Shown one piece after another: positions 1 through 64,000 of a DNA stretch of 64,000 nt; positions within the stretch are counted from its first letter, which is position 1, and each line of letters starts with the position of its first letter. The translations under genes were made by a program, and so were the position numbers. The notes beneath the pieces are model-generated. The model saw nothing but the letters and a program-made list of their open reading frames with translations, was not told the origin of the DNA and did no database searches. The stretch is from Leucothrix mucor DSM 2157. GTDB lineage: Bacteria; Pseudomonadota; Gammaproteobacteria; Thiotrichales; Thiotrichaceae. The stretch is taken from NCBI RefSeq assembly GCF_000419525.1, contig NZ_ATTE01000001.1, positions 3,120,501-3,184,500 of the forward strand. Direction: 5' to 3'.

Positions 1-644
1 CCTAAACGCTGGCCTAACTCGTAAGCATCTTTGACAGGGTTAGCACAGGTTTTGTTTTCAACTGGCTGACGGGCTTTTGACTTAGTCATCGCTGCCTGCT
101 GGTCATCTGCACACCACACGCTAACGATTTTATCGTAAGACGGTGAGTTCAAACCGGCACGTGGAAACGCCAAGTACTCAACAGTGATGCCCTTGTCATT
201 AATCTGCTCGATTTCACGATGCAATTTAGCGCAGTAGCCGCAATCAATATCGGTGAATACGCGCAATACGTGCTTCTCATCCTTCGCTTTAAAGACAACC
301 GGCTTACCCGTAAACTCATCCATCATCTTTTTACGAACATCACGCTGAGCCAGCTCAGACATGTTTTGACGGGTTTGCAGGTCTAACAAGTCGCCACTAA
401 TAAAGTACTTCGCATCGGAACTCAGGTAAACGATTTCTGTACCGTACATGACCTGATACAGGCCCGGAATCTGACTTTCGCCAACTGAATCTGGCGGTGA
501 TTTAAACGTCTTAATCAGCACTTCATTCAGCTTTTGTGCCACCGCATCTGAATCAACTGCTTTAGTCGTCGACTCAGCCGCAAAACTTATTCCCGCAACC
601 AGACAAAAACTGATTGTCAGTGCCAATTGTTTTAAATTAATCAT
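1..644 (-). CDS. dsbC: Thiol:disulfide interchange protein DsbC (3' end cut by window)
   Basis: Periplasmic disulfide isomerase that reshuffles wrong disulfides in exported proteins. I translated this frame from an ATG at 644. It begins with a signal peptide (MINLKQLALTISFCLVAG, then an Ala-X-Ala-like cleavage region), followed by the dimerisation domain and a thioredoxin-like domain. The redox motif CGYC sits in the context FTDIDCGYCAKLH, which is typical of DsbC. The frame is still open at base 1, so the C-terminus lies outside the window. It follows xerD on the same strand, as in Escherichia coli (xerD-dsbC-recJ), which supports the DsbC call over DsbG. Confidence 0.9.
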   Translation of the reverse strand, partial: MINLKQLALTISFCLVAGISFAAESTTKAVDSDAVAQKLNEVLIKTFKSPPDSVGESQIPGLYQVMYGTEIVYLSSDAKYFISGDLLDLQTRQNMSELAQRDVRKKMMDEFTGKPVVFKAKDEKHVLRVFTDIDCGYCAKLHREIEQINDKGITVEYLAFPRAGLNSPSYDKIVSVWCADDQQAAMTKSKARQPVENKTCANPVKDAYELGQRL

Positions 645-741
645 TGTTAGTTTTAATACCCTGTTTTTTTAAATACGTTAATCAGAATACGCTGTCAGCA
701 GGCTGAATGGATACATTAAAACCATTACCGTCATTTAATAG

Positions 742-1638
742 TCAGCCGCGGGGGTGGTGCAGCTGATGAACTTCCTGCAGACGCGCTTGTGCGATGTGCG
801 TGTAAATCTGAGTGGTTGACAGGTCGCTATGGCCTAACAACATTTGTAAGACTCTTAAATCAGCCCCATGGTTCAATAAATGTGTCGCAAAAGCGTGCCG
901 CAAGGTATGTGGTGACAGCGTTTGTTCAATACCGGCCAGTACGGCATAGCGCTTAATTAGGTACCAAAATGCCTGACGACTCATCCCTGCACCGCGCCGA
1001 GTCACAAAGACATCATTGCAAACGCCATGACCTCGCATCAGCTCCGGACGTGACACACTGAAGTATTCATTCACCCAATCAACCGCCACATCACCCAAAG
1101 GCACCAATCGCTCTTTACTGCCTTTACCAATCACTCTGACGACACCCATTTGCAAATTAATCTGCGATAAGCTTAGCGTCACTAATTCGGATACTCGTAA
1201 ACCAGTGGCGTATAGCAATTCAAGCATAGCCCGATCTCGCAGCCCTAACATGTCTTCGATATCGGGCGCCTCCAGCAGCAGATCGATCTGAGTCTCTGAC
1301 AGCGAACCGGGCAAACTGCGACCAATGCGCGGCGCATCAATTAGTGAAGTAGGGTCTTCGCTGACCGTGCCTTGGCGCACTTGGTAACGATAAAATCGCC
1401 GCAAACTGGATAACACACGCGCCATACTGCTGCTCTTAGCCCCCGCTTTACCGCGAAAAGCCAGATACTGCTGCACATTCACACTATCGGCTTCAGTCAA
1501 CGTGAGCTTGGGCTCTTTTTCCAGCCACTCTCCCCACGCTTTAAGATCACGTCCATAAGCCGCGAGCGTGTTTTGACTGAGGCCGCGCTCCGACCACAGT
1601 GCATCCAAGAAGCTTTCAATTCGCTGCTGAGTATCCAA
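742..1638 (-). CDS. xerD: Site-specific tyrosine recombinase XerD
   Basis: Catalyses dif-site recombination with XerC to resolve chromosome dimers at the septum. The 298-residue protein has an N-terminal SAM-like core-binding domain (about 1-100) and a C-terminal catalytic domain. The catalytic residues are readable: R148, K172, H244, R247, H270 and nucleophile Y279, the same numbering as E. coli XerD. The C-terminal tail HQLHHPRG is the XerD signature and argues against XerC. dsbC lies about 100 bp downstream on the same strand, matching known synteny. Confidence 0.96.
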   Translation of the reverse strand: MDTQQRIESFLDALWSERGLSQNTLAAYGRDLKAWGEWLEKEPKLTLTEADSVNVQQYLAFRGKAGAKSSSMARVLSSLRRFYRYQVRQGTVSEDPTSLIDAPRIGRSLPGSLSETQIDLLLEAPDIEDMLGLRDRAMLELLYATGLRVSELVTLSLSQINLQMGVVRVIGKGSKERLVPLGDVAVDWVNEYFSVSRPELMRGHGVCNDVFVTRRGAGMSRQAFWYLIKRYAVLAGIEQTLSPHTLRHAFATHLLNHGADLRVLQMLLGHSDLSTTQIYTHIAQARLQEVHQLHHPRG

Positions 1639-1666
1639 GTGCTGCTTACCTCAAGCCCTTGGGCTG

Positions 1667-2257
1667 TTATAAATCGTCACTAGTCAGAATAGCGTCATCC
1701 GCCGGACTTGAACGCACGATTTTGCCGTTAAAGTCGCCGCCGCCATAGAAATCAACCGTTTTAATACTTGGGAATACTTCAGCAAAGGTGATTTGTATAC
1801 TTTTCAAAGAGTCTAAACAGTCATACACATACGTTAGCTCAAAGTCGCTATGACCATCAGCATCACCCACCTTGTGCGAGCCATCTTCTTCATCGGCATG
1901 CTCATGATCGTCATCTTCGTGCTTATGATAGGTCAACATATCTGATTCCATATGTGAGCTATTTGGCACACAAACGCCCGCCGGAGAGACCTTAAATAAA
2001 GCTGGTAATGCAGACTCCTGATACAGCTTTTCATACTGCATGTTAAGCCATTGCTGACGCTCCACGCCTTCCGGAGAATCTTCAAAGCCGAGCAAGTCAA
2101 TCGATGGGATAGCCATCTTGAAGGTGATCATTGAGTCCTGCTTAGTCACTGCAACCGCCATGGTGCCGTGCTCATGTGGGCCATACAAAGCTTGCGCACT
2201 CACTGCGGTCAGTGTCAGAGGTAATACTACAGCCGCTAATCCGGTTAAAAATTTCAT
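1667..2257 (-). CDS. DUF2796 (ZrgA-like) periplasmic metal-site protein
   Basis: The protein has 196 residues with a signal peptide (MKFLTGLAAVVLPLTLTAVSA) and then the YGPHEHGTMAVAV motif that opens DUF2796 proteins. A His/Asp/Glu-rich segment at about residues 110-138 (HKHEDDDHEHADEED and further HS/DGHSD) is a likely zinc-binding loop. Family knowledge: members such as Vibrio ZrgA are periplasmic and linked to zinc acquisition with an ABC importer. No ABC importer lies beside it here, so the transport role is inference. It is upstream of xerD on the same strand with a 28-bp gap. Confidence 0.75.
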   Translation of the reverse strand: MKFLTGLAAVVLPLTLTAVSAQALYGPHEHGTMAVAVTKQDSMITFKMAIPSIDLLGFEDSPEGVERQQWLNMQYEKLYQESALPALFKVSPAGVCVPNSSHMESDMLTYHKHEDDDHEHADEEDGSHKVGDADGHSDFELTYVYDCLDSLKSIQITFAEVFPSIKTVDFYGGGDFNGKIVRSSPADDAILTSDDL

Positions 2258-2378
2258 GCATTTATCTCAGTAATTAAAATTATCAATTGTGCAGCCAAAT
2301 CTGCAATGGCAGAACAGGCACGCATTTGTCATTATTTTCAGTATAATACCGCAGCCAATTTATCTAAGGAATTTTAGC

Positions 2379-3146
2379 ATGTCACCGTTTCTGAAAACAG
2401 CGATCGAAGCCGCTCAAGCCGCCCAACTGGTTATTGATAAGTACTATGCCGGCGAGTTTGAAGTAGAAATTAAACCCGATCAAAGCCCCGTCACCATTGC
2501 GGATGTCGAAACGGAAGAAACCATCAAGCGGATCATTTTGAATGCATTCCCTGACCATGGCTTTTTTGGTGAGGAAACCGGCAAAGTAAATGAAGATGCG
2601 GACTACAACTGGTTAATCGACCCCATTGATGGCACCAAGAGCTTTGTGCGCGGCTACCCTTTCTTCTCTACTCAAATTGCACTGATGTATAAAGGTGAGC
2701 TGATTGTCGGCGTCTCAAACGCGCCAGGCTTTAAAGAAATGGCCTATGCGGAAAAAGGCCAAGGCGCTTGGCTTAACGGTGAAAAAATACAGGTCAGCGA
2801 CATTCAAGAGCTAAGTAAATCCACATTATCGCTGGGTAATATCGCGACTATCGCAGGCAAGCCACAGTGGCAAACGCTTGGTGGACTGATTCAGGATGTG
2901 CATCGCATTCGCGGATACGGTGACTTCTACCACTACCACCTGCTAGCCAGTGGCAAGATCGACATCATTATCGAATCAGATGTAAACATTCTGGATATCG
3001 CCGCCTTGTCCGTTATTGTTAACGAAGCAGGCGGCTGCTTTACGGATTTGTCTGGCAATGTACTGACGTTAGACACAACAACAGTATTGGCTTGTAACAC
3101 GAAAGCCATGCACCAAAGCATGCTAGATCGCGTGCAATACAGCTAA
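2379..3146 (+). CDS. hisN: Inositol-monophosphatase-family phosphatase, HisN-like histidinol-phosphatase
   Basis: Mg-dependent phosphatase of the inositol monophosphatase superfamily, most like the HisN histidinol-phosphate phosphatases of histidine synthesis. Metal-binding motifs are present: GEETG near residue 65, then DPIDGTKSFVRGYP, and a C-terminal NILDIAALSVIVNEAGG. The canonical WD of the last motif is LD here. The frame stays open 30 codons upstream, but I start at ATG 2379, which is preceded by AAGGA at 2366-2370 and matches the family length (255 residues). No other his gene is nearby, so the substrate is inferred from family only. Confidence 0.75.
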   Translation: MSPFLKTAIEAAQAAQLVIDKYYAGEFEVEIKPDQSPVTIADVETEETIKRIILNAFPDHGFFGEETGKVNEDADYNWLIDPIDGTKSFVRGYPFFSTQIALMYKGELIVGVSNAPGFKEMAYAEKGQGAWLNGEKIQVSDIQELSKSTLSLGNIATIAGKPQWQTLGGLIQDVHRIRGYGDFYHYHLLASGKIDIIIESDVNILDIAALSVIVNEAGGCFTDLSGNVLTLDTTTVLACNTKAMHQSMLDRVQYS

Positions 3147-3167
3147 ACCATCAACGCATTACCCCGC

Positions 3168-3193
3168 GGGGCTCTAGCTTTCTTTAGAGCCCC
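3168..3193. terminator. Stem-loop between convergent hisN-like and fmdB genes
   Basis: GGGGCTCTA at 3168-3176 pairs with TAGAGCCCC at 3185-3193, a 9-bp GC-rich stem with an 8-nt loop. It lies at the convergence of the two genes and overlaps the last codons of fmdB. Neither side has a clear T-run, so it may slow or stabilise transcript ends rather than act as a classic terminator. Confidence 0.35.
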
Positions 3194-3401
3194 CACTATC
3201 CGTTAAATTCTTTTTCTTTCCACTTTTAAAATCTGTCTCGTACCAGCCGCTACCACTTAAACGGAAGCCCGCTGCCGCAATCTTCTTCTTTAACGCTGGC
3301 TTGCCACAGGCAGGACAAACGGTTAGCGGTGCATCGCTTATTTTCTGAATAAACTCTTCGGAATGCTCGCACTCGGCACATTGATATTCGTAAATTGGCA
3401 T
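3174..3401 (-). CDS. FmdB-family zinc ribbon protein
   Basis: Small protein (75 residues) of the FmdB/CxxC_CXXC_SSSS regulatory family. It starts MPIYEYQCAECEHSEEFIQK and carries two CxxC knuckles (CAEC near residue 8 and CPAC near residue 33), which should bind one zinc. The family also has the GWYETDFK segment seen here. The frame is open further upstream, but ATG 3401 gives the canonical MPIYEY start and has GAGG six to ten bases upstream. Function in this family is poorly defined; in proteobacteria it is often a stand-alone small protein. Confidence 0.85.
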   Translation of the reverse strand: MPIYEYQCAECEHSEEFIQKISDAPLTVCPACGKPALKKKIAAAGFRLSGSGWYETDFKSGKKKNLTDSGGSKES

Positions 3402-3729
3402 GCTTAACCTCAAAAAATACAATAGAACTTCAGTCACTGAAATATTGGCGCGAAGCATAGACTTTTCAAGGCTATAGAAGCAACCAAAATACTTTATTAC
3501 TCGCCCGTTAACGTCACGCCAGCGCTCCCTCTAGCGCACACTTTACACACTCTCGTCGCGCAGAGTTTAAGCACTCTCTCTGAGTACAAAATCACCTACC
3601 GACCATCCGGCTCCCTTTTCGCTACCGTCTGATAGTAAATGCATTCCAAATTAACGGCAGCTGAATTAACTATAGCGAAAAACCTACTACCCCCACCCCT
3701 CAAATTATAACTATCTACGAGGATAGACA
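3402..3729. other. Gene-free interval between fmdB and the sugar transferase
   Basis: This 328-bp divergent spacer must hold the promoters for fmdB (leftward) and the sugar transferase (rightward). I see a good ribosome binding site, GAGGA at 3719-3723, six bases before ATG 3730. No convincing -35/-10 pair, tRNA or repeat was found. A 73-codon minus-strand frame across it has no family resemblance and overlaps the next gene, so I do not call it. Confidence 0.5.
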
Positions 3730-4383
3730 ATGGAAAAAGTGACGGCTCAATGGAAGGGCTCCAGTATAGACCTTGGCAATAATATGCTAAAAAGAACGGT
3801 GGACTGTATTGGATCACTAGTATTAATAATAATTTTTTCCCCTATCTTGGCCATTATTGCACTGCTGATTCGCCGCGACGGTGGCTCAAGCATCTATAAA
3901 CAAGAACGGATTGGCTACGGCGGAAAAACCTTTAAATGTTACAAGTTTCGCAGCATGGTGATGAACTCCAAGCAACGCCTGGAAGAAGTATTAGCAGCAG
4001 ACCCTAAAGCGCGTGAAGAATGGGAAAATGACTTCAAACTGAAGAATGATCCTCGCATTACGGCGATTGGTAACTTTCTGCGCAAGACCAGCTTGGATGA
4101 GTTGCCACAGTTATTCAATGTACTGCAAGGCGACATGAGCTTAGTTGGCCCACGTCCGGTTGTGCCTGATGAGTTACCACGCTATGGCGCACTGACTCAA
4201 AAATATCTCTCAGCCCGTCCGGGTATGACAGGTCTTTGGCAGGTTAGCGGCAGAAATGATGTCACCTATCGTGAGCGTGTAAGTCTTGATTGTTATTACA
4301 TCGAAAACTGGAAGTTGCACACCGACTTCGTATTGATGCTAAAAACTGTCACCGTTATTTTTCATGGCAAAGGTGCTTACTAA
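3730..4383 (+). CDS. Undecaprenyl-phosphate sugar-1-phosphate transferase (WbaP/bacterial sugar transferase family)
   Basis: Initiates polysaccharide repeat-unit assembly by moving a sugar-1-phosphate onto undecaprenyl phosphate at the cytoplasmic membrane. The 217-residue protein is the minimal catalytic form: one hydrophobic re-entrant helix (about residues 27-47) followed by the PGT domain. Conserved motifs are KFRSM, the block LRKTSLDELPQLFNV and GDMSLVGPRPV, and RPGMTGLWQVSGR. The C-terminus IFHGKGAY is WbaP-like. The sugar cannot be read from sequence. It likely serves the same exopolysaccharide as the ligase, glycosidase-like and Wzz genes at 7.7-13.5 kb. Confidence 0.88.
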   Translation: MEKVTAQWKGSSIDLGNNMLKRTVDCIGSLVLIIIFSPILAIIALLIRRDGGSSIYKQERIGYGGKTFKCYKFRSMVMNSKQRLEEVLAADPKAREEWENDFKLKNDPRITAIGNFLRKTSLDELPQLFNVLQGDMSLVGPRPVVPDELPRYGALTQKYLSARPGMTGLWQVSGRNDVTYRERVSLDCYYIENWKLHTDFVLMLKTVTVIFHGKGAY

Positions 4384-4563
4384 AGCCTATGTCATCTGGT
4401 TTGTGTCCGATACCCCACGTCGGGCGCAAATCTCCCGTTTACTGCTCACCACCTAAATCCGCCTTTGTAACACCCTCACCTCCTCTCTGATGTTTAAATA
4501 CCATCGCTCGTAGCAATGATCTGTTACTGATTTTCTAAAGGACTTTCTGGTAGGATTATCCGC

Positions 4564-5403
4564 ATGAAAACTATACTGATTACAGGATGCTCAAGTGGCA
4601 TCGGCTACTGCGTGGCCAAAGGCTTGCAGTCCAAAGGCTACCGCGTATTGGCAACCACTCGAAAGCCTGACGATGTAGCGCGCCTACAGCAAGAAGGGCT
4701 AGAAAGCTTTGTGCTGGATGTCAGTGATTCAAACAGCATTATCAATGCCGTTGAGACCATTGAAACCTTATGCAATGGCGAGCTGTATGCGGTATTCAAT
4801 AACGCCGGCTACGGACAAGCCGGTGCTGTTGAAGACTTAAGCCGAGAAGCCATGGAAAAGCAATTCGCTACCAATGTGTTTGGCGCGATGGAACTGACCA
4901 ATCGCTTGATCCCCTTACTCAGAAAACAAAGTGCTGCGCGAATTTTATTTAATAGCTCCGTGTTAGGCCTAATCACTCTGCCATATCGTGGCGCTTACAA
5001 TGCCAGCAAGTTTGCCATGGAAGGTTTTGCCGACACGCTGCGCTTAGAACTTCACCGCACTAAGATTGACGTTAGCTTGATCGAGCCAGGCCCGGTCACT
5101 AGCCATTTTCGCCCCAACTCTCTGGCAGCCTTAAAAGCGAATATTGATATCGAAGGCAGCGTTCACCGCAAACAGTATCAGCGACAAATAAAACGCATGG
5201 AAACCGTTGGCCCCAGCGCGCCATTTACACTACCGCCCGAGGCCGTTTTGGCAAAAGTCATTCATGCATTGGAAAGTAACAAGCCAAAGCCTCGTTATTA
5301 CGTCACCTTCCCCACTTACTTATTTGGGACTTTGCGCAGAATTCTCCCCACCCGCTGGCTGGATAAGGTACTTTTGTATGTTTCAAAATCGGAAATGCAA
5401 TAA
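4564..5403 (+). CDS. Short-chain dehydrogenase/reductase (SDR)
   Basis: NAD(P)-dependent oxidoreductase of the classical SDR family (279 residues). Visible motifs are the cofactor-binding TGCSSGIG near residue 7, NNAGYGQ near residue 80, and the catalytic pair in AYNASKFAMEGF with a Ser (NSS) upstream. The C-terminal region (PKPRYYVTFPTYLFG, then LRRILPTRWLDKVL) is like YbbO-type SDRs. The substrate cannot be read. It lies two bases upstream of the DUF4743-Nudix gene and close to the M17 peptidase gene, so the three probably share a transcript. Confidence 0.85.
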   Translation: MKTILITGCSSGIGYCVAKGLQSKGYRVLATTRKPDDVARLQQEGLESFVLDVSDSNSIINAVETIETLCNGELYAVFNNAGYGQAGAVEDLSREAMEKQFATNVFGAMELTNRLIPLLRKQSAARILFNSSVLGLITLPYRGAYNASKFAMEGFADTLRLELHRTKIDVSLIEPGPVTSHFRPNSLAALKANIDIEGSVHRKQYQRQIKRMETVGPSAPFTLPPEAVLAKVIHALESNKPKPRYYVTFPTYLFGTLRRILPTRWLDKVLLYVSKSEMQ

Positions 5404-5405
5404 CT

Positions 5406-6272
5406 ATGGGCTATCTAAGACATATCCGGCAATGCAATCAATTCGCAGCTGAAGACTTTTTACCGTTCTACATTGGTCAACAGTGTTACGGTTTAACCCA
5501 TAAAAATCACATTAGTCATCTGTTGGATTGGCCTGAGGTGTTTGATGCTGATGGCGAAGGTTTGTACCTGAATCCAGCTCTGGATACTCCGGAAGCTCGC
5601 ACTCAGGCAGTTGACCCCATTATGCGCAGCCTGCACCAGCAAGGCGTAATCGATTCATGGGTCGGTGAGCAATACAGCATTAGTACGACCTTTGGCGGTA
5701 ACTCGATGATGTTGATCGAGCGGGCCGCTGTCGCGTTTCTTGGCATTAAGGGCTACGGCATTCACATGAATGGTCTGGTGCAAAAAGCGGATGGTGTTTA
5801 TGTGTGGGTTGCGGTGCGCTCATTAAGCAAACCTTTCTGGCCGGGCCAATTAGATCAAATGGTCGCTGGTGGCCAACCTGAGGGCATCGGCTTGCTCGAT
5901 AACTTAGTAAAAGAGGCCGGTGAAGAGGCCGCTATTCCAGAGTCCGTCGCTCGAACCGCCAGCTTCGAAGGTGAAATTCATTATTGCGCAGCCACTCATC
6001 GCGGCATTAACAATGATGGCATTTTCATTTATGACCTGTGGCTGGACGAAGACTTTGTACCGCACAATACCGACGGCGAAGTTGAGTCTTTCCAATTGAT
6101 GTCACTGAAAGAAATGGCGGAGATCGTCGAAACCAGCGATAAATTCAAAGATAACTGCAACTTAGTCAATATTGACCTGTTATTGCGACAAGGTGTTATT
6201 GACCAATCACATCCGGAGTATCAGGCAATTACTGATACGCTATACCAACAAAACAATGCGCTGAGCAATTAA
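5406..6272 (+). CDS. DUF4743 domain Nudix hydrolase (thiamine-pyrophosphokinase-associated Nudix type)
   Basis: The 288-residue protein has an N-terminal DUF4743-like region (about 1-115, with FGGNSMMLIERAAVAFLGIK) and a Nudix domain (about 116-250). The Nudix helix reads GGQPEG, then NLVKEAGEEA, a variant of the canonical box that keeps the EE pair but has K-E where R-E is usual. This layout is shared with yeast YJR142W-type and plant Nudix proteins thought to hydrolyse damaged thiamine diphosphates; the substrate here is inference. The start is two bases after the SDR stop, suggesting co-translation. Confidence 0.8.
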   Translation: MGYLRHIRQCNQFAAEDFLPFYIGQQCYGLTHKNHISHLLDWPEVFDADGEGLYLNPALDTPEARTQAVDPIMRSLHQQGVIDSWVGEQYSISTTFGGNSMMLIERAAVAFLGIKGYGIHMNGLVQKADGVYVWVAVRSLSKPFWPGQLDQMVAGGQPEGIGLLDNLVKEAGEEAAIPESVARTASFEGEIHYCAATHRGINNDGIFIYDLWLDEDFVPHNTDGEVESFQLMSLKEMAEIVETSDKFKDNCNLVNIDLLLRQGVIDQSHPEYQAITDTLYQQNNALSN

Positions 6273-6299
6273 GCCAACAACCTGACCCGAGCACCTACT

Positions 6300-7673
6300 A
6301 TGCCTTATACCAGTGACCTCACTCATGACTACATCCCACTTACGCCGGTTCCAAAAAGCCAGCTCGACTCACTGATCAAGCTCTCTAAACCGGTCGTTGC
6401 TAACTGGATTAAACAATCAGGCTTTCAGGCCGGCGAAGGTGAGTTTTGTCTAATCAGCAATGAACACGGCGATTTAAGCGAAGTACTGATTGGCATTCCG
6501 GAAACCGGTGAGCGACGCTGGGCGCTGGCTGGACTGCCATCCAAGCTACCCGCTAAGCGCTACCAACTGCATTGCAACTGGAGCGAAGCCGAACAGACCC
6601 AAGCGCTGATTGGTTGGGGACTGGGTTGTTACCAGTTTGATCACTTCATTGATAAGGATAAACGCAGCGCATTAATTCATTTGCCTCAGTCAATGAAAAC
6701 GACCGTGATGGCTTTTTATGAGTCGCTATGCACCGTACGCGATCTTATCAATATGCCAGCGAACCACATGATGCCAGAGCATTTATCCCAAGAGCTACGC
6801 ACGCTAGCCACGGAATATCATGCCCGCTTTAGTGAAGTAGTTGGTGATGAATTATTGCAGCAGAACTACCCAACAATTCATGCTGTTGGCCGCGCGAGCG
6901 ACCATGCTCCACGCTTGCTGTCATTGCATTGGGGTGACCCTGAGCATAAGAAGCTTATTTTAGTGGGCAAAGGTGTGTGTTTTGATACTGGTGGATTAGA
7001 CCTGAAGCCATCTTCCTCAATGCGCCAAATGAAAAAAGACATGGGTGGTGCGGCGCATGTACTTGGCCTTGCTAAGCTGATTATGTCGCTTAAGCTTCCT
7101 GTGTCGTTAGAAGTCTTGATCCCAGCCGTTGATAATGCTGTTTCCGGCGATGCCTTTCGCCCTGGCGATGTGATTGTGACCCGCAGTGGTATCAGCGTCG
7201 AGATTGACAATACTGATGCCGAAGGTCGTCTAGTACTTTGTGATGCGCTAACGCAAGCCTGTGAAGACGAACCTGATCTGATTCTGGACTTTGCCACACT
7301 TACTGGCGCTGCCCGCGTGGCATTAGGCACCGAAGTGCCAGTATTATTCAGCAACCATGATGAGTTAGCTCGTGATATTCATCAGCAATCGATTAAAAGC
7401 GAAGAGTTGATCTGGCAATTGCCTTTGTATAAGCCTTACTTTGGCGGACTCAAAAGCACTGTTGCTGACATGATGAATGCAACGTCTGGTGGCTATGGTG
7501 GCGCAATCACGGCTGCTTTATATCTAAATGAATTTGTGGATGATGATATTGAGTGGGGACATATTGATCTGATGGCCTTTAATATTCGTGATCGCCCCGG
7601 ACGGCCGATCGGTGGAGAAGCTATGGGATTGTTCTCAGTATTTGATTACTTGCAGAGTCGCTACACAGAATAA
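6300..7673 (+). CDS. M17 leucyl aminopeptidase family protein
   Basis: Cytosolic dizinc aminopeptidase of family M17 (457 residues), which removes N-terminal residues from peptides. The C-terminal catalytic domain is clear: GKGVCFDTGGLDLKP, then MKKDMGGAAHVLGLA with the metal-binding Lys and Asp, and NTDAEGRLVLCDAL with the Asp-Glu-Gly-Arg catalytic motif. The N-terminal domain is divergent and shorter than in E. coli PepA (503 residues), so this is the shorter subfamily, not PepA itself. It is the last gene of the SDR-Nudix-peptidase run and is followed by a stem-loop terminator. Confidence 0.9.
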   Translation: MPYTSDLTHDYIPLTPVPKSQLDSLIKLSKPVVANWIKQSGFQAGEGEFCLISNEHGDLSEVLIGIPETGERRWALAGLPSKLPAKRYQLHCNWSEAEQTQALIGWGLGCYQFDHFIDKDKRSALIHLPQSMKTTVMAFYESLCTVRDLINMPANHMMPEHLSQELRTLATEYHARFSEVVGDELLQQNYPTIHAVGRASDHAPRLLSLHWGDPEHKKLILVGKGVCFDTGGLDLKPSSSMRQMKKDMGGAAHVLGLAKLIMSLKLPVSLEVLIPAVDNAVSGDAFRPGDVIVTRSGISVEIDNTDAEGRLVLCDALTQACEDEPDLILDFATLTGAARVALGTEVPVLFSNHDELARDIHQQSIKSEELIWQLPLYKPYFGGLKSTVADMMNATSGGYGGAITAALYLNEFVDDDIEWGHIDLMAFNIRDRPGRPIGGEAMGLFSVFDYLQSRYTE

Positions 7674-7682
7674 ATGTTAGCA

Positions 7683-7713
7683 AAACCTGCCTGATACACT
7701 ATCGGGCAGGTTT
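7683..7713. terminator. Bidirectional Rho-independent terminator
   Basis: A 13-bp stem with one G-T wobble (7683-7695 with 7701-7713) closes a 5-base loop, ACACT. It begins with AAA and ends with TTT, so it can terminate both the rightward peptidase operon and the leftward ligase gene that converge here. Confidence 0.75.
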
Positions 7714-7757
7714 CTAAAAAGATCAGCGTAAAAGCGTCATGTAAGCTTTAGGATGAG

Positions 7758-9011
7758 CTAGGCCACCCGATACATGGCTTGCTTGAGCGCTGTTTGCTCT
7801 GCCGCTCTTTTCCGCGAATAGTACAAACCATGAGCGCCGATCACCGCCCATACAAACCAGATTTCTTTCAGGTTTTGTGAGTGAAGCGTCATCTGGGACA
7901 CCGCAATCGTCACCCATAAGGTCAGCAAAAAGAACTTTGTTTCAATATCGCACTTCAGCGCGTAGTAAAGCAAACTACCAACCATCAGCAAATAAATCGC
8001 CAAGCCAATGAGCCCATTCTCAGTCAGAATTTGCACGTAGGAGTTGTGCGCCCAAGCAAATTCAACATGATAAGGGTTTAGCACTACGCCTAATGAGCCA
8101 GTTCCATTCCCCAAAAGCGGACTGTCCTTCCACGCATCGATACTGTGCTGCCAAATAACTTCCCGATAGTTCAAATCCCCTGACTTCAAAGACTTACCTA
8201 GTGAGAAAATGCGCTCTACCGAAGCCGCTGGCGCAAGACTAACAACGCCTATCGCCCCCCCAATTACACCACCGGTATAAATCATTTTCAGATTGAACGA
8301 CGCTTTGCGTTGTGTGAATGCCAGATACATTAAACCGATCACTCCCGTGACCAGACCAGTTCGGGTACCGGTTAAAAAGATTCCGTAGAAGATGATGGGA
8401 ATGCTGGCAACATTAAATAACCTAGCCAGTGGGTGCCGATATTGTGTGTAAAGCCACACCGCCATTGGAATACCTAATGACAGAATAATGGCCATATTAT
8501 CGGTTTCGATATGCTCAACCGTGTAACGGTTGTAATAAGGGCCGGTCACACCGTTTAAAAAATTGTTAAAGATAATGCCGGTTGCGGTCAAAGTCCCGCA
8601 GACATAAGCCTGATACGCCCAGCGAAACTTATAAGGAATATTAATCAAGTAGGTAAACATAAACGACATCATGATAAGCATGAAGTACGTTTTCAGAATT
8701 TCCGGCCCCCAACTCATGGCTGGCGTCCACCAAATCCCGACTAGATACCAAACCGCCAGCAGCAGTGCAAATAGGTTGAATGCTGAAAAATCACGATGTG
8801 AGCCATGCAGCACTACCATTAGCAGTGTTAATGCCAGTGTCGGCATTGCGACAACTTTAGCTAAACCATCGTAAAGCCCCTCACCCCATGGGATCAGGAA
8901 AATCATCAACAATAAAAGCATCCACGTCATTTTATGCACGATGCCCATCGGTGGTGCGACCACAATCGGTATTGAAGCGTTTGCACGTGAAACTTTAAAG
9001 AGACTGGCCAT
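7758..9011 (-). CDS. O-antigen ligase/polymerase family membrane protein
   Basis: Polytopic inner-membrane protein (417 residues, about ten to twelve hydrophobic segments) of the Wzy_C/WaaL superfamily. These proteins either polymerise polysaccharide repeat units or transfer the polymer to an acceptor on the periplasmic side. Typical motifs are FLTGTRTGLVTG in the middle and the large periplasmic loop ending HNSYVQILTENGLIGL, which holds the conserved His. The protein cannot be assigned to ligase or polymerase by sequence alone. It is divergent from the glycosidase-like gene at 9230 and near the Wzz gene, so a polymerase role for the local exopolysaccharide is plausible. Confidence 0.85.
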   Translation of the reverse strand: MASLFKVSRANASIPIVVAPPMGIVHKMTWMLLLLMIFLIPWGEGLYDGLAKVVAMPTLALTLLMVVLHGSHRDFSAFNLFALLLAVWYLVGIWWTPAMSWGPEILKTYFMLIMMSFMFTYLINIPYKFRWAYQAYVCGTLTATGIIFNNFLNGVTGPYYNRYTVEHIETDNMAIILSLGIPMAVWLYTQYRHPLARLFNVASIPIIFYGIFLTGTRTGLVTGVIGLMYLAFTQRKASFNLKMIYTGGVIGGAIGVVSLAPAASVERIFSLGKSLKSGDLNYREVIWQHSIDAWKDSPLLGNGTGSLGVVLNPYHVEFAWAHNSYVQILTENGLIGLAIYLLMVGSLLYYALKCDIETKFFLLTLWVTIAVSQMTLHSQNLKEIWFVWAVIGAHGLYYSRKRAAEQTALKQAMYRVA

Positions 9012-9229
9012 TGCGTATGTTTTCTTTAATTATTTTTATATCAAAACACGATACCCCAGATTTGCAGAGGCCTAATAGCTAGCCTGATAAAACCTGCTAT
9101 TTTTCCGAAGGATGGATTTACGACCCACCCAACATCGTCAAAATACAACCGCTGGTTGCTGGCATTCAGCTTTCTAACAACGATCAACGCTAGAATCACG
9201 GACAAGCTGTCTATGACCTTGTACTAATA

Positions 9230-11107
9230 ATGAAAACAATTAAAACATTACTGTTTATTCTAATGCTTTGTGCATTACTGCTGTTAATCACCGTTGCACT
9301 ACTGATTCCAGATCATCGTTACGAACAATTTCTGAACCAGCTTAACAACACAACACATTCCACAACTGAACAGCAAGCTCCTGTGGTTACCCCTAGCGGG
9401 ATAACAAGGCAATCAACACCAGCCATATCACCAGCTACTGCAGCACCGGTAGCCAGCAAGCAGGCACCTACAACAAGAACAGCACCCAAGCCCGTCGCCA
9501 CAGCTAATGTTGAAGTTATTAATGGTATGGACTGGCGCTTACCAAGCTATGCTAAACGTAATCGGCTCGGAGGTTTAGCCTCAGAAACTCGTGGTGACGA
9601 CGACTATATTGCAGCTGATTTTCACATTGTCCGCTGGGACAAAACCAATCCCGCGCCAGGCGTTTATAACTTTGATGAACTGGAAAGTGCCATTAGAGAC
9701 CGCCCCGCCCAACAAATTGTGTTGCGTCTAGAAACTTATTCAAAATGTGAAACGCCAGACTGGGCGCTTAGCCAACTACGCCACACTAAAGCTGGCACTC
9801 TGATTTTCTGGGACTCCCAATACCTCAAGCTACTCACGCCATACATTAAAGAATTTGCGAAACGGTTTGCTGGAAAGGCACAGGTCGTTGGTGTGCAATT
9901 GGGAATTGGTGATGGTGAGTACCGCGGCGACTGTCGTAACTTCGCACTTAAAGATGGCTGGGGCGAATTTAATATGTCCCCTACCCAACTAAGCGAAGCA
10001 CAAAATAACTTTGGGCTAACTCCACAAATATTAGAAACGTCTACCAAGCGCATTGTTGATGTTTATGCAGCGGCTTTTGCGAGAAACGTTTGGAAGCTCG
10101 CTTTTAACAACGTTGACCAGTTTTCATGGGAAGCAATTGCCGACCCTTACAATCAAAAGATTCCGGAAATTGCCCGCTATGTATTAGAAAAGGGTCTCGG
10201 TAATCGTGACGGCCAAGTTGAGCACTGGATGCGTTACATACAACAGGTGTATGGCATGCAGGTCACTCCAGCCAACAATGGTACTTGCTCGCTAGATATG
10301 GATGAGCGCGTTGCTGACCGCTTCGCAGGACGCTACTGGGGAACTGAAAATGAGTTCTATGGGGATTTGGATTATGTCCGTGCAGAGCATGGTAGCTATC
10401 AGAATCAGTCATATCGGTTTTTTGTAAGCTCATTAAGGGCACTACAGATGCGCCGCAACTACTCTCTACTGTTTGCTCGTGGCATGAAAAAGCTTGATGA
10501 TCCTGTTTATAAAACGCAGGATTTTTTGCACTATTTAGATAAAACCATGGGTAAGCAACACGCTAACACACCAGATGCCTTTATCTTGCTGGGTGAGCGT
10601 TATGTCGCTGATTATCGCTTGCCAGAATACCCACAACGCGCCGAGTGCCGCACTCAAGATCGTGTTTCTTTCCGCTCCTTTGGGCGTTGGATTACCGAAA
10701 CCAGCGATAGCCAACCTGCTGTGAAAATTCGTATGCCAGCTTCTGATAAATACTGGGGACAAGGCTTTTACTTGCCTACAGGAATTGATTATGAGTATGC
10801 CGCACGGGCATCCAAGCGCTTTACATTTAACTTAAACGATGAGCTGATCAAAGCTCGCTGCTTGAGTGGCTGCTCTGTTCAAGTCAAACTAAGCTACAAG
10901 GATGATAATCAAACCAAATTATGGCTTAGCAGCGCAGCTGGCAACACGGGAGCACTAGTGACCAAAGGGGATGGCAAGATTAAAACAGCCACCTTCGAGC
11001 TCAACACAACCTTCAACAATCAGCTACAAGGAAAGGACCTGATTGTGCAAACGGATGGCAATCCACTGAGCTTAATGATGCTGCGAATCAATTTTCTCAA
11101 CCCTTGA
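9230..11107 (+). CDS. Membrane-anchored glycoside-hydrolase-like protein of unknown specificity
   Basis: A 625-residue protein with an N-terminal signal anchor (residues 4-26, very hydrophobic) and a Thr/Pro/Ala-rich linker (about 40-92). A domain follows whose text resembles TIM-barrel glycosidases: FHIVRWDKTNPAPGVYNFDE at about 131-150 is like the opening strands of beta-galactosidase-like barrels, and GVQLGIGDGEYRGD (about 221-234) places a candidate acid/base Glu at 230. The C-terminal 150 residues look like a beta-rich carbohydrate-binding module. I do not recognise the exact family. Its position between an O-antigen ligase family gene and a Wzz/BY-kinase suggests trimming or degrading the exported polysaccharide. 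No strong ribosome binding site is seen before ATG 9230. Confidence 0.6.
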   Translation: MKTIKTLLFILMLCALLLLITVALLIPDHRYEQFLNQLNNTTHSTTEQQAPVVTPSGITRQSTPAISPATAAPVASKQAPTTRTAPKPVATANVEVINGMDWRLPSYAKRNRLGGLASETRGDDDYIAADFHIVRWDKTNPAPGVYNFDELESAIRDRPAQQIVLRLETYSKCETPDWALSQLRHTKAGTLIFWDSQYLKLLTPYIKEFAKRFAGKAQVVGVQLGIGDGEYRGDCRNFALKDGWGEFNMSPTQLSEAQNNFGLTPQILETSTKRIVDVYAAAFARNVWKLAFNNVDQFSWEAIADPYNQKIPEIARYVLEKGLGNRDGQVEHWMRYIQQVYGMQVTPANNGTCSLDMDERVADRFAGRYWGTENEFYGDLDYVRAEHGSYQNQSYRFFVSSLRALQMRRNYSLLFARGMKKLDDPVYKTQDFLHYLDKTMGKQHANTPDAFILLGERYVADYRLPEYPQRAECRTQDRVSFRSFGRWITETSDSQPAVKIRMPASDKYWGQGFYLPTGIDYEYAARASKRFTFNLNDELIKARCLSGCSVQVKLSYKDDNQTKLWLSSAAGNTGALVTKGDGKIKTATFELNTTFNNQLQGKDLIVQTDGNPLSLMMLRINFLNP

Positions 11108-11286
11108 TCAGAAGGATTGAGCACTCGCTACCCATTCATCAAGAAATCGTTTACGTACACAGTCGTTGCTCTTAACATTGTAAATATATTATTCCAATAA
11201 TTCGCATAAGACGAACTTTAGCCACATACCATACCCCTCGGCCGAAGAACGTTAACGAGAAGATAATAAAGAATTAGGATCACATC

Positions 11287-13539
11287 ATGTCAAGAGTCCC
11301 GGCGGTACACCAGCGGGCAGGGGCGCAGAATATCGCGCCCGTAACTGCCCCTCACATACAGGCTATGCAGCCACCGCAGGAGAAAGAACTCTCCTTGCGT
11401 GATATTTTTGCGATTCTAGCCCGCCGCAAATGGACAATACTGTTCACAACATTATTCACACTGCTGTTTGCCTTGCTATTTACCTTCTCCACCAAGCCTA
11501 GCTATGTTGCTCATGCGACAATCCAGATTGAGCGTGAAGGCCCGCAAGTTGTTAGCTTTGGGCAAACTGAAGCCAGAACAACCAGTGTTGACTCGCTGCA
11601 AGACCCTTTCTTCCGTACTCGTTATGAGATGCTGAAGAGCCGTGTGCTGGCAGAAAAAGTCATCGCACAAGAGAACTTGGAACAAAGCCTGAGAACGGCT
11701 GGCGAACCACCAGAAAGCATGGCCGGATTCTTCAAATTATTCTCATTACCAGACTTTTCAAAGCTGACCAAAACAGATTCCTCTGCGAGCTCTGCACCAC
11801 CACGTCAGGAAGATATTACTGAGATTTTTGGTAAGCATCTGCAAATCCAACCGATTGATGGCACGCATCTTGTAAAAATATTCTACGAGGGAAGCTCTCC
11901 GAGTGAATCACAGCGCGCAGTTAATAGCGTTATCAATAACTTCATTCAACTGCAGATTGATACCAAAAGTGAAACCGGCGAATATGCCAAAGAGTTCCTG
12001 AGCCGCGAGCTAGAGAAAGCCCGCCAAAGCCTGCAAGACTCTGAGCAACGATTGGTTGATTACTCCAACAAGAACGGCATTCTAAGCATTGATACGGGCC
12101 AAAGCCGCTATGTTAGAAAGTTGAATGACCTGAGCTCAGCACTTGTACAAGCCGAAATACGCCGCACTGCTGCAGAAAGTATGTACCGTGAAATGCAAAA
12201 CACTGGTTCCGTATCAACTGTACTAAATAATCAGGTCGTTATTAGCCTGAAAGGCCGTTTGGTTGCACTGGAAGGCGAGTATCAGGAAAAGCTTAAGCTG
12301 TTCAAACCTGGTTATCCCGATATGCAGCGCCTACAGCAACAAGTGAATGATACGCGCGCCAAGCTACAAACGGAGATGAACACCATCAGAGGCTCGCTAG
12401 AATCTGACTTTGAGTCTGCTCGTCGTCAGGAGCGTAAACTGCGTTCCGAGCTGGCTGGATTTAATAAAGAGCTTTACTCGCTGCAAGGCAATAGCATCAA
12501 CTACAACACCCTAAAGCGTGAAGTAGACTCCAGTGGTAAGCTCTACAATGGCTTGCTGGAGCGTCTGGAAGAAGTTGAAGTGGCAGCATCAGCCAACTCA
12601 AATACCAGCAATATCAGCATTATTGACCCTGCTCGTGAGCCATTCAAAAAATACCGTCCAAATCCAAAGTTGAATATTTTGGTTGGGACTTTAGGCGGAG
12701 TATTGCTGGGCCTTGGTTTTGCATTCCTACGTGACTCGCTTGATCAGTCGATTAAGACTCCAGATGACTTGCACAAATTTACCGGCATCTCAGTACTGGG
12801 CATGATTCCTCGCCCACAACGTGCGGTAAAGCGCAACCTGGCCCTAGCTTGTAAAACAGCGCCCAATAGTCAGTTCGCCGAAGCTTATCGAGTGTTTGCT
12901 GCAAATATGCGCTTCCAAAGCGACCAAGGTGAAGATCAGGTGTTACTGATTACCAGCGCCATGGAAGAAGAAGGCAAAAGTACTACTGCCTGCAACTTGG
13001 CTTGTGCCTATGCTCAGATGGGTATGCGTGTGCTATTGATTGATGCCGATCTACGCCATCCAACAATCCACACTAAAATCGGCATTCCAAACGATGTAGG
13101 CCTAACCGATTATCTTGGCAATGAAACCGACCTGATTGGTATCACCAAGACGATTAAAGCGATTCCAAATCTGTACGTCATTACTGCCGGTGGCTTTGAT
13201 GATGACCCAATGCGCATGTTGAGTAGTGAAAAAATGGCCTACTTGGTCTCACAAGCTTCGCAACGCTTTGATTTTGTGATTATTGACTCGGCGCCAGCAT
13301 CAGGGCTTGCAGAGACACTAGTATTGTCCTCACTAGCGACTCGCACACTGATCGTAACCAATGAAAACAATATGAAGACACAGTCCGCCCGAATTAAGCG
13401 CACAGTGGAATCATTAAGCCGGATTAAGCAGAACGTAACAGGCTTTTTATTGGTTAATGCTAAAATAGCACCACAGGATCGCAAGTATCACCAAAAATCA
13501 CGTCGCCGCAATAGCCAAAAGCTACTACGAGAAGCTTGA
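11287..13539 (+). CDS. Polysaccharide co-polymerase with C-terminal BY-kinase domain (Wzz/Wzc type)
   Basis: Controls chain length and export of exopolysaccharide. The 750-residue protein has an N-terminal Wzz region with a transmembrane helix at about 48-68, a long periplasmic coiled-coil region (about 190-430), and a second helix at about 462-484 preceded by the Pro-rich motif KKYRPNPK. The cytoplasmic kinase domain follows: Walker A EEEGKSTT near 559-566, Walker A' LLIDADLRHP near 584, and Walker B FVIIDSAPA near 660. The C-terminal tail is basic and has a single Tyr, not the usual Tyr cluster. AGGAT at 11276-11280 precedes the ATG. Confidence 0.9.
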   Translation: MSRVPAVHQRAGAQNIAPVTAPHIQAMQPPQEKELSLRDIFAILARRKWTILFTTLFTLLFALLFTFSTKPSYVAHATIQIEREGPQVVSFGQTEARTTSVDSLQDPFFRTRYEMLKSRVLAEKVIAQENLEQSLRTAGEPPESMAGFFKLFSLPDFSKLTKTDSSASSAPPRQEDITEIFGKHLQIQPIDGTHLVKIFYEGSSPSESQRAVNSVINNFIQLQIDTKSETGEYAKEFLSRELEKARQSLQDSEQRLVDYSNKNGILSIDTGQSRYVRKLNDLSSALVQAEIRRTAAESMYREMQNTGSVSTVLNNQVVISLKGRLVALEGEYQEKLKLFKPGYPDMQRLQQQVNDTRAKLQTEMNTIRGSLESDFESARRQERKLRSELAGFNKELYSLQGNSINYNTLKREVDSSGKLYNGLLERLEEVEVAASANSNTSNISIIDPAREPFKKYRPNPKLNILVGTLGGVLLGLGFAFLRDSLDQSIKTPDDLHKFTGISVLGMIPRPQRAVKRNLALACKTAPNSQFAEAYRVFAANMRFQSDQGEDQVLLITSAMEEEGKSTTACNLACAYAQMGMRVLLIDADLRHPTIHTKIGIPNDVGLTDYLGNETDLIGITKTIKAIPNLYVITAGGFDDDPMRMLSSEKMAYLVSQASQRFDFVIIDSAPASGLAETLVLSSLATRTLIVTNENNMKTQSARIKRTVESLSRIKQNVTGFLLVNAKIAPQDRKYHQKSRRRNSQKLLREA

Positions 13540-13633
13540 TTAAAATAAAGTATGGTCGCTGCGCTGGTTAATCAGCGCGCGTTCTGCTCTAATTATCTTT
13601 TCTACCGATCAGGATAGGCAAGGTTGCGTTTGC

Positions 13634-14182
13634 ATGAAATTTAAATGGATTTTCTGGACACTGGTTATAGCAGCTATCGTGTTCTTTTCTGTCGTTTACT
13701 TCGGCATTAAGTACAACTGGGTTAATCAGGCTGCTCCCAAGTATCCAACTTCTGACTTCGTCAAACAAACAGATGCCACCGGCACCCTCCCCTTGGGGGT
13801 TCCCACGATCGAAAATGACGGCCAGGCAACAACCACAGCACCCAACTCAGGCAATGGCGTTAAGCCAGAGTTACTGGATGAGGAGCCTGTTGCCATAGAC
13901 TCTCAAATATTAGGCTCTGCTTCTCTCAACATCGAACAGATTGTTGATCAGTGTCATAGCATTGCCACTAATGTCGGCATTCCTGCTGAGCAATTCGATC
14001 AAGCTGTTTTGGAGTGTATTGAGCGCAACAGTAATCACCTGAATGATGACGCGCCTGAAGCTCTAAGTGAACGTGAAATATTGATTAGAGAGCAATGCGA
14101 TCTGGCGATCACACAGAAAGAACTTCTGTCAGAAGAGGAAGTAAAAATGTTGGTCGATGAGTGTGTGGCTTCAATGCAATAA
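13634..14182 (+). CDS. Unknown single-helix membrane protein with two C-x20/21-C modules
   Basis: I do not recognise this 182-residue protein. It has one N-terminal transmembrane helix (about 7-25), a Pro/Thr-rich linker, and two similar helical segments each bounded by cysteines: C107 to C128 and C155 to C177. Both segments read Q-C, then a short helix, an acidic turn, and a second Cys followed by a hydrophobic residue. The same pattern is present once in the unrelated-looking protein at 44054-44416. If exported, each pair could form a disulfide. It follows the Wzz/BY-kinase by 94 bp on the same strand, so an envelope or polysaccharide role is possible but unproven. Confidence 0.7.
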   Translation: MKFKWIFWTLVIAAIVFFSVVYFGIKYNWVNQAAPKYPTSDFVKQTDATGTLPLGVPTIENDGQATTTAPNSGNGVKPELLDEEPVAIDSQILGSASLNIEQIVDQCHSIATNVGIPAEQFDQAVLECIERNSNHLNDDAPEALSEREILIREQCDLAITQKELLSEEEVKMLVDECVASMQ

Positions 14183-14219
14183 GCTGAAGCCGCTCATGAG
14201 GTGAATACTAACCTAACTA

Positions 14220-14576
14220 CTACTGCTTAAGTAGCTTCAGTATTTCTTCCAGCTCAGTAATGTACTGACGAATCAACTGCTTAGACTTGGTTGTATCATC
14301 TTCAGCTTCTTCACCGCTCAACTTAAGACGCGCACCACTAATGGTATAGCCATGCTCATACAGCAAACTGCGAATCTGCCTAATTAACAACACATCTTGG
14401 CGCTGATAATACCGGCGATTTCCGCGACGCTTCATTGGGTTCAGGTTTGGAAATTCCTGCTCCCAATAACGAAGCACGTGCGACTTTACGCCGCACAACT
14501 CGCTTACTTCACCTATCGTGAAATAGCGCTTCCCCGGTATTGGGGGAAGCTCCTGATTATTCGACGGTTCCAGCAT
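14220..14576 (-). CDS. MerR-family transcriptional regulator
   Basis: A 118-residue protein with a MerR helix-turn-helix at the N-terminus: [20 protein letters not shown], then [20 protein letters not shown], followed by a short coiled-coil dimerisation helix. The C-terminus lacks the cysteines of metal-sensing MerR proteins. Its start lies inside the 3' end of ihfA with a 20-bp overlap, so the two are translationally linked. A MerR-like gene directly after ihfA is a common gammaproteobacterial arrangement; its target is not known to me. Confidence 0.88.
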
Positions 14577-14856
14577 AGTGTTCTACCCGCTGTTTCAGTT
14601 TTTGTCCGGGGCGGAAAGTTACCACCCGTCGCGCACTTACAGGGATTGCTTCGCCAGACTTAGGGTTTCTCCCAGGACGTTGATTCTTGTCCCGCAGAGT
14701 GAAATTACCAAAACCTGATAATTTCACACCTTCACCGCGCTCTAAAGCACCACGCACTTCCTCAAAAAACATCTCGACGAGCTCCTTGGCTTCACGCTTG
14801 TTTAAACCAAGTTCATCAAATAAATGTTCGACCATTTCTGCTTTGGTCAATGTCAT
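14557..14856 (-). CDS. ihfA: Integration host factor subunit alpha
   Basis: DNA-bending nucleoid protein that dimerises with IhfB. The 99-residue sequence has the HU/IHF fold: [20 protein letters not shown] at the N-terminus, the GFGNF motif, and the beta-arm tip [10 protein letters not shown] with the intercalating proline. It follows pheT in the conserved pheS-pheT-ihfA order, which supports alpha rather than beta. IHF is the usual helper of sigma-54 promoters, relevant to the 39.3-kb promoter described below. Confidence 0.96.
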
Positions 14857-14911
14857 TACTTTAGCTCCTACACCTACGAGAATTGAGAGTTTTTAGTGGG
14901 CCAATACGCCT

Positions 14912-17296
14912 TCACGAACGAAGTACTGCACCTGTTTGCTTTTCCAGCAATTGCACGATCTCAGCGACATGTGCATTGATGTCCGCATCCTCTAGGGTGC
15001 GTGAAAAGTCTTGGAAAATCAAGCCTAAAGCCAAGCTTTTTTGCCCTGCTTCGACCCCAGGACCTTGATATACATCGAAGATTGCGTGACTCTTAAGCGC
15101 GTCAATTCCCGCCATATCAAGCGTCTGACTAATCGCAGCAGCCGTCACCGACTGATCCAAAATCAAGGCAAGATCCCGACGAATGGATGGGAAGCGAGAC
15201 AGTTTCTGATAAGCCGGCAACGACTTCTTCGAAACGTAATCCAGATCCATCTCAAACAGATACACGTTCTGAGAAATTCCCAACGCTTTTTCAAGGCGCG
15301 GATGCAGGCACCCAACCCAGCCAACAACATGATCATTGTCCAAGATCTGTGCGGACTGACCAGGGTGCAATGCAGGGTGAGCGACTGCTGCGAAGTGATA
15401 CTTCGTTTCAGTAGCTTCAGCCAGCAAACGCTCAACGTGTCCTTTGATATCAAAGAAGTCGACAGCGCGTGCTTTAGTATCCCAGTTCTCAGGATTCAAG
15501 GTACCTGTAATGACGCCAGCTAACTGCTTGCGCTGCTGAATGCCTGACTCACCATTGACAAAGTTCAGGCCCATCTCGAACAAGCGAACGCGAGTCTGCT
15601 GACGGTTAAGATTCTTAACCAGTGCCGGCAACAACCCAGACCACAGCGTGCTACGCATAATGGCCAACTCTTCTGAAATCGGATTAGCCAAACGAATCTG
15701 CTGGTGTGCAGGATTGAGCATCAATTCCATCTCAGCAGGCACAAAGCTGTAAGTCACCGCTTCGCGATAGCCTTCAGAAACTAGAATACGACGCAACACA
15801 TCTTCACGAACCTGAGTTTCAGGAACGGCGGTAATGCGTGGTGTCATTGGGCGTAGCCGGGATGGAACCTTGTCGTAGCCATAGATACGCGCGACTTCTT
15901 CAACCAAATCCACTTCACGCGCAATATCAAAACGGAATACTGGAGGTACTACTGACCACTCTGCATCCGAAACCTCAACCACACAACCTAGGCGCGTTAA
16001 AATATCGGTTACACGCTCAGCATCGACCTCAATGCCTAGGTGACGCAGGATGTCGGACTTTTTCAGAGTAATTGCAGAGCGCGTTAACAACTCTGGGTTA
16101 CTAATCACATCGTTAACCGGCCCAACGTCACCACCACAAATCTCAACGATTAACTGTGTTGCGCGCTGCAAAGCCTTAACTTGCAAGTCTGGCGACACAC
16201 CACGCTCAAAGCGATGTGATGAGTCAGTATGCAAACCATAAGTACGCGACTTGCCCATAATTTTCTCAGGCACAAAATACGCGCTTTCTAAGAAGATATG
16301 CTTGGTATCATCGGTGACAGAGCTTAGCTCTCCACCCATAATTCCGGCCAGTGCCAATGCTTTTTCCTGATCCGCAATAACCAACGTATCTTCACGTAGA
16401 CTTACATCACGACCATCAAGCAATTTCAGTGGCTCACCGGCTTTACCCTGACGCAGCTGAATACCACCGGATAACTTATCCAGATCAAAACCATGCATTG
16501 GCTGACCTAATTCCAGCAATACATAGTTAGTCACATCAACGACCGGGCCAAGACTACGAATATCCGCACGACGCAAACGCTCAACCATCCACAATGGCGT
16601 TTCCGCTTTTACATTGAGGTTGCGAATAATACGTCCGGCATAGCGCTGGCAACCTTCAGTGGATTGAATCTCTACCGGAAAGGCCTCATCCAATGACTCG
16701 GTAACATCAACGATCTCAGGCTCGGTAACTTCTGCCTGAGTCAATACACCAACTTCACGAGCGATACCAATCATGCTCAAGCAATCTGCGCGATTAGGCG
16801 TAGCGTCCAATTCCAGCACGACATCATCTAACATCAGATAGTCACGAACATCCGTACCGACTGGCGCATCTGCTGCAAACTCGTACAAACCATCAGAGCT
16901 ATCAGCTAAACCAAGCTCACTGGCAGAACACAACATGCCATGAGAAGGTACACCACGTAGCTTTGACTTCTTAATTTTAAAACTACCCTCACTATCGCCT
17001 AAAACCGCACCAATCATTGCCAGAGGCGCTTTTAAGCCTGCGCGGGCATTGGGTGCACCACAGACAATCTGAAGCATTTCTTCGCCACCACAGTCAACCT
17101 GACAAATCTGCAACTTGTCAGCATCCGGATGCTTTTCTGCACTAATAATCTGACCGACAACCACATTGGTAAATGGATTAGCCACCGGCTCAATACCATC
17201 TAACTCAACACCGGCCATGGTAAGCTTGCTACCAATTTCAGCGGCATCAATTGCGGGGTTAACCCATTCGCGTAGCCACTTTTCACTGACTTTCAT
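14912..17296 (-). CDS. pheT: Phenylalanyl-tRNA synthetase beta subunit
   Basis: Large subunit of the (alpha-beta)2 PheRS that charges tRNA-Phe. The 794-residue length matches E. coli (795). Visible parts are the N-terminal EMAP/tRNA-binding domain (PFTNVVVGQI, then HPDADKLQICQVDCGG), the B3/B4 editing domain, the B5 domain, and the C-terminal ferredoxin-like anticodon-binding domain (KLSRFPSIRRDLALILD). The gene is 12 bases after pheS. Confidence 0.97.
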   Translation of the reverse strand: MKVSEKWLREWVNPAIDAAEIGSKLTMAGVELDGIEPVANPFTNVVVGQIISAEKHPDADKLQICQVDCGGEEMLQIVCGAPNARAGLKAPLAMIGAVLGDSEGSFKIKKSKLRGVPSHGMLCSASELGLADSSDGLYEFAADAPVGTDVRDYLMLDDVVLELDATPNRADCLSMIGIAREVGVLTQAEVTEPEIVDVTESLDEAFPVEIQSTEGCQRYAGRIIRNLNVKAETPLWMVERLRRADIRSLGPVVDVTNYVLLELGQPMHGFDLDKLSGGIQLRQGKAGEPLKLLDGRDVSLREDTLVIADQEKALALAGIMGGELSSVTDDTKHIFLESAYFVPEKIMGKSRTYGLHTDSSHRFERGVSPDLQVKALQRATQLIVEICGGDVGPVNDVISNPELLTRSAITLKKSDILRHLGIEVDAERVTDILTRLGCVVEVSDAEWSVVPPVFRFDIAREVDLVEEVARIYGYDKVPSRLRPMTPRITAVPETQVREDVLRRILVSEGYREAVTYSFVPAEMELMLNPAHQQIRLANPISEELAIMRSTLWSGLLPALVKNLNRQQTRVRLFEMGLNFVNGESGIQQRKQLAGVITGTLNPENWDTKARAVDFFDIKGHVERLLAEATETKYHFAAVAHPALHPGQSAQILDNDHVVGWVGCLHPRLEKALGISQNVYLFEMDLDYVSKKSLPAYQKLSRFPSIRRDLALILDQSVTAAAISQTLDMAGIDALKSHAIFDVYQGPGVEAGQKSLALGLIFQDFSRTLEDADINAHVAEIVQLLEKQTGAVLRS

Positions 17297-17308
17297 TCGT
17301 TTATCCCC

Positions 17309-18407
<1,099 letters not shown>

Positions 18408-18430
18408 CAGTTTGACTCGATACTATTGAA

Positions 18431-18790
18431 TCAAGCAGCTAGGGCGGCTTTAGCCTGCTCTGCTACCTTACCAAAGGTATCAATATCATGTACTGCTAGG
18501 TCAGCCAGCATTTTACGGTCTACTTCGATACCAGCTTTGTTGATACCGTTGATTAAGCGACTGTAAGACAGATCAAACATACGTGCTGCCGCATTGATAC
18601 GAACAATCCACAAACGACGGAATTGGCGTTTCTTTTGACGACGGTCACGGTACGCATACTGACCTGCTTTTGTAACTGCCTGAGTTGCGACGCGATATAC
18701 ACGGCTACGTGCGCCGTAATAACCTTTCGCTTTTTTCAGTACTTTTTTGTGCTTTGCACGGGCTGTTACACCCCGTTTTACTCTTGCCAT
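18431..18790 (-). CDS. rplT: 50S ribosomal protein L20
   Basis: Early-assembly protein of the large ribosomal subunit that binds 23S rRNA domain I. The 119-residue sequence is canonical: [20 protein letters not shown] at the start, a long basic helix, and [20 protein letters not shown] in the C-terminal domain. It is 14 bases after rpmI. In E. coli L20 represses rpmI-rplT translation by binding the operon mRNA; a stem-loop before rpmI here may play that part. Confidence 0.98.
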
Positions 18791-18804
18791 TATCTAGTCT
18801 CCAA

Positions 18805-19002
18805 TTAAGCGTAGGGCATCATTTTACGAACGGAAGGTGTATCGCATGCTTCTACGATATCGCCTGCACGTAGGTGACGCTTACGCTTAGAGCTCTTCTT
18901 GGTCAGAATATGACGTAAATGCGACTGCTTGCACTTGAAAGTGCCATTAGCCTTTTTGCGGAATCGCTTTGCAGCACCGCTGTTAGTTTTGATCTTAGGC
19001 AT
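18805..19002 (-). CDS. rpmI: 50S ribosomal protein L35
   Basis: Small basic ribosomal protein (65 residues), start [20 protein letters not shown] and the conserved [16 protein letters not shown] segment. A clear GGAG lies about eight bases before the ATG. It sits between infC and rplT in the conserved operon. Confidence 0.97.
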
Positions 19003-19032
19003 CTTTATCTCCGTTGATAACGGTTAATCAAA

Positions 19033-19064
19033 CACCCCCCAAGAGTGCCCTCCTTGTAGGGGTG
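19033..19064 (-). promoter_or_regulatory. Stem-loop in the infC-rpmI spacer, possible L20 operator or attenuator
   Basis: On the minus strand CACCCC (19064-19059) pairs with GGGGTG (19038-19033), with an inner CAAG/CTTG helix and a loop GAGGGCACT. It is placed just after infC and before the rpmI ribosome binding site. Family knowledge: L20 controls rpmI-rplT from this region in other bacteria. The match to the L20 site was not tested. Confidence 0.4.
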
Positions 19065-19077
19065 CGCAAAAATCGTG

Positions 19078-19608
19078 TTACTGTTTTTCTTTACTGATCG
19101 GGGCCATAACCATGATCATTTGTCGGCCTTCCATTTTCGGGAACTGCTCAACAACGGCGTATTCAGCTAAATCAGCTTCTACGCGCTTCAACATAACCAT
19201 ACCGAGATCACGATGAGCCATTTCACGTCCGCGGAAACGAACCGTTACTTTAGTCTTATCGCCGGCTTCCAGGAATTTCACCATATTACGCAACTTAATG
19301 TTGTAATCGCCGATATCGGTAACAGGACGGAATTTAATTTCCTTAACCTGTGTTTTCTTTTGCTTCTTCTTCGCGGCACCCTTCTTCTTGCTACTTTCGA
19401 ACTTGAACTTTCCAAAGTCCATAATTCGGCAAACAGGGGGCTCTGCATTAGGTACAATTTCTACCAAATCCAATGTTACTGATGCAGCCATGCTCAGCGC
19501 TTCTTCTATCGAAACGACACCTACGTTTTCTCCTTCTGCATCAATCAACCGTACCTCAGGTAAAGTAATTTCCTCATTGACACGGTTCTTTTTCTGGTTG
19601 CGAGCGAT
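19078..19608 (-). CDS. infC: Translation initiation factor IF-3, probable AUC start
   Basis: IF-3 binds the 30S subunit and rejects non-standard start codons. The sequence has the N-domain ([20 protein letters not shown]), the linker, and the C-domain ([19 protein letters not shown], then [13 protein letters not shown]). The frame extends to a TTG at 19623, but that TTG overlaps the ribosome binding site itself. GGAGG at 19621-19617 is followed eight bases later by ATC at 19608-19606, giving a protein that begins (M)[13 protein letters not shown]. Rare AUU/AUC/AUA starts are the known basis of IF-3 autoregulation, so I take AUC as the start. The alternative TTG start would add five residues. 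Confidence 0.93.
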
Positions 19609-19621
19609 ACGCGTACCCTCC
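19606..19621 (-). promoter_or_regulatory. infC ribosome binding site with rare AUC start codon
   Basis: GGAGG at 19621-19617, an 8-base spacer, then ATC at 19608-19606 in the IF-3 frame. No ATG, GTG or TTG lies at proper spacing from this strong ribosome binding site in that frame. Established for E. coli infC: an AUU start makes translation sensitive to IF-3 level. Confidence 0.7.
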
Positions 19622-19659
19622 AAAACATTAAAAAATGGCGGAAACCTTAACTATCAGTT

Positions 19660-21591
19660 TCAAGCCGACTGCACTTCATTCAGATCACCACGGCTTTCAA
19701 TCCCGCGTTGCAGGAGATCGATCGCAGCATCAACAGTCATTGTGCCAAGATCTTCACCGGTGCGTGTCCGCACGGCAACTGAATCCGCCTCTACTTCACG
19801 GTCACCTACTACTAATAGATAAGGGACTCGTTGTAAAGTGTGCTCGCGGATTTTAAATCCAATCTTCTCATTTCTCAAGTCCGATATCGCACGAATACCA
19901 ACTTTTTTCATCCGTTTTTCAACAGTTTCGACAAAATCAGCCTGAGAATCGGTAATATTCATGACCACAACCTGATCTGGCGACAACCATAATGGGAATC
20001 GGCCTTCATGATGTTCGATCAAAATTCCGATGAAACGTTCAAATGATCCCAAAATTGCACGATGCAACATAACCGGCACTTTGCGCGAACCATCTTCTGC
20101 AACATACTGCGCATCAAGACGAGCAGGCATTGAGAAATCAACCTGAATTGTGCCCAACTGCCATACACGGCCAAGGCAATCTTTCAGTGAGAATTCAATT
20201 TTCGGACCGTAGAAAGCACCTTCACCCGGCAACTCTTCCCAATCCAGCTTCTGAGCATCCAGCGCGTCGGCCAGAGCCTTTTCAGCTTTATCCCAATCCT
20301 CATCACTACCAACCCGATTATCAGGGCGTGTAGATAGACGATAGATCACCTCGTCAAATCCGAAGTCACGATACACATCATGCAGGAAGTCGATAAAATC
20401 TGCGACCTCTACCTGAATCTGATCTTCAGTACAGAAAATATGACCATCATCCTGAACAAATCCGCGTACCCGCATCAAGCCATGCAACGCACCAGACATT
20501 TCATTACGATGACAAGAGCCAAATTCTGCTAAGCGCATTGGCAAATCACGGTAACTTTTCAGCCCCTGATTAAATACCTGCACATGACAAGGACAGTTCA
20601 TTGGCTTCAGAGCGAATTCACGCTCATCGGATACCAACGAGAACATATCTTCTTTATATTTTGCCGCGTGACCAGAGCGCTCCCACAACGAGAAATCCAC
20701 CAACTGCGGTGTTTTGATTTCTTTATAGTTGCGCATGCGCTGTTGTTCACGCATGTACTGCTCAATTGTTTGATAAACAGTCCAGCCTTTCGGATGCCAG
20801 AATACCTGACCCGGTGCTTCTTCCTGAATATGGAACAAATCCAACTGACGACTCAAACGGCGATGATCACGCTTCTCTGCCTCAGCCAAATTGTGTAAAT
20901 ACGTTTTAAGGTCTTTCTTGTTGCCCCAAGCCGTGCCGTAGACACGTTGCAGCATTTCATTATTTGAATCACCGCGCCAGTAAGCGCCTGCCAACTTAGT
21001 CAGCTTAATCGCAGGAATTTTGCCAGTACTTGGCACGTGAGGACCACGACACAAGTCGATGAAGTCACCCTGTCGGTACAAAGACAACTCTTGATCAGCC
21101 GGAATCGACTCGATAATTTCAGCTTTATACTCTTCACCCATCTCACGGAAGAACACAACAGCCTCATCACGCCCCATCACTTCACGCGTAACAGGAATAT
21201 CCTGCTTCATTAACTCTTGCATGCGCGCTTCGATCGCGTCCATGTCTTCAGGTGTAAACGCACGCTCGTAAGCGAAGTCGTAGTAGAAACCATTCTCGAT
21301 CACAGGACCGATCGTTACCTGAGCCGTTGGAAACAACTGCTTTACAGCCTGCCCCATTAAATGCGCGGAGGAATGACGAATCACTTCCAAACCAGCTTCA
21401 TCTTTAGCCGTCACAATGCTTAAGGTCGCATCATCAGTCATTACATGACTTGCATCGACTAATTCATCGTTCACACGACCAGCTAATGTGGCTTTAGCCA
21501 AACCAGGGCCAATATCGAAAGCAACGTCGTAAACGGATACCGGCTGGTCAAAGCTACGTTGACTACCGTCAGGAAGAGTTATAACAGGCAT
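19660..21591 (-). CDS. thrS: Threonyl-tRNA synthetase
   Basis: Class II synthetase that charges tRNA-Thr and edits mischarged Ser. The 643-residue protein has a TGS domain (1-60), the editing domain with [10 protein letters not shown] near 73-82, and the catalytic core with the zinc Cys in KPMNCPCHV (Cys333). A C-terminal anticodon-binding domain follows ([18 protein letters not shown], then [17 protein letters not shown]). It is the first gene of the operon. ATG 21591 has GGAG 11 bases upstream, just after the operator hairpin. Expression is likely autoregulated through that hairpin. Confidence 0.97.
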
Positions 21592-21610
21592 ATTCTAGAG
21601 TTCTCCAGTG

Positions 21611-21631
21611 GTGACCAATACCAATGGCCAC
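21611..21631 (-). promoter_or_regulatory. thrS translational operator: tRNA-Thr anticodon-arm mimic
   Basis: On the minus strand the 21 bases form GTGGCCA / loop TTGGTAT / TGGTCAC: a complete 7-bp stem with one G-U pair and a 7-base loop. Numbered as an anticodon loop it has U32, U33, G34-G35-U36 (a tRNA-Thr anticodon), A37 and U38. It ends 5 bases before the GGAG of thrS. In E. coli, ThrRS represses its own mRNA by binding such mimics. The fold and loop are seen directly; binding is inferred. Confidence 0.7.
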
Positions 21632-21641
21632 ATGATGTTTT

Positions 21642-21658
21642 CGCCCTATTAGAGGGCG
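21642..21658 (-). promoter_or_regulatory. Second leader hairpin upstream of thrS
   Basis: On the minus strand CGCCCT pairs with AGGGCG around a 5-base loop (CTAAT), ten bases upstream of the anticodon-arm mimic. The E. coli thrS leader also has two hairpin domains contacting the synthetase dimer. Here the loop does not copy a Thr anticodon. Confidence 0.45.
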
Positions 21659-21676
21659 TTGGTAAATTAGGCGGCA

Positions 21677-21705
21677 AGTGTAACAATATAAAACGCCTAG
21701 GTTAA
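21677..21705 (-). promoter_or_regulatory. Candidate thrS operon promoter
   Basis: TTAACC (21705-21700) and TACACT (21682-21677) are separated by 17 bases on the minus strand; each matches four of six sigma-70 consensus bases. The distance to the operator hairpins allows a leader of about 75-80 nt. Confidence 0.4.
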
Positions 21706-21746
21706 CCGTGTTGTGTGATTTTTCTCATGAGCGGTCGGTTCAAATA

Positions 21747-22505
21747 TTACTTAAATGGCATCACTAACAGCTTCCACAGCCCAGTCTCGCCACCTTTATA
21801 TTGATCCAGACCAATCTTCATTTCATCATGACCTAACTTCGGTTGCGCGACATAGCTACCAAACAGGCGATCCCACCATGGCACGTTAAAGCCATAGTTG
21901 CTGTTCGTCTCGCCACGAATGACGCCGTGATGCACACGGTGCATATCCGGCGTCACAATAAACAGACGCAATACCTTATCAAATGGCACCCGAATATTAC
22001 TGTGATTAAACAAGGCGCAGCCGTTTAGGATGATTTCAAACAACACAACGGCCAACACCGGAATCCCGAAAATCAAAATCGCCGCAAACTTTATCAACAT
22101 CGACAGCACAATCTCAATCGGATGAAAGCGCAACGCTGTACTAGTCTCTACCGCGTTATCGCTATGGTGCACCTGATGCAAACGCCACAGTAATGGCACG
22201 GTATGAAACAAGCGGTGCTGCCAGTAGATAATCAAATCCAACAGAATGATGGCTAAAATTACTGGAGTATTAAACCCCAGCAACGCCCTATCCTGCTCCG
22301 CCACCCAAACTGCAAACAAACCAGCCGTCATTGGTAATAAGATCTTTACAGCCAAGCTATCAATCACTACCAGCGACAGGTTAGCCGCGATACGTTTCGA
22401 CTTACTGCCTTCCATTTGGCGACGCGGAATCATCCATTCCAAGCTACTAAATAAGATCAGCAGACCTAGAAAGACAGAGAGGCGAATTATGTTTTCATTT
22501 TCCAT
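21747..22505 (-). CDS. Fatty acid hydroxylase / sterol desaturase family protein
   Basis: Integral membrane di-iron enzyme (252 residues, about four membrane segments). The histidine boxes are visible: HRLFH near residue 97, HQVHH near 110, and HRVHHG near 190. The substrate is unknown; bacterial members hydroxylate or desaturate lipids. The gene is upstream of thrS on the same strand but 155 bases away with a promoter between, so it is probably a separate unit. Confidence 0.85.
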   Translation of the reverse strand: MENENIIRLSVFLGLLILFSSLEWMIPRRQMEGSKSKRIAANLSLVVIDSLAVKILLPMTAGLFAVWVAEQDRALLGFNTPVILAIILLDLIIYWQHRLFHTVPLLWRLHQVHHSDNAVETSTALRFHPIEIVLSMLIKFAAILIFGIPVLAVVLFEIILNGCALFNHSNIRVPFDKVLRLFIVTPDMHRVHHGVIRGETNSNYGFNVPWWDRLFGSYVAQPKLGHDEMKIGLDQYKGGETGLWKLLVMPFK

Positions 22506-22619
22506 AGCGAGTTGTATCAGTCAATGCGATAAGTAATAAACGCAGCATAGCGAATATCAGATCACATTACGCTGAACAAATATTTGGAAAAGGGATTTAA
22601 GGTACTGCAAGGAATAAAA

Positions 22620-22695
22620 TGGTGGGGCGTGAGCGATTCGAACGCTCGACCAATTGATTAAAAGTCAACTGCTCTACCGACTGAGCTAACGCCCC
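22620..22695 (-). tRNA. tRNA-Lys (anticodon TTT), copy 2 of a tandem pair
   Basis: 76 bases with encoded CCA. The acceptor GGGGCGT pairs with ACGCCCC, the anticodon loop is CTTTTAA with anticodon TTT, and the T-arm has GTTCGAATC. It is identical in sequence to the copy at 22715-22790, 19 bases upstream, and should come from the same transcript. Confidence 0.97.
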
Positions 22696-22714
22696 TAAAT
22701 AGGGATTCTTGAGA

Positions 22715-22790
22715 TGGTGGGGCGTGAGCGATTCGAACGCTCGACCAATTGATTAAAAGTCAACTGCTCTACCGACTGAGCTAACGCCCC
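22715..22790 (-). tRNA. tRNA-Lys (anticodon TTT), copy 1 of a tandem pair
   Basis: 76 bases including CCA, with full cloverleaf pairing and anticodon TTT. It is the promoter-proximal copy. The two copies are the only long direct repeat in this region and need no other explanation. Confidence 0.97.
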
Positions 22791-22806
22791 ACGTCAAGAA
22801 CGGCGT

Positions 22807-22834
22807 ATTATAAAGACCGAGAACTCATTTACAA
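22807..22834 (-). promoter_or_regulatory. Promoter of the tRNA-Lys pair
   Basis: TTGTAA (22834-22829), a 16-base spacer and a perfect TATAAT (22812-22807) on the minus strand, followed by a GC-rich discriminator (ACGCCG). That discriminator is typical of stable-RNA promoters under stringent control. Confidence 0.7.
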
Positions 22835-22851
22835 GTACTTTTTTAAACTAA

Positions 22852-24069
22852 TTACACTTTCTCTAATTGACGCCAACTGGCAGGCAATAAGTGCATATCC
22901 GCCAGAGAAGCAACTAAGGCTTTGAAAAAATTAGATTCTTCCTCATAAACCATGCCGTAATATTGTATTTTCATGGTCAATGCGCTGCCAAAAATGATCG
23001 CAAAAAAAGTGATAAATGAACCCAGTGCCAGCGTAGAAGCACCCGTTACTGCCTGCCCGATAGTACAACCCATCGCCAAAACACCACCAATCCCCATTAG
23101 CAAGCCACCAATGACATGCCTCACAAAGTCTTTACCATTAGCGAACCACTCAACTTTGAACTTCTTGGTGAATACACTATAAATTAGTGAGCCACTCGAT
23201 ACGCCAACAGCTGCGATCAATGCAAAGGTTAGCATTTGAGAGGAAAAGCCGGTTTCGATCCAGCGCAGAAAATGCGCTGATGGCTGAACAAAGGTAAAGC
23301 CCTGCGCACCAATGCCATAAGGGCGCTCGTCCATCATCTCAGCTTCATCCAGCAAACTGACACCCAACTCACCTGTCGTCACCCACCATGCGGCAACCAC
23401 TAGAATTGCCAGTGTGACTGCTGACAGTACATTATCAAAACTCGCGGTAAACTCTTTTGAGGCTAGCGACCAGAGCACTAAAGCACTGCCAATCAAGACC
23501 GCTACAACGATTCCTGTTATTTCTGCATCAAAACCACCAAGACCACTAATAATAGCGCCAATGCTTTGATCGCCCACTCCGTGATCTGTCAGATTGATAA
23601 ATGCAGGTTCCATCCAGCTCAGAAAAAAGTCATAACTAAAGTTGGTGAATATCATGAGATAAGCCGCCGCGCCCATTACCAGAAACACCACCACCGACTT
23701 AAGGTTACCGCCACCAATACGAACCAGCGTCTTATTACCGCAACCAGAGCCTAAGGTCATACCGATTCCGAATAACAAACCACCCAGCACATTACGAGGC
23801 CAGGCAAATACAGCGGTACGATAAGGCGGGTTAGCCGTGTCATTATTAGCAGTCAGCGACATATCGACTAAGCCTAACTGTCCGGCAACGAGCACGCCCA
23901 AAATCGAAGCTCCGATCGCGAATACCCAAGCACGCATGCGCCCCGTGGTGCCGATATTCACCCAATCCGACACTGCGCCCATGGTACAAAAGCTGGTTTT
24001 AGTGGCGACGATGCCAAGGATTACTGCGAGGCCGAACGCCCACAGCAGAACATGTGTTGTGATTTCCAT
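22852..24069 (-). CDS. YeeE/YedE family sulfur-compound permease
   Basis: Inner-membrane protein of 405 residues with about ten hydrophobic segments, made of two YeeE/YedE (DUF395) halves. Conserved cysteines of this family are present in TSFCTMG (C28), GSGCGNKT (C110) and MGCTIGQAVTG near the C-terminus. In the characterised thiosulfate channel TsuA, such cysteines relay the anion across the membrane. No TusA-like partner follows it, so thiosulfate as substrate is inferred. It is downstream of recX on the same strand and separated by 84 bases. Confidence 0.87.
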   Translation of the reverse strand: MEITTHVLLWAFGLAVILGIVATKTSFCTMGAVSDWVNIGTTGRMRAWVFAIGASILGVLVAGQLGLVDMSLTANNDTANPPYRTAVFAWPRNVLGGLLFGIGMTLGSGCGNKTLVRIGGGNLKSVVVFLVMGAAAYLMIFTNFSYDFFLSWMEPAFINLTDHGVGDQSIGAIISGLGGFDAEITGIVVAVLIGSALVLWSLASKEFTASFDNVLSAVTLAILVVAAWWVTTGELGVSLLDEAEMMDERPYGIGAQGFTFVQPSAHFLRWIETGFSSQMLTFALIAAVGVSSGSLIYSVFTKKFKVEWFANGKDFVRHVIGGLLMGIGGVLAMGCTIGQAVTGASTLALGSFITFFAIIFGSALTMKIQYYGMVYEEESNFFKALVASLADMHLLPASWRQLEKV

Positions 24070-24153
24070 AATTTTCTCGAATCAGTACCAACGATGCCAC
24101 TTGCTTCATCCGCAAAGCGACCTAAAGGCAATATACCTGAATGCTTAGGTAAT

Positions 24154-24624
24154 TTAGTGACTAATAATCTCGTGAGCGATTGAGGCAGGAAAGCCTCGCA
24201 TTAACAGAAAACGTATTTGTTTAGCGCGTGCTTTTAAATCTGTCGGGTATTCTGCCCCGAAGCGTTTTTCACGTTGCCGCTCGGCCAGATCCCACCAATT
24301 CACTTCGGCTTCACTTAACGCGATATCTACCAGTGAACGACTCACACCGCGCTGCATTAATAATTGCCGAATCTTAAGCTCACCCTGCCCTTTAAGAATT
24401 CGGGAACGAACAAAGCTTTCGGCATAGCGACTATCGCTTTGATAATTCGCCTCTTCCAAGCCATCCAGCAAGGCCTCTAAATCGACCGAGCTGGAAAACT
24501 CTTTTTGCTGTAACTTTTGGCGAAGCTCCAGACGTGAGTGCTCACGCCTGGATAGATAATCAATCGCCGACTTCCAGCAGCGAATCTCATCTTCGCTTTT
24601 TTTAGATGTCGGCGTCGTCTGCAT
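24154..24624 (-). CDS. recX: RecA regulatory protein RecX
   Basis: Modulator that binds RecA filaments and limits their extension. The 156-residue protein is all-helical with three-helix repeats: [19 protein letters not shown] at the start and [17 protein letters not shown] near the end. Its start lies inside the last codons of recA with a 23-bp overlap, so translation is coupled. Confidence 0.92.
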
Positions 24625-25654
24625 CTTCCGCTACATCAGTGCTTTCCGCTGCTGCACCATTTTTTGGCTTCAATAGCTTTTCACGCAATTGCGTTTCAAC
24701 CACTTCAGCAATTTCAGGATGCTCAGTCAGGTACTTAACAACGTTGTCTTTACCTTGACCAATTTTATCGCTCTGATAGCTGTACCAAGAGCCGGCTTTA
24801 TTAATCAGGCCTTCTTTAACGCCCAGATCAATCAGCTCACCCATGTGAGATACACCTTGGCCGTACAAAATCTCAAATTCAGCTTCTTTAAACGGAGGCG
24901 CCATTTTGTTTTTAACAACTTTAACGCGCGTGCTGTTACCAACAATTTCATCACCCTTCTTGATACCACCGATGCGACGAATATCTAAACGCACGGAAGC
25001 ATAAAACTTCAGCGCATTACCACCAGTAGTGGTTTCAGGGCTACCAAACATCACACCAATCTTCATACGAATCTGATTGATGAAAATAACCATGGTGTTT
25101 GATTTTTGGATATTTGCAGTCAGCTTACGCAATGCCTGAGACATTAAACGCGCCTGCAGACCCATGTGTGAATCACCCATGTCGCCTTCGATTTCAGCAC
25201 GTGGCGTCAATGCCGCAACCGAATCCACAACAACCAGATCAACACCGCCAGAACGCACCAGCATGTCAGCGATTTCCAACGCCTGCTCACCGTTATCCGG
25301 CTGAGAGACCAACAGGTCATCAATCTTCACGCCAAGCTTTTCAGCATAACCGGGGTCAAGCGCGTGCTCCGCATCGATAAATGCAGCTGTTCCACCCATT
25401 TTTTGACATTCCGCAATGGTGTGCAGTGTCATTGTGGTTTTACCGGAAGACTCAGGGCCGTAGATCTCGATCACACGTCCGCGTGGCAGACCACCGATGC
25501 CTAAGGCAATATCCAGCGTTAAAGAACCGGTTGAAATCACATCAATATTGCGAACTGCGCCAGCATCGCCCATGCGCATAACTGCGCCCTTGCCAAATTG
25601 CTTCTCAATCTGACCTAATGCAGCAGCCAACGCTTTTTTTCTATTATCGTCCAC
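24602..25654 (-). CDS. recA: Recombinase RecA, GTG start
   Basis: ATP-dependent strand-exchange protein and coprotease for SOS. The 350-residue sequence has Walker A GPESSGKT at 66-73, the L2 region with [14 protein letters not shown], and an acidic C-terminal tail ending [11 protein letters not shown]. The start is GTG at 25654 with AAAGGA about nine bases upstream; there is no upstream ATG in frame. No consensus LexA box of the E. coli type is seen in the 86-bp leader, which instead holds a 17-bp palindrome just below the -10. Confidence 0.98.
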
Positions 25655-25677
25655 GCGTAAATTTCCTTTAAGCTAAT

Positions 25678-25729
25678 GGCAAATCATATTTGCCGGATTA
25701 TTATCATTTAATTTCAAGCCGTATCTTAA
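25678..25729 (-). promoter_or_regulatory. recA promoter with overlapping palindrome
   Basis: On the minus strand TTAAGA (25729-25724) and GATAAT (25705-25700) are 18 bases apart. A perfect palindrome GGCAAAT-ATG-ATTTGCC lies at 25694-25678, near the predicted transcription start, a usual place for a repressor site. It is not a CTG-N10-CAG LexA site. Confidence 0.5.
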
Positions 25730-25740
25730 CCACGACTCAA

Positions 25741-26232
25741 TCAATCACCCAAGCAATTCACGACACCCTGCATCGCATGCACCGCTGATTGATAGCGAAC
25801 GGCATCCCGATCACCCTGAAAATGGCACGTTTCTGTGTGTACTGACTGACCGCGAACCGCCCATCCGAAACATACGGTTCCAACCGGCTTGGCTTCAGAT
25901 CCGCCAGTAGGTCCTGCAACGCCAGTAATGGATACAGACACCTCTGCCGCAGAGTGCTCTAAAGCCCCACTAGCCATTTCAGCGGCCGTTTGCTCACTCA
26001 CCGCCCCGTGAGCAGCTAAGGTGTCAGCACTAACGCCAACCATTCGCTGCTTGGCTTCATTGCTGTAAGTGACAAAACCACACTCCAGTACAGCCGAGCT
26101 GCCAGCTAAGTCAGTCATCGCTTTAGCCACCCAACCACCCGTACAAGACTCCACTGTTGCCAGCCGATACGAACGCGCTAGTAGCCGCTGCATCAGCGCT
26201 TCAGCCATCTGATTAAGTTGTTGTTGATTCAT
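25741..26232 (-). CDS. pncC: Nicotinamide-nucleotide amidase PncC (CinA C-terminal domain)
   Basis: Converts NMN to NaMN and ammonia in pyridine nucleotide recycling. The protein is one CinA-C domain with ESCTGGWVAKAMTDLAGSSA (active-site Ser), FVTYSNEAKQRM, and SITGVAGPTGGSEAKPVGTV. I start at ATG 26232, which aligns with E. coli PncC. An ATG 12 codons upstream (26268) has a better ribosome binding site (AGGGG) and remains possible. The pncC-recA-recX order is common in gammaproteobacteria. Confidence 0.93.
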   Translation of the reverse strand: MNQQQLNQMAEALMQRLLARSYRLATVESCTGGWVAKAMTDLAGSSAVLECGFVTYSNEAKQRMVGVSADTLAAHGAVSEQTAAEMASGALEHSAAEVSVSITGVAGPTGGSEAKPVGTVCFGWAVRGQSVHTETCHFQGDRDAVRYQSAVHAMQGVVNCLGD

Positions 26233-26340
26233 GAGCGGTATCTTACATGATGTGTACAGGGCATGCATTATTACCCCTGCGAATTAAAAATATCCTGATC
26301 GCCTCATGACATTTATTCGCCCTCCTGCTAAATTCCCCGC

Positions 26341-28917
26341 ATGGCCAAAACTAGCAGCAAAAACCTCCCCCAGCACACCCCGATGATGCAGCAATACCTC
26401 CGGATTAAATCAGAACATCCGGATCAGATGCTGTTTTACCGTATGGGTGATTTTTACGAATTATTTTTTGACGATGCCAAGCGCGCCGCTGAGTTACTCA
26501 ATATCACACTCACCGCTCGCGGCAAGTCAAATGGCGAGCCAATTCCAATGGCGGGTGTGCCCTATCACGCTGCCGAGCAATATTTACCACGCTTATTAAA
26601 GCTGGGTGTTTCGGTCGCAATTTGCGAACAAGTCGGCGACCCTGCCACGAGCAAGGGCCCCGTTGAACGCAAAGTAGCCCGTATTCTCACACCAGGTACG
26701 GTCACAGATGACTTCCTACTGGATGAAACCCGCGATAATTTACTGTTGTCTATTTTTGAGCATGATGGCGCCTTTGGCGTCGCTCACATTGATCTAAGCA
26801 GTGGTCGCTTTACATTGGTACAGCTTGATAGCGCAAGCGCCTTAATCAATGAAATTGAGCGCCTACAACCTGCTGAAATATTATTGGCAGAAGATCAAAA
26901 TCCACTACAGAGTAAGCGTCATTCAATTACCCGACGCGCCATCTGGCACTTTGATGCAGATACGGCGATGCAACTACTGACCAAACAGTTTGGCACGCAT
27001 GATTTGAGTGGTTTTGGCTGTAATGACCTGCCTGTTGCCATTATCGCTGCCGGTGCGTTACTTCAATATGTTCAGGAGACTCAGCGCGCGGCCCTACCCC
27101 ATATTACTGGCATGCAGGTTGAGTCTACCGATGACAGTATTGTATTGGATGCTGCGAGCCGTCGAAATCTGGAACTGGAAAAAAGCCTGACTGGTGACCA
27201 TAAAAACACGCTGATTTCTGTATTGGACCATACCGCTACCAGCATGGGTGGCCGCCTACTTAGCCGCTGGCTTAATAAACCACTGAAAGACCAGAAAGTC
27301 TTGCGCAATCGCCATCAATCGGTCGACAACCTGATTCAAGACTATCGCTATGATAATCTCAAACCGCTGCTGCGGCAGGTCGGTGATATTGAGCGTATTG
27401 TTTCACGTATTGCTTTGGGTTCGGCACGCCCGCGTGACTTATCGACCCTCAAGCGCTCACTGGAAATCGTTCCTGATCTGCACCAAGAGCTAAGCACGGT
27501 TGAATTGCCTTATTTGATAGGCCTGCGGGAACAGATTGAACTACACCATTCCTTACTGGAACTACTGGCTCGCGCGATTATTGAAGAGCCACCAGTACTG
27601 ATTCGTGATGGTGGCGTAATTGCCGAGGGTTACGATGAAGAGCTGGATAAGTTACGCAACTTAAGCCAAAACGCAGACCAGTATCTATTGGAGCTGGAAA
27701 TTCGCGAACGCCAGCGCACCGGCATTCAAACACTGAAAGTCGCTTACAACCGAGTGCATGGCTTTTACATTGAAGTGTCGCGACTGCATTCTGATCAAGT
27801 TCCACCCGAATATGTGCGCCGCCAAACCCTAAAAGGGGCTGAGCGCTTTATTCTTCCAGAGCTAAAAGCTTTCGAAGACCAGGTACTGTCCTCCCGTGAA
27901 CGTGCGCTATCTCGTGAAAAAGTACTCTATGAAGCCCTGCTGCAAACGCTCGCTGAGCACCTACAGCCACTGCGTAGCACCGCACAGGCAATTGCCGAGC
28001 TGGATGTACTCAGTAACTTTGCTGAACGCGCCATTACGCTTAATTACGAACGGCCAGAACTGACCAGCACACCCGGCTTAAATATCACCGGTGGCCGCCA
28101 CCCTGTTGTTGAAACCACGCTAGACGCGCCATTTGTTCCTAATAATCTGCAAATGAACGCGCAGCGACGCATGCTGATGATTACTGGCCCAAATATGGGC
28201 GGTAAGTCGACCTATATGCGTCAGGTTGCGCTCTTGGTTTTAATGGCTCATGTCGGTAGCTTTGTGCCTGCTAAAAGCGCCGTAATTGGCCCAATAGACC
28301 GGATTTTCACCCGCATCGGTGCACATGATGATCTTAGTACTGGCCGCTCAACCTTTATGGTCGAAATGACTGAAGCCGCCAACATCCTTAATAATGCCAC
28401 TTCTAACTCATTAGTTTTGATGGATGAAATTGGCCGTGGCACGAGTACTTTCGACGGCTTATCACTGGCTTGGGCCTTTGCCGAGTATCTAGCTAAGCAG
28501 CGCAAAGCATTCACCCTGTTTGCGACTCACTATTTTGAGCTGACAGCATTGCCTGAGAAAATCAACACCATTGCTAACGTGCATATTGATGCGGTTGAAC
28601 ATGCAGATAAAATTGTATTTTTGCATAGGGTAAAAGATGGTCCTGCCAATCAAAGCTACGGCTTGCAGGTTGCACAACTGGCGGGTGTACCAAAAAGTGT
28701 CATTGATCAAGCTAGAAACAAATTACACAGCCTCGAAACCGATGCTAACCAAGGCGTTAAGGAAGGCGGCACACTGCCATTGGCATTAAACTTTGAAGCT
28801 GAGCCAGATCCGGAAGCAGAAGCGCTTAAGCAAGCATTGGCAGAGATTGATCCGGATGAACTGACGCCACGCGAAGCGCTGGATGCGCTATACAAACTTC
28901 GGCAAATGATGAAATAA
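26341..28917 (+). CDS. mutS: DNA mismatch repair protein MutS
   Basis: Recognises mismatches and starts repair with MutL. The 858-residue protein begins with the mismatch-binding domain ([18 protein letters not shown], with the Phe-X-Glu wedge motif) and has the core and clamp domains. The ATPase has Walker [10 protein letters not shown] near 616-624 and Walker [13 protein letters not shown]. The C-terminal tail [18 protein letters not shown] is the MutL-family beta-clamp/tetramer region. It is divergent from pncC. Confidence 0.98.
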
Positions 28918-28981
28918 ATTCACAGCATACTCGTGAATATAAACGGTTTTATGGTAGGATTCCGCGTTCGTAATACATGAT

Positions 28982-29058
<77 letters not shown>

Positions 29059-29557
29059 TTTATTATTCTCGAGCAAACCATATTTCAAATTGCTAGCCAT
29101 TCCTACAATTTGAAAGAGAAGTATTTCTTTCATAATCACAACTCGGTTGACCATCTACTGGCACTAACAGGATCTCTCGTCGGGCACCCCGACCAAAAAG
29201 GACGGTACGTATTATTTACCCCTCTCCTTTAGACTACGAACTCATTTCGACCATAAAGCAGAACTCAAACAAAATACTGCAAACTAAGAAAATAGAAACA
29301 ATAAATCATGGCCGTGTAAATACCTCCTACCCGCATAAATACCTTTTACTTAATAGGTTTTTTGTATCGTGGAGAACTCTATGATCTAAAACACAGATCA
29401 CCTCTAGCTAGCATACAAGTGGGTCTAATTACAAACTTGAGGCACAAAATACCAGAGCCGCAGGCATTTTACGGATTAAAAACATCATCCGTGTTCAAAA
29501 TTCACCGTTGGGCGAGTAGAATCCACCGATACACATCTAATTGCTCTGGAGAGAACC
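29059..29557. other. Gene-free interval between tRNA-Arg and ilvD
   Basis: This 499-bp AT-rich stretch has a 10-bp inverted repeat (TTTCAAATTG at 29083-29092 with CAATTTGAAA at 29106-29115), which may end the tRNA transcript. A compact hairpin also lies there (GTCGGG at 29179-29184 with CCCGAC at 29188-29193). A weak ACCT/AGGT stem followed by T6 sits near 29340-29362. A 97-codon frame at 29362 runs into ilvD and looks spurious. I found no branched-chain leader peptide or clear promoter. Confidence 0.5.
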
Positions 29558-31405
29558 ATGCCCGAATATCGCTCACGTACCACAACCCACGGACGAAATA
29601 TGGCAGGCGCACGTGCCTTGTGGCGTGCGACTGGCATGAAAGACGGCGACTTTGACAAGCCGATTATTGCCATTTCAAACTCCTTCACACAGTTCGTACC
29701 GGGCCACGTTCACCTAAAAGACTTAGGCCAACTGGTCGCTCGAGAAATCGAGAAAGCCGGTGGTATCGCTAAAGAATTCAATACGATTGCCGTGGATGAC
29801 GGTATCGCAATGGGCCACGACGGCATGCTGTACAGCCTGCCATCCCGCGAAGTTATTTCTGACGCTGTGGAATACATGGTAAATGCGCATTGCGCCGATG
29901 CACTGGTTTGTATTTCTAACTGCGACAAGATCACACCGGGCATGTTAAACGCTGCCTTGCGTTTGAATATTCCAGTGATCTTCGTATCTGGCGGCCCAAT
30001 GGAGTCTGGTAAAACCACTATTCAAGGCAAAGTCATCAAGCTGGATTTGGTTGATGCCATGGTTACCGCGGCTGACCCTAGAGAAAGCGATGAAGATGTA
30101 AATAATATCGAGCGCTCTGCCTGCCCAACGTGCGGCTCTTGCTCCGGTATGTTTACGGCTAACTCTATGAACTGCCTGACGGAAGCACTGGGTTTATCGC
30201 TTCCAGGTAACGGTTCATTGCTAGCCACTCACGCCGATCGTAAGGAATTATTCCTGCGCGCGGGTCGTGAAATTGTGAGCTTGGCTAAGCGCTATTATGA
30301 AGAAGACGATGAGTCGGTATTGCCGCGCAACATCGCTAACTTCAAAGCGTTTGAAAATGCGATGAGTCTGGATATCACCATGGGTGGTTCCACCAACACG
30401 ATTCTCCACCTGCTGGCAGCGGCACATGAGGGTGAAGTCAATTTCACCATGGACGATATCGATCGTTTGTCTCGTAAAGTGCCTAACTTAAGTAAAGTGG
30501 CTCCGGCGACTCAACTATTCCACATGGAAGATGTACACCGTGCCGGTGGTGTTATGCGCCTGCTGGGCGAGCTAAATCGCGGTGGCTTGCTGCATACCGA
30601 TACCCCAACGGTTCACAGCCCAAGCATGGGTGAAGCACTGAAAAAGTGGGATATTGCGCAATCAACTGACCCAGAAGTACTGAAGTTCTACAGCGCTGCA
30701 CCGGGTAATGTACCGACTCAGCAAGCCTTCAGCCAAGATAAGCGCTGGGAGCTGGATCTGGATGCGGAGCATGGTTGTATTCATGACATGGAACACGCTT
30801 ACTCTAAAGATGGCGGCTTGGCTGTCCTCTACGGAAACATCGCAGAAGATGGCTGTGTGGTTAAAACCGCTGGTGTTGATGAGCACATTTTAAAATTCAC
30901 TGGTCGTGCCCGTATCTTTGAATCTCAGGATGCTTCGGTCGCTGCGATTTTGGCTGACGAGATTGTCGCTGGCGATGTTGTGGTTATCCGCTACGAAGGC
31001 CCTAAAGGTGGCCCGGGTATGCAGGAAATGCTGTATCCAACCAGCTACCTGAAATCTAAAGGCTTGGGTAAAGAGTGCGCCTTGATTACGGATGGTCGTT
31101 TCTCTGGTGGTACTTCAGGCTTATCCATTGGTCATGCATCTCCGGAAGCAGCTGAAGGTGGAGCAATTGGTTTGGTTGAGGAAGGCGATACTATTGAAAT
31201 CGACATCCCGAACCGCAAGATTAACGTAGTTATCTCAGATGAAGACTTGGCACACCGTCGTAGAGCGATGGAAGCTAAAAGCTCTGCCGCATGGAAGCCG
31301 GTTAATCGCGACCGTAAGGTCAGCGTTGCACTGCGCGCATATGCGGCCATGGCAACTTCTGCGTCTCGCGGTGCAGTCCGCGATGTAACGCAGGTCGAGA
31401 AGTAA
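29558..31405 (+). CDS. ilvD: Dihydroxy-acid dehydratase
   Basis: Fe-S dehydratase of valine, leucine and isoleucine synthesis, turning dihydroxy-acids into 2-keto acids. The 615-residue sequence is canonical: [20 protein letters not shown] at the start, cluster cysteines in [12 protein letters not shown] and in [19 protein letters not shown], and [17 protein letters not shown] near the C-terminus. GGAGAG lies upstream of ATG 29558. No other ilv gene is in the window. Confidence 0.98.
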
Positions 31406-31422
31406 TTACGAGAGTACCGTAT

Positions 31423-31454
31423 AAGGCCCCGGCTTTGGTCAGGGCTATTTTTTT
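31423..31454 (+). terminator. Probable terminator after ilvD
   Basis: GCCC and GGGC flank a short inner stem (CGG/TTG region) and are followed by T7. The stem is weak, but the T-run and its position 20 bases after the ilvD stop favour a terminator. Confidence 0.5.
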
Positions 31455-31483
31455 AAGATCCATGTACGTTCAGGGGCTACGCT

Positions 31484-33067
31484 TTGTACACATTACTGAA
31501 TCAGCGCATTCGCTATATAGAAGATAATAACGCACAGCGACTGCTGAAAAAATCACTGACCGGATTGGAAAAAGAAAGCCTGCGGGTAACCGACGATGGC
31601 CGTATTTCGCAAAGCCCGCACCCCAAAGCGCTGGGCTCTGCCTTAAAAAATGATTGGATTACCACTGACTACTCAGAGTCGTTATTAGAACTGATTACGC
31701 CTCCTTGCGATCAGGCCTATAAGTCATTGGATTTCCTGCAAGACGTAGAAACCTTTGTTTATAAAAAGCTGGATAATGAACTGCTCTGGACTTCCAGTAT
31801 GCCGTGCATTATCAACGGCGAAAGCGATATCCAGATCGCAGATTATGGCACCTCCAATGGCGGCAAGATGAAAAGCATCTACCGCAATGGTTTGGCTTGG
31901 CGCTATGGCAAAATGATGCAAGTCATCGCTGGTATTCATTTTAATCACTCGGTTGCGGAAGACTTCTGGCCTTTCTTCAAGCAAATGGATGATGACTCCC
32001 GCACTCCAATCGAATTCAGCAATGACCGTTACATGGGCATGACCCGTAACATTCAGCGCTATGGTTGGATTATTCCGTATTTGTTCGGCAGCTCGCCCGC
32101 CATCTGCAAGTCGTTTTTAGGCGGCAGAGAGCCAACCGAAACCATGGAAACCTATAACGGGAATACCTGTTATGAACCCTGGGGTACCTCGCTGCGCATG
32201 GGCGATATCGGCTACACCAATCGCAAATCCAGCAAAGTCGGCATTAAAGCAGACTACACCTCGGTAAAAACTTATACCGACAGCCTACGTGAGGCAATTG
32301 AAACCTCCTATGCACCTTATGAAGAAATTGGTGTAAAAGTGGGCGATGAATACCGCCAGCTCAACACCAATATTCTGCAAATTGAAAATGAATACTACAG
32401 TACCGTACGTCCTAAGCAGATTTTGCGCGGCTTTGAAAAACCAATCGACTCCTTGTTAAACCGTGGCGTTAAGTATGTCGAATTGCGCTCGGTAGATATC
32501 AACGTATTCCACCCAGCAGGTATTTCGCATCTGCAGCTGTTCTATCTTGAGATTTTCATGTTGTTCTGCTTATTGCAGGATAGCCCGGTGATTGATGATG
32601 AAGAACGCAGCGCGATTGACCGCAACCAAAGTACGGTTGCGCATCGTGGCCGTAAGCCAGGCTTAGAACTCAACCGCCTTGGCGAAATGGTTTCACTGAA
32701 AAGCTGGGGTCTTGAGTTGATGGAAGCCATGTTACCCGTTGCTAAATTACTGGATCAGGCGCACAGCAATACCTGCTACCAAAAAGCGCTTCAGGCACAA
32801 ACGGAACTATTTGAAAACTCAGAATTAACGCCTTCAGCCCAAGTGCTATCGACGATTATGAGTGAGCATGACAGTTATTACTCCTTTGCTCGCCATCAAT
32901 CACAGCAGCACCGCGATTATTTTATGCAGCGCGATCTGAATCAGGCAACGTGGGACAGCATGGAAGCAAAAGCGAAAGACTCTTTAGCTGCCCAAGCAGC
33001 ATTGGAAGCTGAGCCACAAATCGACTTTGATTTATTCTTGAAAAAGTATTTTGCGGGCGAGCTATAA
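31484..33067 (+). CDS. gshA: Glutamate-cysteine ligase, TTG start
   Basis: First step of glutathione synthesis. The 527-residue protein is the gammaproteobacterial GshA type: GLEKESLRV near residue 27, ITTDYSESLLELITP, SMPCIINGE, QYGTSNGG-like DYGTSNGG, and GIHFNHSV. The start is TTG at 31484, with AGGGG eight to twelve bases upstream; the N-terminus then aligns with E. coli GshA. The only nearby ATG (31462) is out of frame. Confidence 0.95.
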   Translation: MYTLLNQRIRYIEDNNAQRLLKKSLTGLEKESLRVTDDGRISQSPHPKALGSALKNDWITTDYSESLLELITPPCDQAYKSLDFLQDVETFVYKKLDNELLWTSSMPCIINGESDIQIADYGTSNGGKMKSIYRNGLAWRYGKMMQVIAGIHFNHSVAEDFWPFFKQMDDDSRTPIEFSNDRYMGMTRNIQRYGWIIPYLFGSSPAICKSFLGGREPTETMETYNGNTCYEPWGTSLRMGDIGYTNRKSSKVGIKADYTSVKTYTDSLREAIETSYAPYEEIGVKVGDEYRQLNTNILQIENEYYSTVRPKQILRGFEKPIDSLLNRGVKYVELRSVDINVFHPAGISHLQLFYLEIFMLFCLLQDSPVIDDEERSAIDRNQSTVAHRGRKPGLELNRLGEMVSLKSWGLELMEAMLPVAKLLDQAHSNTCYQKALQAQTELFENSELTPSAQVLSTIMSEHDSYYSFARHQSQQHRDYFMQRDLNQATWDSMEAKAKDSLAAQAALEAEPQIDFDLFLKKYFAGEL

Positions 33068-33093
33068 GCTACCCGTTTAATCCGGATACTCTA

Positions 33094-33789
33094 ATGAAAA
33101 AAATAATGTCCATTCTTCGGAATAACCGCGGCTTCCTGATATTTTTGGTCCTGCTGTTTGCCATGCGTGGCTCACTGCTGGACTGGCACCCAGTGCCGAC
33201 TGGCTCAATGAAGCCGACCATTTTGGAAGGCGATGTGATTGTTGAAAACAAACTCGCCTATGATATCCAGATCCCCTTTAGCAGTATCTCACTCAAGCGA
33301 GTGGGTGAGCCTAAGCGTGGTGAAATCATTGTTTTTACCTCAGAAAAATCGGGCAAGCGGCTGATCAAGCGCTTGGTAGGGTTACCGGGTGAAACCTTTG
33401 AAGTAGTCAATAATCAGCTTGTGATTAATGGTAAGTTCGCGCAATACATTAAGCTTCCAGAGGATGACCCGCGCATTCCGGAAACTGCGCCAGACCGTGA
33501 GCCTGGCTTTTATGCAATGGAAAGTACGGATGATATGGCTCCGCACATCGTGCACATGCAGCCGGGAAAATATAATCCAAACTTGAATTTCGGGCCGATC
33601 ACGATTCCAGAGGATGAATATTTCTTTATGGGTGATAACCGTGATGACAGTGCCGATTCGCGCTACTACGGCCCTGCCCCGCGCTCAGAATTACGCGGCA
33701 GAGCCTTTACCATTATGCTGTCGTCACGCATTAAAGAAAACTACGCGCCACGTTGGGATCGTTTCTTTAAAACGCTTTATTCCGAGTAA
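33094..33789 (+). CDS. lepB: Signal peptidase I
   Basis: Membrane serine protease that removes Sec and Tat signal peptides. The 231-residue protein has one N-terminal hydrophobic segment (about 13-25) with the active site directly after: Ser38 in PTGSMKPTI and Lys92 in IKRLVGLPGE. The C-terminal box FFMGDNRDDSADSRYYG is also present. E. coli LepB has two membrane helices; this is the shorter single-anchor form. A terminator follows. Confidence 0.94.
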   Translation: MKKIMSILRNNRGFLIFLVLLFAMRGSLLDWHPVPTGSMKPTILEGDVIVENKLAYDIQIPFSSISLKRVGEPKRGEIIVFTSEKSGKRLIKRLVGLPGETFEVVNNQLVINGKFAQYIKLPEDDPRIPETAPDREPGFYAMESTDDMAPHIVHMQPGKYNPNLNFGPITIPEDEYFFMGDNRDDSADSRYYGPAPRSELRGRAFTIMLSSRIKENYAPRWDRFFKTLYSE

Positions 33790-33792
33790 AAC

Positions 33793-33830
33793 ATCAAGCT
33801 GAGTTCGTTGTGCTTCAGCTTGATTTGTTT
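33793..33830 (+). terminator. Terminator after lepB
   Basis: ATCAAGCTGA (33793-33802) pairs with TCAGCTTGAT (33815-33824), a 10-bp stem with a 12-base loop, followed by TTGTTT. A further partial copy of the right arm (TTAGCTTGAT) occurs at about 33846, just before the end of the convergent queA gene. Confidence 0.7.
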
Positions 33831-33876
33831 GGCTAGGACTTCACCTTAGCTTGATGTATTTATCTCTGGCCTCAAT

Positions 33877-34935
33877 TCAGCTTTGCTTGCTTGGCTCAGC
33901 TTTTGATAAATACATCGCATCGCCATAGCTGAAGAAACGGTATTTCTGCTCAACCGCATGCTCATAAGCCTGCATCATCGTGTCATAACCAGTGAATGCA
34001 GACACCAACATTAGCAGCGTTGATTTTGGCAAGTGGAAGTTGGTAATTAAGCGGTCAACTACCTGAAACTCATAGCCTGGCGTGATAAAGATATCGGTAT
34101 CACCCTGAAACGGTTTTAGCGTTCCGGAAGCCGCTGCAGATTCCAAACTACGCACCGTTGTCGTACCCACCGCTACCACTTTACCGCCACGGGCATGGCA
34201 ATCACGTACGGCTTGGCAAACTGCCTCCGGCACATCAACCCACTCCGAATGCATCACATGCTCAGATAAATCTTCACTGCGCACCGGCTGGAAAGTCCCA
34301 GCACCAACATGCAAAGTCACTTGTGCAGTCTTCACACCCTTGGCCTTTAAAGCATTAAGCAATTCCGATGTAAAATGCAGACCCGCTGTTGGAGCCGCTA
34401 CCGCGCCAAGGTTATTGGCATACACCGTTTGATAACGCTCACGATCATCAGCCGTATCACTGCGCTCAATATAAGGCGGCAGTGGCATGCGACCAAACTG
34501 CTCCAATAAATCAATCGCTTTGCGGTGATCACCAGACTTAAAGCACAACTCAAACAACGCACCTTGACGCCCCATCACCTCAGCCTCAAACGCGCCTTCA
34601 ATCGTTAAGGTCGTACCAACTTTAGGCGACTTACTGGAACGCACATGCGCCAATAAGCGATCTTCATCCAGCAAACGCTCCACTAACACCTCGATCAAGC
34701 CACCCGTCGCTTTTTGCCCGAACATGCGCGCAGGCAGTACTTTGGTATCGTTGAATACCAGCAAGTCTTCCGGTTGAATCAAATCCACAATGTCACGAAA
34801 GGTTTGATCCTTAAATACATTATCCGGCTCGACAACCAATAAACGGCTCGCATCCCGGTTGCTCAACGCCTCCTGAGCAATTAACTCTGGCGGCAATGTA
34901 TAATCAAAATCACTCAATTTCATGACAGGTTTCAC
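33877..34935 (-). CDS. queA: S-adenosylmethionine:tRNA ribosyltransferase-isomerase
   Basis: Adds the epoxycyclopentanediol precursor of queuosine to tRNA, using the ribosyl part of SAM. The 352-residue protein has [29 protein letters not shown], the GTTTVRSLE motif and [17 protein letters not shown]. The open frame starts at GTG 34935, which has AAAGGA about ten bases upstream. An ATG four codons later (34923) matches the usual QueA start but has no ribosome binding site of its own. No tgt gene is adjacent. Confidence 0.96.
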
Positions 34936-34953
34936 GCTTATAAAATCCTTTCG

Positions 34954-35379
34954 TTAGATTGTACTAAGAAAATCCAGATAGTCTGGCAAGTCCTCGACTT
35001 TCGGCACTGGTGTCGGTTTCCCGTCATCATCTACCGCCACAAATTTAAACTTCGCTTCGGTCACTTTTTCGCGAATACCAATTCGACCGCGACGCACCCA
35101 AGCTTCTACATGTACATCAACCGACGTGCGCCCTACCCGATCTAAATCGGTATACACGCCCAAAATATCGCCCACCTTGACTGGCTTGATAAAGCTCATG
35201 CTGTCTACTGCGACAGTCACGACCCGGCTCTGTGCGCGTTGACCGGCACAAATACCGGCAGCAATATCCATCTGCGACAGTACCCAGCCCCCGAAAATAT
35301 CGCCAGATGGGTTAGTATCCGACGGCATTGCCATCGTACGCGTGGTAATCCGACCTCGCGTCGCTTCTGATTCAGACAT
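34954..35379 (-). CDS. Acyl-CoA thioesterase (YciA-like hotdog fold)
   Basis: Hydrolyses acyl-CoAs. The 141-residue hotdog protein has TMAMPSDTNPSGDIFGGWVL, with the catalytic Asp/Asn region of the YciA/ACOT subfamily, then AVDSMSFIKPVKVGDILGVY. A function in acyl-CoA housekeeping is inferred from family. It lies between queA and a flavoprotein gene on the same strand, with gaps of 18 and 26 bases, so the three may be co-transcribed. Confidence 0.88.
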   Translation of the reverse strand: MSESEATRGRITTRTMAMPSDTNPSGDIFGGWVLSQMDIAAGICAGQRAQSRVVTVAVDSMSFIKPVKVGDILGVYTDLDRVGRTSVDVHVEAWVRRGRIGIREKVTEAKFKFVAVDDDGKPTPVPKVEDLPDYLDFLSTI

Positions 35380-35405
35380 TCTCTCTCCTCATAATTAAAC
35401 CAGTA

Positions 35406-36710
35406 TTAACTGGCACTCTTTTCTAGTGTGCGAATGACGCCTTGGCCAACGCGCTTACCCGTCGCTAAACAGGCTGTGAGCAAATAGCCACCGGTTGGCG
35501 CTTCCCAGTCCAACATTTCACCAGTACAAAACACACCCGGCAACTGCTTTAGCATCAACTGTTCATCCAACGCTTCAAACGGTACACCACCCGCCGTACT
35601 AATGGCTTCATCAATCGGCCGCATGCCGGTAATCGTGATTGGCACGGCTTTAATTAATGCGGCTAATGCTTTTGGCTCAGTAGGTATGCCAGTGGTTGTT
35701 TTACTCGCTTCAAAGACTAACGCACTCTTCGCGCCATCCAGCTTTAAACGCCCTCTTAAGAAGGCTCCTAATGACTTTTTGGCTGGCTTACTCTCCAGAA
35801 TCGCTTCCAACTGCTGATGGCTATGGTGAGGGCACAAATCCAAGTAAAACGTAGCACTGCCAGTGGCTAAAATAGTTTCTCGTAAACGAGCGGAAAAAGC
35901 ATAAATCAAACTACCTTCCACGCCATATTCACTCAGAATCATCTCACCTGAGCGCTGCTCGGATTGGCCAGCCAGATCAGTAAACTGCAATGATACCGAC
36001 TTTAAGGGCGACCCCGCAAATCGACTACGTAAATGCTCACTCCAGTCGCTTAGAAATCCACAGTTAGCAGGCTTTAGCGGGTTAGTCTCAATACCTCGCT
36101 CAGCCAATAACGTCACCCAACTGCCATCACTACCCAGCTTCTTCCAACTCGCGCCGCCTAATGCCAATACAACCGCCAGATAGCCACTACTTACCTCACC
36201 ATCCGGCGAGCTAAACACCAGCTGCTGTTGCTCATCATCCCAGCCTAGCCAGCGATGACGCGGATGAATGCGTAAGCCTTGCTGTCGTAATTGAGCCAAC
36301 CACGCCCGCAGCAATGGTGCGGCTTTCATTTCCTTTGGGAAAATACGGCCTGAAGTCCCGATAAAGGTTTCCACGCCAAAGCTCTGACACCACTGGCGAA
36401 TAGCATTTGCATCAAAGGATTCCAGCATTGGTCGCAATACATCACTACGCGCCTCGAAACGACTGCAAAAATCATCAAATGGCTCAGAATGAGAAATATT
36501 CAAGCCACCAATACCTGCCAGTAAAAACTTACGTCCCACCGATGGCATAGCATCGTACAAATCCACCGAGTAGCCTGCCGCCGTTAGCTCACTCGCTGCC
36601 ATTAACCCTGCGGGGCCACCGCCAATAATGACAATCGGTAAATCGGAAGACAATGTGGGTGACTGGCTGCTCAAGCTGGAAAACTCATGTGAAAAATCAG
36701 CGCGCATCAT
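35406..36710 (-). CDS. FAD-dependent oxidoreductase of the HI0933/YhiN family (TIGR03862-like)
   Basis: A 434-residue flavoprotein with the FAD-binding GGGPAGLMAASEL near residue 30, the family motif GRKFLLAGIGGLNISHSE, and a C-terminal FAD motif GVFCTGEMLDWEAPTGGY. Family members have no settled reaction. ATG 36710 is near the divergent bioA gene; an internal start is possible because the first 20 residues lie before the Rossmann fold. Confidence 0.85.
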   Translation of the reverse strand: MMRADFSHEFSSLSSQSPTLSSDLPIVIIGGGPAGLMAASELTAAGYSVDLYDAMPSVGRKFLLAGIGGLNISHSEPFDDFCSRFEARSDVLRPMLESFDANAIRQWCQSFGVETFIGTSGRIFPKEMKAAPLLRAWLAQLRQQGLRIHPRHRWLGWDDEQQQLVFSSPDGEVSSGYLAVVLALGGASWKKLGSDGSWVTLLAERGIETNPLKPANCGFLSDWSEHLRSRFAGSPLKSVSLQFTDLAGQSEQRSGEMILSEYGVEGSLIYAFSARLRETILATGSATFYLDLCPHHSHQQLEAILESKPAKKSLGAFLRGRLKLDGAKSALVFEASKTTTGIPTEPKALAALIKAVPITITGMRPIDEAISTAGGVPFEALDEQLMLKQLPGVFCTGEMLDWEAPTGGYLLTACLATGKRVGQGVIRTLEKSAS

Positions 36711-36821
36711 AACACGATCAGCCTACTTTGCTGCTGGGAATTGAGCTAACAAGCGGAAGCATTTATTGTGTAAATACCCGATAATACGCAGCTTCTCCAA
36801 ACACAAACCACCGGCCCGTTT

Positions 36822-38138
36822 ATGACTCCTGATCAGCTCATCGCATACGATAAAACCCACATTTGGCACCCATACACCAGCATGCAAAACCCCATTCCGG
36901 CGTTTCCGGTGGCTTCGGCGCAAGGTGTTGAAATTACCTTGGAAACTGGCGAAGTACTGGTCGATGGCACCTCCTCCTGGTGGACAGCGCTGCATGGCTA
37001 CAACCATCCCGTATTAAATGAGGCAGTTACCGAACAGCTAGGCAAAGTGGCGCACGTGATGTTTGGTGGGCTAACGCATGCACCAGCAGTAGCACTGGCC
37101 AAGCAGTTAATAGACATCACCTCAGAGAATTTACAGCATGTGTTTTTTGCTGACTCCGGCTCGGTAGGCGTCGAAGTTTCAATAAAAATGGCACTGCAAT
37201 ACTGGCTAGCGCAAGGGCGCAGTGAAAAGCACCGCTTACTGACTGTGCGCAGTGGCTATCATGGCGATACCTTTGCCGCGATGTCGGTCTGCGATCCAGT
37301 CAATGGCATGCACGACATGTTTACCGGCGTGCTCATCAAACATTTATTTGCCGAGGCGCCACCCCGCTCTGCCAGTCCCGCTCAATGGCAAGACAGCGAT
37401 ATTGATGCGTTTAAAACCATGATCACTGAACATCATGCTGAGATTGCCGCCGTGATACTGGAGCCGATTGTGCAAAATGCGGGTGGCATTCGCTTTTACC
37501 ATCCTGAATATTTACGGCAAGTTCGGGCGCTGTGCGATGAATTTGATGTGTTATTGATTTTGGATGAGATCGCCACCGGCTTTGGCCGTACGGGTAGTTT
37601 GTTTGCTTATGAGCAAGCCGATATCGAGCCGGATATTCTAGTGTTGGGTAAAGCGCTGACTGGTGGCTATATGACCTTATCTGCGGTACTAACCAGCCGC
37701 AAGGTTGCGCACGGCATTGGTAGCGATGGGCAAGGTGTATTGATGCATGGGCCGACCTTTATGGGTAACCCGCTGGCCTGTAGTGTGGCAGTGGCGAGTA
37801 TCAAACTATTACTGGAATCTGATTGGCAAACGCGGGTCATGTCTATTGAAACGCAAATGCGCGAAGAGCTTAGTGCTTGCCTTGAACTGGATATTGTTGC
37901 AGATGTTCGTACCAAAGGCGCGATTGGCGTAGTGGAGCTAAAGCAAGCCGTGGATATGCATTGGATTCAACCGCGCTTTGTTGAACTGGGTGTGTGGATA
38001 CGGCCATTTGGAAAACTAGTGTACATTATGCCGCCATTTGTTATTGAGCCCGCGCAACTGAGTAAACTGACTCAGGCTATTTTTACGGTGGTTTCGGAGT
38101 TTGATCAGCAGGCGATGCAAAATAATTCTGGAAAATGA
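36822..38138 (+). CDS. bioA: Adenosylmethionine-8-amino-7-oxononanoate aminotransferase
   Basis: PLP enzyme that makes 7,8-diaminononanoate in biotin synthesis, using SAM as amino donor. The 438-residue sequence has HIWHPYTSMQNP at the N-terminus, DGTSSWWTALHGYNHP, DEIATGFGRTG, and the PLP lysine (K277) in LVLGKALTGGY. No other bio gene is adjacent. I saw no BirA-type operator in the 111-bp spacer shared with the flavoprotein. Confidence 0.95.
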   Translation: MTPDQLIAYDKTHIWHPYTSMQNPIPAFPVASAQGVEITLETGEVLVDGTSSWWTALHGYNHPVLNEAVTEQLGKVAHVMFGGLTHAPAVALAKQLIDITSENLQHVFFADSGSVGVEVSIKMALQYWLAQGRSEKHRLLTVRSGYHGDTFAAMSVCDPVNGMHDMFTGVLIKHLFAEAPPRSASPAQWQDSDIDAFKTMITEHHAEIAAVILEPIVQNAGGIRFYHPEYLRQVRALCDEFDVLLILDEIATGFGRTGSLFAYEQADIEPDILVLGKALTGGYMTLSAVLTSRKVAHGIGSDGQGVLMHGPTFMGNPLACSVAVASIKLLLESDWQTRVMSIETQMREELSACLELDIVADVRTKGAIGVVELKQAVDMHWIQPRFVELGVWIRPFGKLVYIMPPFVIEPAQLSKLTQAIFTVVSEFDQQAMQNNSGK

Positions 38139-38158
38139 CGGTTGAGTTAAAAAAAATC

Positions 38159-38186
38159 ATGACAAATTATTTTATTCAGGTAGAAT
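38159..38186 (+). promoter_or_regulatory. Promoter of tRNA-Leu
   Basis: ATGACA (38159-38164), a 16-base spacer, and TAGAAT (38181-38186), each five of six to consensus, followed by a GC-rich discriminator (GCGCC). A 14-base palindrome (38201-38214) lies in the tRNA 5' leader. Confidence 0.7.
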
Positions 38187-38217
38187 GCGCCTCTCAATTA
38201 GAGCAGTACTGCTCTTT

Positions 38218-38304
38218 GCCGGGATGGCGGAACTGGTAGACGCGCCGGATTCAAAATCCGGTTCTGGTAACAGAGTGGGGGTTCGATTCCCCCTCCCGGC
38301 ACCA
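38218..38304 (+). tRNA. tRNA-Leu (anticodon CAA)
   Basis: 87 bases with encoded CCA and a long variable arm typical of leucine tRNA. The acceptor GCCGGGA pairs with TCCCGGC, and the anticodon loop TTCAAAA gives CAA. Its own promoter and a strong terminator flank it. Confidence 0.97.
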
Positions 38305-38335
38305 AATATCAAACTAAGGTTTTCTAACTTAGTAC

Positions 38336-38370
38336 AAAAAGCCTTACAGTTAACGCTGTAGGGCTTTTTT
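38336..38370 (+). terminator. Terminator after tRNA-Leu
   Basis: AAAAAGCC(T)TACAG at 38336-38349 pairs with CTGTA(G)GGCTTTTT around loop TTAACG, ending in a T6 run. It is also close to the 3' end of the convergent Nudix gene and can serve both. Confidence 0.85.
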
Positions 38371-38391
38371 ATGACGGCAACTTTTACACCG

Positions 38392-38937
38392 CTACTGAGC
38401 AAGCACCTGCCACTTCCCCGCCATTCGCAGCATTGATTCTTCACGAGTAAAGTCCGCTAAGTTTCCAATCTCAACCCAGCTTAAATCGTACGACTCTTCA
38501 CTCACGATATACTCATCACTACCAATCGCCCTCACGGCAAAGCGTACATCATAATGATAGTGCTCTGGCTCATCACCCCGCGCCGGTATAGCATGAATAT
38601 CAATATCAAAAATCTCAGCTGAAACCGGCTCAAATGCTACCAGACCAGACTCTTCAGCCACTTCTGTCAATGCAGCCTTGAGAATATCGGACTCCCCATC
38701 AGCATGGCCACCGAGTTGAAACCATTGATTCAGCTTTTTATGATGAGTCAGTAGTACATGAGTACCCGCCCCATTCACAACCCAAGCCGAACCGGTAACA
38801 TGTCCGACTTGTTGAGAGCGCTCAAAACAATCAACATAGCTCGTTACGAAATCTTTAAAGCGGGTAACGGTTGGCACTTCCTGAGGGTGTTTAATGAGGT
38901 AGGTATTTAGTAACGTTAAAATGGGTTCTCGCTTCAT
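38392..38937 (-). CDS. Nudix hydrolase
   Basis: A 181-residue protein with a Nudix box GGHADGESD, then LTEVAEESGL (Thr replaces the usual Arg before the first Glu). The substrate cannot be read. The open frame extends 26 codons upstream, but ATG 38937 has AGGAG eight bases before it and fits the family, so I start there. The GGHADG form is common among gammaproteobacterial Nudix proteins listed only as hydrolases. Upstream lies the long gene-free interval with the sigma-54 promoter. Confidence 0.86.
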   Translation of the reverse strand: MKREPILTLLNTYLIKHPQEVPTVTRFKDFVTSYVDCFERSQQVGHVTGSAWVVNGAGTHVLLTHHKKLNQWFQLGGHADGESDILKAALTEVAEESGLVAFEPVSAEIFDIDIHAIPARGDEPEHYHYDVRFAVRAIGSDEYIVSEESYDLSWVEIGNLADFTREESMLRMAGKWQVLAQ

Positions 38938-39131
38938 AGTGGGCTCTCCTGAAATTTGAGGTGGAACACACCACCCTACTTCACTCAAGTCAGAGGAAAA
39001 CCCACATAGATACAAGACCTTACCTTATCCATTAAGCCATTTACTGCTGAAAGGTAATTACTAGCAGATTTAAAGCCTTAAACACCTTTAATTTTGACTT
39101 TCTCGTTACCTCTAAAACCTGTATTTAAGCC

Positions 39132-39281
39132 AAAAACAAGAGCGCCCTAAAGCCGGGGGAAGCGTTAGGGCGCGGGGGTTGAGATAGGCGATGACCTTAT
39201 TTTTATTATTGATAGGTCGCTCTTCTCGGGGCTTGCTGGTAAATCTTTTATTATTATTTTGTTGTTTTTGTTTTGTTGTTG
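39132..39281 (-). ncRNA. Candidate sigma-54-dependent small RNA with AAN-rich Hfq/Crc-like sites
   Basis: Predicted start is about 39281, twelve bases below the -12 GC. The RNA would begin CAACAACAAAACAAAAACAA and continue with AATAATAATAAAAG. A hairpin follows whose arms are GCGACC and GGTCATCGC and whose loop is A-rich (ATCAATAATAAAAATAA). The 3' end is a 9-bp stem (GCGCCCTAA at 39173-39165, TTAGGGCGC at 39150-39142) with a C-rich loop region and a TCTTGTTTTT tail. The AAN repeats match the kind of site bound by Hfq with Crc in Pseudomonas CrcZ/CrcY RNAs. The promoter and stem are seen directly; that this is an RNA gene is inferred. Confidence 0.5.
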
Positions 39282-39288
39282 ATTAAGT

Positions 39289-39307
39289 AGTTGCACATCG
39301 CGTGCCA
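39289..39307 (-). promoter_or_regulatory. Sigma-54 (-24/-12) promoter
   Basis: On the minus strand the sequence reads TTGGCACG-CGAT-GTGCAAC. The GG (39306-39305) and GC (39294-39293) are exactly ten bases apart, and the match to TGGCACG-N4-TTGC has one mismatch. Nothing coding lies downstream in that direction before the Nudix gene 350 bases away. Confidence 0.65.
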
Positions 39308-39395
39308 ACTTTTCAATAAAACACCAAGCCATTGATTAGTAACAACTTAAATAAAAATAAAATAAGATTTTCATCCTAAACATATCAAAACACCC

Positions 39396-39452
39396 TGTCG
39401 CTAAGTGACACTCTGACGACTAAAATGCGTCACATGTTAACGTTGTCACTTA
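39396..39452. promoter_or_regulatory. Repeated TGTCRCTWA half-sites, possible enhancer sites for an RpoN activator
   Basis: TGTCGCTAA (39396-39404) faces TGTCACTTA on the other strand (39410-39402), forming the near-palindrome TGTCGCTAAGTGACA. A third TGTCACTTA is at 39444-39452. They lie about 90-150 bp upstream of the sigma-54 promoter, the usual distance for an enhancer-binding protein. Confidence 0.45.
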
Positions 39453-39638
39453 TTTGGCAGAAGAAATGTCAGCGTTAGGGTAATACCGGTGATCAGTAGC
39501 AGAAAAGTTGCGGCAAAAAGGCAAAGGGAATTGCACAAAAGCAAGCGCAGAGGAATAGGAAAAGCAGCCTGAGATGGGCTATTTTAGAAAAATGTAGAAA
39601 ACTTAACGTTTATTCATGTACCGTTCATCGGGAATTTA

Positions 39639-39806
39639 TATAATGAACCCACTTCAACGGATAGCCAAGCAGTCGACGATAACAACAATAAATATCACAA
39701 TAATAAGAATAAACTGACTGGTACTAATAAAAACAAAACGCTGCTCCGCGAAGTGATCGAAATATCGGGATACATAATAAGAAGATTCTGGGGTGAATTT
39801 CACCCC
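39639..39806 (+). ncRNA. Possible plus-strand AAN-rich untranslated transcript
   Basis: A TATAAT at 39639-39644 without a good -35 is flanked by the inverted repeat GTTCAT (39623-39628) and ATGAAC (39643-39648). Downstream come AACAACAATAAATATCACAA (39681-39700) and further AATAATAAGAATAA and AATAAAAACAAAACG runs. A GGGGTGA-ATT-TCACCCC hairpin at 39790-39806 could end the transcript, but its tail is poor in T; it could equally terminate the leftward gene at 39837. Weak evidence overall. Confidence 0.25.
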
Positions 39807-39836
39807 ACCCACTTTCTCCTAAAGCCAACCAAATGG

Positions 39837-40268
39837 CTACCTACCTTGCAGATACGATGCACCCGAATCCACAACAAAGCGATTTCGCATCGCTGTACGC
39901 CCTAGTAACATTCTGAAGCGCATATTATCGCGATTACTTAGGGTGAGTTCCGCATCAAAAGTATGCTCACCAATCACCAACTTTGAGCTAATCACATAGC
40001 GCATTTCTGTATGTCCACCAGAATCCGTCACCGGACGACAATCAACTACTTTCGCCTCACACCACTGCTCTGTCACAGTATCCTTTTGATTAGGATGCAC
40101 ACCAAAGCGCACCCAATTTTCACCATCCTTCTCAAAAGGCTCTACGGTAAATGCATGGATACAAGAAGTTCGTGCGCCTGTATCAATTTTAGCCTTTACC
40201 CGACTAATACCCAGCTCAGGCAGTCCAATGTATTCACGCCAGCCAAGCCCTGCTAATTGCTCTGCCAT
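39837..40268 (-). CDS. RimK-associated retropepsin-like protein (COG4067)
   Basis: A 143-residue protein of the family often annotated as ATP-dependent zinc protease but with a retropepsin-like aspartic protease fold. The active-site-like motif is KIDTGARTSCIHAF near residue 27-40, followed by MLLGRTAMRNRFVVDSGASYL near the C-terminus. In other genomes it is found next to rimK, which is not in this window. Role unknown; a peptidase activity is inferred from fold only. Confidence 0.82.
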   Translation of the reverse strand: MAEQLAGLGWREYIGLPELGISRVKAKIDTGARTSCIHAFTVEPFEKDGENWVRFGVHPNQKDTVTEQWCEAKVVDCRPVTDSGGHTEMRYVISSKLVIGEHTFDAELTLSNRDNMRFRMLLGRTAMRNRFVVDSGASYLQGR

Positions 40269-40371
40269 AATTTAATCATCACCCATATTAAGTTAATCCA
40301 AAATTACCACAAGCCACCCTTACTGAGCAGTAATTTCTCTAACGATAGCCACTTCTAATTATTACAGACAC

Positions 40372-40410
40372 AAAAAAGCGGAGGATATAAATATCACTCC
40401 GCTCTTTTTT
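40372..40410 (-). terminator. Terminator after the outer-membrane protein gene
   Basis: On the minus strand AGCGGAG pairs with CTCCGCT around a 13-base loop, with T6 on the 3' side and A6 on the 5' side. It follows the barrel gene by about 40 bases and could act in both directions. Confidence 0.8.
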
Positions 40411-40448
40411 AAGCTATCACATTAACCACGAATCGTGGTCATACGATA

Positions 40449-41621
40449 TTAACGTAGACGGTAGCTAACACCCATGTTCAGAGAGGTATCTACTTTTTCG
40501 TTGTTGTTGTCGATGTCATCACTAACTTTTGATGCCTTAGCAGTCAAAGTCAGATCCAACTGGTTGTCCAGGTAGTAACGGAATGTAGAAGCCAAAGTGT
40601 TAGTAGTAACATCTTCAACATCATCTTCGCCAGAGTTGCTGTAATCCAGTAACCAAGCATTTTCCCAGTCAACTTTATCAGTTAGCTCGTGAGTCAATGT
40701 CATTGCATTGTTCACTTGGTAAGCTGTGTCATCATCACCATAAATGGTAGACAGTGAAGCTACGTTAGAGAACTGTGTGCGGTTGTTCAGAGGACGGTGG
40801 TATTCAGCACCAAAATCCAGTGAAGGGTCTCCGCCGTCAGAACCGTCGTAGTTAGTAATAACTGCACCAACACCACCACGTACTAACCAGCCGTACTTAC
40901 GAGTAGAGATGAATTCGTTTTGCAGAACGTCGTTAGCTTTGATTACGCCACCAGCGCCCAGACTTCCACCCAGTGCTTTCTCAATGTCAGCAATCCAGTG
41001 CTGGTCATAGCTGCCGTAGCCGAACTTGCTCTTGTACTCATCTTCACGAGCAACAATGTTAGCAACTTGCTGGTAAACTGCTTTTGAAGGAACCGCTGTC
41101 AGTGCGCCTTGCTCACGCAGTGCTTCAACTAAACGAATCGCTTTAGCCATTGGCGTAACGTTAACAACACGACCGTAACCTAGACCAAGACCTACCTTGG
41201 AGTATGGGTCATCAGCATCTTTCTTCAGACCTAAGTCAGCAGAACCATACCAGAACGCACCTTTTGAACCAGGACGGAAGTAGTTATCTGCAGTGATAGA
41301 ACCGTTAGCCAAGTAAGTGCTGTCTGACTTATCACCGTCAGTAGAACCACGGCTGATTGAACCGTCTGCATAGAAAGATACGCCAACGTTACGGTTAGGG
41401 CTGCTGAATACGCGATCGTAGTCTAAAGACAGCTCTGCATTGTATGCACTTTGGCCTTGGTTACCATCGGTTGTGCTGAACGAGCCATCGATGTATGCAT
41501 CTTCATAAGAAGAAGTCGCTTCAGTGTAATCATATAGAGTTACTTCTGCAGAAGCATTGCTTGCTGCAACAGTCATTAGCGCTGCAGATACTGCAATAGC
41601 CAGTTTAGTATTAACGTTCAT
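40449..41621 (-). CDS. Outer-membrane beta-barrel protein of unknown function
   Basis: A 390-residue protein with a clear signal peptide (MNVNTKLAIAVSAALMTVAA, cleavage after SNASA). The mature part alternates polar and aromatic residues in amphipathic strands, typical of a barrel, and ends NMGVSYRLR rather than the usual terminal Phe. Strands at about 30-150 and 240-390 are interrupted by a soluble, helix-rich stretch (about 155-235). I do not recognise the family. The frame opens five codons earlier at a GTG, but ATG 41621 begins the signal peptide. Low codon diversity suggests high expression. Confidence 0.75.
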   Translation of the reverse strand: MNVNTKLAIAVSAALMTVAASNASAEVTLYDYTEATSSYEDAYIDGSFSTTDGNQGQSAYNAELSLDYDRVFSSPNRNVGVSFYADGSISRGSTDGDKSDSTYLANGSITADNYFRPGSKGAFWYGSADLGLKKDADDPYSKVGLGLGYGRVVNVTPMAKAIRLVEALREQGALTAVPSKAVYQQVANIVAREDEYKSKFGYGSYDQHWIADIEKALGGSLGAGGVIKANDVLQNEFISTRKYGWLVRGGVGAVITNYDGSDGGDPSLDFGAEYHRPLNNRTQFSNVASLSTIYGDDDTAYQVNNAMTLTHELTDKVDWENAWLLDYSNSGEDDVEDVTTNTLASTFRYYLDNQLDLTLTAKASKVSDDIDNNNEKVDTSLNMGVSYRLR

Positions 41622-41915
41622 TACTTTAAATCTCACTTATATTAAATCAAACTTTATGCTCATCAAATTAGAGCAATATGTAGTTCGTGTTGGCCATAGT
41701 GGCCTTTTCGCTATCAATCTTAATAGCTGTTGTAGATCTGAGACAAGAAATGTTTCAAAAAAGTCACTATTATTTTTGAATTTTCTAACAAAGACTCAAA
41801 ACCTACTGAAAATTGGTATTTTTATAACTAATTAGCTATTTGATGCGGACAATTATTACACACGAACATTTACCATGACTGAATACTATGTGGTAAAAGG
41901 TTAATCTTCAAGTTG

Positions 41916-42986
41916 CTATTTGGTAAGGTTGAGCGGATTTTCGGGATTTATACCACTCATAAAGGGCAATCTGCGCTCCGTGTTGGTTATTTGATACACT
42001 AGTCCCATCCAGTTCCCAATGACCGCTAAACCGGAGTCATGCCACGTATTATCTAGGTTTGGAATGATCAACTGCTCTGGGAAAACAGGCAACGACTGGC
42101 CGTTATCTAAGGCAGCTTGAAGGCGGTCTTTATATTCTTCAAAAATTGCTTCAGAAGTCAGATTAAAATAATTATCCGGGAACGGTGGGTAATCAGGACG
42201 CTCACCTTGCTGGTAACGAATCACTTCCCGCTTAAACTCTTTCAGTAAACTGATGGTGTCATACTCGGGATGCCCCTGAAAATAAACCGTGCGAATCCCA
42301 TCACCACTGACTGCAAGGTGTACGCCGCCAACCTCCCCTTCGACTAACACCCGCAAACCTGCAGACTCAAAACGCTCACGATCAATCACATTGTATCGAG
42401 AGTGCGGCACGTTAAAGCGAGTATTAATATCTGACACTAGAGGATGTTTTTTATCCGTCACCCGGTGCGGGTAAACCCCCCAGCGCTTATAGCCTAAATG
42501 CTGGCGACGCTCTCCATGCCGAGCCTCCAAAACAGCATGCGTTGCCAGACAAGAGCACAGGGTTGATGTCACATTCTCATGAGCCCAATTAGTGATCTCT
42601 AACAACGGCTCCCAGAACGGTTCTTCAGACAAATTATCGTGGGTTACGTTAGCCCCCGTAATAATTAATGCGTCCAAACCCTCTGCACGAATCTGATCAA
42701 AGGTTTCATAGTAAGTATCAATATGCTGTTGTGCTTCAGCGCCCCGTTCTTGATGTGGCAAGGCAAACGGATGCACTCTGAATTGCGCAATGGGGTTACT
42801 GGCACCGATCAGGCGAAAAAACTGCCGTTCCGTTGGAATCAGTGCCGCATCCGGCATCATATTCAACAAACCAACGTGTAGCGTTCGAATATCCTGCTGC
42901 TCAGCCCGCTCCGAACTTAAGACAATTTGTCCTTCCTCATGTAACTGCTGAAAGGCGGGTAACTCATTATGGGCAATCAATGGCAT
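41916..42986 (-). CDS. metA: Homoserine O-acyltransferase MetA (MetAS family)
   Basis: Activates homoserine for methionine synthesis by acyl transfer from an acyl-CoA. The 356-residue protein has the MetA opening LHVGLLNMMPDAALIPTERQ, the catalytic Cys146 in STLCSCLATHAVLEA, and the catalytic His-Glu in YFQGHPEYD. The sequence around the Cys differs from E. coli MetA, so succinyl versus acetyl specificity is uncertain. The gene follows an unknown P-loop gene by 12 bases, so they probably share a transcript. No SAM riboswitch was seen. Confidence 0.9.
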   Translation of the reverse strand: MPLIAHNELPAFQQLHEEGQIVLSSERAEQQDIRTLHVGLLNMMPDAALIPTERQFFRLIGASNPIAQFRVHPFALPHQERGAEAQQHIDTYYETFDQIRAEGLDALIITGANVTHDNLSEEPFWEPLLEITNWAHENVTSTLCSCLATHAVLEARHGERRQHLGYKRWGVYPHRVTDKKHPLVSDINTRFNVPHSRYNVIDRERFESAGLRVLVEGEVGGVHLAVSGDGIRTVYFQGHPEYDTISLLKEFKREVIRYQQGERPDYPPFPDNYFNLTSEAIFEEYKDRLQAALDNGQSLPVFPEQLIIPNLDNTWHDSGLAVIGNWMGLVYQITNTERRLPFMSGINPENPLNLTK

Positions 42987-42998
42987 AGTAAATACTCG

Positions 42999-43877
42999 TT
43001 AAACGTGACGATCAATCGCCGTTTCAATCAAATTCAGGAAGTCTTCTTCGCACTTAACCTGATAAAGCTCAGTGGTCTTAATCGTGTAGGCAAAGCGATT
43101 GGCAATATCCTGATAGCGCGGAATGCGAGCATTAAATAGCTTAGGAAATACCCAGCGTACAAAATCATCAGGATTAACCAATGCCACATACTCCAGCCCC
43201 CGCTCGCTCATGTAGATGGCTAGCTGCTCATCTAAAAAGGCTTCACGGTAATATAATGGCTTGGGGGAGCTGACAGCCCGACCGATCAACACCTGCTCAT
43301 CGGCATCGGTTGCCTGAATGTAGATCATCAGAGTATGACGATCCAGGGTCTCCAACACTTCCTCGTTATCCAGCTCACACACACTGCCACCGGCATCATT
43401 AATAAAATGATTAAAGCCATACAGCTTCTGTGATTTTGCCATAAACTCTGGCACATCCAGCATGGCCGCAACTTCAGCATGGTGATGCAGTTGCAAACGG
43501 CGCTTAAACTCTTTCAAGCTTAAGCCGCCAAGCTCAGGATTACCCAGCTTACCCAGAAAGCTGGACAAGGGCTTGAGGTGATCAAAGGTAATATTATTGC
43601 GAATATAAATGGAGTCGCTGCGCAATAGATCCCGCAAAAAGGGAACCTGCATGGCTTGCGATTTTATATTATCCAGAATTGGCTCGTTCATGTAGTGCGT
43701 GCCAATGCGGTAATCACCGGAGTAGTGAAACCATTCACGGCTACGCAAAATATTGGACAGGTAAGTCTTACCCACGCCCGACATTCCCAATAATGTGATG
43801 GATTTATGCGTCCAGTGACGAAATTCTTCTGATGATAGTCTCACTTTACTATTACTGCTTACGCTAAAAACGCGCAT
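42999..43877 (-). CDS. P-loop ATPase/kinase-like protein upstream of metA
   Basis: A 292-residue protein with a Walker A motif LLGMSGVGKTYLS near residues 29-41 and a mixed alpha/beta fold, resembling shikimate-kinase-like P-loop proteins in its first half. The C-terminal part (LFNARIPRYQDIANRFAYTI) is not one I recognise. Lack of a signal peptide or membrane helix points to the cytoplasm. Its tight link to metA hints at a role connected with methionine or a modification pathway, but nothing in the sequence proves it. Confidence 0.7.
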   Translation of the reverse strand: MRVFSVSSNSKVRLSSEEFRHWTHKSITLLGMSGVGKTYLSNILRSREWFHYSGDYRIGTHYMNEPILDNIKSQAMQVPFLRDLLRSDSIYIRNNITFDHLKPLSSFLGKLGNPELGGLSLKEFKRRLQLHHHAEVAAMLDVPEFMAKSQKLYGFNHFINDAGGSVCELDNEEVLETLDRHTLMIYIQATDADEQVLIGRAVSSPKPLYYREAFLDEQLAIYMSERGLEYVALVNPDDFVRWVFPKLFNARIPRYQDIANRFAYTIKTTELYQVKCEEDFLNLIETAIDRHV

Positions 43878-44053
43878 TATACCGCGAACACAGCACCACG
43901 CACCCTATCTTTAATCAGGGGAATTTTTGGCGTGGAGCTGGTATTGTAATTATCTGGCTATATCGTAATGATAATAAATACTTACTGGGCGAATCGTCAT
44001 ATTTGCTCTATAAATAGTCAGCAACACCCCAAGCATCATTAAACAAGGACAGT

Positions 44054-44416
44054 ATGATGAAGATTTTCCCGCCCCTGTTAGCGCTGATTTTATTGGCGCC
44101 AGCGGTGATGGCTACCAGTCAACCCGATAAGCAAACCACCGCAACAGAACATGTACCAGCCCCCAGCGTTAAAAAAGAAGATCCTTCGGACAAGTTAAAA
44201 AACGTCAAAGTCAGCCCCGAAGAGAAAGCCTTTATTGTTAGCCAGTGCCGAAAATTTGCGACCGAAGATGGTATTACTGAAGAGCACACCAATACTTATT
44301 TAGATATCTGCGTCAGCGAATTGACCATTGCTGTCAAATCCGCCATCTACGAACGCAAACAGAAAGCGACCGTGATTATCCCGGCAAGAACTCCCAACGC
44401 CCCTCAGGCGATGTAA
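44054..44416 (+). CDS. Small secreted protein with one C-x20-C module
   Basis: I do not recognise this 120-residue protein. It has a signal peptide (MMKIFPPLLALILLAPAVMA), a charged linker, and one helical segment with C65 and C86 (QCRKFATEDGITEE, then YLDIC). That segment resembles the two Cys modules in the protein at 13634-14182. AAGGA lies upstream of the first ATG. The gene is divergent from the metA pair and convergent with the RND permease. Confidence 0.75.
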   Translation: MMKIFPPLLALILLAPAVMATSQPDKQTTATEHVPAPSVKKEDPSDKLKNVKVSPEEKAFIVSQCRKFATEDGITEEHTNTYLDICVSELTIAVKSAIYERKQKATVIIPARTPNAPQAM

Positions 44417-44442
44417 GTTCTTGCAAGGCGCTTATGAAGCCT

Positions 44443-47400
44443 TTAAGCATTCATTAGCGCTTCGGATGGTTCGGCTTCTGATATCTCAATAAAGCCGATA
44501 TCTTCCATAATGCCGTACAAAGCTGGCAACACAAGCAGCACCAGCAACGTTGCGCTTAACATTCCGAACACCACACTGGTTACTAACGGAATCAGCAACT
44601 GTGCCTGCAAACTGGTTTCAAACAGCAAAGGCGCCATACCGGCAACAGTAGTCACCGATGTCATAAACACGGCCCGGAAACGATCATGCACCGCCTGTTT
44701 TGCCGCATCGTGCAAAGCCATGCCTTCAGCACTGCGATATTTCACAAACTCCACCAGCAAAATCGAATCATTCACCACAATACCTGCCAGTGAGACAAAG
44801 CCGATCATACTCGGCATCGACAGGTCCTGCCCCATTAGAATATGCCCCCAAATCACACCAATCAGCGCCAAGGGAATATTCACCATCACCAACAACGGCT
44901 CACGGTAGTTTTTAAATTGCAGACTCAGCAGTAAGAAAACCCCGAGTAAAGCCAGCACAAAACCGCTTAGAATCGAACTATTAGTTTCATTGCCGCTAGC
45001 CACTTCACCTTCCAAAGCGACACCAACTCCGGGATAGCGCTTTTCAAGCTCGGGTAAAAACTTCGCCTGAAAATCTTTAAGCACTTCAGCAGTATTTGCC
45101 ACTCGCGAGTCTATATCACCATAGATATTAATCACTCGCTTGCGCTCAATATGACCAATCCGTGCGTATTCACGTTTTTCAGTAATTTGAACCAGGCTAA
45201 CCAACGGAATGGCTTCGCCCGAACTGGTGATAATATTAAAGTTATCAAAGTCAGCCAGTGCCGTTTGTGCGCTACTGCCCAGTTTTACCTGTATTTCGTA
45301 AGCTTCAGTGCCTTGATAAACATCATCCACCTTCACACCTTGGTAAGCCGCTCGTAACTGCGAGGCCACCATTTGCGAAGTGACTCCTTTTCGCAAGGCA
45401 CCGGGCTTTAACGTGAAGCTAAATTGTGGCTTACCGGGACGAAGATTGTCCGCAAGATTGGATACCCCTTTATAACCATTAAGCCAATTCTGCACCTCCC
45501 AAGACACTTCAGATAACTGATCAAGATCATCGCCACTTAAGCGAATATCAATCGCACGCCCTGCAGGACCAGGCGATGGCTCTTTAAATTGAAGGTTGAT
45601 GGCAATCGGAATATCGCCGGTATAACGTCGCCAGGCAGGAATGAATTCACGCAGACTGGTGTTTCGGTATTCCGTTTCTAAGAAGTCGACTCTGACTGTG
45701 GCAATGTGTGTTCCACTTTCTGAGGAATCCACATTCTTGTTGTAGGTCACAATCACGTTTTTCAGCAGCTCTTGATCGTTTTGGTCGGCAAACTCATCAC
45801 GCGCTTTATTTAAACTTTGGATTAGTGTCTCAACCACTCCTTCGGTTTTTGCCAATGGCGTACCTTGTGCTAGTAGTACTCTAGCCTCAACGACATTCCC
45901 CTCGAGACTTGGAAAGGCTTTAAATTTCAGACCACCCGTGATAATCATACCGATTGAAACAATCAGCAAACCAATAGCCAAACCCACCGTGATGTAGCGA
46001 AAACGGATAGCCAATCCGCCCATGTGTGTTGCCCCATTACGCAAGCGTAAAAAGCCCTTCTCAAAAAGTACACGCCAGCGAGGCGGCTCTCGCTCATGAC
46101 CATGCTCCAGCGAATGCTTTAGGTGGTGCGGCAATACAAAAAATGCTTCAAACAAACTCACCGTGAGTACTGACAGCAAAACGACTGGTAACACACCCAG
46201 AATTTGCCCCAAGTCACCCTTCATAAACAACAAGCTACCAAACAGCAACGCTGAGGTTAGGAATGAGGAAAACACCCCACGTATCACTCGCTGAGTACCA
46301 ACGACAACGGCCTCGGCGGGGTTATGGGTCTTTTTATACTCATGGGCGATGCTTTCAGAAAGCACGATAGCATCATCCATCAGAATACCAATCGCCATCA
46401 GCAATCCCACCATTGAGATCATATTAATACTGACGCCAAACCAACTCATCATTGCCAAACCACCTAAAAAGGAGATCGGTAAACCCATCGCAATCCACAA
46501 GGTATAGCGCCAACTGAAAAACAAATACAACACTAAGCTGGCTAAAATCAGCCCCTGCCAGGCATTAGTAGACAACAGCTGTAGCCGGTCATTAATAATC
46601 GTGGCCTGATCATTCGTCAGCACCATTTTAGTACCCGCCGGCAAACGCTCCACTTGGTCATCAACAAAGGCTTTAACCTTGTCAAACACTTTGATGGTAT
46701 CGTCGCTGCGGTTTTTGGTGACACTCAGTACCGCAGCACGCTCACCATTAAACTCAATTCGCTCTTCATCTAAATCAAACTGATCTTGTATTTTGGCAAT
46801 GTCACCTAAGCGAACTTCACCACCTTTATCGGTATTCAGGATGACCAAATCAGCCAACTCTTCAACCGTTTTACGAGCATTCGAAAAGCGTACCAGATAA
46901 CTTTTATCCGAGCTTTCGATCGTGCCCGCAGGCAAATCCACTGCTTGAGATTGAATTAAGCTGGCAATGTCCTGAATGCTTAGTCGGTACTTCAGCATTG
47001 TCTCGGCATCGACCAACACCATTAACTGATGCGTTGAAAAGCCTGACACTGAAACTAGTGGCACACCCGGAATCGATAACAATGCTTTACGGTAGTACTC
47101 TGCCAAGGCTTTAAGCTCAGAGGCCGTTAGCCCCTCTGAGGTAATCGCGATATCAACCACTGCATCGGTGCGACCGGACTTAGTGACAACCACATCTTCT
47201 ACTTCAGAAGGAAAATCGGTAATGGTATCGACAGCAGAGTTGATATCATCCTCGAACTGCTTAACATCACCGCCTTCCTGCATGCTTATGGTTAGGATTC
47301 CAACACTATCGCGTGCTTCACAACTTTGCTCATCAGTGAAGCTAATACCATCCGTAGCATCTTCTAAACGCGTACAAATAGCCTCTTCAACATCGGCCGT

Positions 47401-47559
47401 ACTGGCGCCGGGGTAAGCCGCCGTCACCGTAAATTTATTTAACTCCAGTGCAGGAAAGGTTTCCTTATTTAGCGATGGCACAGTCACCAAACCCAGTGCA
47501 ACAATTGCCACCATCAGGATATTGGCTGCCGTTGGGTGCAGCGCAAAAAAGCGAATCAT
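44443..47559 (-). CDS. RND efflux transporter permease
   Basis: Inner-membrane proton-driven pump of the AcrB/HAE superfamily, 1038 residues, twelve transmembrane segments with two large periplasmic loops. Family features are the opening IRFFALHPTAANILMVAIV, PGASTADVEEAI, the proton-relay region GILMDDAIVLSESI in TM4, and GIVVNDSILLVEFVKYR in TM10. It belongs to the subgroup in which the adaptor gene lies first and overlaps by ATGA. No outer-membrane channel gene is adjacent, so it may use TolC. Substrate unknown. Confidence 0.92.
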   Translation of the reverse strand: MIRFFALHPTAANILMVAIVALGLVTVPSLNKETFPALELNKFTVTAAYPGASTADVEEAICTRLEDATDGISFTDEQSCEARDSVGILTISMQEGGDVKQFEDDINSAVDTITDFPSEVEDVVVTKSGRTDAVVDIAITSEGLTASELKALAEYYRKALLSIPGVPLVSVSGFSTHQLMVLVDAETMLKYRLSIQDIASLIQSQAVDLPAGTIESSDKSYLVRFSNARKTVEELADLVILNTDKGGEVRLGDIAKIQDQFDLDEERIEFNGERAAVLSVTKNRSDDTIKVFDKVKAFVDDQVERLPAGTKMVLTNDQATIINDRLQLLSTNAWQGLILASLVLYLFFSWRYTLWIAMGLPISFLGGLAMMSWFGVSINMISMVGLLMAIGILMDDAIVLSESIAHEYKKTHNPAEAVVVGTQRVIRGVFSSFLTSALLFGSLLFMKGDLGQILGVLPVVLLSVLTVSLFEAFFVLPHHLKHSLEHGHEREPPRWRVLFEKGFLRLRNGATHMGGLAIRFRYITVGLAIGLLIVSIGMIITGGLKFKAFPSLEGNVVEARVLLAQGTPLAKTEGVVETLIQSLNKARDEFADQNDQELLKNVIVTYNKNVDSSESGTHIATVRVDFLETEYRNTSLREFIPAWRRYTGDIPIAINLQFKEPSPGPAGRAIDIRLSGDDLDQLSEVSWEVQNWLNGYKGVSNLADNLRPGKPQFSFTLKPGALRKGVTSQMVASQLRAAYQGVKVDDVYQGTEAYEIQVKLGSSAQTALADFDNFNIITSSGEAIPLVSLVQITEKREYARIGHIERKRVINIYGDIDSRVANTAEVLKDFQAKFLPELEKRYPGVGVALEGEVASGNETNSSILSGFVLALLGVFLLLSLQFKNYREPLLVMVNIPLALIGVIWGHILMGQDLSMPSMIGFVSLAGIVVNDSILLVEFVKYRSAEGMALHDAAKQAVHDRFRAVFMTSVTTVAGMAPLLFETSLQAQLLIPLVTSVVFGMLSATLLVLLVLPALYGIMEDIGFIEISEAEPSEALMNA

Positions 47560-48953
47560 AAAGCAACCTCACCTAGCGCTTCTTTACGAAGAGACTCTAG
47601 CTCCTCCGGCAACTCAATCGGCTTAAGCGGAAGCCCTTCAATGACTGGCACTAAATCACTGATAATGACTTGATCTCCAACCGATAAACCATCAGCAATG
47701 ACCACCAAATTACCCTGCGTCATCATTGGCGTGACCGGACGAATCTCCAGCTTATTATCCGCACCCACTACGTAGGCTCGCCCTTCATGAACGGCTTCGC
47801 GTGGAATCACAATATAATTAATGGGTGGTGCTTTAAACTCGACCGCCACGTACAAGCCTTTTAATAACGGTGGACGCTTACCGGGCATCACGCCTTCGTA
47901 TGGATTTTCTACCCGAACCGTAAAACTCACCGTGTCGCGAGTGCTATCGACCGACTCACCCACTCGCACCAACTTTGCATTCCAACTAACGGGAAGCGAA
48001 TCAGCAACTTGGTGTACTTTGGCTTCCAGCGCTAATTTACTCAGCGCACTCTCCATTTGACTAACGGCTGGCGCTGCCCCCAAATCTTTTACAAACGCGC
48101 CCATCAGCTGCCCAACAGACCTAACCGATAACTGTGCATCAATCTCAACCGCCTGTGTGCCGAGTGCTTCAAATAGCTGAGTACCCGCCGAGACAAACGC
48201 ACCCTCTTCTGCCAGCACCTCACCAATACGGGCATCAAAGGGTAAAGATACTGTTGTCCGCGCTAAGGTATCAGTACTACCAGCAACACTGCTTTTAGAT
48301 TGCTGAATTTGTGCCTGAACTGCGGCGCGCCGACTTTTAAACGTATCGAGGTTTCCCTGAATGGTTTCGACACTGGCACTTAACTGCAATACTTTCTGTT
48401 GCTCAGCATCCAAGGTGGAGCGTGCAATTAAACGCTTATCCCACAAAGACCGTACCCGATTATATTCTTGCTGACCTAATGCGAGGTTTCGCTTCGCAAT
48501 TTCTAATGAATTTTTAGCGCTTTTTTCCTCGGCCTCTAACTGCTTGAGTGAGGATTGCGTATTGGCCAAGCCCGCTTTACTTTGCCCTAATGAAATCTCA
48601 TAGGTGGTTGGCTCAATGCGAATCACTTCAGTGCCTGCGGCAATACTGCCACCCTGCTTCAGGCTGGGATGAACATAAGTCACTTTCCCCGCAACCTCTG
48701 CCTTGTATTTCAGCACAACCGAAGGCTCCACACTGCCATAACCTACCGCATGCGCCCTAAAGGGAATCTCCTCTACAGTAATCACATGCGCGAGCCGCTC
48801 CGGAAACTGTTTCACTTCGTGCTCTAAAGGCGGTTTGCTTTGCATCATCGACCGAACTAACATAACGGCTGCAACAATAATCAAAGGCAGCATCAACATA
48901 CCAATCCATCGTTTGCTTTTCTTCTTTGTCGGGTTTTCAGTTGCGCTGCTCAT
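47556..48953 (-). CDS. RND efflux periplasmic adaptor subunit (membrane fusion protein)
   Basis: Links the RND permease to the outer-membrane channel. The 465-residue protein has an N-terminal membrane anchor (about 15-34), a biotinyl-lipoyl-like barrel (KAEVAGKVTYVHPSLKQGG), a long alpha-hairpin coiled coil (about 125-235), and beta-barrel and membrane-proximal domains (GLYVAVEFKAPPINYIVIPR). Its stop overlaps the permease start by four bases (ATGA), so the two are translated together. Confidence 0.92.
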   Translation of the reverse strand: MSSATENPTKKKSKRWIGMLMLPLIIVAAVMLVRSMMQSKPPLEHEVKQFPERLAHVITVEEIPFRAHAVGYGSVEPSVVLKYKAEVAGKVTYVHPSLKQGGSIAAGTEVIRIEPTTYEISLGQSKAGLANTQSSLKQLEAEEKSAKNSLEIAKRNLALGQQEYNRVRSLWDKRLIARSTLDAEQQKVLQLSASVETIQGNLDTFKSRRAAVQAQIQQSKSSVAGSTDTLARTTVSLPFDARIGEVLAEEGAFVSAGTQLFEALGTQAVEIDAQLSVRSVGQLMGAFVKDLGAAPAVSQMESALSKLALEAKVHQVADSLPVSWNAKLVRVGESVDSTRDTVSFTVRVENPYEGVMPGKRPPLLKGLYVAVEFKAPPINYIVIPREAVHEGRAYVVGADNKLEIRPVTPMMTQGNLVVIADGLSVGDQVIISDLVPVIEGLPLKPIELPEELESLRKEALGEVAL

Positions 48954-49192
48954 AAATTTCCACTCAGTTCAGTTCGGCTAGCTAAAAAATACACTATAAT
49001 CCATGGCGCTGATTATTACGTAATAACAAAGCAGAGTCAGTTCTCAGCCGTGTAAATAACGCGTAAATTCATTATTCGTATACACTAACGAGTACTCTAT
49101 TCAGCGGTAAGCTTTCCTCAGGGTGTTTTAACCTGTATTCTTCTCCGAAATTTAAAAAACAATCAGATTTATCTCATTTTAAGTGATTCTTT

Positions 49193-49987
49193 ATGGATAT
49201 TATTCACGCTATAATTCTAGGCGCCATCGAAGGCTTTACTGAATTTTTGCCCATTTCTTCAACAGGACACCTAATAGTCGCTAGCGAATGGCTAGGACTA
49301 GACCAGACTAAGGCAAATGCTGCTTTTGAGGTCATTATCCAACTGGCAGCCATATTGGCAGTAGTTGCGAACTATCGTGAGAAATTCACGGTCAAATATT
49401 TTAACTTATGGGTAAAGGTCGCTATTGCATTCCTTCCCATTGGAATAATTGGTTTTATATTCAGCAATCAGATCAAAGCTTTATTTACAGTTCAGACAGT
49501 CGCTATTATGTTTATAGTCGGAGGTGTGGTATTTTTGATCATCGAGTATTTCCAGAAAGGTCGTGTGCCTGCAACTAAAACGGTTGATGACATTAGTTAT
49601 AAGCAAGCAATCTGGGTGGGTATCGCACAGGTGTTTGCATTGGTTCCGGGCACCAGCCGTGCCGGTTCTACCATCATCGGAGCAATGATCGTGGGGCTGA
49701 GCCGTAAGGCCAGTGCGGAATTTTCATTCCTACTCGCAATGCCAGTAATGGTAGCAGCCAGTGGTTATGACCTTCTCAAGCACTACGAGGAATTTACTGG
49801 CGCAAACTTAATTGCATTGGGCGTTGGCTTTGTAACGGCATTTATCGTGGCTTATCTTGCCATGAAGTTGTTCATTAACTTCCTGGAAAAATTTACCTTT
49901 GTAGCATTTGGTATTTACAGAATCTTGTTTGGTGGTTTGCTTTTAGCCTTAATTTATTCTGGCTATCTCGGGGGCGGCACGCACTAA
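49193..49987 (+). CDS. uppP: Undecaprenyl-diphosphatase UppP (BacA)
   Basis: Recycles undecaprenyl diphosphate to the monophosphate carrier for peptidoglycan and polysaccharide, and confers bacitracin tolerance. The 264-residue membrane protein has the two signature motifs [17 protein letters not shown] near residue 14 and [10 protein letters not shown] near residue 158, with about eight hydrophobic helices. The same lipid carrier is used by the sugar transferase at 3730. Confidence 0.96.
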
Positions 49988-50091
49988 AACAAACTACTCA
50001 CCTAAAGATGACTGTAGGGGTCAGGCTGTAGGGCTACGGCTTAAGTGAGCGCTAGACAACATCTAATTAAAACAATGAATTCGGGGGTTTC

Positions 50092-50424
50092 ATGAGAATA
50101 GTTAGCTGGGGGCTTTTAATTGCCACCTTAATGCTGAGCAACATGTCGGCATTTGCGGCAAGTAAATCAGAGCTTTACGGAAATTGGAAAGCGGTTTCTG
50201 GACCGCCCATTCAACTCCACTTAAAACGCGATATGCATTATGTCTATACTTACAAGATGCTAACGTTTATGGGGAAGTGGTCGATATCAGGCAATGAATT
50301 AACACTGACTTATACGGTACTGGGAAGACCAAGAAAAAAAGAATCGAGCGTTTCATTAAAGAATGGCTTTATGACAATGCGCTCGAATGAGTATTCAACA
50401 GTTGTCTTAAAGAAGTCTCGCTAA
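50092..50424 (+). CDS. Small exported beta-rich protein of unknown function
   Basis: A 110-residue protein with a signal peptide (cleavage likely after AFA at about residue 23) and a mature part of about 87 residues rich in beta-strands (LYGNWKAV, WSISGNELTLTY, SSVSLKNGFMTMR). The GNWK and GKWSISGNELTLTY pattern is like small lipocalin-type domains. I assign no function. It has a GGGG-containing upstream region and is followed by a strong terminator. Confidence 0.7.
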   Translation: MRIVSWGLLIATLMLSNMSAFAASKSELYGNWKAVSGPPIQLHLKRDMHYVYTYKMLTFMGKWSISGNELTLTYTVLGRPRKKESSVSLKNGFMTMRSNEYSTVVLKKSR

Positions 50425-50434
50425 TCTAAAAGCA

Positions 50435-50468
50435 AGCAGGCTGGAACAGTTTTCTGCTCCAGCCTGCT
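50435..50468. terminator. Bidirectional terminator between the small exported protein and ybiT
   Basis: AGCAGGCTGGA (50435-50445) pairs with TCCAGCCTGCT (50458-50468), an 11-bp stem with a 12-base loop. The minus side is followed by TTGCTTTTAG, the plus side by CTTGACTTCT. It serves two convergent genes. Confidence 0.75.
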
Positions 50469-50479
50469 CTTGACTTCTA

Positions 50480-52075
50480 TTAGCCGTCGATACTCTGACT
50501 AGCTAAGTACTCATCATAAGTACCGGTAAAGAAGTTAATACCATTTGGTGTCAGCTCGATAATGCGTGTCGCCAACGATGATACGAACTCACGGTCATGA
50601 CTGACGAATATCAAGGTACCTTCATAGTGATCAAGCGCCAAGTTTAACGACTCGATAGATTCCATATCCAAGTGGTTAGTCGGCTCATCCATCAGCAAGA
50701 TATTTGGCTTCTGTAGCATTAGGCGACCAAAGATCATACGACCTTGCTCACCTCCGGAAATCACCTTAACGGACTTTTCACTGTCTGCTTTAGAGAATAA
50801 CAAGCGGCCTAGTACACTACGTACTTCCTGCTCATCATCTTCTTCACCGCGCCACTGATCCATCCAGTTAAACAGGCTTTCTCCAGACTCAAAGTCATCA
50901 CCATGATCCTGTGCGCAATATCCAATATTGGCATTTTCAGACCATTTTACTTTTCCGGAATCAGGTGTTAAACCGCCCTGCAGGCAACGCAGTAACGTCG
51001 TTTTACCGATACCGTTGGGACCGATGATCGCGATACGCTCACCCACCTCAACCATCATATCGATATTTTTGAACAGCTCTTCACCATCAAAGCCTTTGCT
51101 CAAGCCGCTCACTTCAACCGCTAAGCGATACAACTTCTTCTCTTGCTCAATACGGATGTAAGGATTCACACGGCTGGATAACTTAATATTATCAAGCTGG
51201 ATCTTGTCGATTTGCTTAGCACGAGAAGTTGCCTGACGCGCTTTAGACGCATTTGCCGAGAAACGACTTACGAAAGCCTGCAGCTCTGCGATCTTCGCCT
51301 TCTTCTTCGCGTTATCAGCCATTTGACGTTCACGCGCCTGAGTGGCAGCCGTCATGTATTCGTCGTAGTTACCTGGGAATGTACGCAGCTCACCGTAATC
51401 CAAATCAGCCATGTGAGTACACACACTGTTTAGGAAGTGACGATCGTGCGAGATAATGATCATCGTACTTTTACGATCATTCAGAATTTTTTCCAACCAG
51501 CGGATGGTGTTGATATCCAGGTTGTTGGTCGGCTCATCCAGCAGCAGAATATCTGGATCGGAGAACAGTGCCTGTGCCAGCAAAACTCGCAATTTCCAAC
51601 CGGGAGCAACGGCGCTCATTGGGCCGTAATGCTGCTCAACTGGAATATCCAAGCCTAGCAATAATTCACCGGCGCGAGACTCAGCGGTATAGCCATCCAT
51701 CTCACCGAACGTGATTTCAAGATCAGCAACCTTGATACCATCGTCTTCTGTCATATCTGGCAGCGAGTAGATGCGGTCACGCTCAGCTTTAACAGCCCAC
51801 AGTTCTTCATGCCCCATGATGACGGTATCAATGACACTGAATTCTTCATACGCAAACTGATCCTGACGCAGCTTACCCAAGCGCTCATCAGTATCTTTAG
51901 AAACGTTACCGGATGTTGGGACCAGGTCACCACCGATGATTTTCATCAGTGTAGATTTACCACTACCATTGGCTCCGATTAAACCGTAACGGTTTCCCTC
52001 TCCGAACTTCATGGAGATATTTTCAAAAAGAGGCTTCGCCCCGAATTGCATCGTAATATTAGCTAGTGAAATCAA
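50480..52075 (-). CDS. ybiT: ABC-F family ATPase YbiT, TTG start
   Basis: Soluble ribosome-associated ABC-F protein with two ATPase domains (531 residues). The first cassette has Walker [10 protein letters not shown] and the second GPNGIGKTT; signature and Walker B motifs read [11 protein letters not shown] and [11 protein letters not shown]. The linker contains [20 protein letters not shown] as in YbiT. The frame extends 17 codons upstream to a TTG inside a terminator, but TTG 52075 has GGA nine bases upstream and aligns exactly with the E. coli YbiT N-terminus. Confidence 0.94.
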
Positions 52076-52125
52076 GTGACTGTGTCCATCGCTGAAAGGT
52101 TTTGCAGAATGTAATCCTTTAAACA

Positions 52126-52153
52126 AAAAACCTCAAGCCATGGCCTGAGGTTT
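52126..52153 (-). terminator. Terminator between mltB and ybiT
   Basis: On the minus strand AAACCTCAGGCC pairs with GGCTTGAGGTTT (one mismatch region, palindromic CCATGG at the tip), followed by a T6 run. It ends the mltB transcript just before ybiT. Confidence 0.8.
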
Positions 52154-52186
52154 CTTGGTAAAGCATGCTAGTAGCTCAGTATGATA

Positions 52187-53755
52187 TCAGAGCAACCGGC
52201 CCGCTGCACGTGTCAGCAAATCCTGATCACGGGAAGCCTCCAGTAATGGCGTTCTTACCCGGCTTGGCTTAACACGCTTCTTGATTTCCTGGGCCAGCTC
52301 ATGAACAGCCATCGCATAGTGAGTGCTGTGGTTATAACGCGTAATCACGTAGAAGTTATTGCCGCCAATCCAATACTCTTGGCCGCCAGTCACATTCAGC
52401 TTAATCATATTAACCTGACCAGACACCCCATTATAAGATGGCTTCAAACCTCTGCGAGCTAAGGTTGTCAAAGAGTGCTTATACTTAAAGCCTGACTTCA
52501 TTGAGGCATAACCGTTACCACCCGTACGGATTGCAGGAATTGCCGCAATCTCACCACGACGCCAGCCGTGCTTATTCAGGTAGTTCGCCACGCTGCCGAT
52601 TGCATCGACCGGTGTCCACAAGTTAACCCCACCATCACCATCATAGTCCACACCGTATTTCTTGATATTACTCGGCATAAACTGTGGCAACCCTAAAGCA
52701 CCGGCATAAGAGGCTTTTGGCTTTAATGGATCTAAGCCGGTTGAGCGCGTCATCAGAAAGTAACTTTCCAATTCGCTGGCAAAGTACTTACCACGACGTG
52801 AATTCATAAATGACATGGTCGCCAAGGCATCAACCGCACGGTCAGTACCGACATTGCCACCATAGATTGTTTCTACACCCATGATACCCAGAATGTATTC
52901 TTCCGGAACACCGTATTGATTGGCTGCACGCTCCAATGTTCTGCGGTGCTTATTCCAAAATGCGGTACCGGTATTAATGTGCTTAGAGGTGATAAAGCGA
53001 CTGCGGTAACGAGTCCAGTTAGGCGCGCCACCACTTTTCTTGCGCAGCTCTGGATGTGCATCGGAATACGCCATGCGCTTCAGCCATTTAGTGGCTTCTG
53101 CACGACTCAATACGCCCGTCACATAATTACGGTCAAAACCATGACGATTCACCATCATATTGATGAAAGCCATTGCCTGTGGGTTGCCTGCAAAATCACC
53201 CGTTAGAGTGCCTTGCGAATAATGATTATAGGTCGCTTTTTTGGCAACACGCGCGGGCTGTGGTCGGTAGCTTACCTGACGCACTGCTGCAGGCTTTGGT
53301 GCTACATAAGCGGTACGCTGAACTGCTTTGCGTGGGACTTGTGCCATTCTGATTTGTGGAGCCGGCTGCACTTTTTTCGCCACTCTAACGGCAGGCTTTG
53401 GCTTATGAACCTTCACCACAATTGGCTTAGGTGGCACATAGGCTTTCGCTTTAACCACTGGCTTGGCCACCACTTTACGAGGTGCTGCTTTCGCTACTTT
53501 TACCGGAGCCTGGCGCTTAACAACCGGCGCTTTGACTTTAGCTTTGGCAACCACTTTAGGAGCCACCTTGGCGACAACTTCTGGCTCGTCTGTTGGCCAC
53601 GTCATTGTGCCATCCGAAACCACTGCCGCTGTTTTAACTGCAACTTTAGGAGCGGGAGCATCTGCCTTGATCTCTCCGCCATTACTGCATGCCCCCAGTA
53701 GCACTGCTACTGATGCAAGACAAGCCATATTAAACTGTTTTAATTTGATCTTCAT
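52187..53755 (-). CDS. mltB: Lytic murein transglycosylase B (lipoprotein)
   Basis: Cleaves peptidoglycan glycan strands to 1,6-anhydro ends. The 522-residue protein has a lipoprotein signal with lipobox LLGACS (Cys23). A long Lys/Ala/Pro/Val-rich spacer (about 25-185) follows, then the SLT_2 catalytic domain: GVETIYGGNVGTDRAVDAL with the catalytic Glu, SYAGALGLPQFMPSN, and DAIGSVANYLNKHGW. The spacer is much longer than in E. coli MltB and includes AYVPPKPIVV, a motif also present in the LysM lipoprotein. I start at ATG 53755, not the TTG three codons upstream. Confidence 0.93.
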   Translation of the reverse strand: MKIKLKQFNMACLASVAVLLGACSNGGEIKADAPAPKVAVKTAAVVSDGTMTWPTDEPEVVAKVAPKVVAKAKVKAPVVKRQAPVKVAKAAPRKVVAKPVVKAKAYVPPKPIVVKVHKPKPAVRVAKKVQPAPQIRMAQVPRKAVQRTAYVAPKPAAVRQVSYRPQPARVAKKATYNHYSQGTLTGDFAGNPQAMAFINMMVNRHGFDRNYVTGVLSRAEATKWLKRMAYSDAHPELRKKSGGAPNWTRYRSRFITSKHINTGTAFWNKHRRTLERAANQYGVPEEYILGIMGVETIYGGNVGTDRAVDALATMSFMNSRRGKYFASELESYFLMTRSTGLDPLKPKASYAGALGLPQFMPSNIKKYGVDYDGDGGVNLWTPVDAIGSVANYLNKHGWRRGEIAAIPAIRTGGNGYASMKSGFKYKHSLTTLARRGLKPSYNGVSGQVNMIKLNVTGGQEYWIGGNNFYVITRYNHSTHYAMAVHELAQEIKKRVKPSRVRTPLLEASRDQDLLTRAAGRLL

Positions 53756-54118
53756 GAAGTCCAATCCAATTGATTCTACTATTATTTTTTTTGATAGTGA
53801 CTGACGACGATTGACCCGCTAATCGATGATTTATCAGTACTGAAGCTGGCTTACAATACTGTAATTTTTTTGATTAAACCAGTTAAAGTGAGTCTCGCTA
53901 ATGTCAGATTTTAACACATTCCCCGTTCGTCACCTTAACAAGCAGAGTCTGACAGCCGGCTTAATAATCAATAAAAACCAACAAAACATTCAACACTGAA
54001 CAATCAGTCAGCATTTTTATCTGCTACACACCTTCCCGCTTGAAAGCTTACTGCTGACAACATAAAACGGGCTGTTTTGCGTATACTCTCTTCTGCCTTT
54101 TAAGCAGGACTGATAACT
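53756..54118. other. Divergent spacer between mltB and mazG
   Basis: A 363-bp AT-rich region that must hold promoters for both genes. TATACT at about 54079 may be the mazG -10 box, but no -35 at proper distance was found. A T7 run near 53866 and a short TGCTGACA repeat near 54052 are unexplained. I see no coding frame, tRNA or clear operator. Confidence 0.5.
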
Positions 54119-54931
54119 ATGAGCATCATCAACGATTCTGACCCTAACGCCCTTCAGCAATTATTAGACGTCATGCAAACCTTGCGTGACCCCGAGCAAG
54201 GTTGCCCATGGGACCGTCGCCAGACTTGGCAAAGCTTATTTCCATTTACCTTGGAAGAAGTGCATGAAGTGGGCGCGGCGATTGATGCCAATAATCCAGC
54301 CGAGTTACGAGACGAACTCGGCGACCTACTCTTTCAAATTGTGTTTTATGCACAAATTGCTAAAGAGCATGGCCATTTTGATTTCAATGCGGTTGCCGAT
54401 GCCATTAGCCAGAAAATGATTCGTCGCCATCCGCATGTATTCTCAGGCAAACAATACAGCAATGAGGCCGAGCAAAAAGCGGATTGGGAAGCATTAAAAG
54501 CGCAAGAGCGCGAGCAGAAAAATACGGAAGGCAGCAGTGGCTATTTTGATGACATTCTACAAAGCCAACCAGCGCTGATGCGTTCTGTAAAGCTGAAACG
54601 TCGTGCTGCCAAATTTGGCTTCGACTGGCATGATTGGCGTCCGGTTGTGGATAAAGTCAGGGAAGAGCTGGAGGAAGTGATTGAATGCATGGAGCAACAA
54701 CAAGGTAAGGAGCGGCTTGAGGAAGAAGTCGGTGATCTGTTAATGGCGACGGCCAACTTATCTCATCAACTAAAAATAGAGCCAGAGAACGCTCTGCGCA
54801 AAGCCAATAATAAATTTGAGAAGCGAGTTAATCGCCTTCGAGAGTTATTAGCAATCAAAGGCGATGATGCGAATTATGACGATGAGGCGCTAGATCAAGC
54901 TTGGCAACAAGTTAAACGAGAGGAAGCCAAC

Positions 54932-54940
<9 letters not shown>
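54119..54940 (+). CDS. mazG: Nucleoside triphosphate pyrophosphohydrolase MazG
   Basis: Hydrolyses (d)NTPs to NMPs and limits MazEF effects. The 273-residue protein has two MazG domains: residues about 15-110 (DPEQGCPWDRRQTWQSL, then EEVHEVGAAID and ELGDLLFQIVFYA) and about 165-245 (EELEEVIECMEQ, then EEVGDLLMATANL), each with the E-E-x-x-E-D metal motif. Its 3' end overlaps the convergent DUF2069 gene by nine bases. Confidence 0.95.
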
Positions 54941-56321
<1,381 letters not shown>

Positions 56322-56398
56322 GACAATACCTGTGGAAATCATTCAAAACAGCTGAAAACGTGCTAATTTACCACGTAACAAGCTAAGGGTAATAATTT

Positions 56399-56926
56399 AT
56401 GTTTTATTTAAGAGTCGTTTTACTGGCGGCACTACTGGCAAGCACCAGCAGCTTTGCAGCGCCGGTTAAGGATTTCAGCTTTGAAGATAGTGATGGCAAA
56501 GCTTTAAAGCTATCAGACTATCGAGGCAAATGGGTTGTGGCTAATTATTGGGCCATTTTTTGTCCGCCATGCCGTGTGGAAATTCCTGACTTGATTCGCT
56601 TTGTAAACAATAATCCGGACGACGTTGTGGTGTTAGGCATGGATGCGGGTATGGATACGCCAGAAACCTTAAAGCAATTCATTGCTGATCAGGGCATCAA
56701 CTACCCAATCATTCCTACACAGGAAAGCACAATGTATGCCTTTGGTGAAGTGATCGGCATTCCAACGACTTTCATCATCTCACCTGAGGGTGAATTGGTA
56801 GATACCCATGTCGGACTGCTGAGTTATGAAAACCTAGAGTTCTATGTCGACCCTGAAAAATCAATGGAAAATGATCCACAACCTAATCCTAAGGGCTTTT
56901 GGAGTCGTTTGCTAGACTGGGGATAA
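56399..56926 (+). CDS. TlpA-family thioredoxin-like protein
   Basis: A 175-residue exported protein with a signal peptide (MFYLRVVLLAALLASTSSFA). The thioredoxin-like domain follows: KWVVANYWAIFCPPCRVEIP with a CPPC redox site, and the cis-Pro region GIPTTFIISPEG. It could reduce cytochrome c precursors or another envelope partner, but none is adjacent. It is divergent from arsC and ends at a strong terminator shared with the convergent LysM gene. Confidence 0.86.
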   Translation: MFYLRVVLLAALLASTSSFAAPVKDFSFEDSDGKALKLSDYRGKWVVANYWAIFCPPCRVEIPDLIRFVNNNPDDVVVLGMDAGMDTPETLKQFIADQGINYPIIPTQESTMYAFGEVIGIPTTFIISPEGELVDTHVGLLSYENLEFYVDPEKSMENDPQPNPKGFWSRLLDWG

Positions 56927-56952
56927 GCTCCGATAGATACAGCAGGTAATAA

Positions 56953-56988
56953 AAAAGCCGCTATCCATGCAAATGGTTAGCGGCTTTT
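56953..56988. terminator. Bidirectional terminator between the TlpA-like and LysM genes
   Basis: AAAAGCCGCTA (56953-56963) pairs with TAGCGGCTTTT (56978-56988), an 11-bp stem with A-run on one side and T-run on the other, between two convergent genes. Confidence 0.85.
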
Positions 56989-57006
56989 ATCTGGCTTACG
57001 TTTTAA

Positions 57007-58005
57007 TTACTTCAAACGTAACTGCTGGCCTGGCTGAATCGTGAAGCTTGGGCCTTGCAGATTATTCATGCTGATGATTTCTTTCCAGTAAACACCTGTT
57101 TGACGCATAACTTCAAATACGGTGTCACCCTTCTTAACTGTGTATGTGCTGCCATTGGAAGTGGCTGCTGGTGCAGTGTAAGTAGAGTTGTTTGTGTACG
57201 TTGTGGATGAAGAAGACGCACCGCTGGTGTAAGTCTTAGGCGTGTACTGAGTGTATGTAGTGCTTGGCTGCTGGTAAGAACCGGTGTACAGGCTCTTATT
57301 GCTTGGCGCTTGCGTAGTTGCTGCAACGCCACCCGTATAATCTACATACTGTGTGCTTGTTTTAGGTGCTGGCGCAGGAGCCGGTGCTACATAAGCTGGT
57401 GGTACATACGGCTTAGCCTGTACTGGTGGTACATACGCTGGCTGTACTACAACTGGCTTAGGTGGTACATAAGCTGGAGCCTGTTGCGCTGCACGTTTTG
57501 CTGCTTGTTGCGCATTGAAGCGATCAACATACCACTGTTTTGAACGGCCATTAGTTGCTGTCGTTGTAGCAGCCTTATTTTTAGCCGCTTGGCTACGGTT
57601 GTACTGATCGATGTACCACTGCTGTGAACGACCATTGGTAGTCGTCGCCTGCTTCACTGGCGCAGGAGCTGGAGCACGAACAACGGCTTGTTGTTGCTGT
57701 TGCTGGCGATTCCACTGATCAATGTACCACTGCTGTGAGCGACCATTGTTGTTTGCTACCGTTGTAGTTGTTACTACTGGCGGGCGAGCAGCGACGGCAC
57801 ATGCATTACAGTTGTTAATTGCTTGCTGCTGATTTTGCTCAGCAACGGCAGCTGAAGATGCTTGCTGTTGTGTGGCGTAACCGCCGTTATTATATCCACC
57901 ACTGGTTTGTGGGTCCGTGTTTCCACGTGAGCCATAAGTCGAGCAACCGGTCGTGATGATAGAAACAAGCGAGCCTGCGACTAATAATTTGAGTTTTCTA
58001 TTCAT
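57007..58005 (-). CDS. LysM lipoprotein in the nlpD position, without a peptidase domain
   Basis: A 332-residue lipoprotein (signal MNRKLKLLVAGSLVSIITTG, lipid Cys21). It has three copies of NGRS(Q/K)QWY(I/V)D at residues 87, 124 and 152, a Pro/Ala-rich stretch with repeated YVPP motifs (about 175-225), and one C-terminal LysM domain (about 285-332: YTVKKGDTVFEVMRQ and IQPGQQLRLK). ATG 58005 has AGGT nine bases upstream and five bases follow the stop of the YqaA gene. The surE-pcm-yqaA order upstream is that of nlpD loci, but the M23/LytM domain of NlpD is missing and no rpoS follows. Confidence 0.85.
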   Translation of the reverse strand: MNRKLKLLVAGSLVSIITTGCSTYGSRGNTDPQTSGGYNNGGYATQQQASSAAVAEQNQQQAINNCNACAVAARPPVVTTTTVANNNGRSQQWYIDQWNRQQQQQQAVVRAPAPAPVKQATTTNGRSQQWYIDQYNRSQAAKNKAATTTATNGRSKQWYVDRFNAQQAAKRAAQQAPAYVPPKPVVVQPAYVPPVQAKPYVPPAYVAPAPAPAPKTSTQYVDYTGGVAATTQAPSNKSLYTGSYQQPSTTYTQYTPKTYTSGASSSSTTYTNNSTYTAPAATSNGSTYTVKKGDTVFEVMRQTGVYWKEIISMNNLQGPSFTIQPGQQLRLK

Positions 58006-58010
58006 GTTAT

Positions 58011-58589
58011 TCATACCTGCGTAAAAATAATTATCATAATCAACAATCCAACTACCAACCAACCTAGCCATTCTATGTATTTTAAGATGGTTGGTTCCAT
58101 CGTGGGGCCTGCTTTTGCCACCAAACCTGCGACCAGAAAAAATCTGGCGCCCCGCCCGATAGCCGAAGCGATCAGGAAAGGAATGAAGGCCATTGAGAGC
58201 AGGCCAGCAGTGATTGTAAATAATTTATAAGGTATTGGTGAGAACCCTGCGGCTAGTACAGCCCAGACTCCCCAGGTACTGAATAGGTTTTTAGCCTGTT
58301 CAAACCGGTCTTCATACCCCCCTGTTGTCAGAATGGATTCGAGCCATTCAAACGCCCACATGCCGATGAGGTAACCTGCGACACCACCCAGTACGGACGC
58401 TATTGTTGTTAGTAAAGCATATCTGATCCAGCGATCCGGCCGCGCCAGACTCATAGGCATGAGCATTACGTCTGGCGGGATAGGAAAAAATGAGGATTCG
58501 GCGAAACTCAACCCACCCAAATAATATTCCGCATTACGGTGCTTTGCTAACTCAATTACTTTCTTATATATATTAGAAAACAGCTTCAT
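58011..58589 (-). CDS. YqaA/DedA-family (SNARE-associated) membrane protein
   Basis: A 192-residue inner-membrane protein of the small DedA-like YqaA family. It has FAESSFFPIPPDVMLMPM near residue 30 (the conserved Glu and Pro motif) and GFSPIPYKLFTITAGLLSM in the middle, with about four membrane helices. DedA proteins act on lipid carrier recycling or membrane energetics; the exact role of YqaA is open. It lies between pcm and the LysM gene. Confidence 0.87.
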   Translation of the reverse strand: MKLFSNIYKKVIELAKHRNAEYYLGGLSFAESSFFPIPPDVMLMPMSLARPDRWIRYALLTTIASVLGGVAGYLIGMWAFEWLESILTTGGYEDRFEQAKNLFSTWGVWAVLAAGFSPIPYKLFTITAGLLSMAFIPFLIASAIGRGARFFLVAGLVAKAGPTMEPTILKYIEWLGWLVVGLLIMIIIFTQV

Positions 58590-58603
58590 TTTAAAGGACT
58601 TTT

Positions 58604-59272
58604 TTAATTAATTTTATCCAACAGTGGTACAAATACAACTGCTTCTTTGTTCTCAACTGTGTAGCTATCTTCTGATTCTCTACGGATAAGCTGCAACACC
58701 TGTTGGCCATTTTCTGCACCAACTGGGATAACCAATCGCCCCCCAATGGCAAGTTGCTGCTTTAATGCCTCTGGCACGGTCTCCGGTGCGGCGGTCACCA
58801 TAATTGCATCGTATGGTGCAGCCTGCTCCCAACCCCAGCTGCCATCCGCTAAATGTACCCGTACATTACGATACCCTAAACGATAGAGTAGCTCTCTTGC
58901 GTTGCGGTACAGCGGAGTGATACGTTCTACCGTATGCAGCTCACGTACTAAGCCGCCTAAAATGGCCGCTTGGTAGCCTGAGCCTGTCCCGACTTCCAGT
59001 ACTTTCTCTGGGACAGAGCCGCTTAATAATAGTTCAGTCATCTTGGCAACAATATAGGGCTGGGATATCGTTTGGCCATGCCCAATGGGTAGCGACGTGT
59101 TCTCATAAGAGCGTGATGTCAGCGCCTGATCCATAAAAAGATGGCGCGGAACCAAGCTCATGATTCGTAGCACTTCCTCATTCACAACCCCCATTTCCCG
59201 TAACGTTACAATTAAGCGGTCACGGGTGCGCTGCGAGGTCATGCCAATCCCCCGAATATCTAAATCCTGCAT
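58604..59272 (-). CDS. pcm: Protein-L-isoaspartate O-methyltransferase
   Basis: Repairs isoaspartyl damage using SAM. The 222-residue protein has SLPIGHGQTISQPYIVAKM, the SAM motif VLEVGTGSGYQAAIL, and VIPVGAENGQQVLQLI. Its ATG is one base after the surE stop. A second possible start is the Met at residue 11 (MTSQRTRDRL), closer to the E. coli N-terminus, but the overlap geometry favours the first. Confidence 0.95.
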   Translation of the reverse strand: MQDLDIRGIGMTSQRTRDRLIVTLREMGVVNEEVLRIMSLVPRHLFMDQALTSRSYENTSLPIGHGQTISQPYIVAKMTELLLSGSVPEKVLEVGTGSGYQAAILGGLVRELHTVERITPLYRNARELLYRLGYRNVRVHLADGSWGWEQAAPYDAIMVTAAPETVPEALKQQLAIGGRLVIPVGAENGQQVLQLIRRESEDSYTVENKEAVVFVPLLDKIN

Positions 59273-59273
59273 C

Positions 59274-60023
59274 TTAGTCGCACTCCTGCAGCCATAGTTC
59301 AGTTGATTTCATTGCCTGATACTGAGTTAAATCAATATGCAGCGGTGTGATGGATATATAACCAGCTTCTATCGCATGAAAGTCAGTCCCAGGACCAGCA
59401 TCAAGCGTATCGCCCACCGGGCCAACCCAATAAATATCTCGCCCACGGGGGTCTTTTTGTTTTATGACCGGCTCAGCATGATGACGCTTGCCCAAGCGTG
59501 TCACCTGAAAGCCTTTTATTTCTGCCCATGGCAGATCCGGCACATTGATATTTAAAATAGTGTCTGTTCCGATTTTAAGAGTTGCTAGCTTGGGCAGTAA
59601 TTGCAATACCGCTTTAACGGCAGAGGCATAGTGTTGAGGGTTTGAGCTACAGCAAGAGACTGCTAATGCAGGCAAGCCTAGGTTACGCCCCTCGGTCGCT
59701 GCCGCAACCGTCCCCGAATAAATGACATCATCGCCAAGATTAGCACCCGCATTAATGCCGGCGATCACGACATCCGGCGCAGTGTCCAGTAAACCGGTTA
59801 ACGCAAGATGAACACAGTCAGTAGGCGTGCCTTCAACACTGTAAAGTTGATCGCCTCGTTCGGATAAACGTAAGGGAGCGGTCAGGGTTAATGAATTACT
59901 GGCCCCGCTGTAATCGCGGCTTGGTGCAACAGTTACGACCTCTGCGACGCCTTGTAATGCTTCGCGCAACATCCCCAGACCTAACGCAAAATAGCCATCA
60001 TCATTGCTAAGTAAAATTTTCAT
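59274..60023 (-). CDS. surE: 5'/3'-nucleotidase SurE
   Basis: Metal-dependent nucleotidase/exopolyphosphatase. The 249-residue sequence begins MKILLSNDDGYFALGL, with the metal Asp-Asp pair, and carries SGASNSLTL, VEGTPTDCVHLAL and SGINAG-like AGINAGANLGDD. First gene of the surE-pcm-yqaA-LysM operon. Confidence 0.96.
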   Translation of the reverse strand: MKILLSNDDGYFALGLGMLREALQGVAEVVTVAPSRDYSGASNSLTLTAPLRLSERGDQLYSVEGTPTDCVHLALTGLLDTAPDVVIAGINAGANLGDDVIYSGTVAAATEGRNLGLPALAVSCCSSNPQHYASAVKAVLQLLPKLATLKIGTDTILNINVPDLPWAEIKGFQVTRLGKRHHAEPVIKQKDPRGRDIYWVGPVGDTLDAGPGTDFHAIEAGYISITPLHIDLTQYQAMKSTELWLQECD

Positions 60024-60090
60024 TTGTATTATTATCTCCAGGTTAGTAAACCTGAACTGAATTCACTGCATACTGAGCATTGTTCTGCCC

Positions 60091-60636
60091 ATGACTAAAA
60101 AAATACCTGACAATGCCAGCGATGAAGCGCTGTTTCGTGCAGCCGTTGCTGATGTCAGACCACAACCACCCTCTAATCAGGTAGAACGCAAGCCCGTTCT
60201 AGTCACGCCGAAGTTGCGCGCACGTGAAGTTGAAGAGTCGGAGTCAGCCGCGGACATACTATCAGATTCAGGGGAAGTGGATAAAGTACTGGCTGAGACT
60301 GTACTAAGTTATTGCCGACCGGGTATTCAAAACCGACTGTTTAAGCGCCTGCGACAAGGCAAGCTGATGATTAGCGAAGAATTAGACTTGCACGGCTTGA
60401 CGATTAGAGAAGCGAAACAAGTATTACTGGACTTTATTGCGCTGGCTTTCCCAATTGAAAGTTGCTGCGCTTGCATTGTTCATGGAAAAAATAATCGCTC
60501 CAAAATGGGACAAGAGCCCATCATGAAACAATATGTGAATCATTGGCTACTGCAACATCCACGGGTACTGGCCTTTCATTCGGCGCAGCCCCGCGATGGC
60601 GGAACCGGTTCTGTTTACGTTATTTTCAAACGCTGA
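60091..60636 (+). CDS. Smr-domain protein
   Basis: A 181-residue protein with a C-terminal Smr (MutS2-related) domain: LDLHGLTIREAKQVLLDFI near residue 98, CIVHGKNNRSKMG near 130, and a final HSAQPRDGGTGSVYVIF. Smr domains are nucleases acting on nucleic acid; the stand-alone form here is like YdaL/SmrA proteins. The first 85 residues are charged and probably unstructured. It is divergent from surE. Confidence 0.87.
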   Translation: MTKKIPDNASDEALFRAAVADVRPQPPSNQVERKPVLVTPKLRAREVEESESAADILSDSGEVDKVLAETVLSYCRPGIQNRLFKRLRQGKLMISEELDLHGLTIREAKQVLLDFIALAFPIESCCACIVHGKNNRSKMGQEPIMKQYVNHWLLQHPRVLAFHSAQPRDGGTGSVYVIFKR

Positions 60637-60654
60637 ACCGGCTTCATAACTAGC

Positions 60655-61284
60655 TTAGGATGGCCGTGTGGTAGCATTCACCGCAAACGGATCATTCACT
60701 AATGTCGCTTTACTTGCTTTGATACGCGCTAATCGCAACTGCAGCTTGTGATACAGCATCCAGTCGATACTAAAATAGCGCCCTGCTCCCATAAAGAACA
60801 AGGTCAGGAACATAATCAGGTAAGTCAGAATTTGGCTGAGTGAATTAGTTTCCGGATCAATATAGCCATGAGTCGCCACAAAGCTTTCTGCAACTTGTGC
60901 AATATCTTTGCCCGATAACATCATCACCAGCGTACCGACGACCAAAACCAAAATTGGTAGAGAAATCCAACGCACAGCAAAACCGATCAATAACAAGATA
61001 GCACCGACGATTTCAATACCCGGAATCACCCAAGCCATTAATTCCGGAAAAGGAATAGGTAAGGCCGATGCCTTGAGTGCTTCAACCGTCGAGGCATAAG
61101 CATTCATGTCAACCCAAGTGAGAGGATTCAGCCAATCACTATCAGCCGCCGAAAACAGCCCTAGCTTGTTAGAACCGGAAACCCAAAGTAACGGGGCTAA
61201 AAATAATCGCAGTAACAGGGGTGGCAAAAAGTCCAGCCCCCTCAGCCATCCAAAGCTGAAAAAACCGAGTAAAAACCTCGTCAT
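60655..61284 (-). CDS. DoxX family membrane protein
   Basis: A 209-residue inner-membrane protein with four hydrophobic helices: LPPLLLRLFLAPLLWVSG, GIEIVGAILLLIGFAV, LPILVLVVGTLVMML and LTYLIMFLTLFFMG. It matches the DoxX/SURF4-like layout with the conserved SGSNKLG segment. DoxX genes are tied to thiosulfate oxidation in archaea and to copper or oxidative stress clusters in proteobacteria; no partner is adjacent here, so the role is open. Confidence 0.82.
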   Translation of the reverse strand: MTRFLLGFFSFGWLRGLDFLPPLLLRLFLAPLLWVSGSNKLGLFSAADSDWLNPLTWVDMNAYASTVEALKASALPIPFPELMAWVIPGIEIVGAILLLIGFAVRWISLPILVLVVGTLVMMLSGKDIAQVAESFVATHGYIDPETNSLSQILTYLIMFLTLFFMGAGRYFSIDWMLYHKLQLRLARIKASKATLVNDPFAVNATTRPS

Positions 61285-61391
61285 ATGAATCTCTCCGTGT
61301 TGATCATTACGTTTATTGGACTGTGTTCGCGTTCATTATGCAAGGATTTTTCTAAACACGGTGTTAAAGCAATCTATCCCAATACTAAGCC

Positions 61392-61413
61392 ATTATCTTA
61401 TAGACAAGATAAT
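61392..61413. promoter_or_regulatory. Inverted repeat in the aapJ leader region
   Basis: ATTATCTT (61392-61399) and AAGATAAT (61406-61413) form an 8-bp palindromic repeat with a 6-base spacer, about 160 bp upstream of aapJ. It could be a repressor or activator site. No matching protein gene is next to it. Confidence 0.35.
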
Positions 61414-61573
61414 TAGTATCTAAATAACTAATAGATCTATTTTTAAGCAACTGCAAAAAGTATAACAATTTGTAACCAATATTAGGTATTATTTAATGCA
61501 GGGGATCGGGCGAACCTCGCCTAGATCCACCGAAAGATAACAGTTAAATTTTACATAAAACTGAGGATAGCAC

Positions 61574-62578
61574 ATGAAAAAAAGTATTTTATTGGGGCTT
61601 GCTGCGGTAACAATGCTGGGCACTTCTACCGCGTTTGCAGACACCCTAGATACTGTAAAAAAGAATGATCATGTTAAATGTGGAGTAAGTACCGGTCTGG
61701 CTGGCTTCTCTGCTGCTGATGAAAAAGGTAACTGGCAGGGTATCGACGTTGACGTCTGCCGCGCAGTTGCCGCTGCTGTTCTGGGCGATGCTACTAAAGT
61801 TAAGTACTCTCCTCTGACTGCTAAAGAGCGTTTCACTGCGCTACAGTCTGGCGAGATTGATGTGCTATCCCGTAACACTACTTGGACTCTGACACGTGAT
61901 GCGTCACTGGGTCTGAACTTCGCCGGTGTTAACTACTACGATGGCCAAGGCTTCATGGTAAGCACTGATCTGGGCGTTAAAAGCGCACTTGAGCTTGATG
62001 GCGCGGCGGTTTGTATTCAGGCTGGTACTACCACTGAATTGAACTTGGCTGACTATTTCAAAGCTAACAAGATGTCTTTCAAAGCTGTGACTTATGACAC
62101 TGCTGACCAGACTATCAAAGGTTTTGAAGCGGGTCGTTGCGACATGCTGACCTCTGACCAATCACAGCTGTACTCTCTACGCATTAAGCTTGAGAACCCT
62201 GAGAAGGCTATCGTACTTCCAGAAGTTATCTCTAAAGAGCCTTTAGGCCCTGTTGTTCGCCAAGGCGACGATCAGTGGTTTAACGTTGTTCGTTGGTCTT
62301 TATTCGCAATGATCAATGCTGAAGAGATGGGCATTACTAAAGCTAACGCTGAAGAAATGAAGAAGAGCCAAGATCCTGCAATCATGCGTTTCATGGGTGG
62401 CGAAGGCGAGAAGCTGGGTCTGTCTGATGACTGGGCATACAACATCGTAAGCCAAGTTGGTAACTACGGTGAAAGCTTCGACATGGCAGTTGGCGCAGGC
62501 TCTCCTCTGAAAATTGAGCGTGGTCTTAACGCGTTATGGAGCAAAGGCGGACTGCAATACGCACCACCTATCCGTTAA
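61574..62578 (+). CDS. aapJ: Amino-acid ABC transporter substrate-binding protein (AapJ type)
   Basis: Periplasmic binding protein of the general L-amino-acid importer AapJQMP. The 334-residue protein has a signal peptide (MKKSILLGLAAVTMLGTSTAFA) and the AapJ features VKCGVSTGLAGFSAADE, GIDVDVCRAVAAAVLGD, SRNTTWTLTRD and CDMLTSDQSQLYSLR. GAGGAT lies upstream of the ATG. It is followed by hairpins and then the permease genes, the usual layout that favours expression of the binding protein. Confidence 0.93.
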   Translation: MKKSILLGLAAVTMLGTSTAFADTLDTVKKNDHVKCGVSTGLAGFSAADEKGNWQGIDVDVCRAVAAAVLGDATKVKYSPLTAKERFTALQSGEIDVLSRNTTWTLTRDASLGLNFAGVNYYDGQGFMVSTDLGVKSALELDGAAVCIQAGTTTELNLADYFKANKMSFKAVTYDTADQTIKGFEAGRCDMLTSDQSQLYSLRIKLENPEKAIVLPEVISKEPLGPVVRQGDDQWFNVVRWSLFAMINAEEMGITKANAEEMKKSQDPAIMRFMGGEGEKLGLSDDWAYNIVSQVGNYGESFDMAVGAGSPLKIERGLNALWSKGGLQYAPPIR

Positions 62579-62591
62579 TCATGTGACATCC

Positions 62592-62615
62592 GGAGTCCAC
62601 ATTTCAGTGGGCTCC
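62592..62615 (+). repeat. Stem-loop in the aapJ-aapQ spacer
   Basis: GGAGTCCAC (62592-62600) pairs with GTGGGCTCC (62607-62615), a 9-bp stem with one T-G pair and a 6-base loop. It may protect the aapJ 3' end from exonucleases. Confidence 0.55.
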
Positions 62616-62626
62616 ATCACTGTTAC

Positions 62627-62667
62627 AAACACTGCCAGTCTGCCCTTTCGGGGCGCTGGCAGTGTTT
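62627..62667 (+). terminator. Intercistronic terminator between aapJ and aapQ
   Basis: AAACACTGCCAG (62627-62638) pairs with CTGGCAGTGTTT (62656-62667), a 12-bp stem extended by an inner GCCC/GGGC hairpin, followed by GATT. It should cut part of the transcripts so that the permease is made in lower amounts than the binding protein. Confidence 0.75.
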
Positions 62668-62710
62668 GATTCTATCCGTAGTTATCCTTTGATCTATAGG
62701 CGCCTATTCT

Positions 62711-63898
62711 ATGAGTACGCAAAAACAAGGACTTACTCCGGGAAAACCACCCATTTGGAATGACCCGCATTACCGGGCCCTCTTCTTCCAAATCCTGCTC
62801 ATTATAGGACTGGGTGTTTTCCTAATTTATATTGTCAATAATACGCTCGCCAATATGGAATCCCGGGGTATCTCTACCGGTTTTGACTTCCTATCAGGAC
62901 GTGCGGGTTTTGACATCCTGCAATCACTAATTCCATTTTCTGCCGACTCAACCTACGGTCGGACCTTTATTGTTGGCTTGCTAAATACCGTACTGATTAC
63001 CGTACTAGGTATTATTCTGGCAACAGTGTTGGGCTTTTTGATTGGTGTCGCAAGACTTTCTAAGAACTGGTTAATCTCAAAATTAGCCACGATCTACATC
63101 GAGACTTTCCGTAATATCCCATTATTGATCCAGATCTTCTTCTGGTATTTCGTGGTCTTGCGCTCAATGCCATCTGCCAGAGACAGTTTATCGATCGCAG
63201 ATAGCTTCTTCCTGAATGTTCGGGGGCTTTACGCACCCTATCCCGTCGGTGGCGAAAACTTCAATCTAACGCTGATTGCTTTTGCAGTGGGTATTATTGC
63301 AGCCTTCCTAATGCGTCGCTGGGCAAGAAATCGTCAGTATAAGACCGGTCAGCCGTTTCCTGTATTCTGGACTGCATTAGCGCTGATTATCTTGTTACCA
63401 CTGACTGTTTTCGTAATGACTGGCAGCCCGTTAACTTGGGATATTCCTGAGCTTCAGCGATTCAACTTCCAGGGCGGAACGCGGATTATTCCGGAGTTAC
63501 TGGCACTGTTAATTGCGATCAGTATCTACACCGCAGCATTTATCGCCGAGATTGTGCGTTCTGGTATTTTGGCTGTGAGCCATGGCCAAACAGAAGCAGC
63601 GCTTTCAGTTGGTTTGACGCCATCGCAATCGTTACGTCTGGTTGTTATTCCTCAGGCTATGCGCGTTATCATTCCACCGATGACTAGCCAATACCTGAAC
63701 CTAGCGAAGAACTCCTCTTTGGCAACGGCCATTGGTTATCCGGATATCGTTAGCGTGTTTATGGGAACCACCCTGAACCAAACCGGTCAGGCGGTTGAAA
63801 TCATTGCCATGACCATGGCGGTTTACCTCACGCTGAGTCTCACGATTTCAGTCTTTATGAACTGGTACAACGCTAAGATGGCGTTGGTTGAACGGTAG
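62711..63898 (+). CDS. aapQ: Amino-acid ABC transporter permease (AapQ type)
   Basis: Inner-membrane permease of the L-amino-acid importer (395 residues, about eight helices). The N-terminal part (PIWNDPHYRALFFQILLIIG) and the split layout with a long insert match AapQ. The permease signature is EAALSVGLTPSQSLRLVVIP, with ETFRNIPLLIQIFFWYF earlier. It lies between aapJ and the partial aapM. Confidence 0.92.
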   Translation: MSTQKQGLTPGKPPIWNDPHYRALFFQILLIIGLGVFLIYIVNNTLANMESRGISTGFDFLSGRAGFDILQSLIPFSADSTYGRTFIVGLLNTVLITVLGIILATVLGFLIGVARLSKNWLISKLATIYIETFRNIPLLIQIFFWYFVVLRSMPSARDSLSIADSFFLNVRGLYAPYPVGGENFNLTLIAFAVGIIAAFLMRRWARNRQYKTGQPFPVFWTALALIILLPLTVFVMTGSPLTWDIPELQRFNFQGGTRIIPELLALLIAISIYTAAFIAEIVRSGILAVSHGQTEAALSVGLTPSQSLRLVVIPQAMRVIIPPMTSQYLNLAKNSSLATAIGYPDIVSVFMGTTLNQTGQAVEIIAMTMAVYLTLSLTISVFMNWYNAKMALVER

Positions 63899-63909
63899 GA
63901 GTACACACT

Positions 63910-64000
63910 ATGTATGTAACCGATAAGATGCTTCCCGCCCAACCGGCTCCTAACAACACCAAGGGCCCGATTCACTGGCTGCAGCACAATCTATTTTCCA
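63910..64000 (+). CDS. aapM: Amino-acid ABC transporter permease (AapM type), 5' end only
   Basis: The first 30 codons of the second permease: MYVTDKMLPAQPAPN, then GPIHWLQHNLFS. AGGAG at 63897-63901 overlaps the aapQ stop and lies eight bases before the ATG. The N-terminal GPxxWLxxNLFS motif is typical of AapM. The frame runs out of the window. Confidence 0.8.
   Translation, partial: MYVTDKMLPAQPAPNNTKGPIHWLQHNLFS

Follow-up and report, generated by a model that had tools for sequence, protein, structure and literature searches.

What lies in the gene-free stretch between the Nudix gene and the zinc protease gene? The window (the whole 64,000-nucleotide stretch of DNA that was analyzed) probably comes from a marine, filament-forming bacterium. 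None of the listed open reading frames of at least 60 amino acids covers the segment described here, which lies on the minus strand, with the Nudix gene as the next gene beyond it on the same strand and the zinc protease gene as its other neighbor. A preliminary description had proposed an independent small-RNA gene, away from cbrB, and the sequence supports this; the coordinates and the open reading frames likewise agree with the sigma-54–type GG-N10-GC promoter it had placed in gene-free DNA. The AAN-rich 5' part, the hairpin with an A-rich loop, and the GC-rich terminator stem that it named are all present, the T-run being imperfect. The features are as follows:

39396..39471, minus strand: upstream region with half-sites of the kind found at pilA, in order TGACA (39471-39467), TGACA (39448-39444), TGACG (39432-39428), CGTCA (39418-39414), TGTCA (39410-39406), and CGACA (39400-39396), the last two forming TGTCA-N5-CGACA
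39308-39291, minus strand: sigma-54 -24/-12 promoter TTGGCACGCGATGTGCAA, with GG at 39306-39305 and GC at 39294-39293, exactly GG-N10-GC
39132..39281, minus strand: predicted small RNA of ~150 nt with a predicted start near 39281 (from the fold and a match to our covariance model R1 at G000:C1:3159639-3159744)
39245..39280, minus strand: 5' AAN-rich tract, a candidate site for the Hfq distal face
39228..39243, minus strand: conserved single-stranded 16-nt motif TTTACCAGCAAGCCCC, a candidate seed (from the alignment of sister copies and the fold)
39181..39227, minus strand: hairpin 1 (from the fold, with covariation in the inner stem)
39197..39210, minus strand: loop of hairpin 1, AATAATAAAAATAA, with AAN triplets, a second candidate Hfq site
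39132..39173, minus strand: predicted intrinsic terminator with a GCGCCCTAA stem and a loop containing CCCCC (from the fold and covariation); the stem runs from 39173 to 39142 and is followed by the imperfect T-run TCTTGTTTTT to 39132

The 16-nt motif (39243-39228), the upstream half-sites (39471-39396), and the multicopy nature of the segment go beyond the preliminary description. Three of the half-sites are exact TGTCA/TGACA. The sigma-54 pattern TTGGCAY-N6-TGC occurs 49 times in the genome, versus 8 times for the pattern read backward. The 154-nt strand folds at -37.4 kcal/mol against a shuffle mean of -20.4 (z = -4.98), and none of 200 dinucleotide shuffles folds as well. From its sequence, this gene-free stretch very likely makes a small regulatory RNA. 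Elsewhere in the window, two neighboring tRNA genes (22623-22695 and 22718-22790) have identical scores (75.4 bits).

How widespread is this RNA? The segment is one copy of a multicopy small-RNA family with four units in its own genome; a typical unit consists of a sigma-54 promoter, AAN tracts, the unpaired motif UUUACCAGCAAGCCCC, and two hairpins, one with an AAN loop and the other with a C-rich loop. A covariance model built on the core, with the promoter left out, matched 54 of 63 genomes of the order, in all eight genera, at E <= 0.01 per genome—a threshold that should let through ~0.6 chance matches in the 63 genomes combined and near which several matches in distant genera lie. In a class-wide draw of 369 genomes it matched three: the source genome itself, one of the same family (G009), and G416. 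The last was rejected as false, being opposite an apparent open reading frame and without the conserved motif. Outside the order, neither the model (369 genomes of the class) nor a pattern search found a credible family member. A BLAST query of 381 bases hit 22 of 57 genomes (E <= 0.01); the strong hits span much of the distance from promoter to terminator, and the weak ones, among them those in G041 and G053, are partly chance resemblance of A-rich sequence. The pattern TTTACCAGCAAGCCCCN{0,2}GAG recovered 37 stretches from 84,980 species genomes, most of them labeled Leucothrix, Cocleimonas, Thiothrix, or Thiotrichaceae; others came from a "Proteobacteria" metagenome-assembled genome (MAG) contig, a Gammaproteobacteria MAG with a Thiothrix-like unit, two "Aquificaceae" MAG contigs, and a Geobacter MAG. 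The Geobacter match and seven matches in viral contigs were set aside, as they have no unit anatomy. The two contigs of Aquificaceae MAG 28 (L069 and L091; QOAQ01000052 and QOAQ01000080) carry Cocleimonas-like copies; L069 contains the same DNA as G065, a genome classified in the window's family, so the Aquificaceae label looks wrong. In Rfam no small-RNA family scored above threshold for the segment, the only hits being chance-level ones to mir-9465 (E = 2) and SprD (E = 5.4).

The helices are maintained by compensatory change. In an alignment of 23 units from two genera, double changes occur at 15 of 16 base pairs and 97.6% of the cells are paired, a level reached by none of 500 shuffles; slid versions of the helices gave 36-50% pairing and double changes at two to six pairs. 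Nine units from two more genera form a second group with the same layout and double changes in 5 of 15 pairs. Alignment gaps whose lengths are not multiples of three argue against coding. The copies are dispersed, with neighboring genes named mostly by eye (cbiC in the source genome excepted): one occupies the glyS-cbiC interval in the source genome and in G002-G006 (six of the seven genomes of the genus), clpB adjoins a copy in G002 and lies one gene away from a copy in the source genome, and copies lie beside mutS in G003 and G006, that in G006 also adjoining a homolog of the window gene at 40449-41636. Some copies stand in tandem, the later units having no promoter of their own. In the source genome, the promoter of the glyS-cbiC copy is a variant one (TTGGCC), preceded by several half-sites. 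Orthology among the copies was not settled by a tree of 17 units. The firmest check on the preliminary description comes from comparison: promoter through terminator is kept in sister copies with differing surroundings, and both helices covary. In other genera, 17 of 18 distinct loci fetched by the model have a sigma-54 site and at least two half-sites before the unit, the exception (L201) having none; L215 duplicates L212, and some of these genomes had already been matched by BLAST.

What might switch these RNAs on? TGTCA/TGACA half-sites number 147, against 17.4 expected from single-base shuffles, in 37 upstream regions that include related strains and are not independent (exact duplicates were removed, and L075 contributes only 84 bp). 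Most fall 70 to 160 bp upstream of the -24 element, and the most common spacing between them is 10 bp (TGTCA-N5-TGACA, 15 times). Four of the 49 sigma-54–type sites in the genome have at least three half-sites at -170..-50, namely those of pilA, the window RNA, the RNA at C1:4050233, and a divergent RNA-like segment at C1:4136174. In a wrong-spacing control, none of 29 sites has more than one half-site in that interval, and the promoters read by eye as those of glnK and rtcB have none. The segment at C1:4136174 (L222 1590, minus strand), upstream of an ftsE-like gene, combines pilA-type half-sites with a terminator-ended segment and two AAN tracts, does not contain the conserved motif, and matches the model weakly (25 bits).

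Pilin promoters were surveyed at 31 locus entries (the source genome entered twice), taking the best pilin locus per genome and second pilins only where they lay on the same stretch. Within the family, all 16 distinct loci with a promoter have at least three half-sites in 250 bp, 15 of them at -170..-50; no promoter was found at four in-family entries. Outside the family, 6 of 10 entries have a sigma-54 site, with at most two half-sites each. In L252, another pilin-linked site (TGGCTC) is accompanied by one half-site. Over the 37 regions upstream of the RNAs, the CbrB subsites TGTTAC/GTAACA occur 5 times versus 5.1 expected (single-base shuffles), motifs for NtrC, GlrR, and NorR are at background, and the LuxO-type TTGCA-N3-TGCAA has no site. 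Because the sites upstream of the window RNA match those of pilA, PilR is a likely activator; with the CbrB, NtrC, LuxO, GlrR, and NorR motifs all at background, association with pilA-type sites makes PilR, and not CbrB, the most likely one. The presumed PilR, to which NCBIfam gave no name, is assigned by its place directly downstream of PilS (PF25323, 64 bits). The Pseudomonas PilR motif contains TGTC; no exact PilR motif was found in the accessible papers. According to two reports (PMC6058289 and PMC3262810), PilR is the established activator of pilA elsewhere, and the former describes TGT-N11-AGA and GTCT elements.

In a set of 50 RNAs, the first 150 nt contain 80 AAN tracts of at least four triplets, where dinucleotide shuffles predict 5.4; this set includes related strains with only exact duplicates removed, so its members are not independent. 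At least one tract is present in 47 of the 50, with one to three per RNA. The third base is A in 102 triplets, C in 86, G in 36, and T in 149; that it is not A in 271 of 373 points to triplet periodicity rather than mere A-richness. Because the 50 RNAs were chosen for having at least two half-sites (L222 being admitted without the motif), the AAN count is no test of the promoter. The tracts appear suited to the distal face of Hfq and are candidate docking sites, and titration of Hfq is possible. For CrcZ, PMC4063720 describes six A-rich stretches open to that face. A search of the retrieved pieces of the source genome found no Hfq gene in them.

Would docking on Hfq be the only function of these RNAs? 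Units of Leucothrix, Cocleimonas, and Thiothrix carry the C-rich motif UUUACCAGCAAGCCCC with almost no variation, and several other genera have reduced forms such as AGCAAGCCC; in the predicted fold of the window copy the motif is unpaired. Some units have no AAN loop and retain the 16-nt motif and a terminator-like hairpin (L029 1273-, L030 177+, L031 1621+, L091 3326+, L094 126+, and L085 2862+); in L029 and L091 one base of the motif is changed. Such units are mostly the last of a tandem array. Retention of the motif in units without the AAN loop suggests a second function, probably base pairing, with the motif as candidate seed. A perfect 12-nt partner for it occurs three times in the source genome, always in copies of the RNA, and no significant pairing was found with 16 pilA leaders (lowest P = 0.075). 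In G003, a glnK-like gene has a sigma-54 leader (L040 2441-2681) that shares CAACAACAAAACG with the RNA; the corresponding promoter in the source genome (L173) has no TGTCA/TGACA half-sites.

How might these parts work together? The anatomy of the RNA, its covariation and copies, the promoter match, and the half-sites common to pilA can be read from the DNA itself. From them we infer expression, activation by PilR, binding to Hfq, and pairing and/or titration. PilR, bound at the TGTCA/TGACA half-sites, would activate sigma-54 RNA polymerase, so that an active type IV pilus program would bring transcription of the RNA along with that of pilA. The ~150-nt transcript would end at its own terminator, dock on Hfq distal faces through its two AAN tracts (in the 5' region and the hairpin loop), and offer the unpaired UUUACCAGCAAGCCCC to mRNAs; at high dose, the multiple copies may in addition titrate Hfq in the manner of CrcZ. 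We put the chance that the RNA is such a PilR–sigma-54–activated, Hfq-docking, trans-acting regulator, pairing through its C-rich motif and perhaps titrating Hfq, at about even. Exceptions to the typical layout, namely L222 without the motif and the units without an AAN loop, count against it, as do the negative results of the searches for a perfect 12-nt partner outside the RNA copies in the source genome and for pairing with pilA leaders.

The RNA could instead be a pure Hfq decoy that works like CrcZ and CrcY: its AAN tracts would sequester Hfq and so free A-rich mRNAs from repression, and its C-rich motif would have a structural role or bind a protein. The presence of one to three such tracts near the 5' end (first 150 nt) in 47 of the 50 RNAs, the several units in each of many genomes, and the CrcZ precedent (PMC4063720 and PMC8395346) would all suit a decoy. 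However, a decoy has no need for a nearly invariant, unpaired 16-nt motif that survives in some units without the AAN loop, and the homologs compared include no true Crc partner; we regard the decoy as a real but unlikely alternative. A different reading, that the RNA is a cis-acting leader or attenuator of the gene downstream (the Nudix gene in the window), draws on the same-strand next gene here, at C1:4050233, and at C1:4136174. It is highly improbable, as the downstream genes are unrelated between loci and at several of them the adjoining gene is oriented toward the RNA (glyS in the source genome, mutS in G003 and G006, and clpB in G002, names by eye).

PilR control is itself open to challenge by another sigma-54 enhancer-binding protein that also acts on pilA, such as the unassigned AtoC-like regulator L059. 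The genome has 13 matches to sigma-54 activators, 10 of them above 60 bits, and of the eight compared with NCBIfam just two, NtrC and NorR, exceeded a named cutoff; the assignment of the sites to PilR, moreover, is by association. Yet pilA-type sites occur at every one of the 16 in-family pilA loci with a promoter found, PilR is the known pilA activator elsewhere (PMC6058289 and PMC3262810), the motifs of the five other activators are at background, and the promoters read by eye as those of glnK and rtcB have no half-sites. Another activator seems a distinctly poor prospect, and PilR, with Hfq docking and pairing, remains our preferred account.

As the switches of the RNA resemble that of pilA, it may link surface attachment to the control of other genes. 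If so, PilR runs a posttranscriptional arm besides the pilin gene, an activator-plus-small-RNA layout known from LuxO-Qrr and CbrB-CrcZ. By title and abstract, the open-license PMC literature yielded no report of a PilR-controlled small RNA, and the open-license literature no small-RNA study of Leucothrix, Cocleimonas, or Thiothrix. We tentatively advance, at slightly less than even chances, the joint reading that this is a previously undescribed RNA family, known to date from this order alone, and the first PilR-controlled small RNA known: a modular molecule with Hfq-docking AAN arrays and one frozen 16-nt pairing motif, in dispersed and tandem copies, through which surface attachment would reprogram many mRNAs. 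The family is now defined and easy to find in genomes of the filamentous and sulfur bacteria Leucothrix, Cocleimonas, and Thiothrix.

How does this RNA compare with known systems? Rfam holds a CrcZ family. The likeness to CrcZ and CrcY drawn in the preliminary description holds for the RpoN-type promoter and the AAN motifs; a CbrB-like regulator and a Crc partner are not supported, and the locus, as that description noted, is not beside cbrB. CrcZ, CrcY, and CrcX of Pseudomonas and Azotobacter likewise have RpoN-type promoters, several A-rich motifs for the Hfq distal face, and redundant copies; the window family instead has TGTCA/TGACA sites in place of the CbrB TGTTAC subsites, ~150-nt units, a conserved C-rich motif, and no Rfam match. 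Published work places CbrB subsites TGTTAC/GTAACA upstream of CrcZ and CrcY (PMC6296734) and CrcZ itself at cbrB-pcnB (PMC8395346); the window copy lies instead by the Nudix and zinc protease genes, and others by glyS-cbiC, clpB, mutS, or ftsE. As to Crc, L050, the nearest of seven homologs in the genome, was rejected: its match to an exonuclease structure scores 348 bits and that to Crc 264, it retains exonuclease III residues lost in Crc, and the GSLY and SQH of Crc are replaced in it by GDWN and SDH. For L049, L051, and L052, no Crc was among the matched solved structures, a comparison that covered four homologs and left out L053-L055. By regulator, locus, and partner, then, the RNA is not a CrcZ member, although its motifs are CrcZ-like. 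The family also hints that RNAs of the CrcZ type, with their Hfq motifs, can occur where Crc and CbrB play no part. By its pilA-type half-sites before a sigma-54 promoter, the window RNA is a candidate member of a PilR–sigma-54 regulon. NrsZ of Pseudomonas, according to PMC8395346, is an RpoN-dependent, NtrC-driven small RNA beside ntrC. The RpoN-type promoter is common to both, whereas in the window family the NtrC motifs are at background and the neighbors differ. The Qrr RNAs of Vibrio are sigma-54–controlled, multicopy, short, and terminator-ended, in all of which the window family is alike, though it has neither the LuxO motif nor an Rfam match. Class II Hfq small RNAs such as ChiX, CyaR, and MgrR carry ARN/AAN distal-face motifs, a terminator, and a pairing region, and they are not known to be controlled by sigma-54 or PilR. 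The window RNA, with a sigma-54–type promoter and no Rfam match, resembles them in its AAN motifs, its terminator, and its candidate pairing region.
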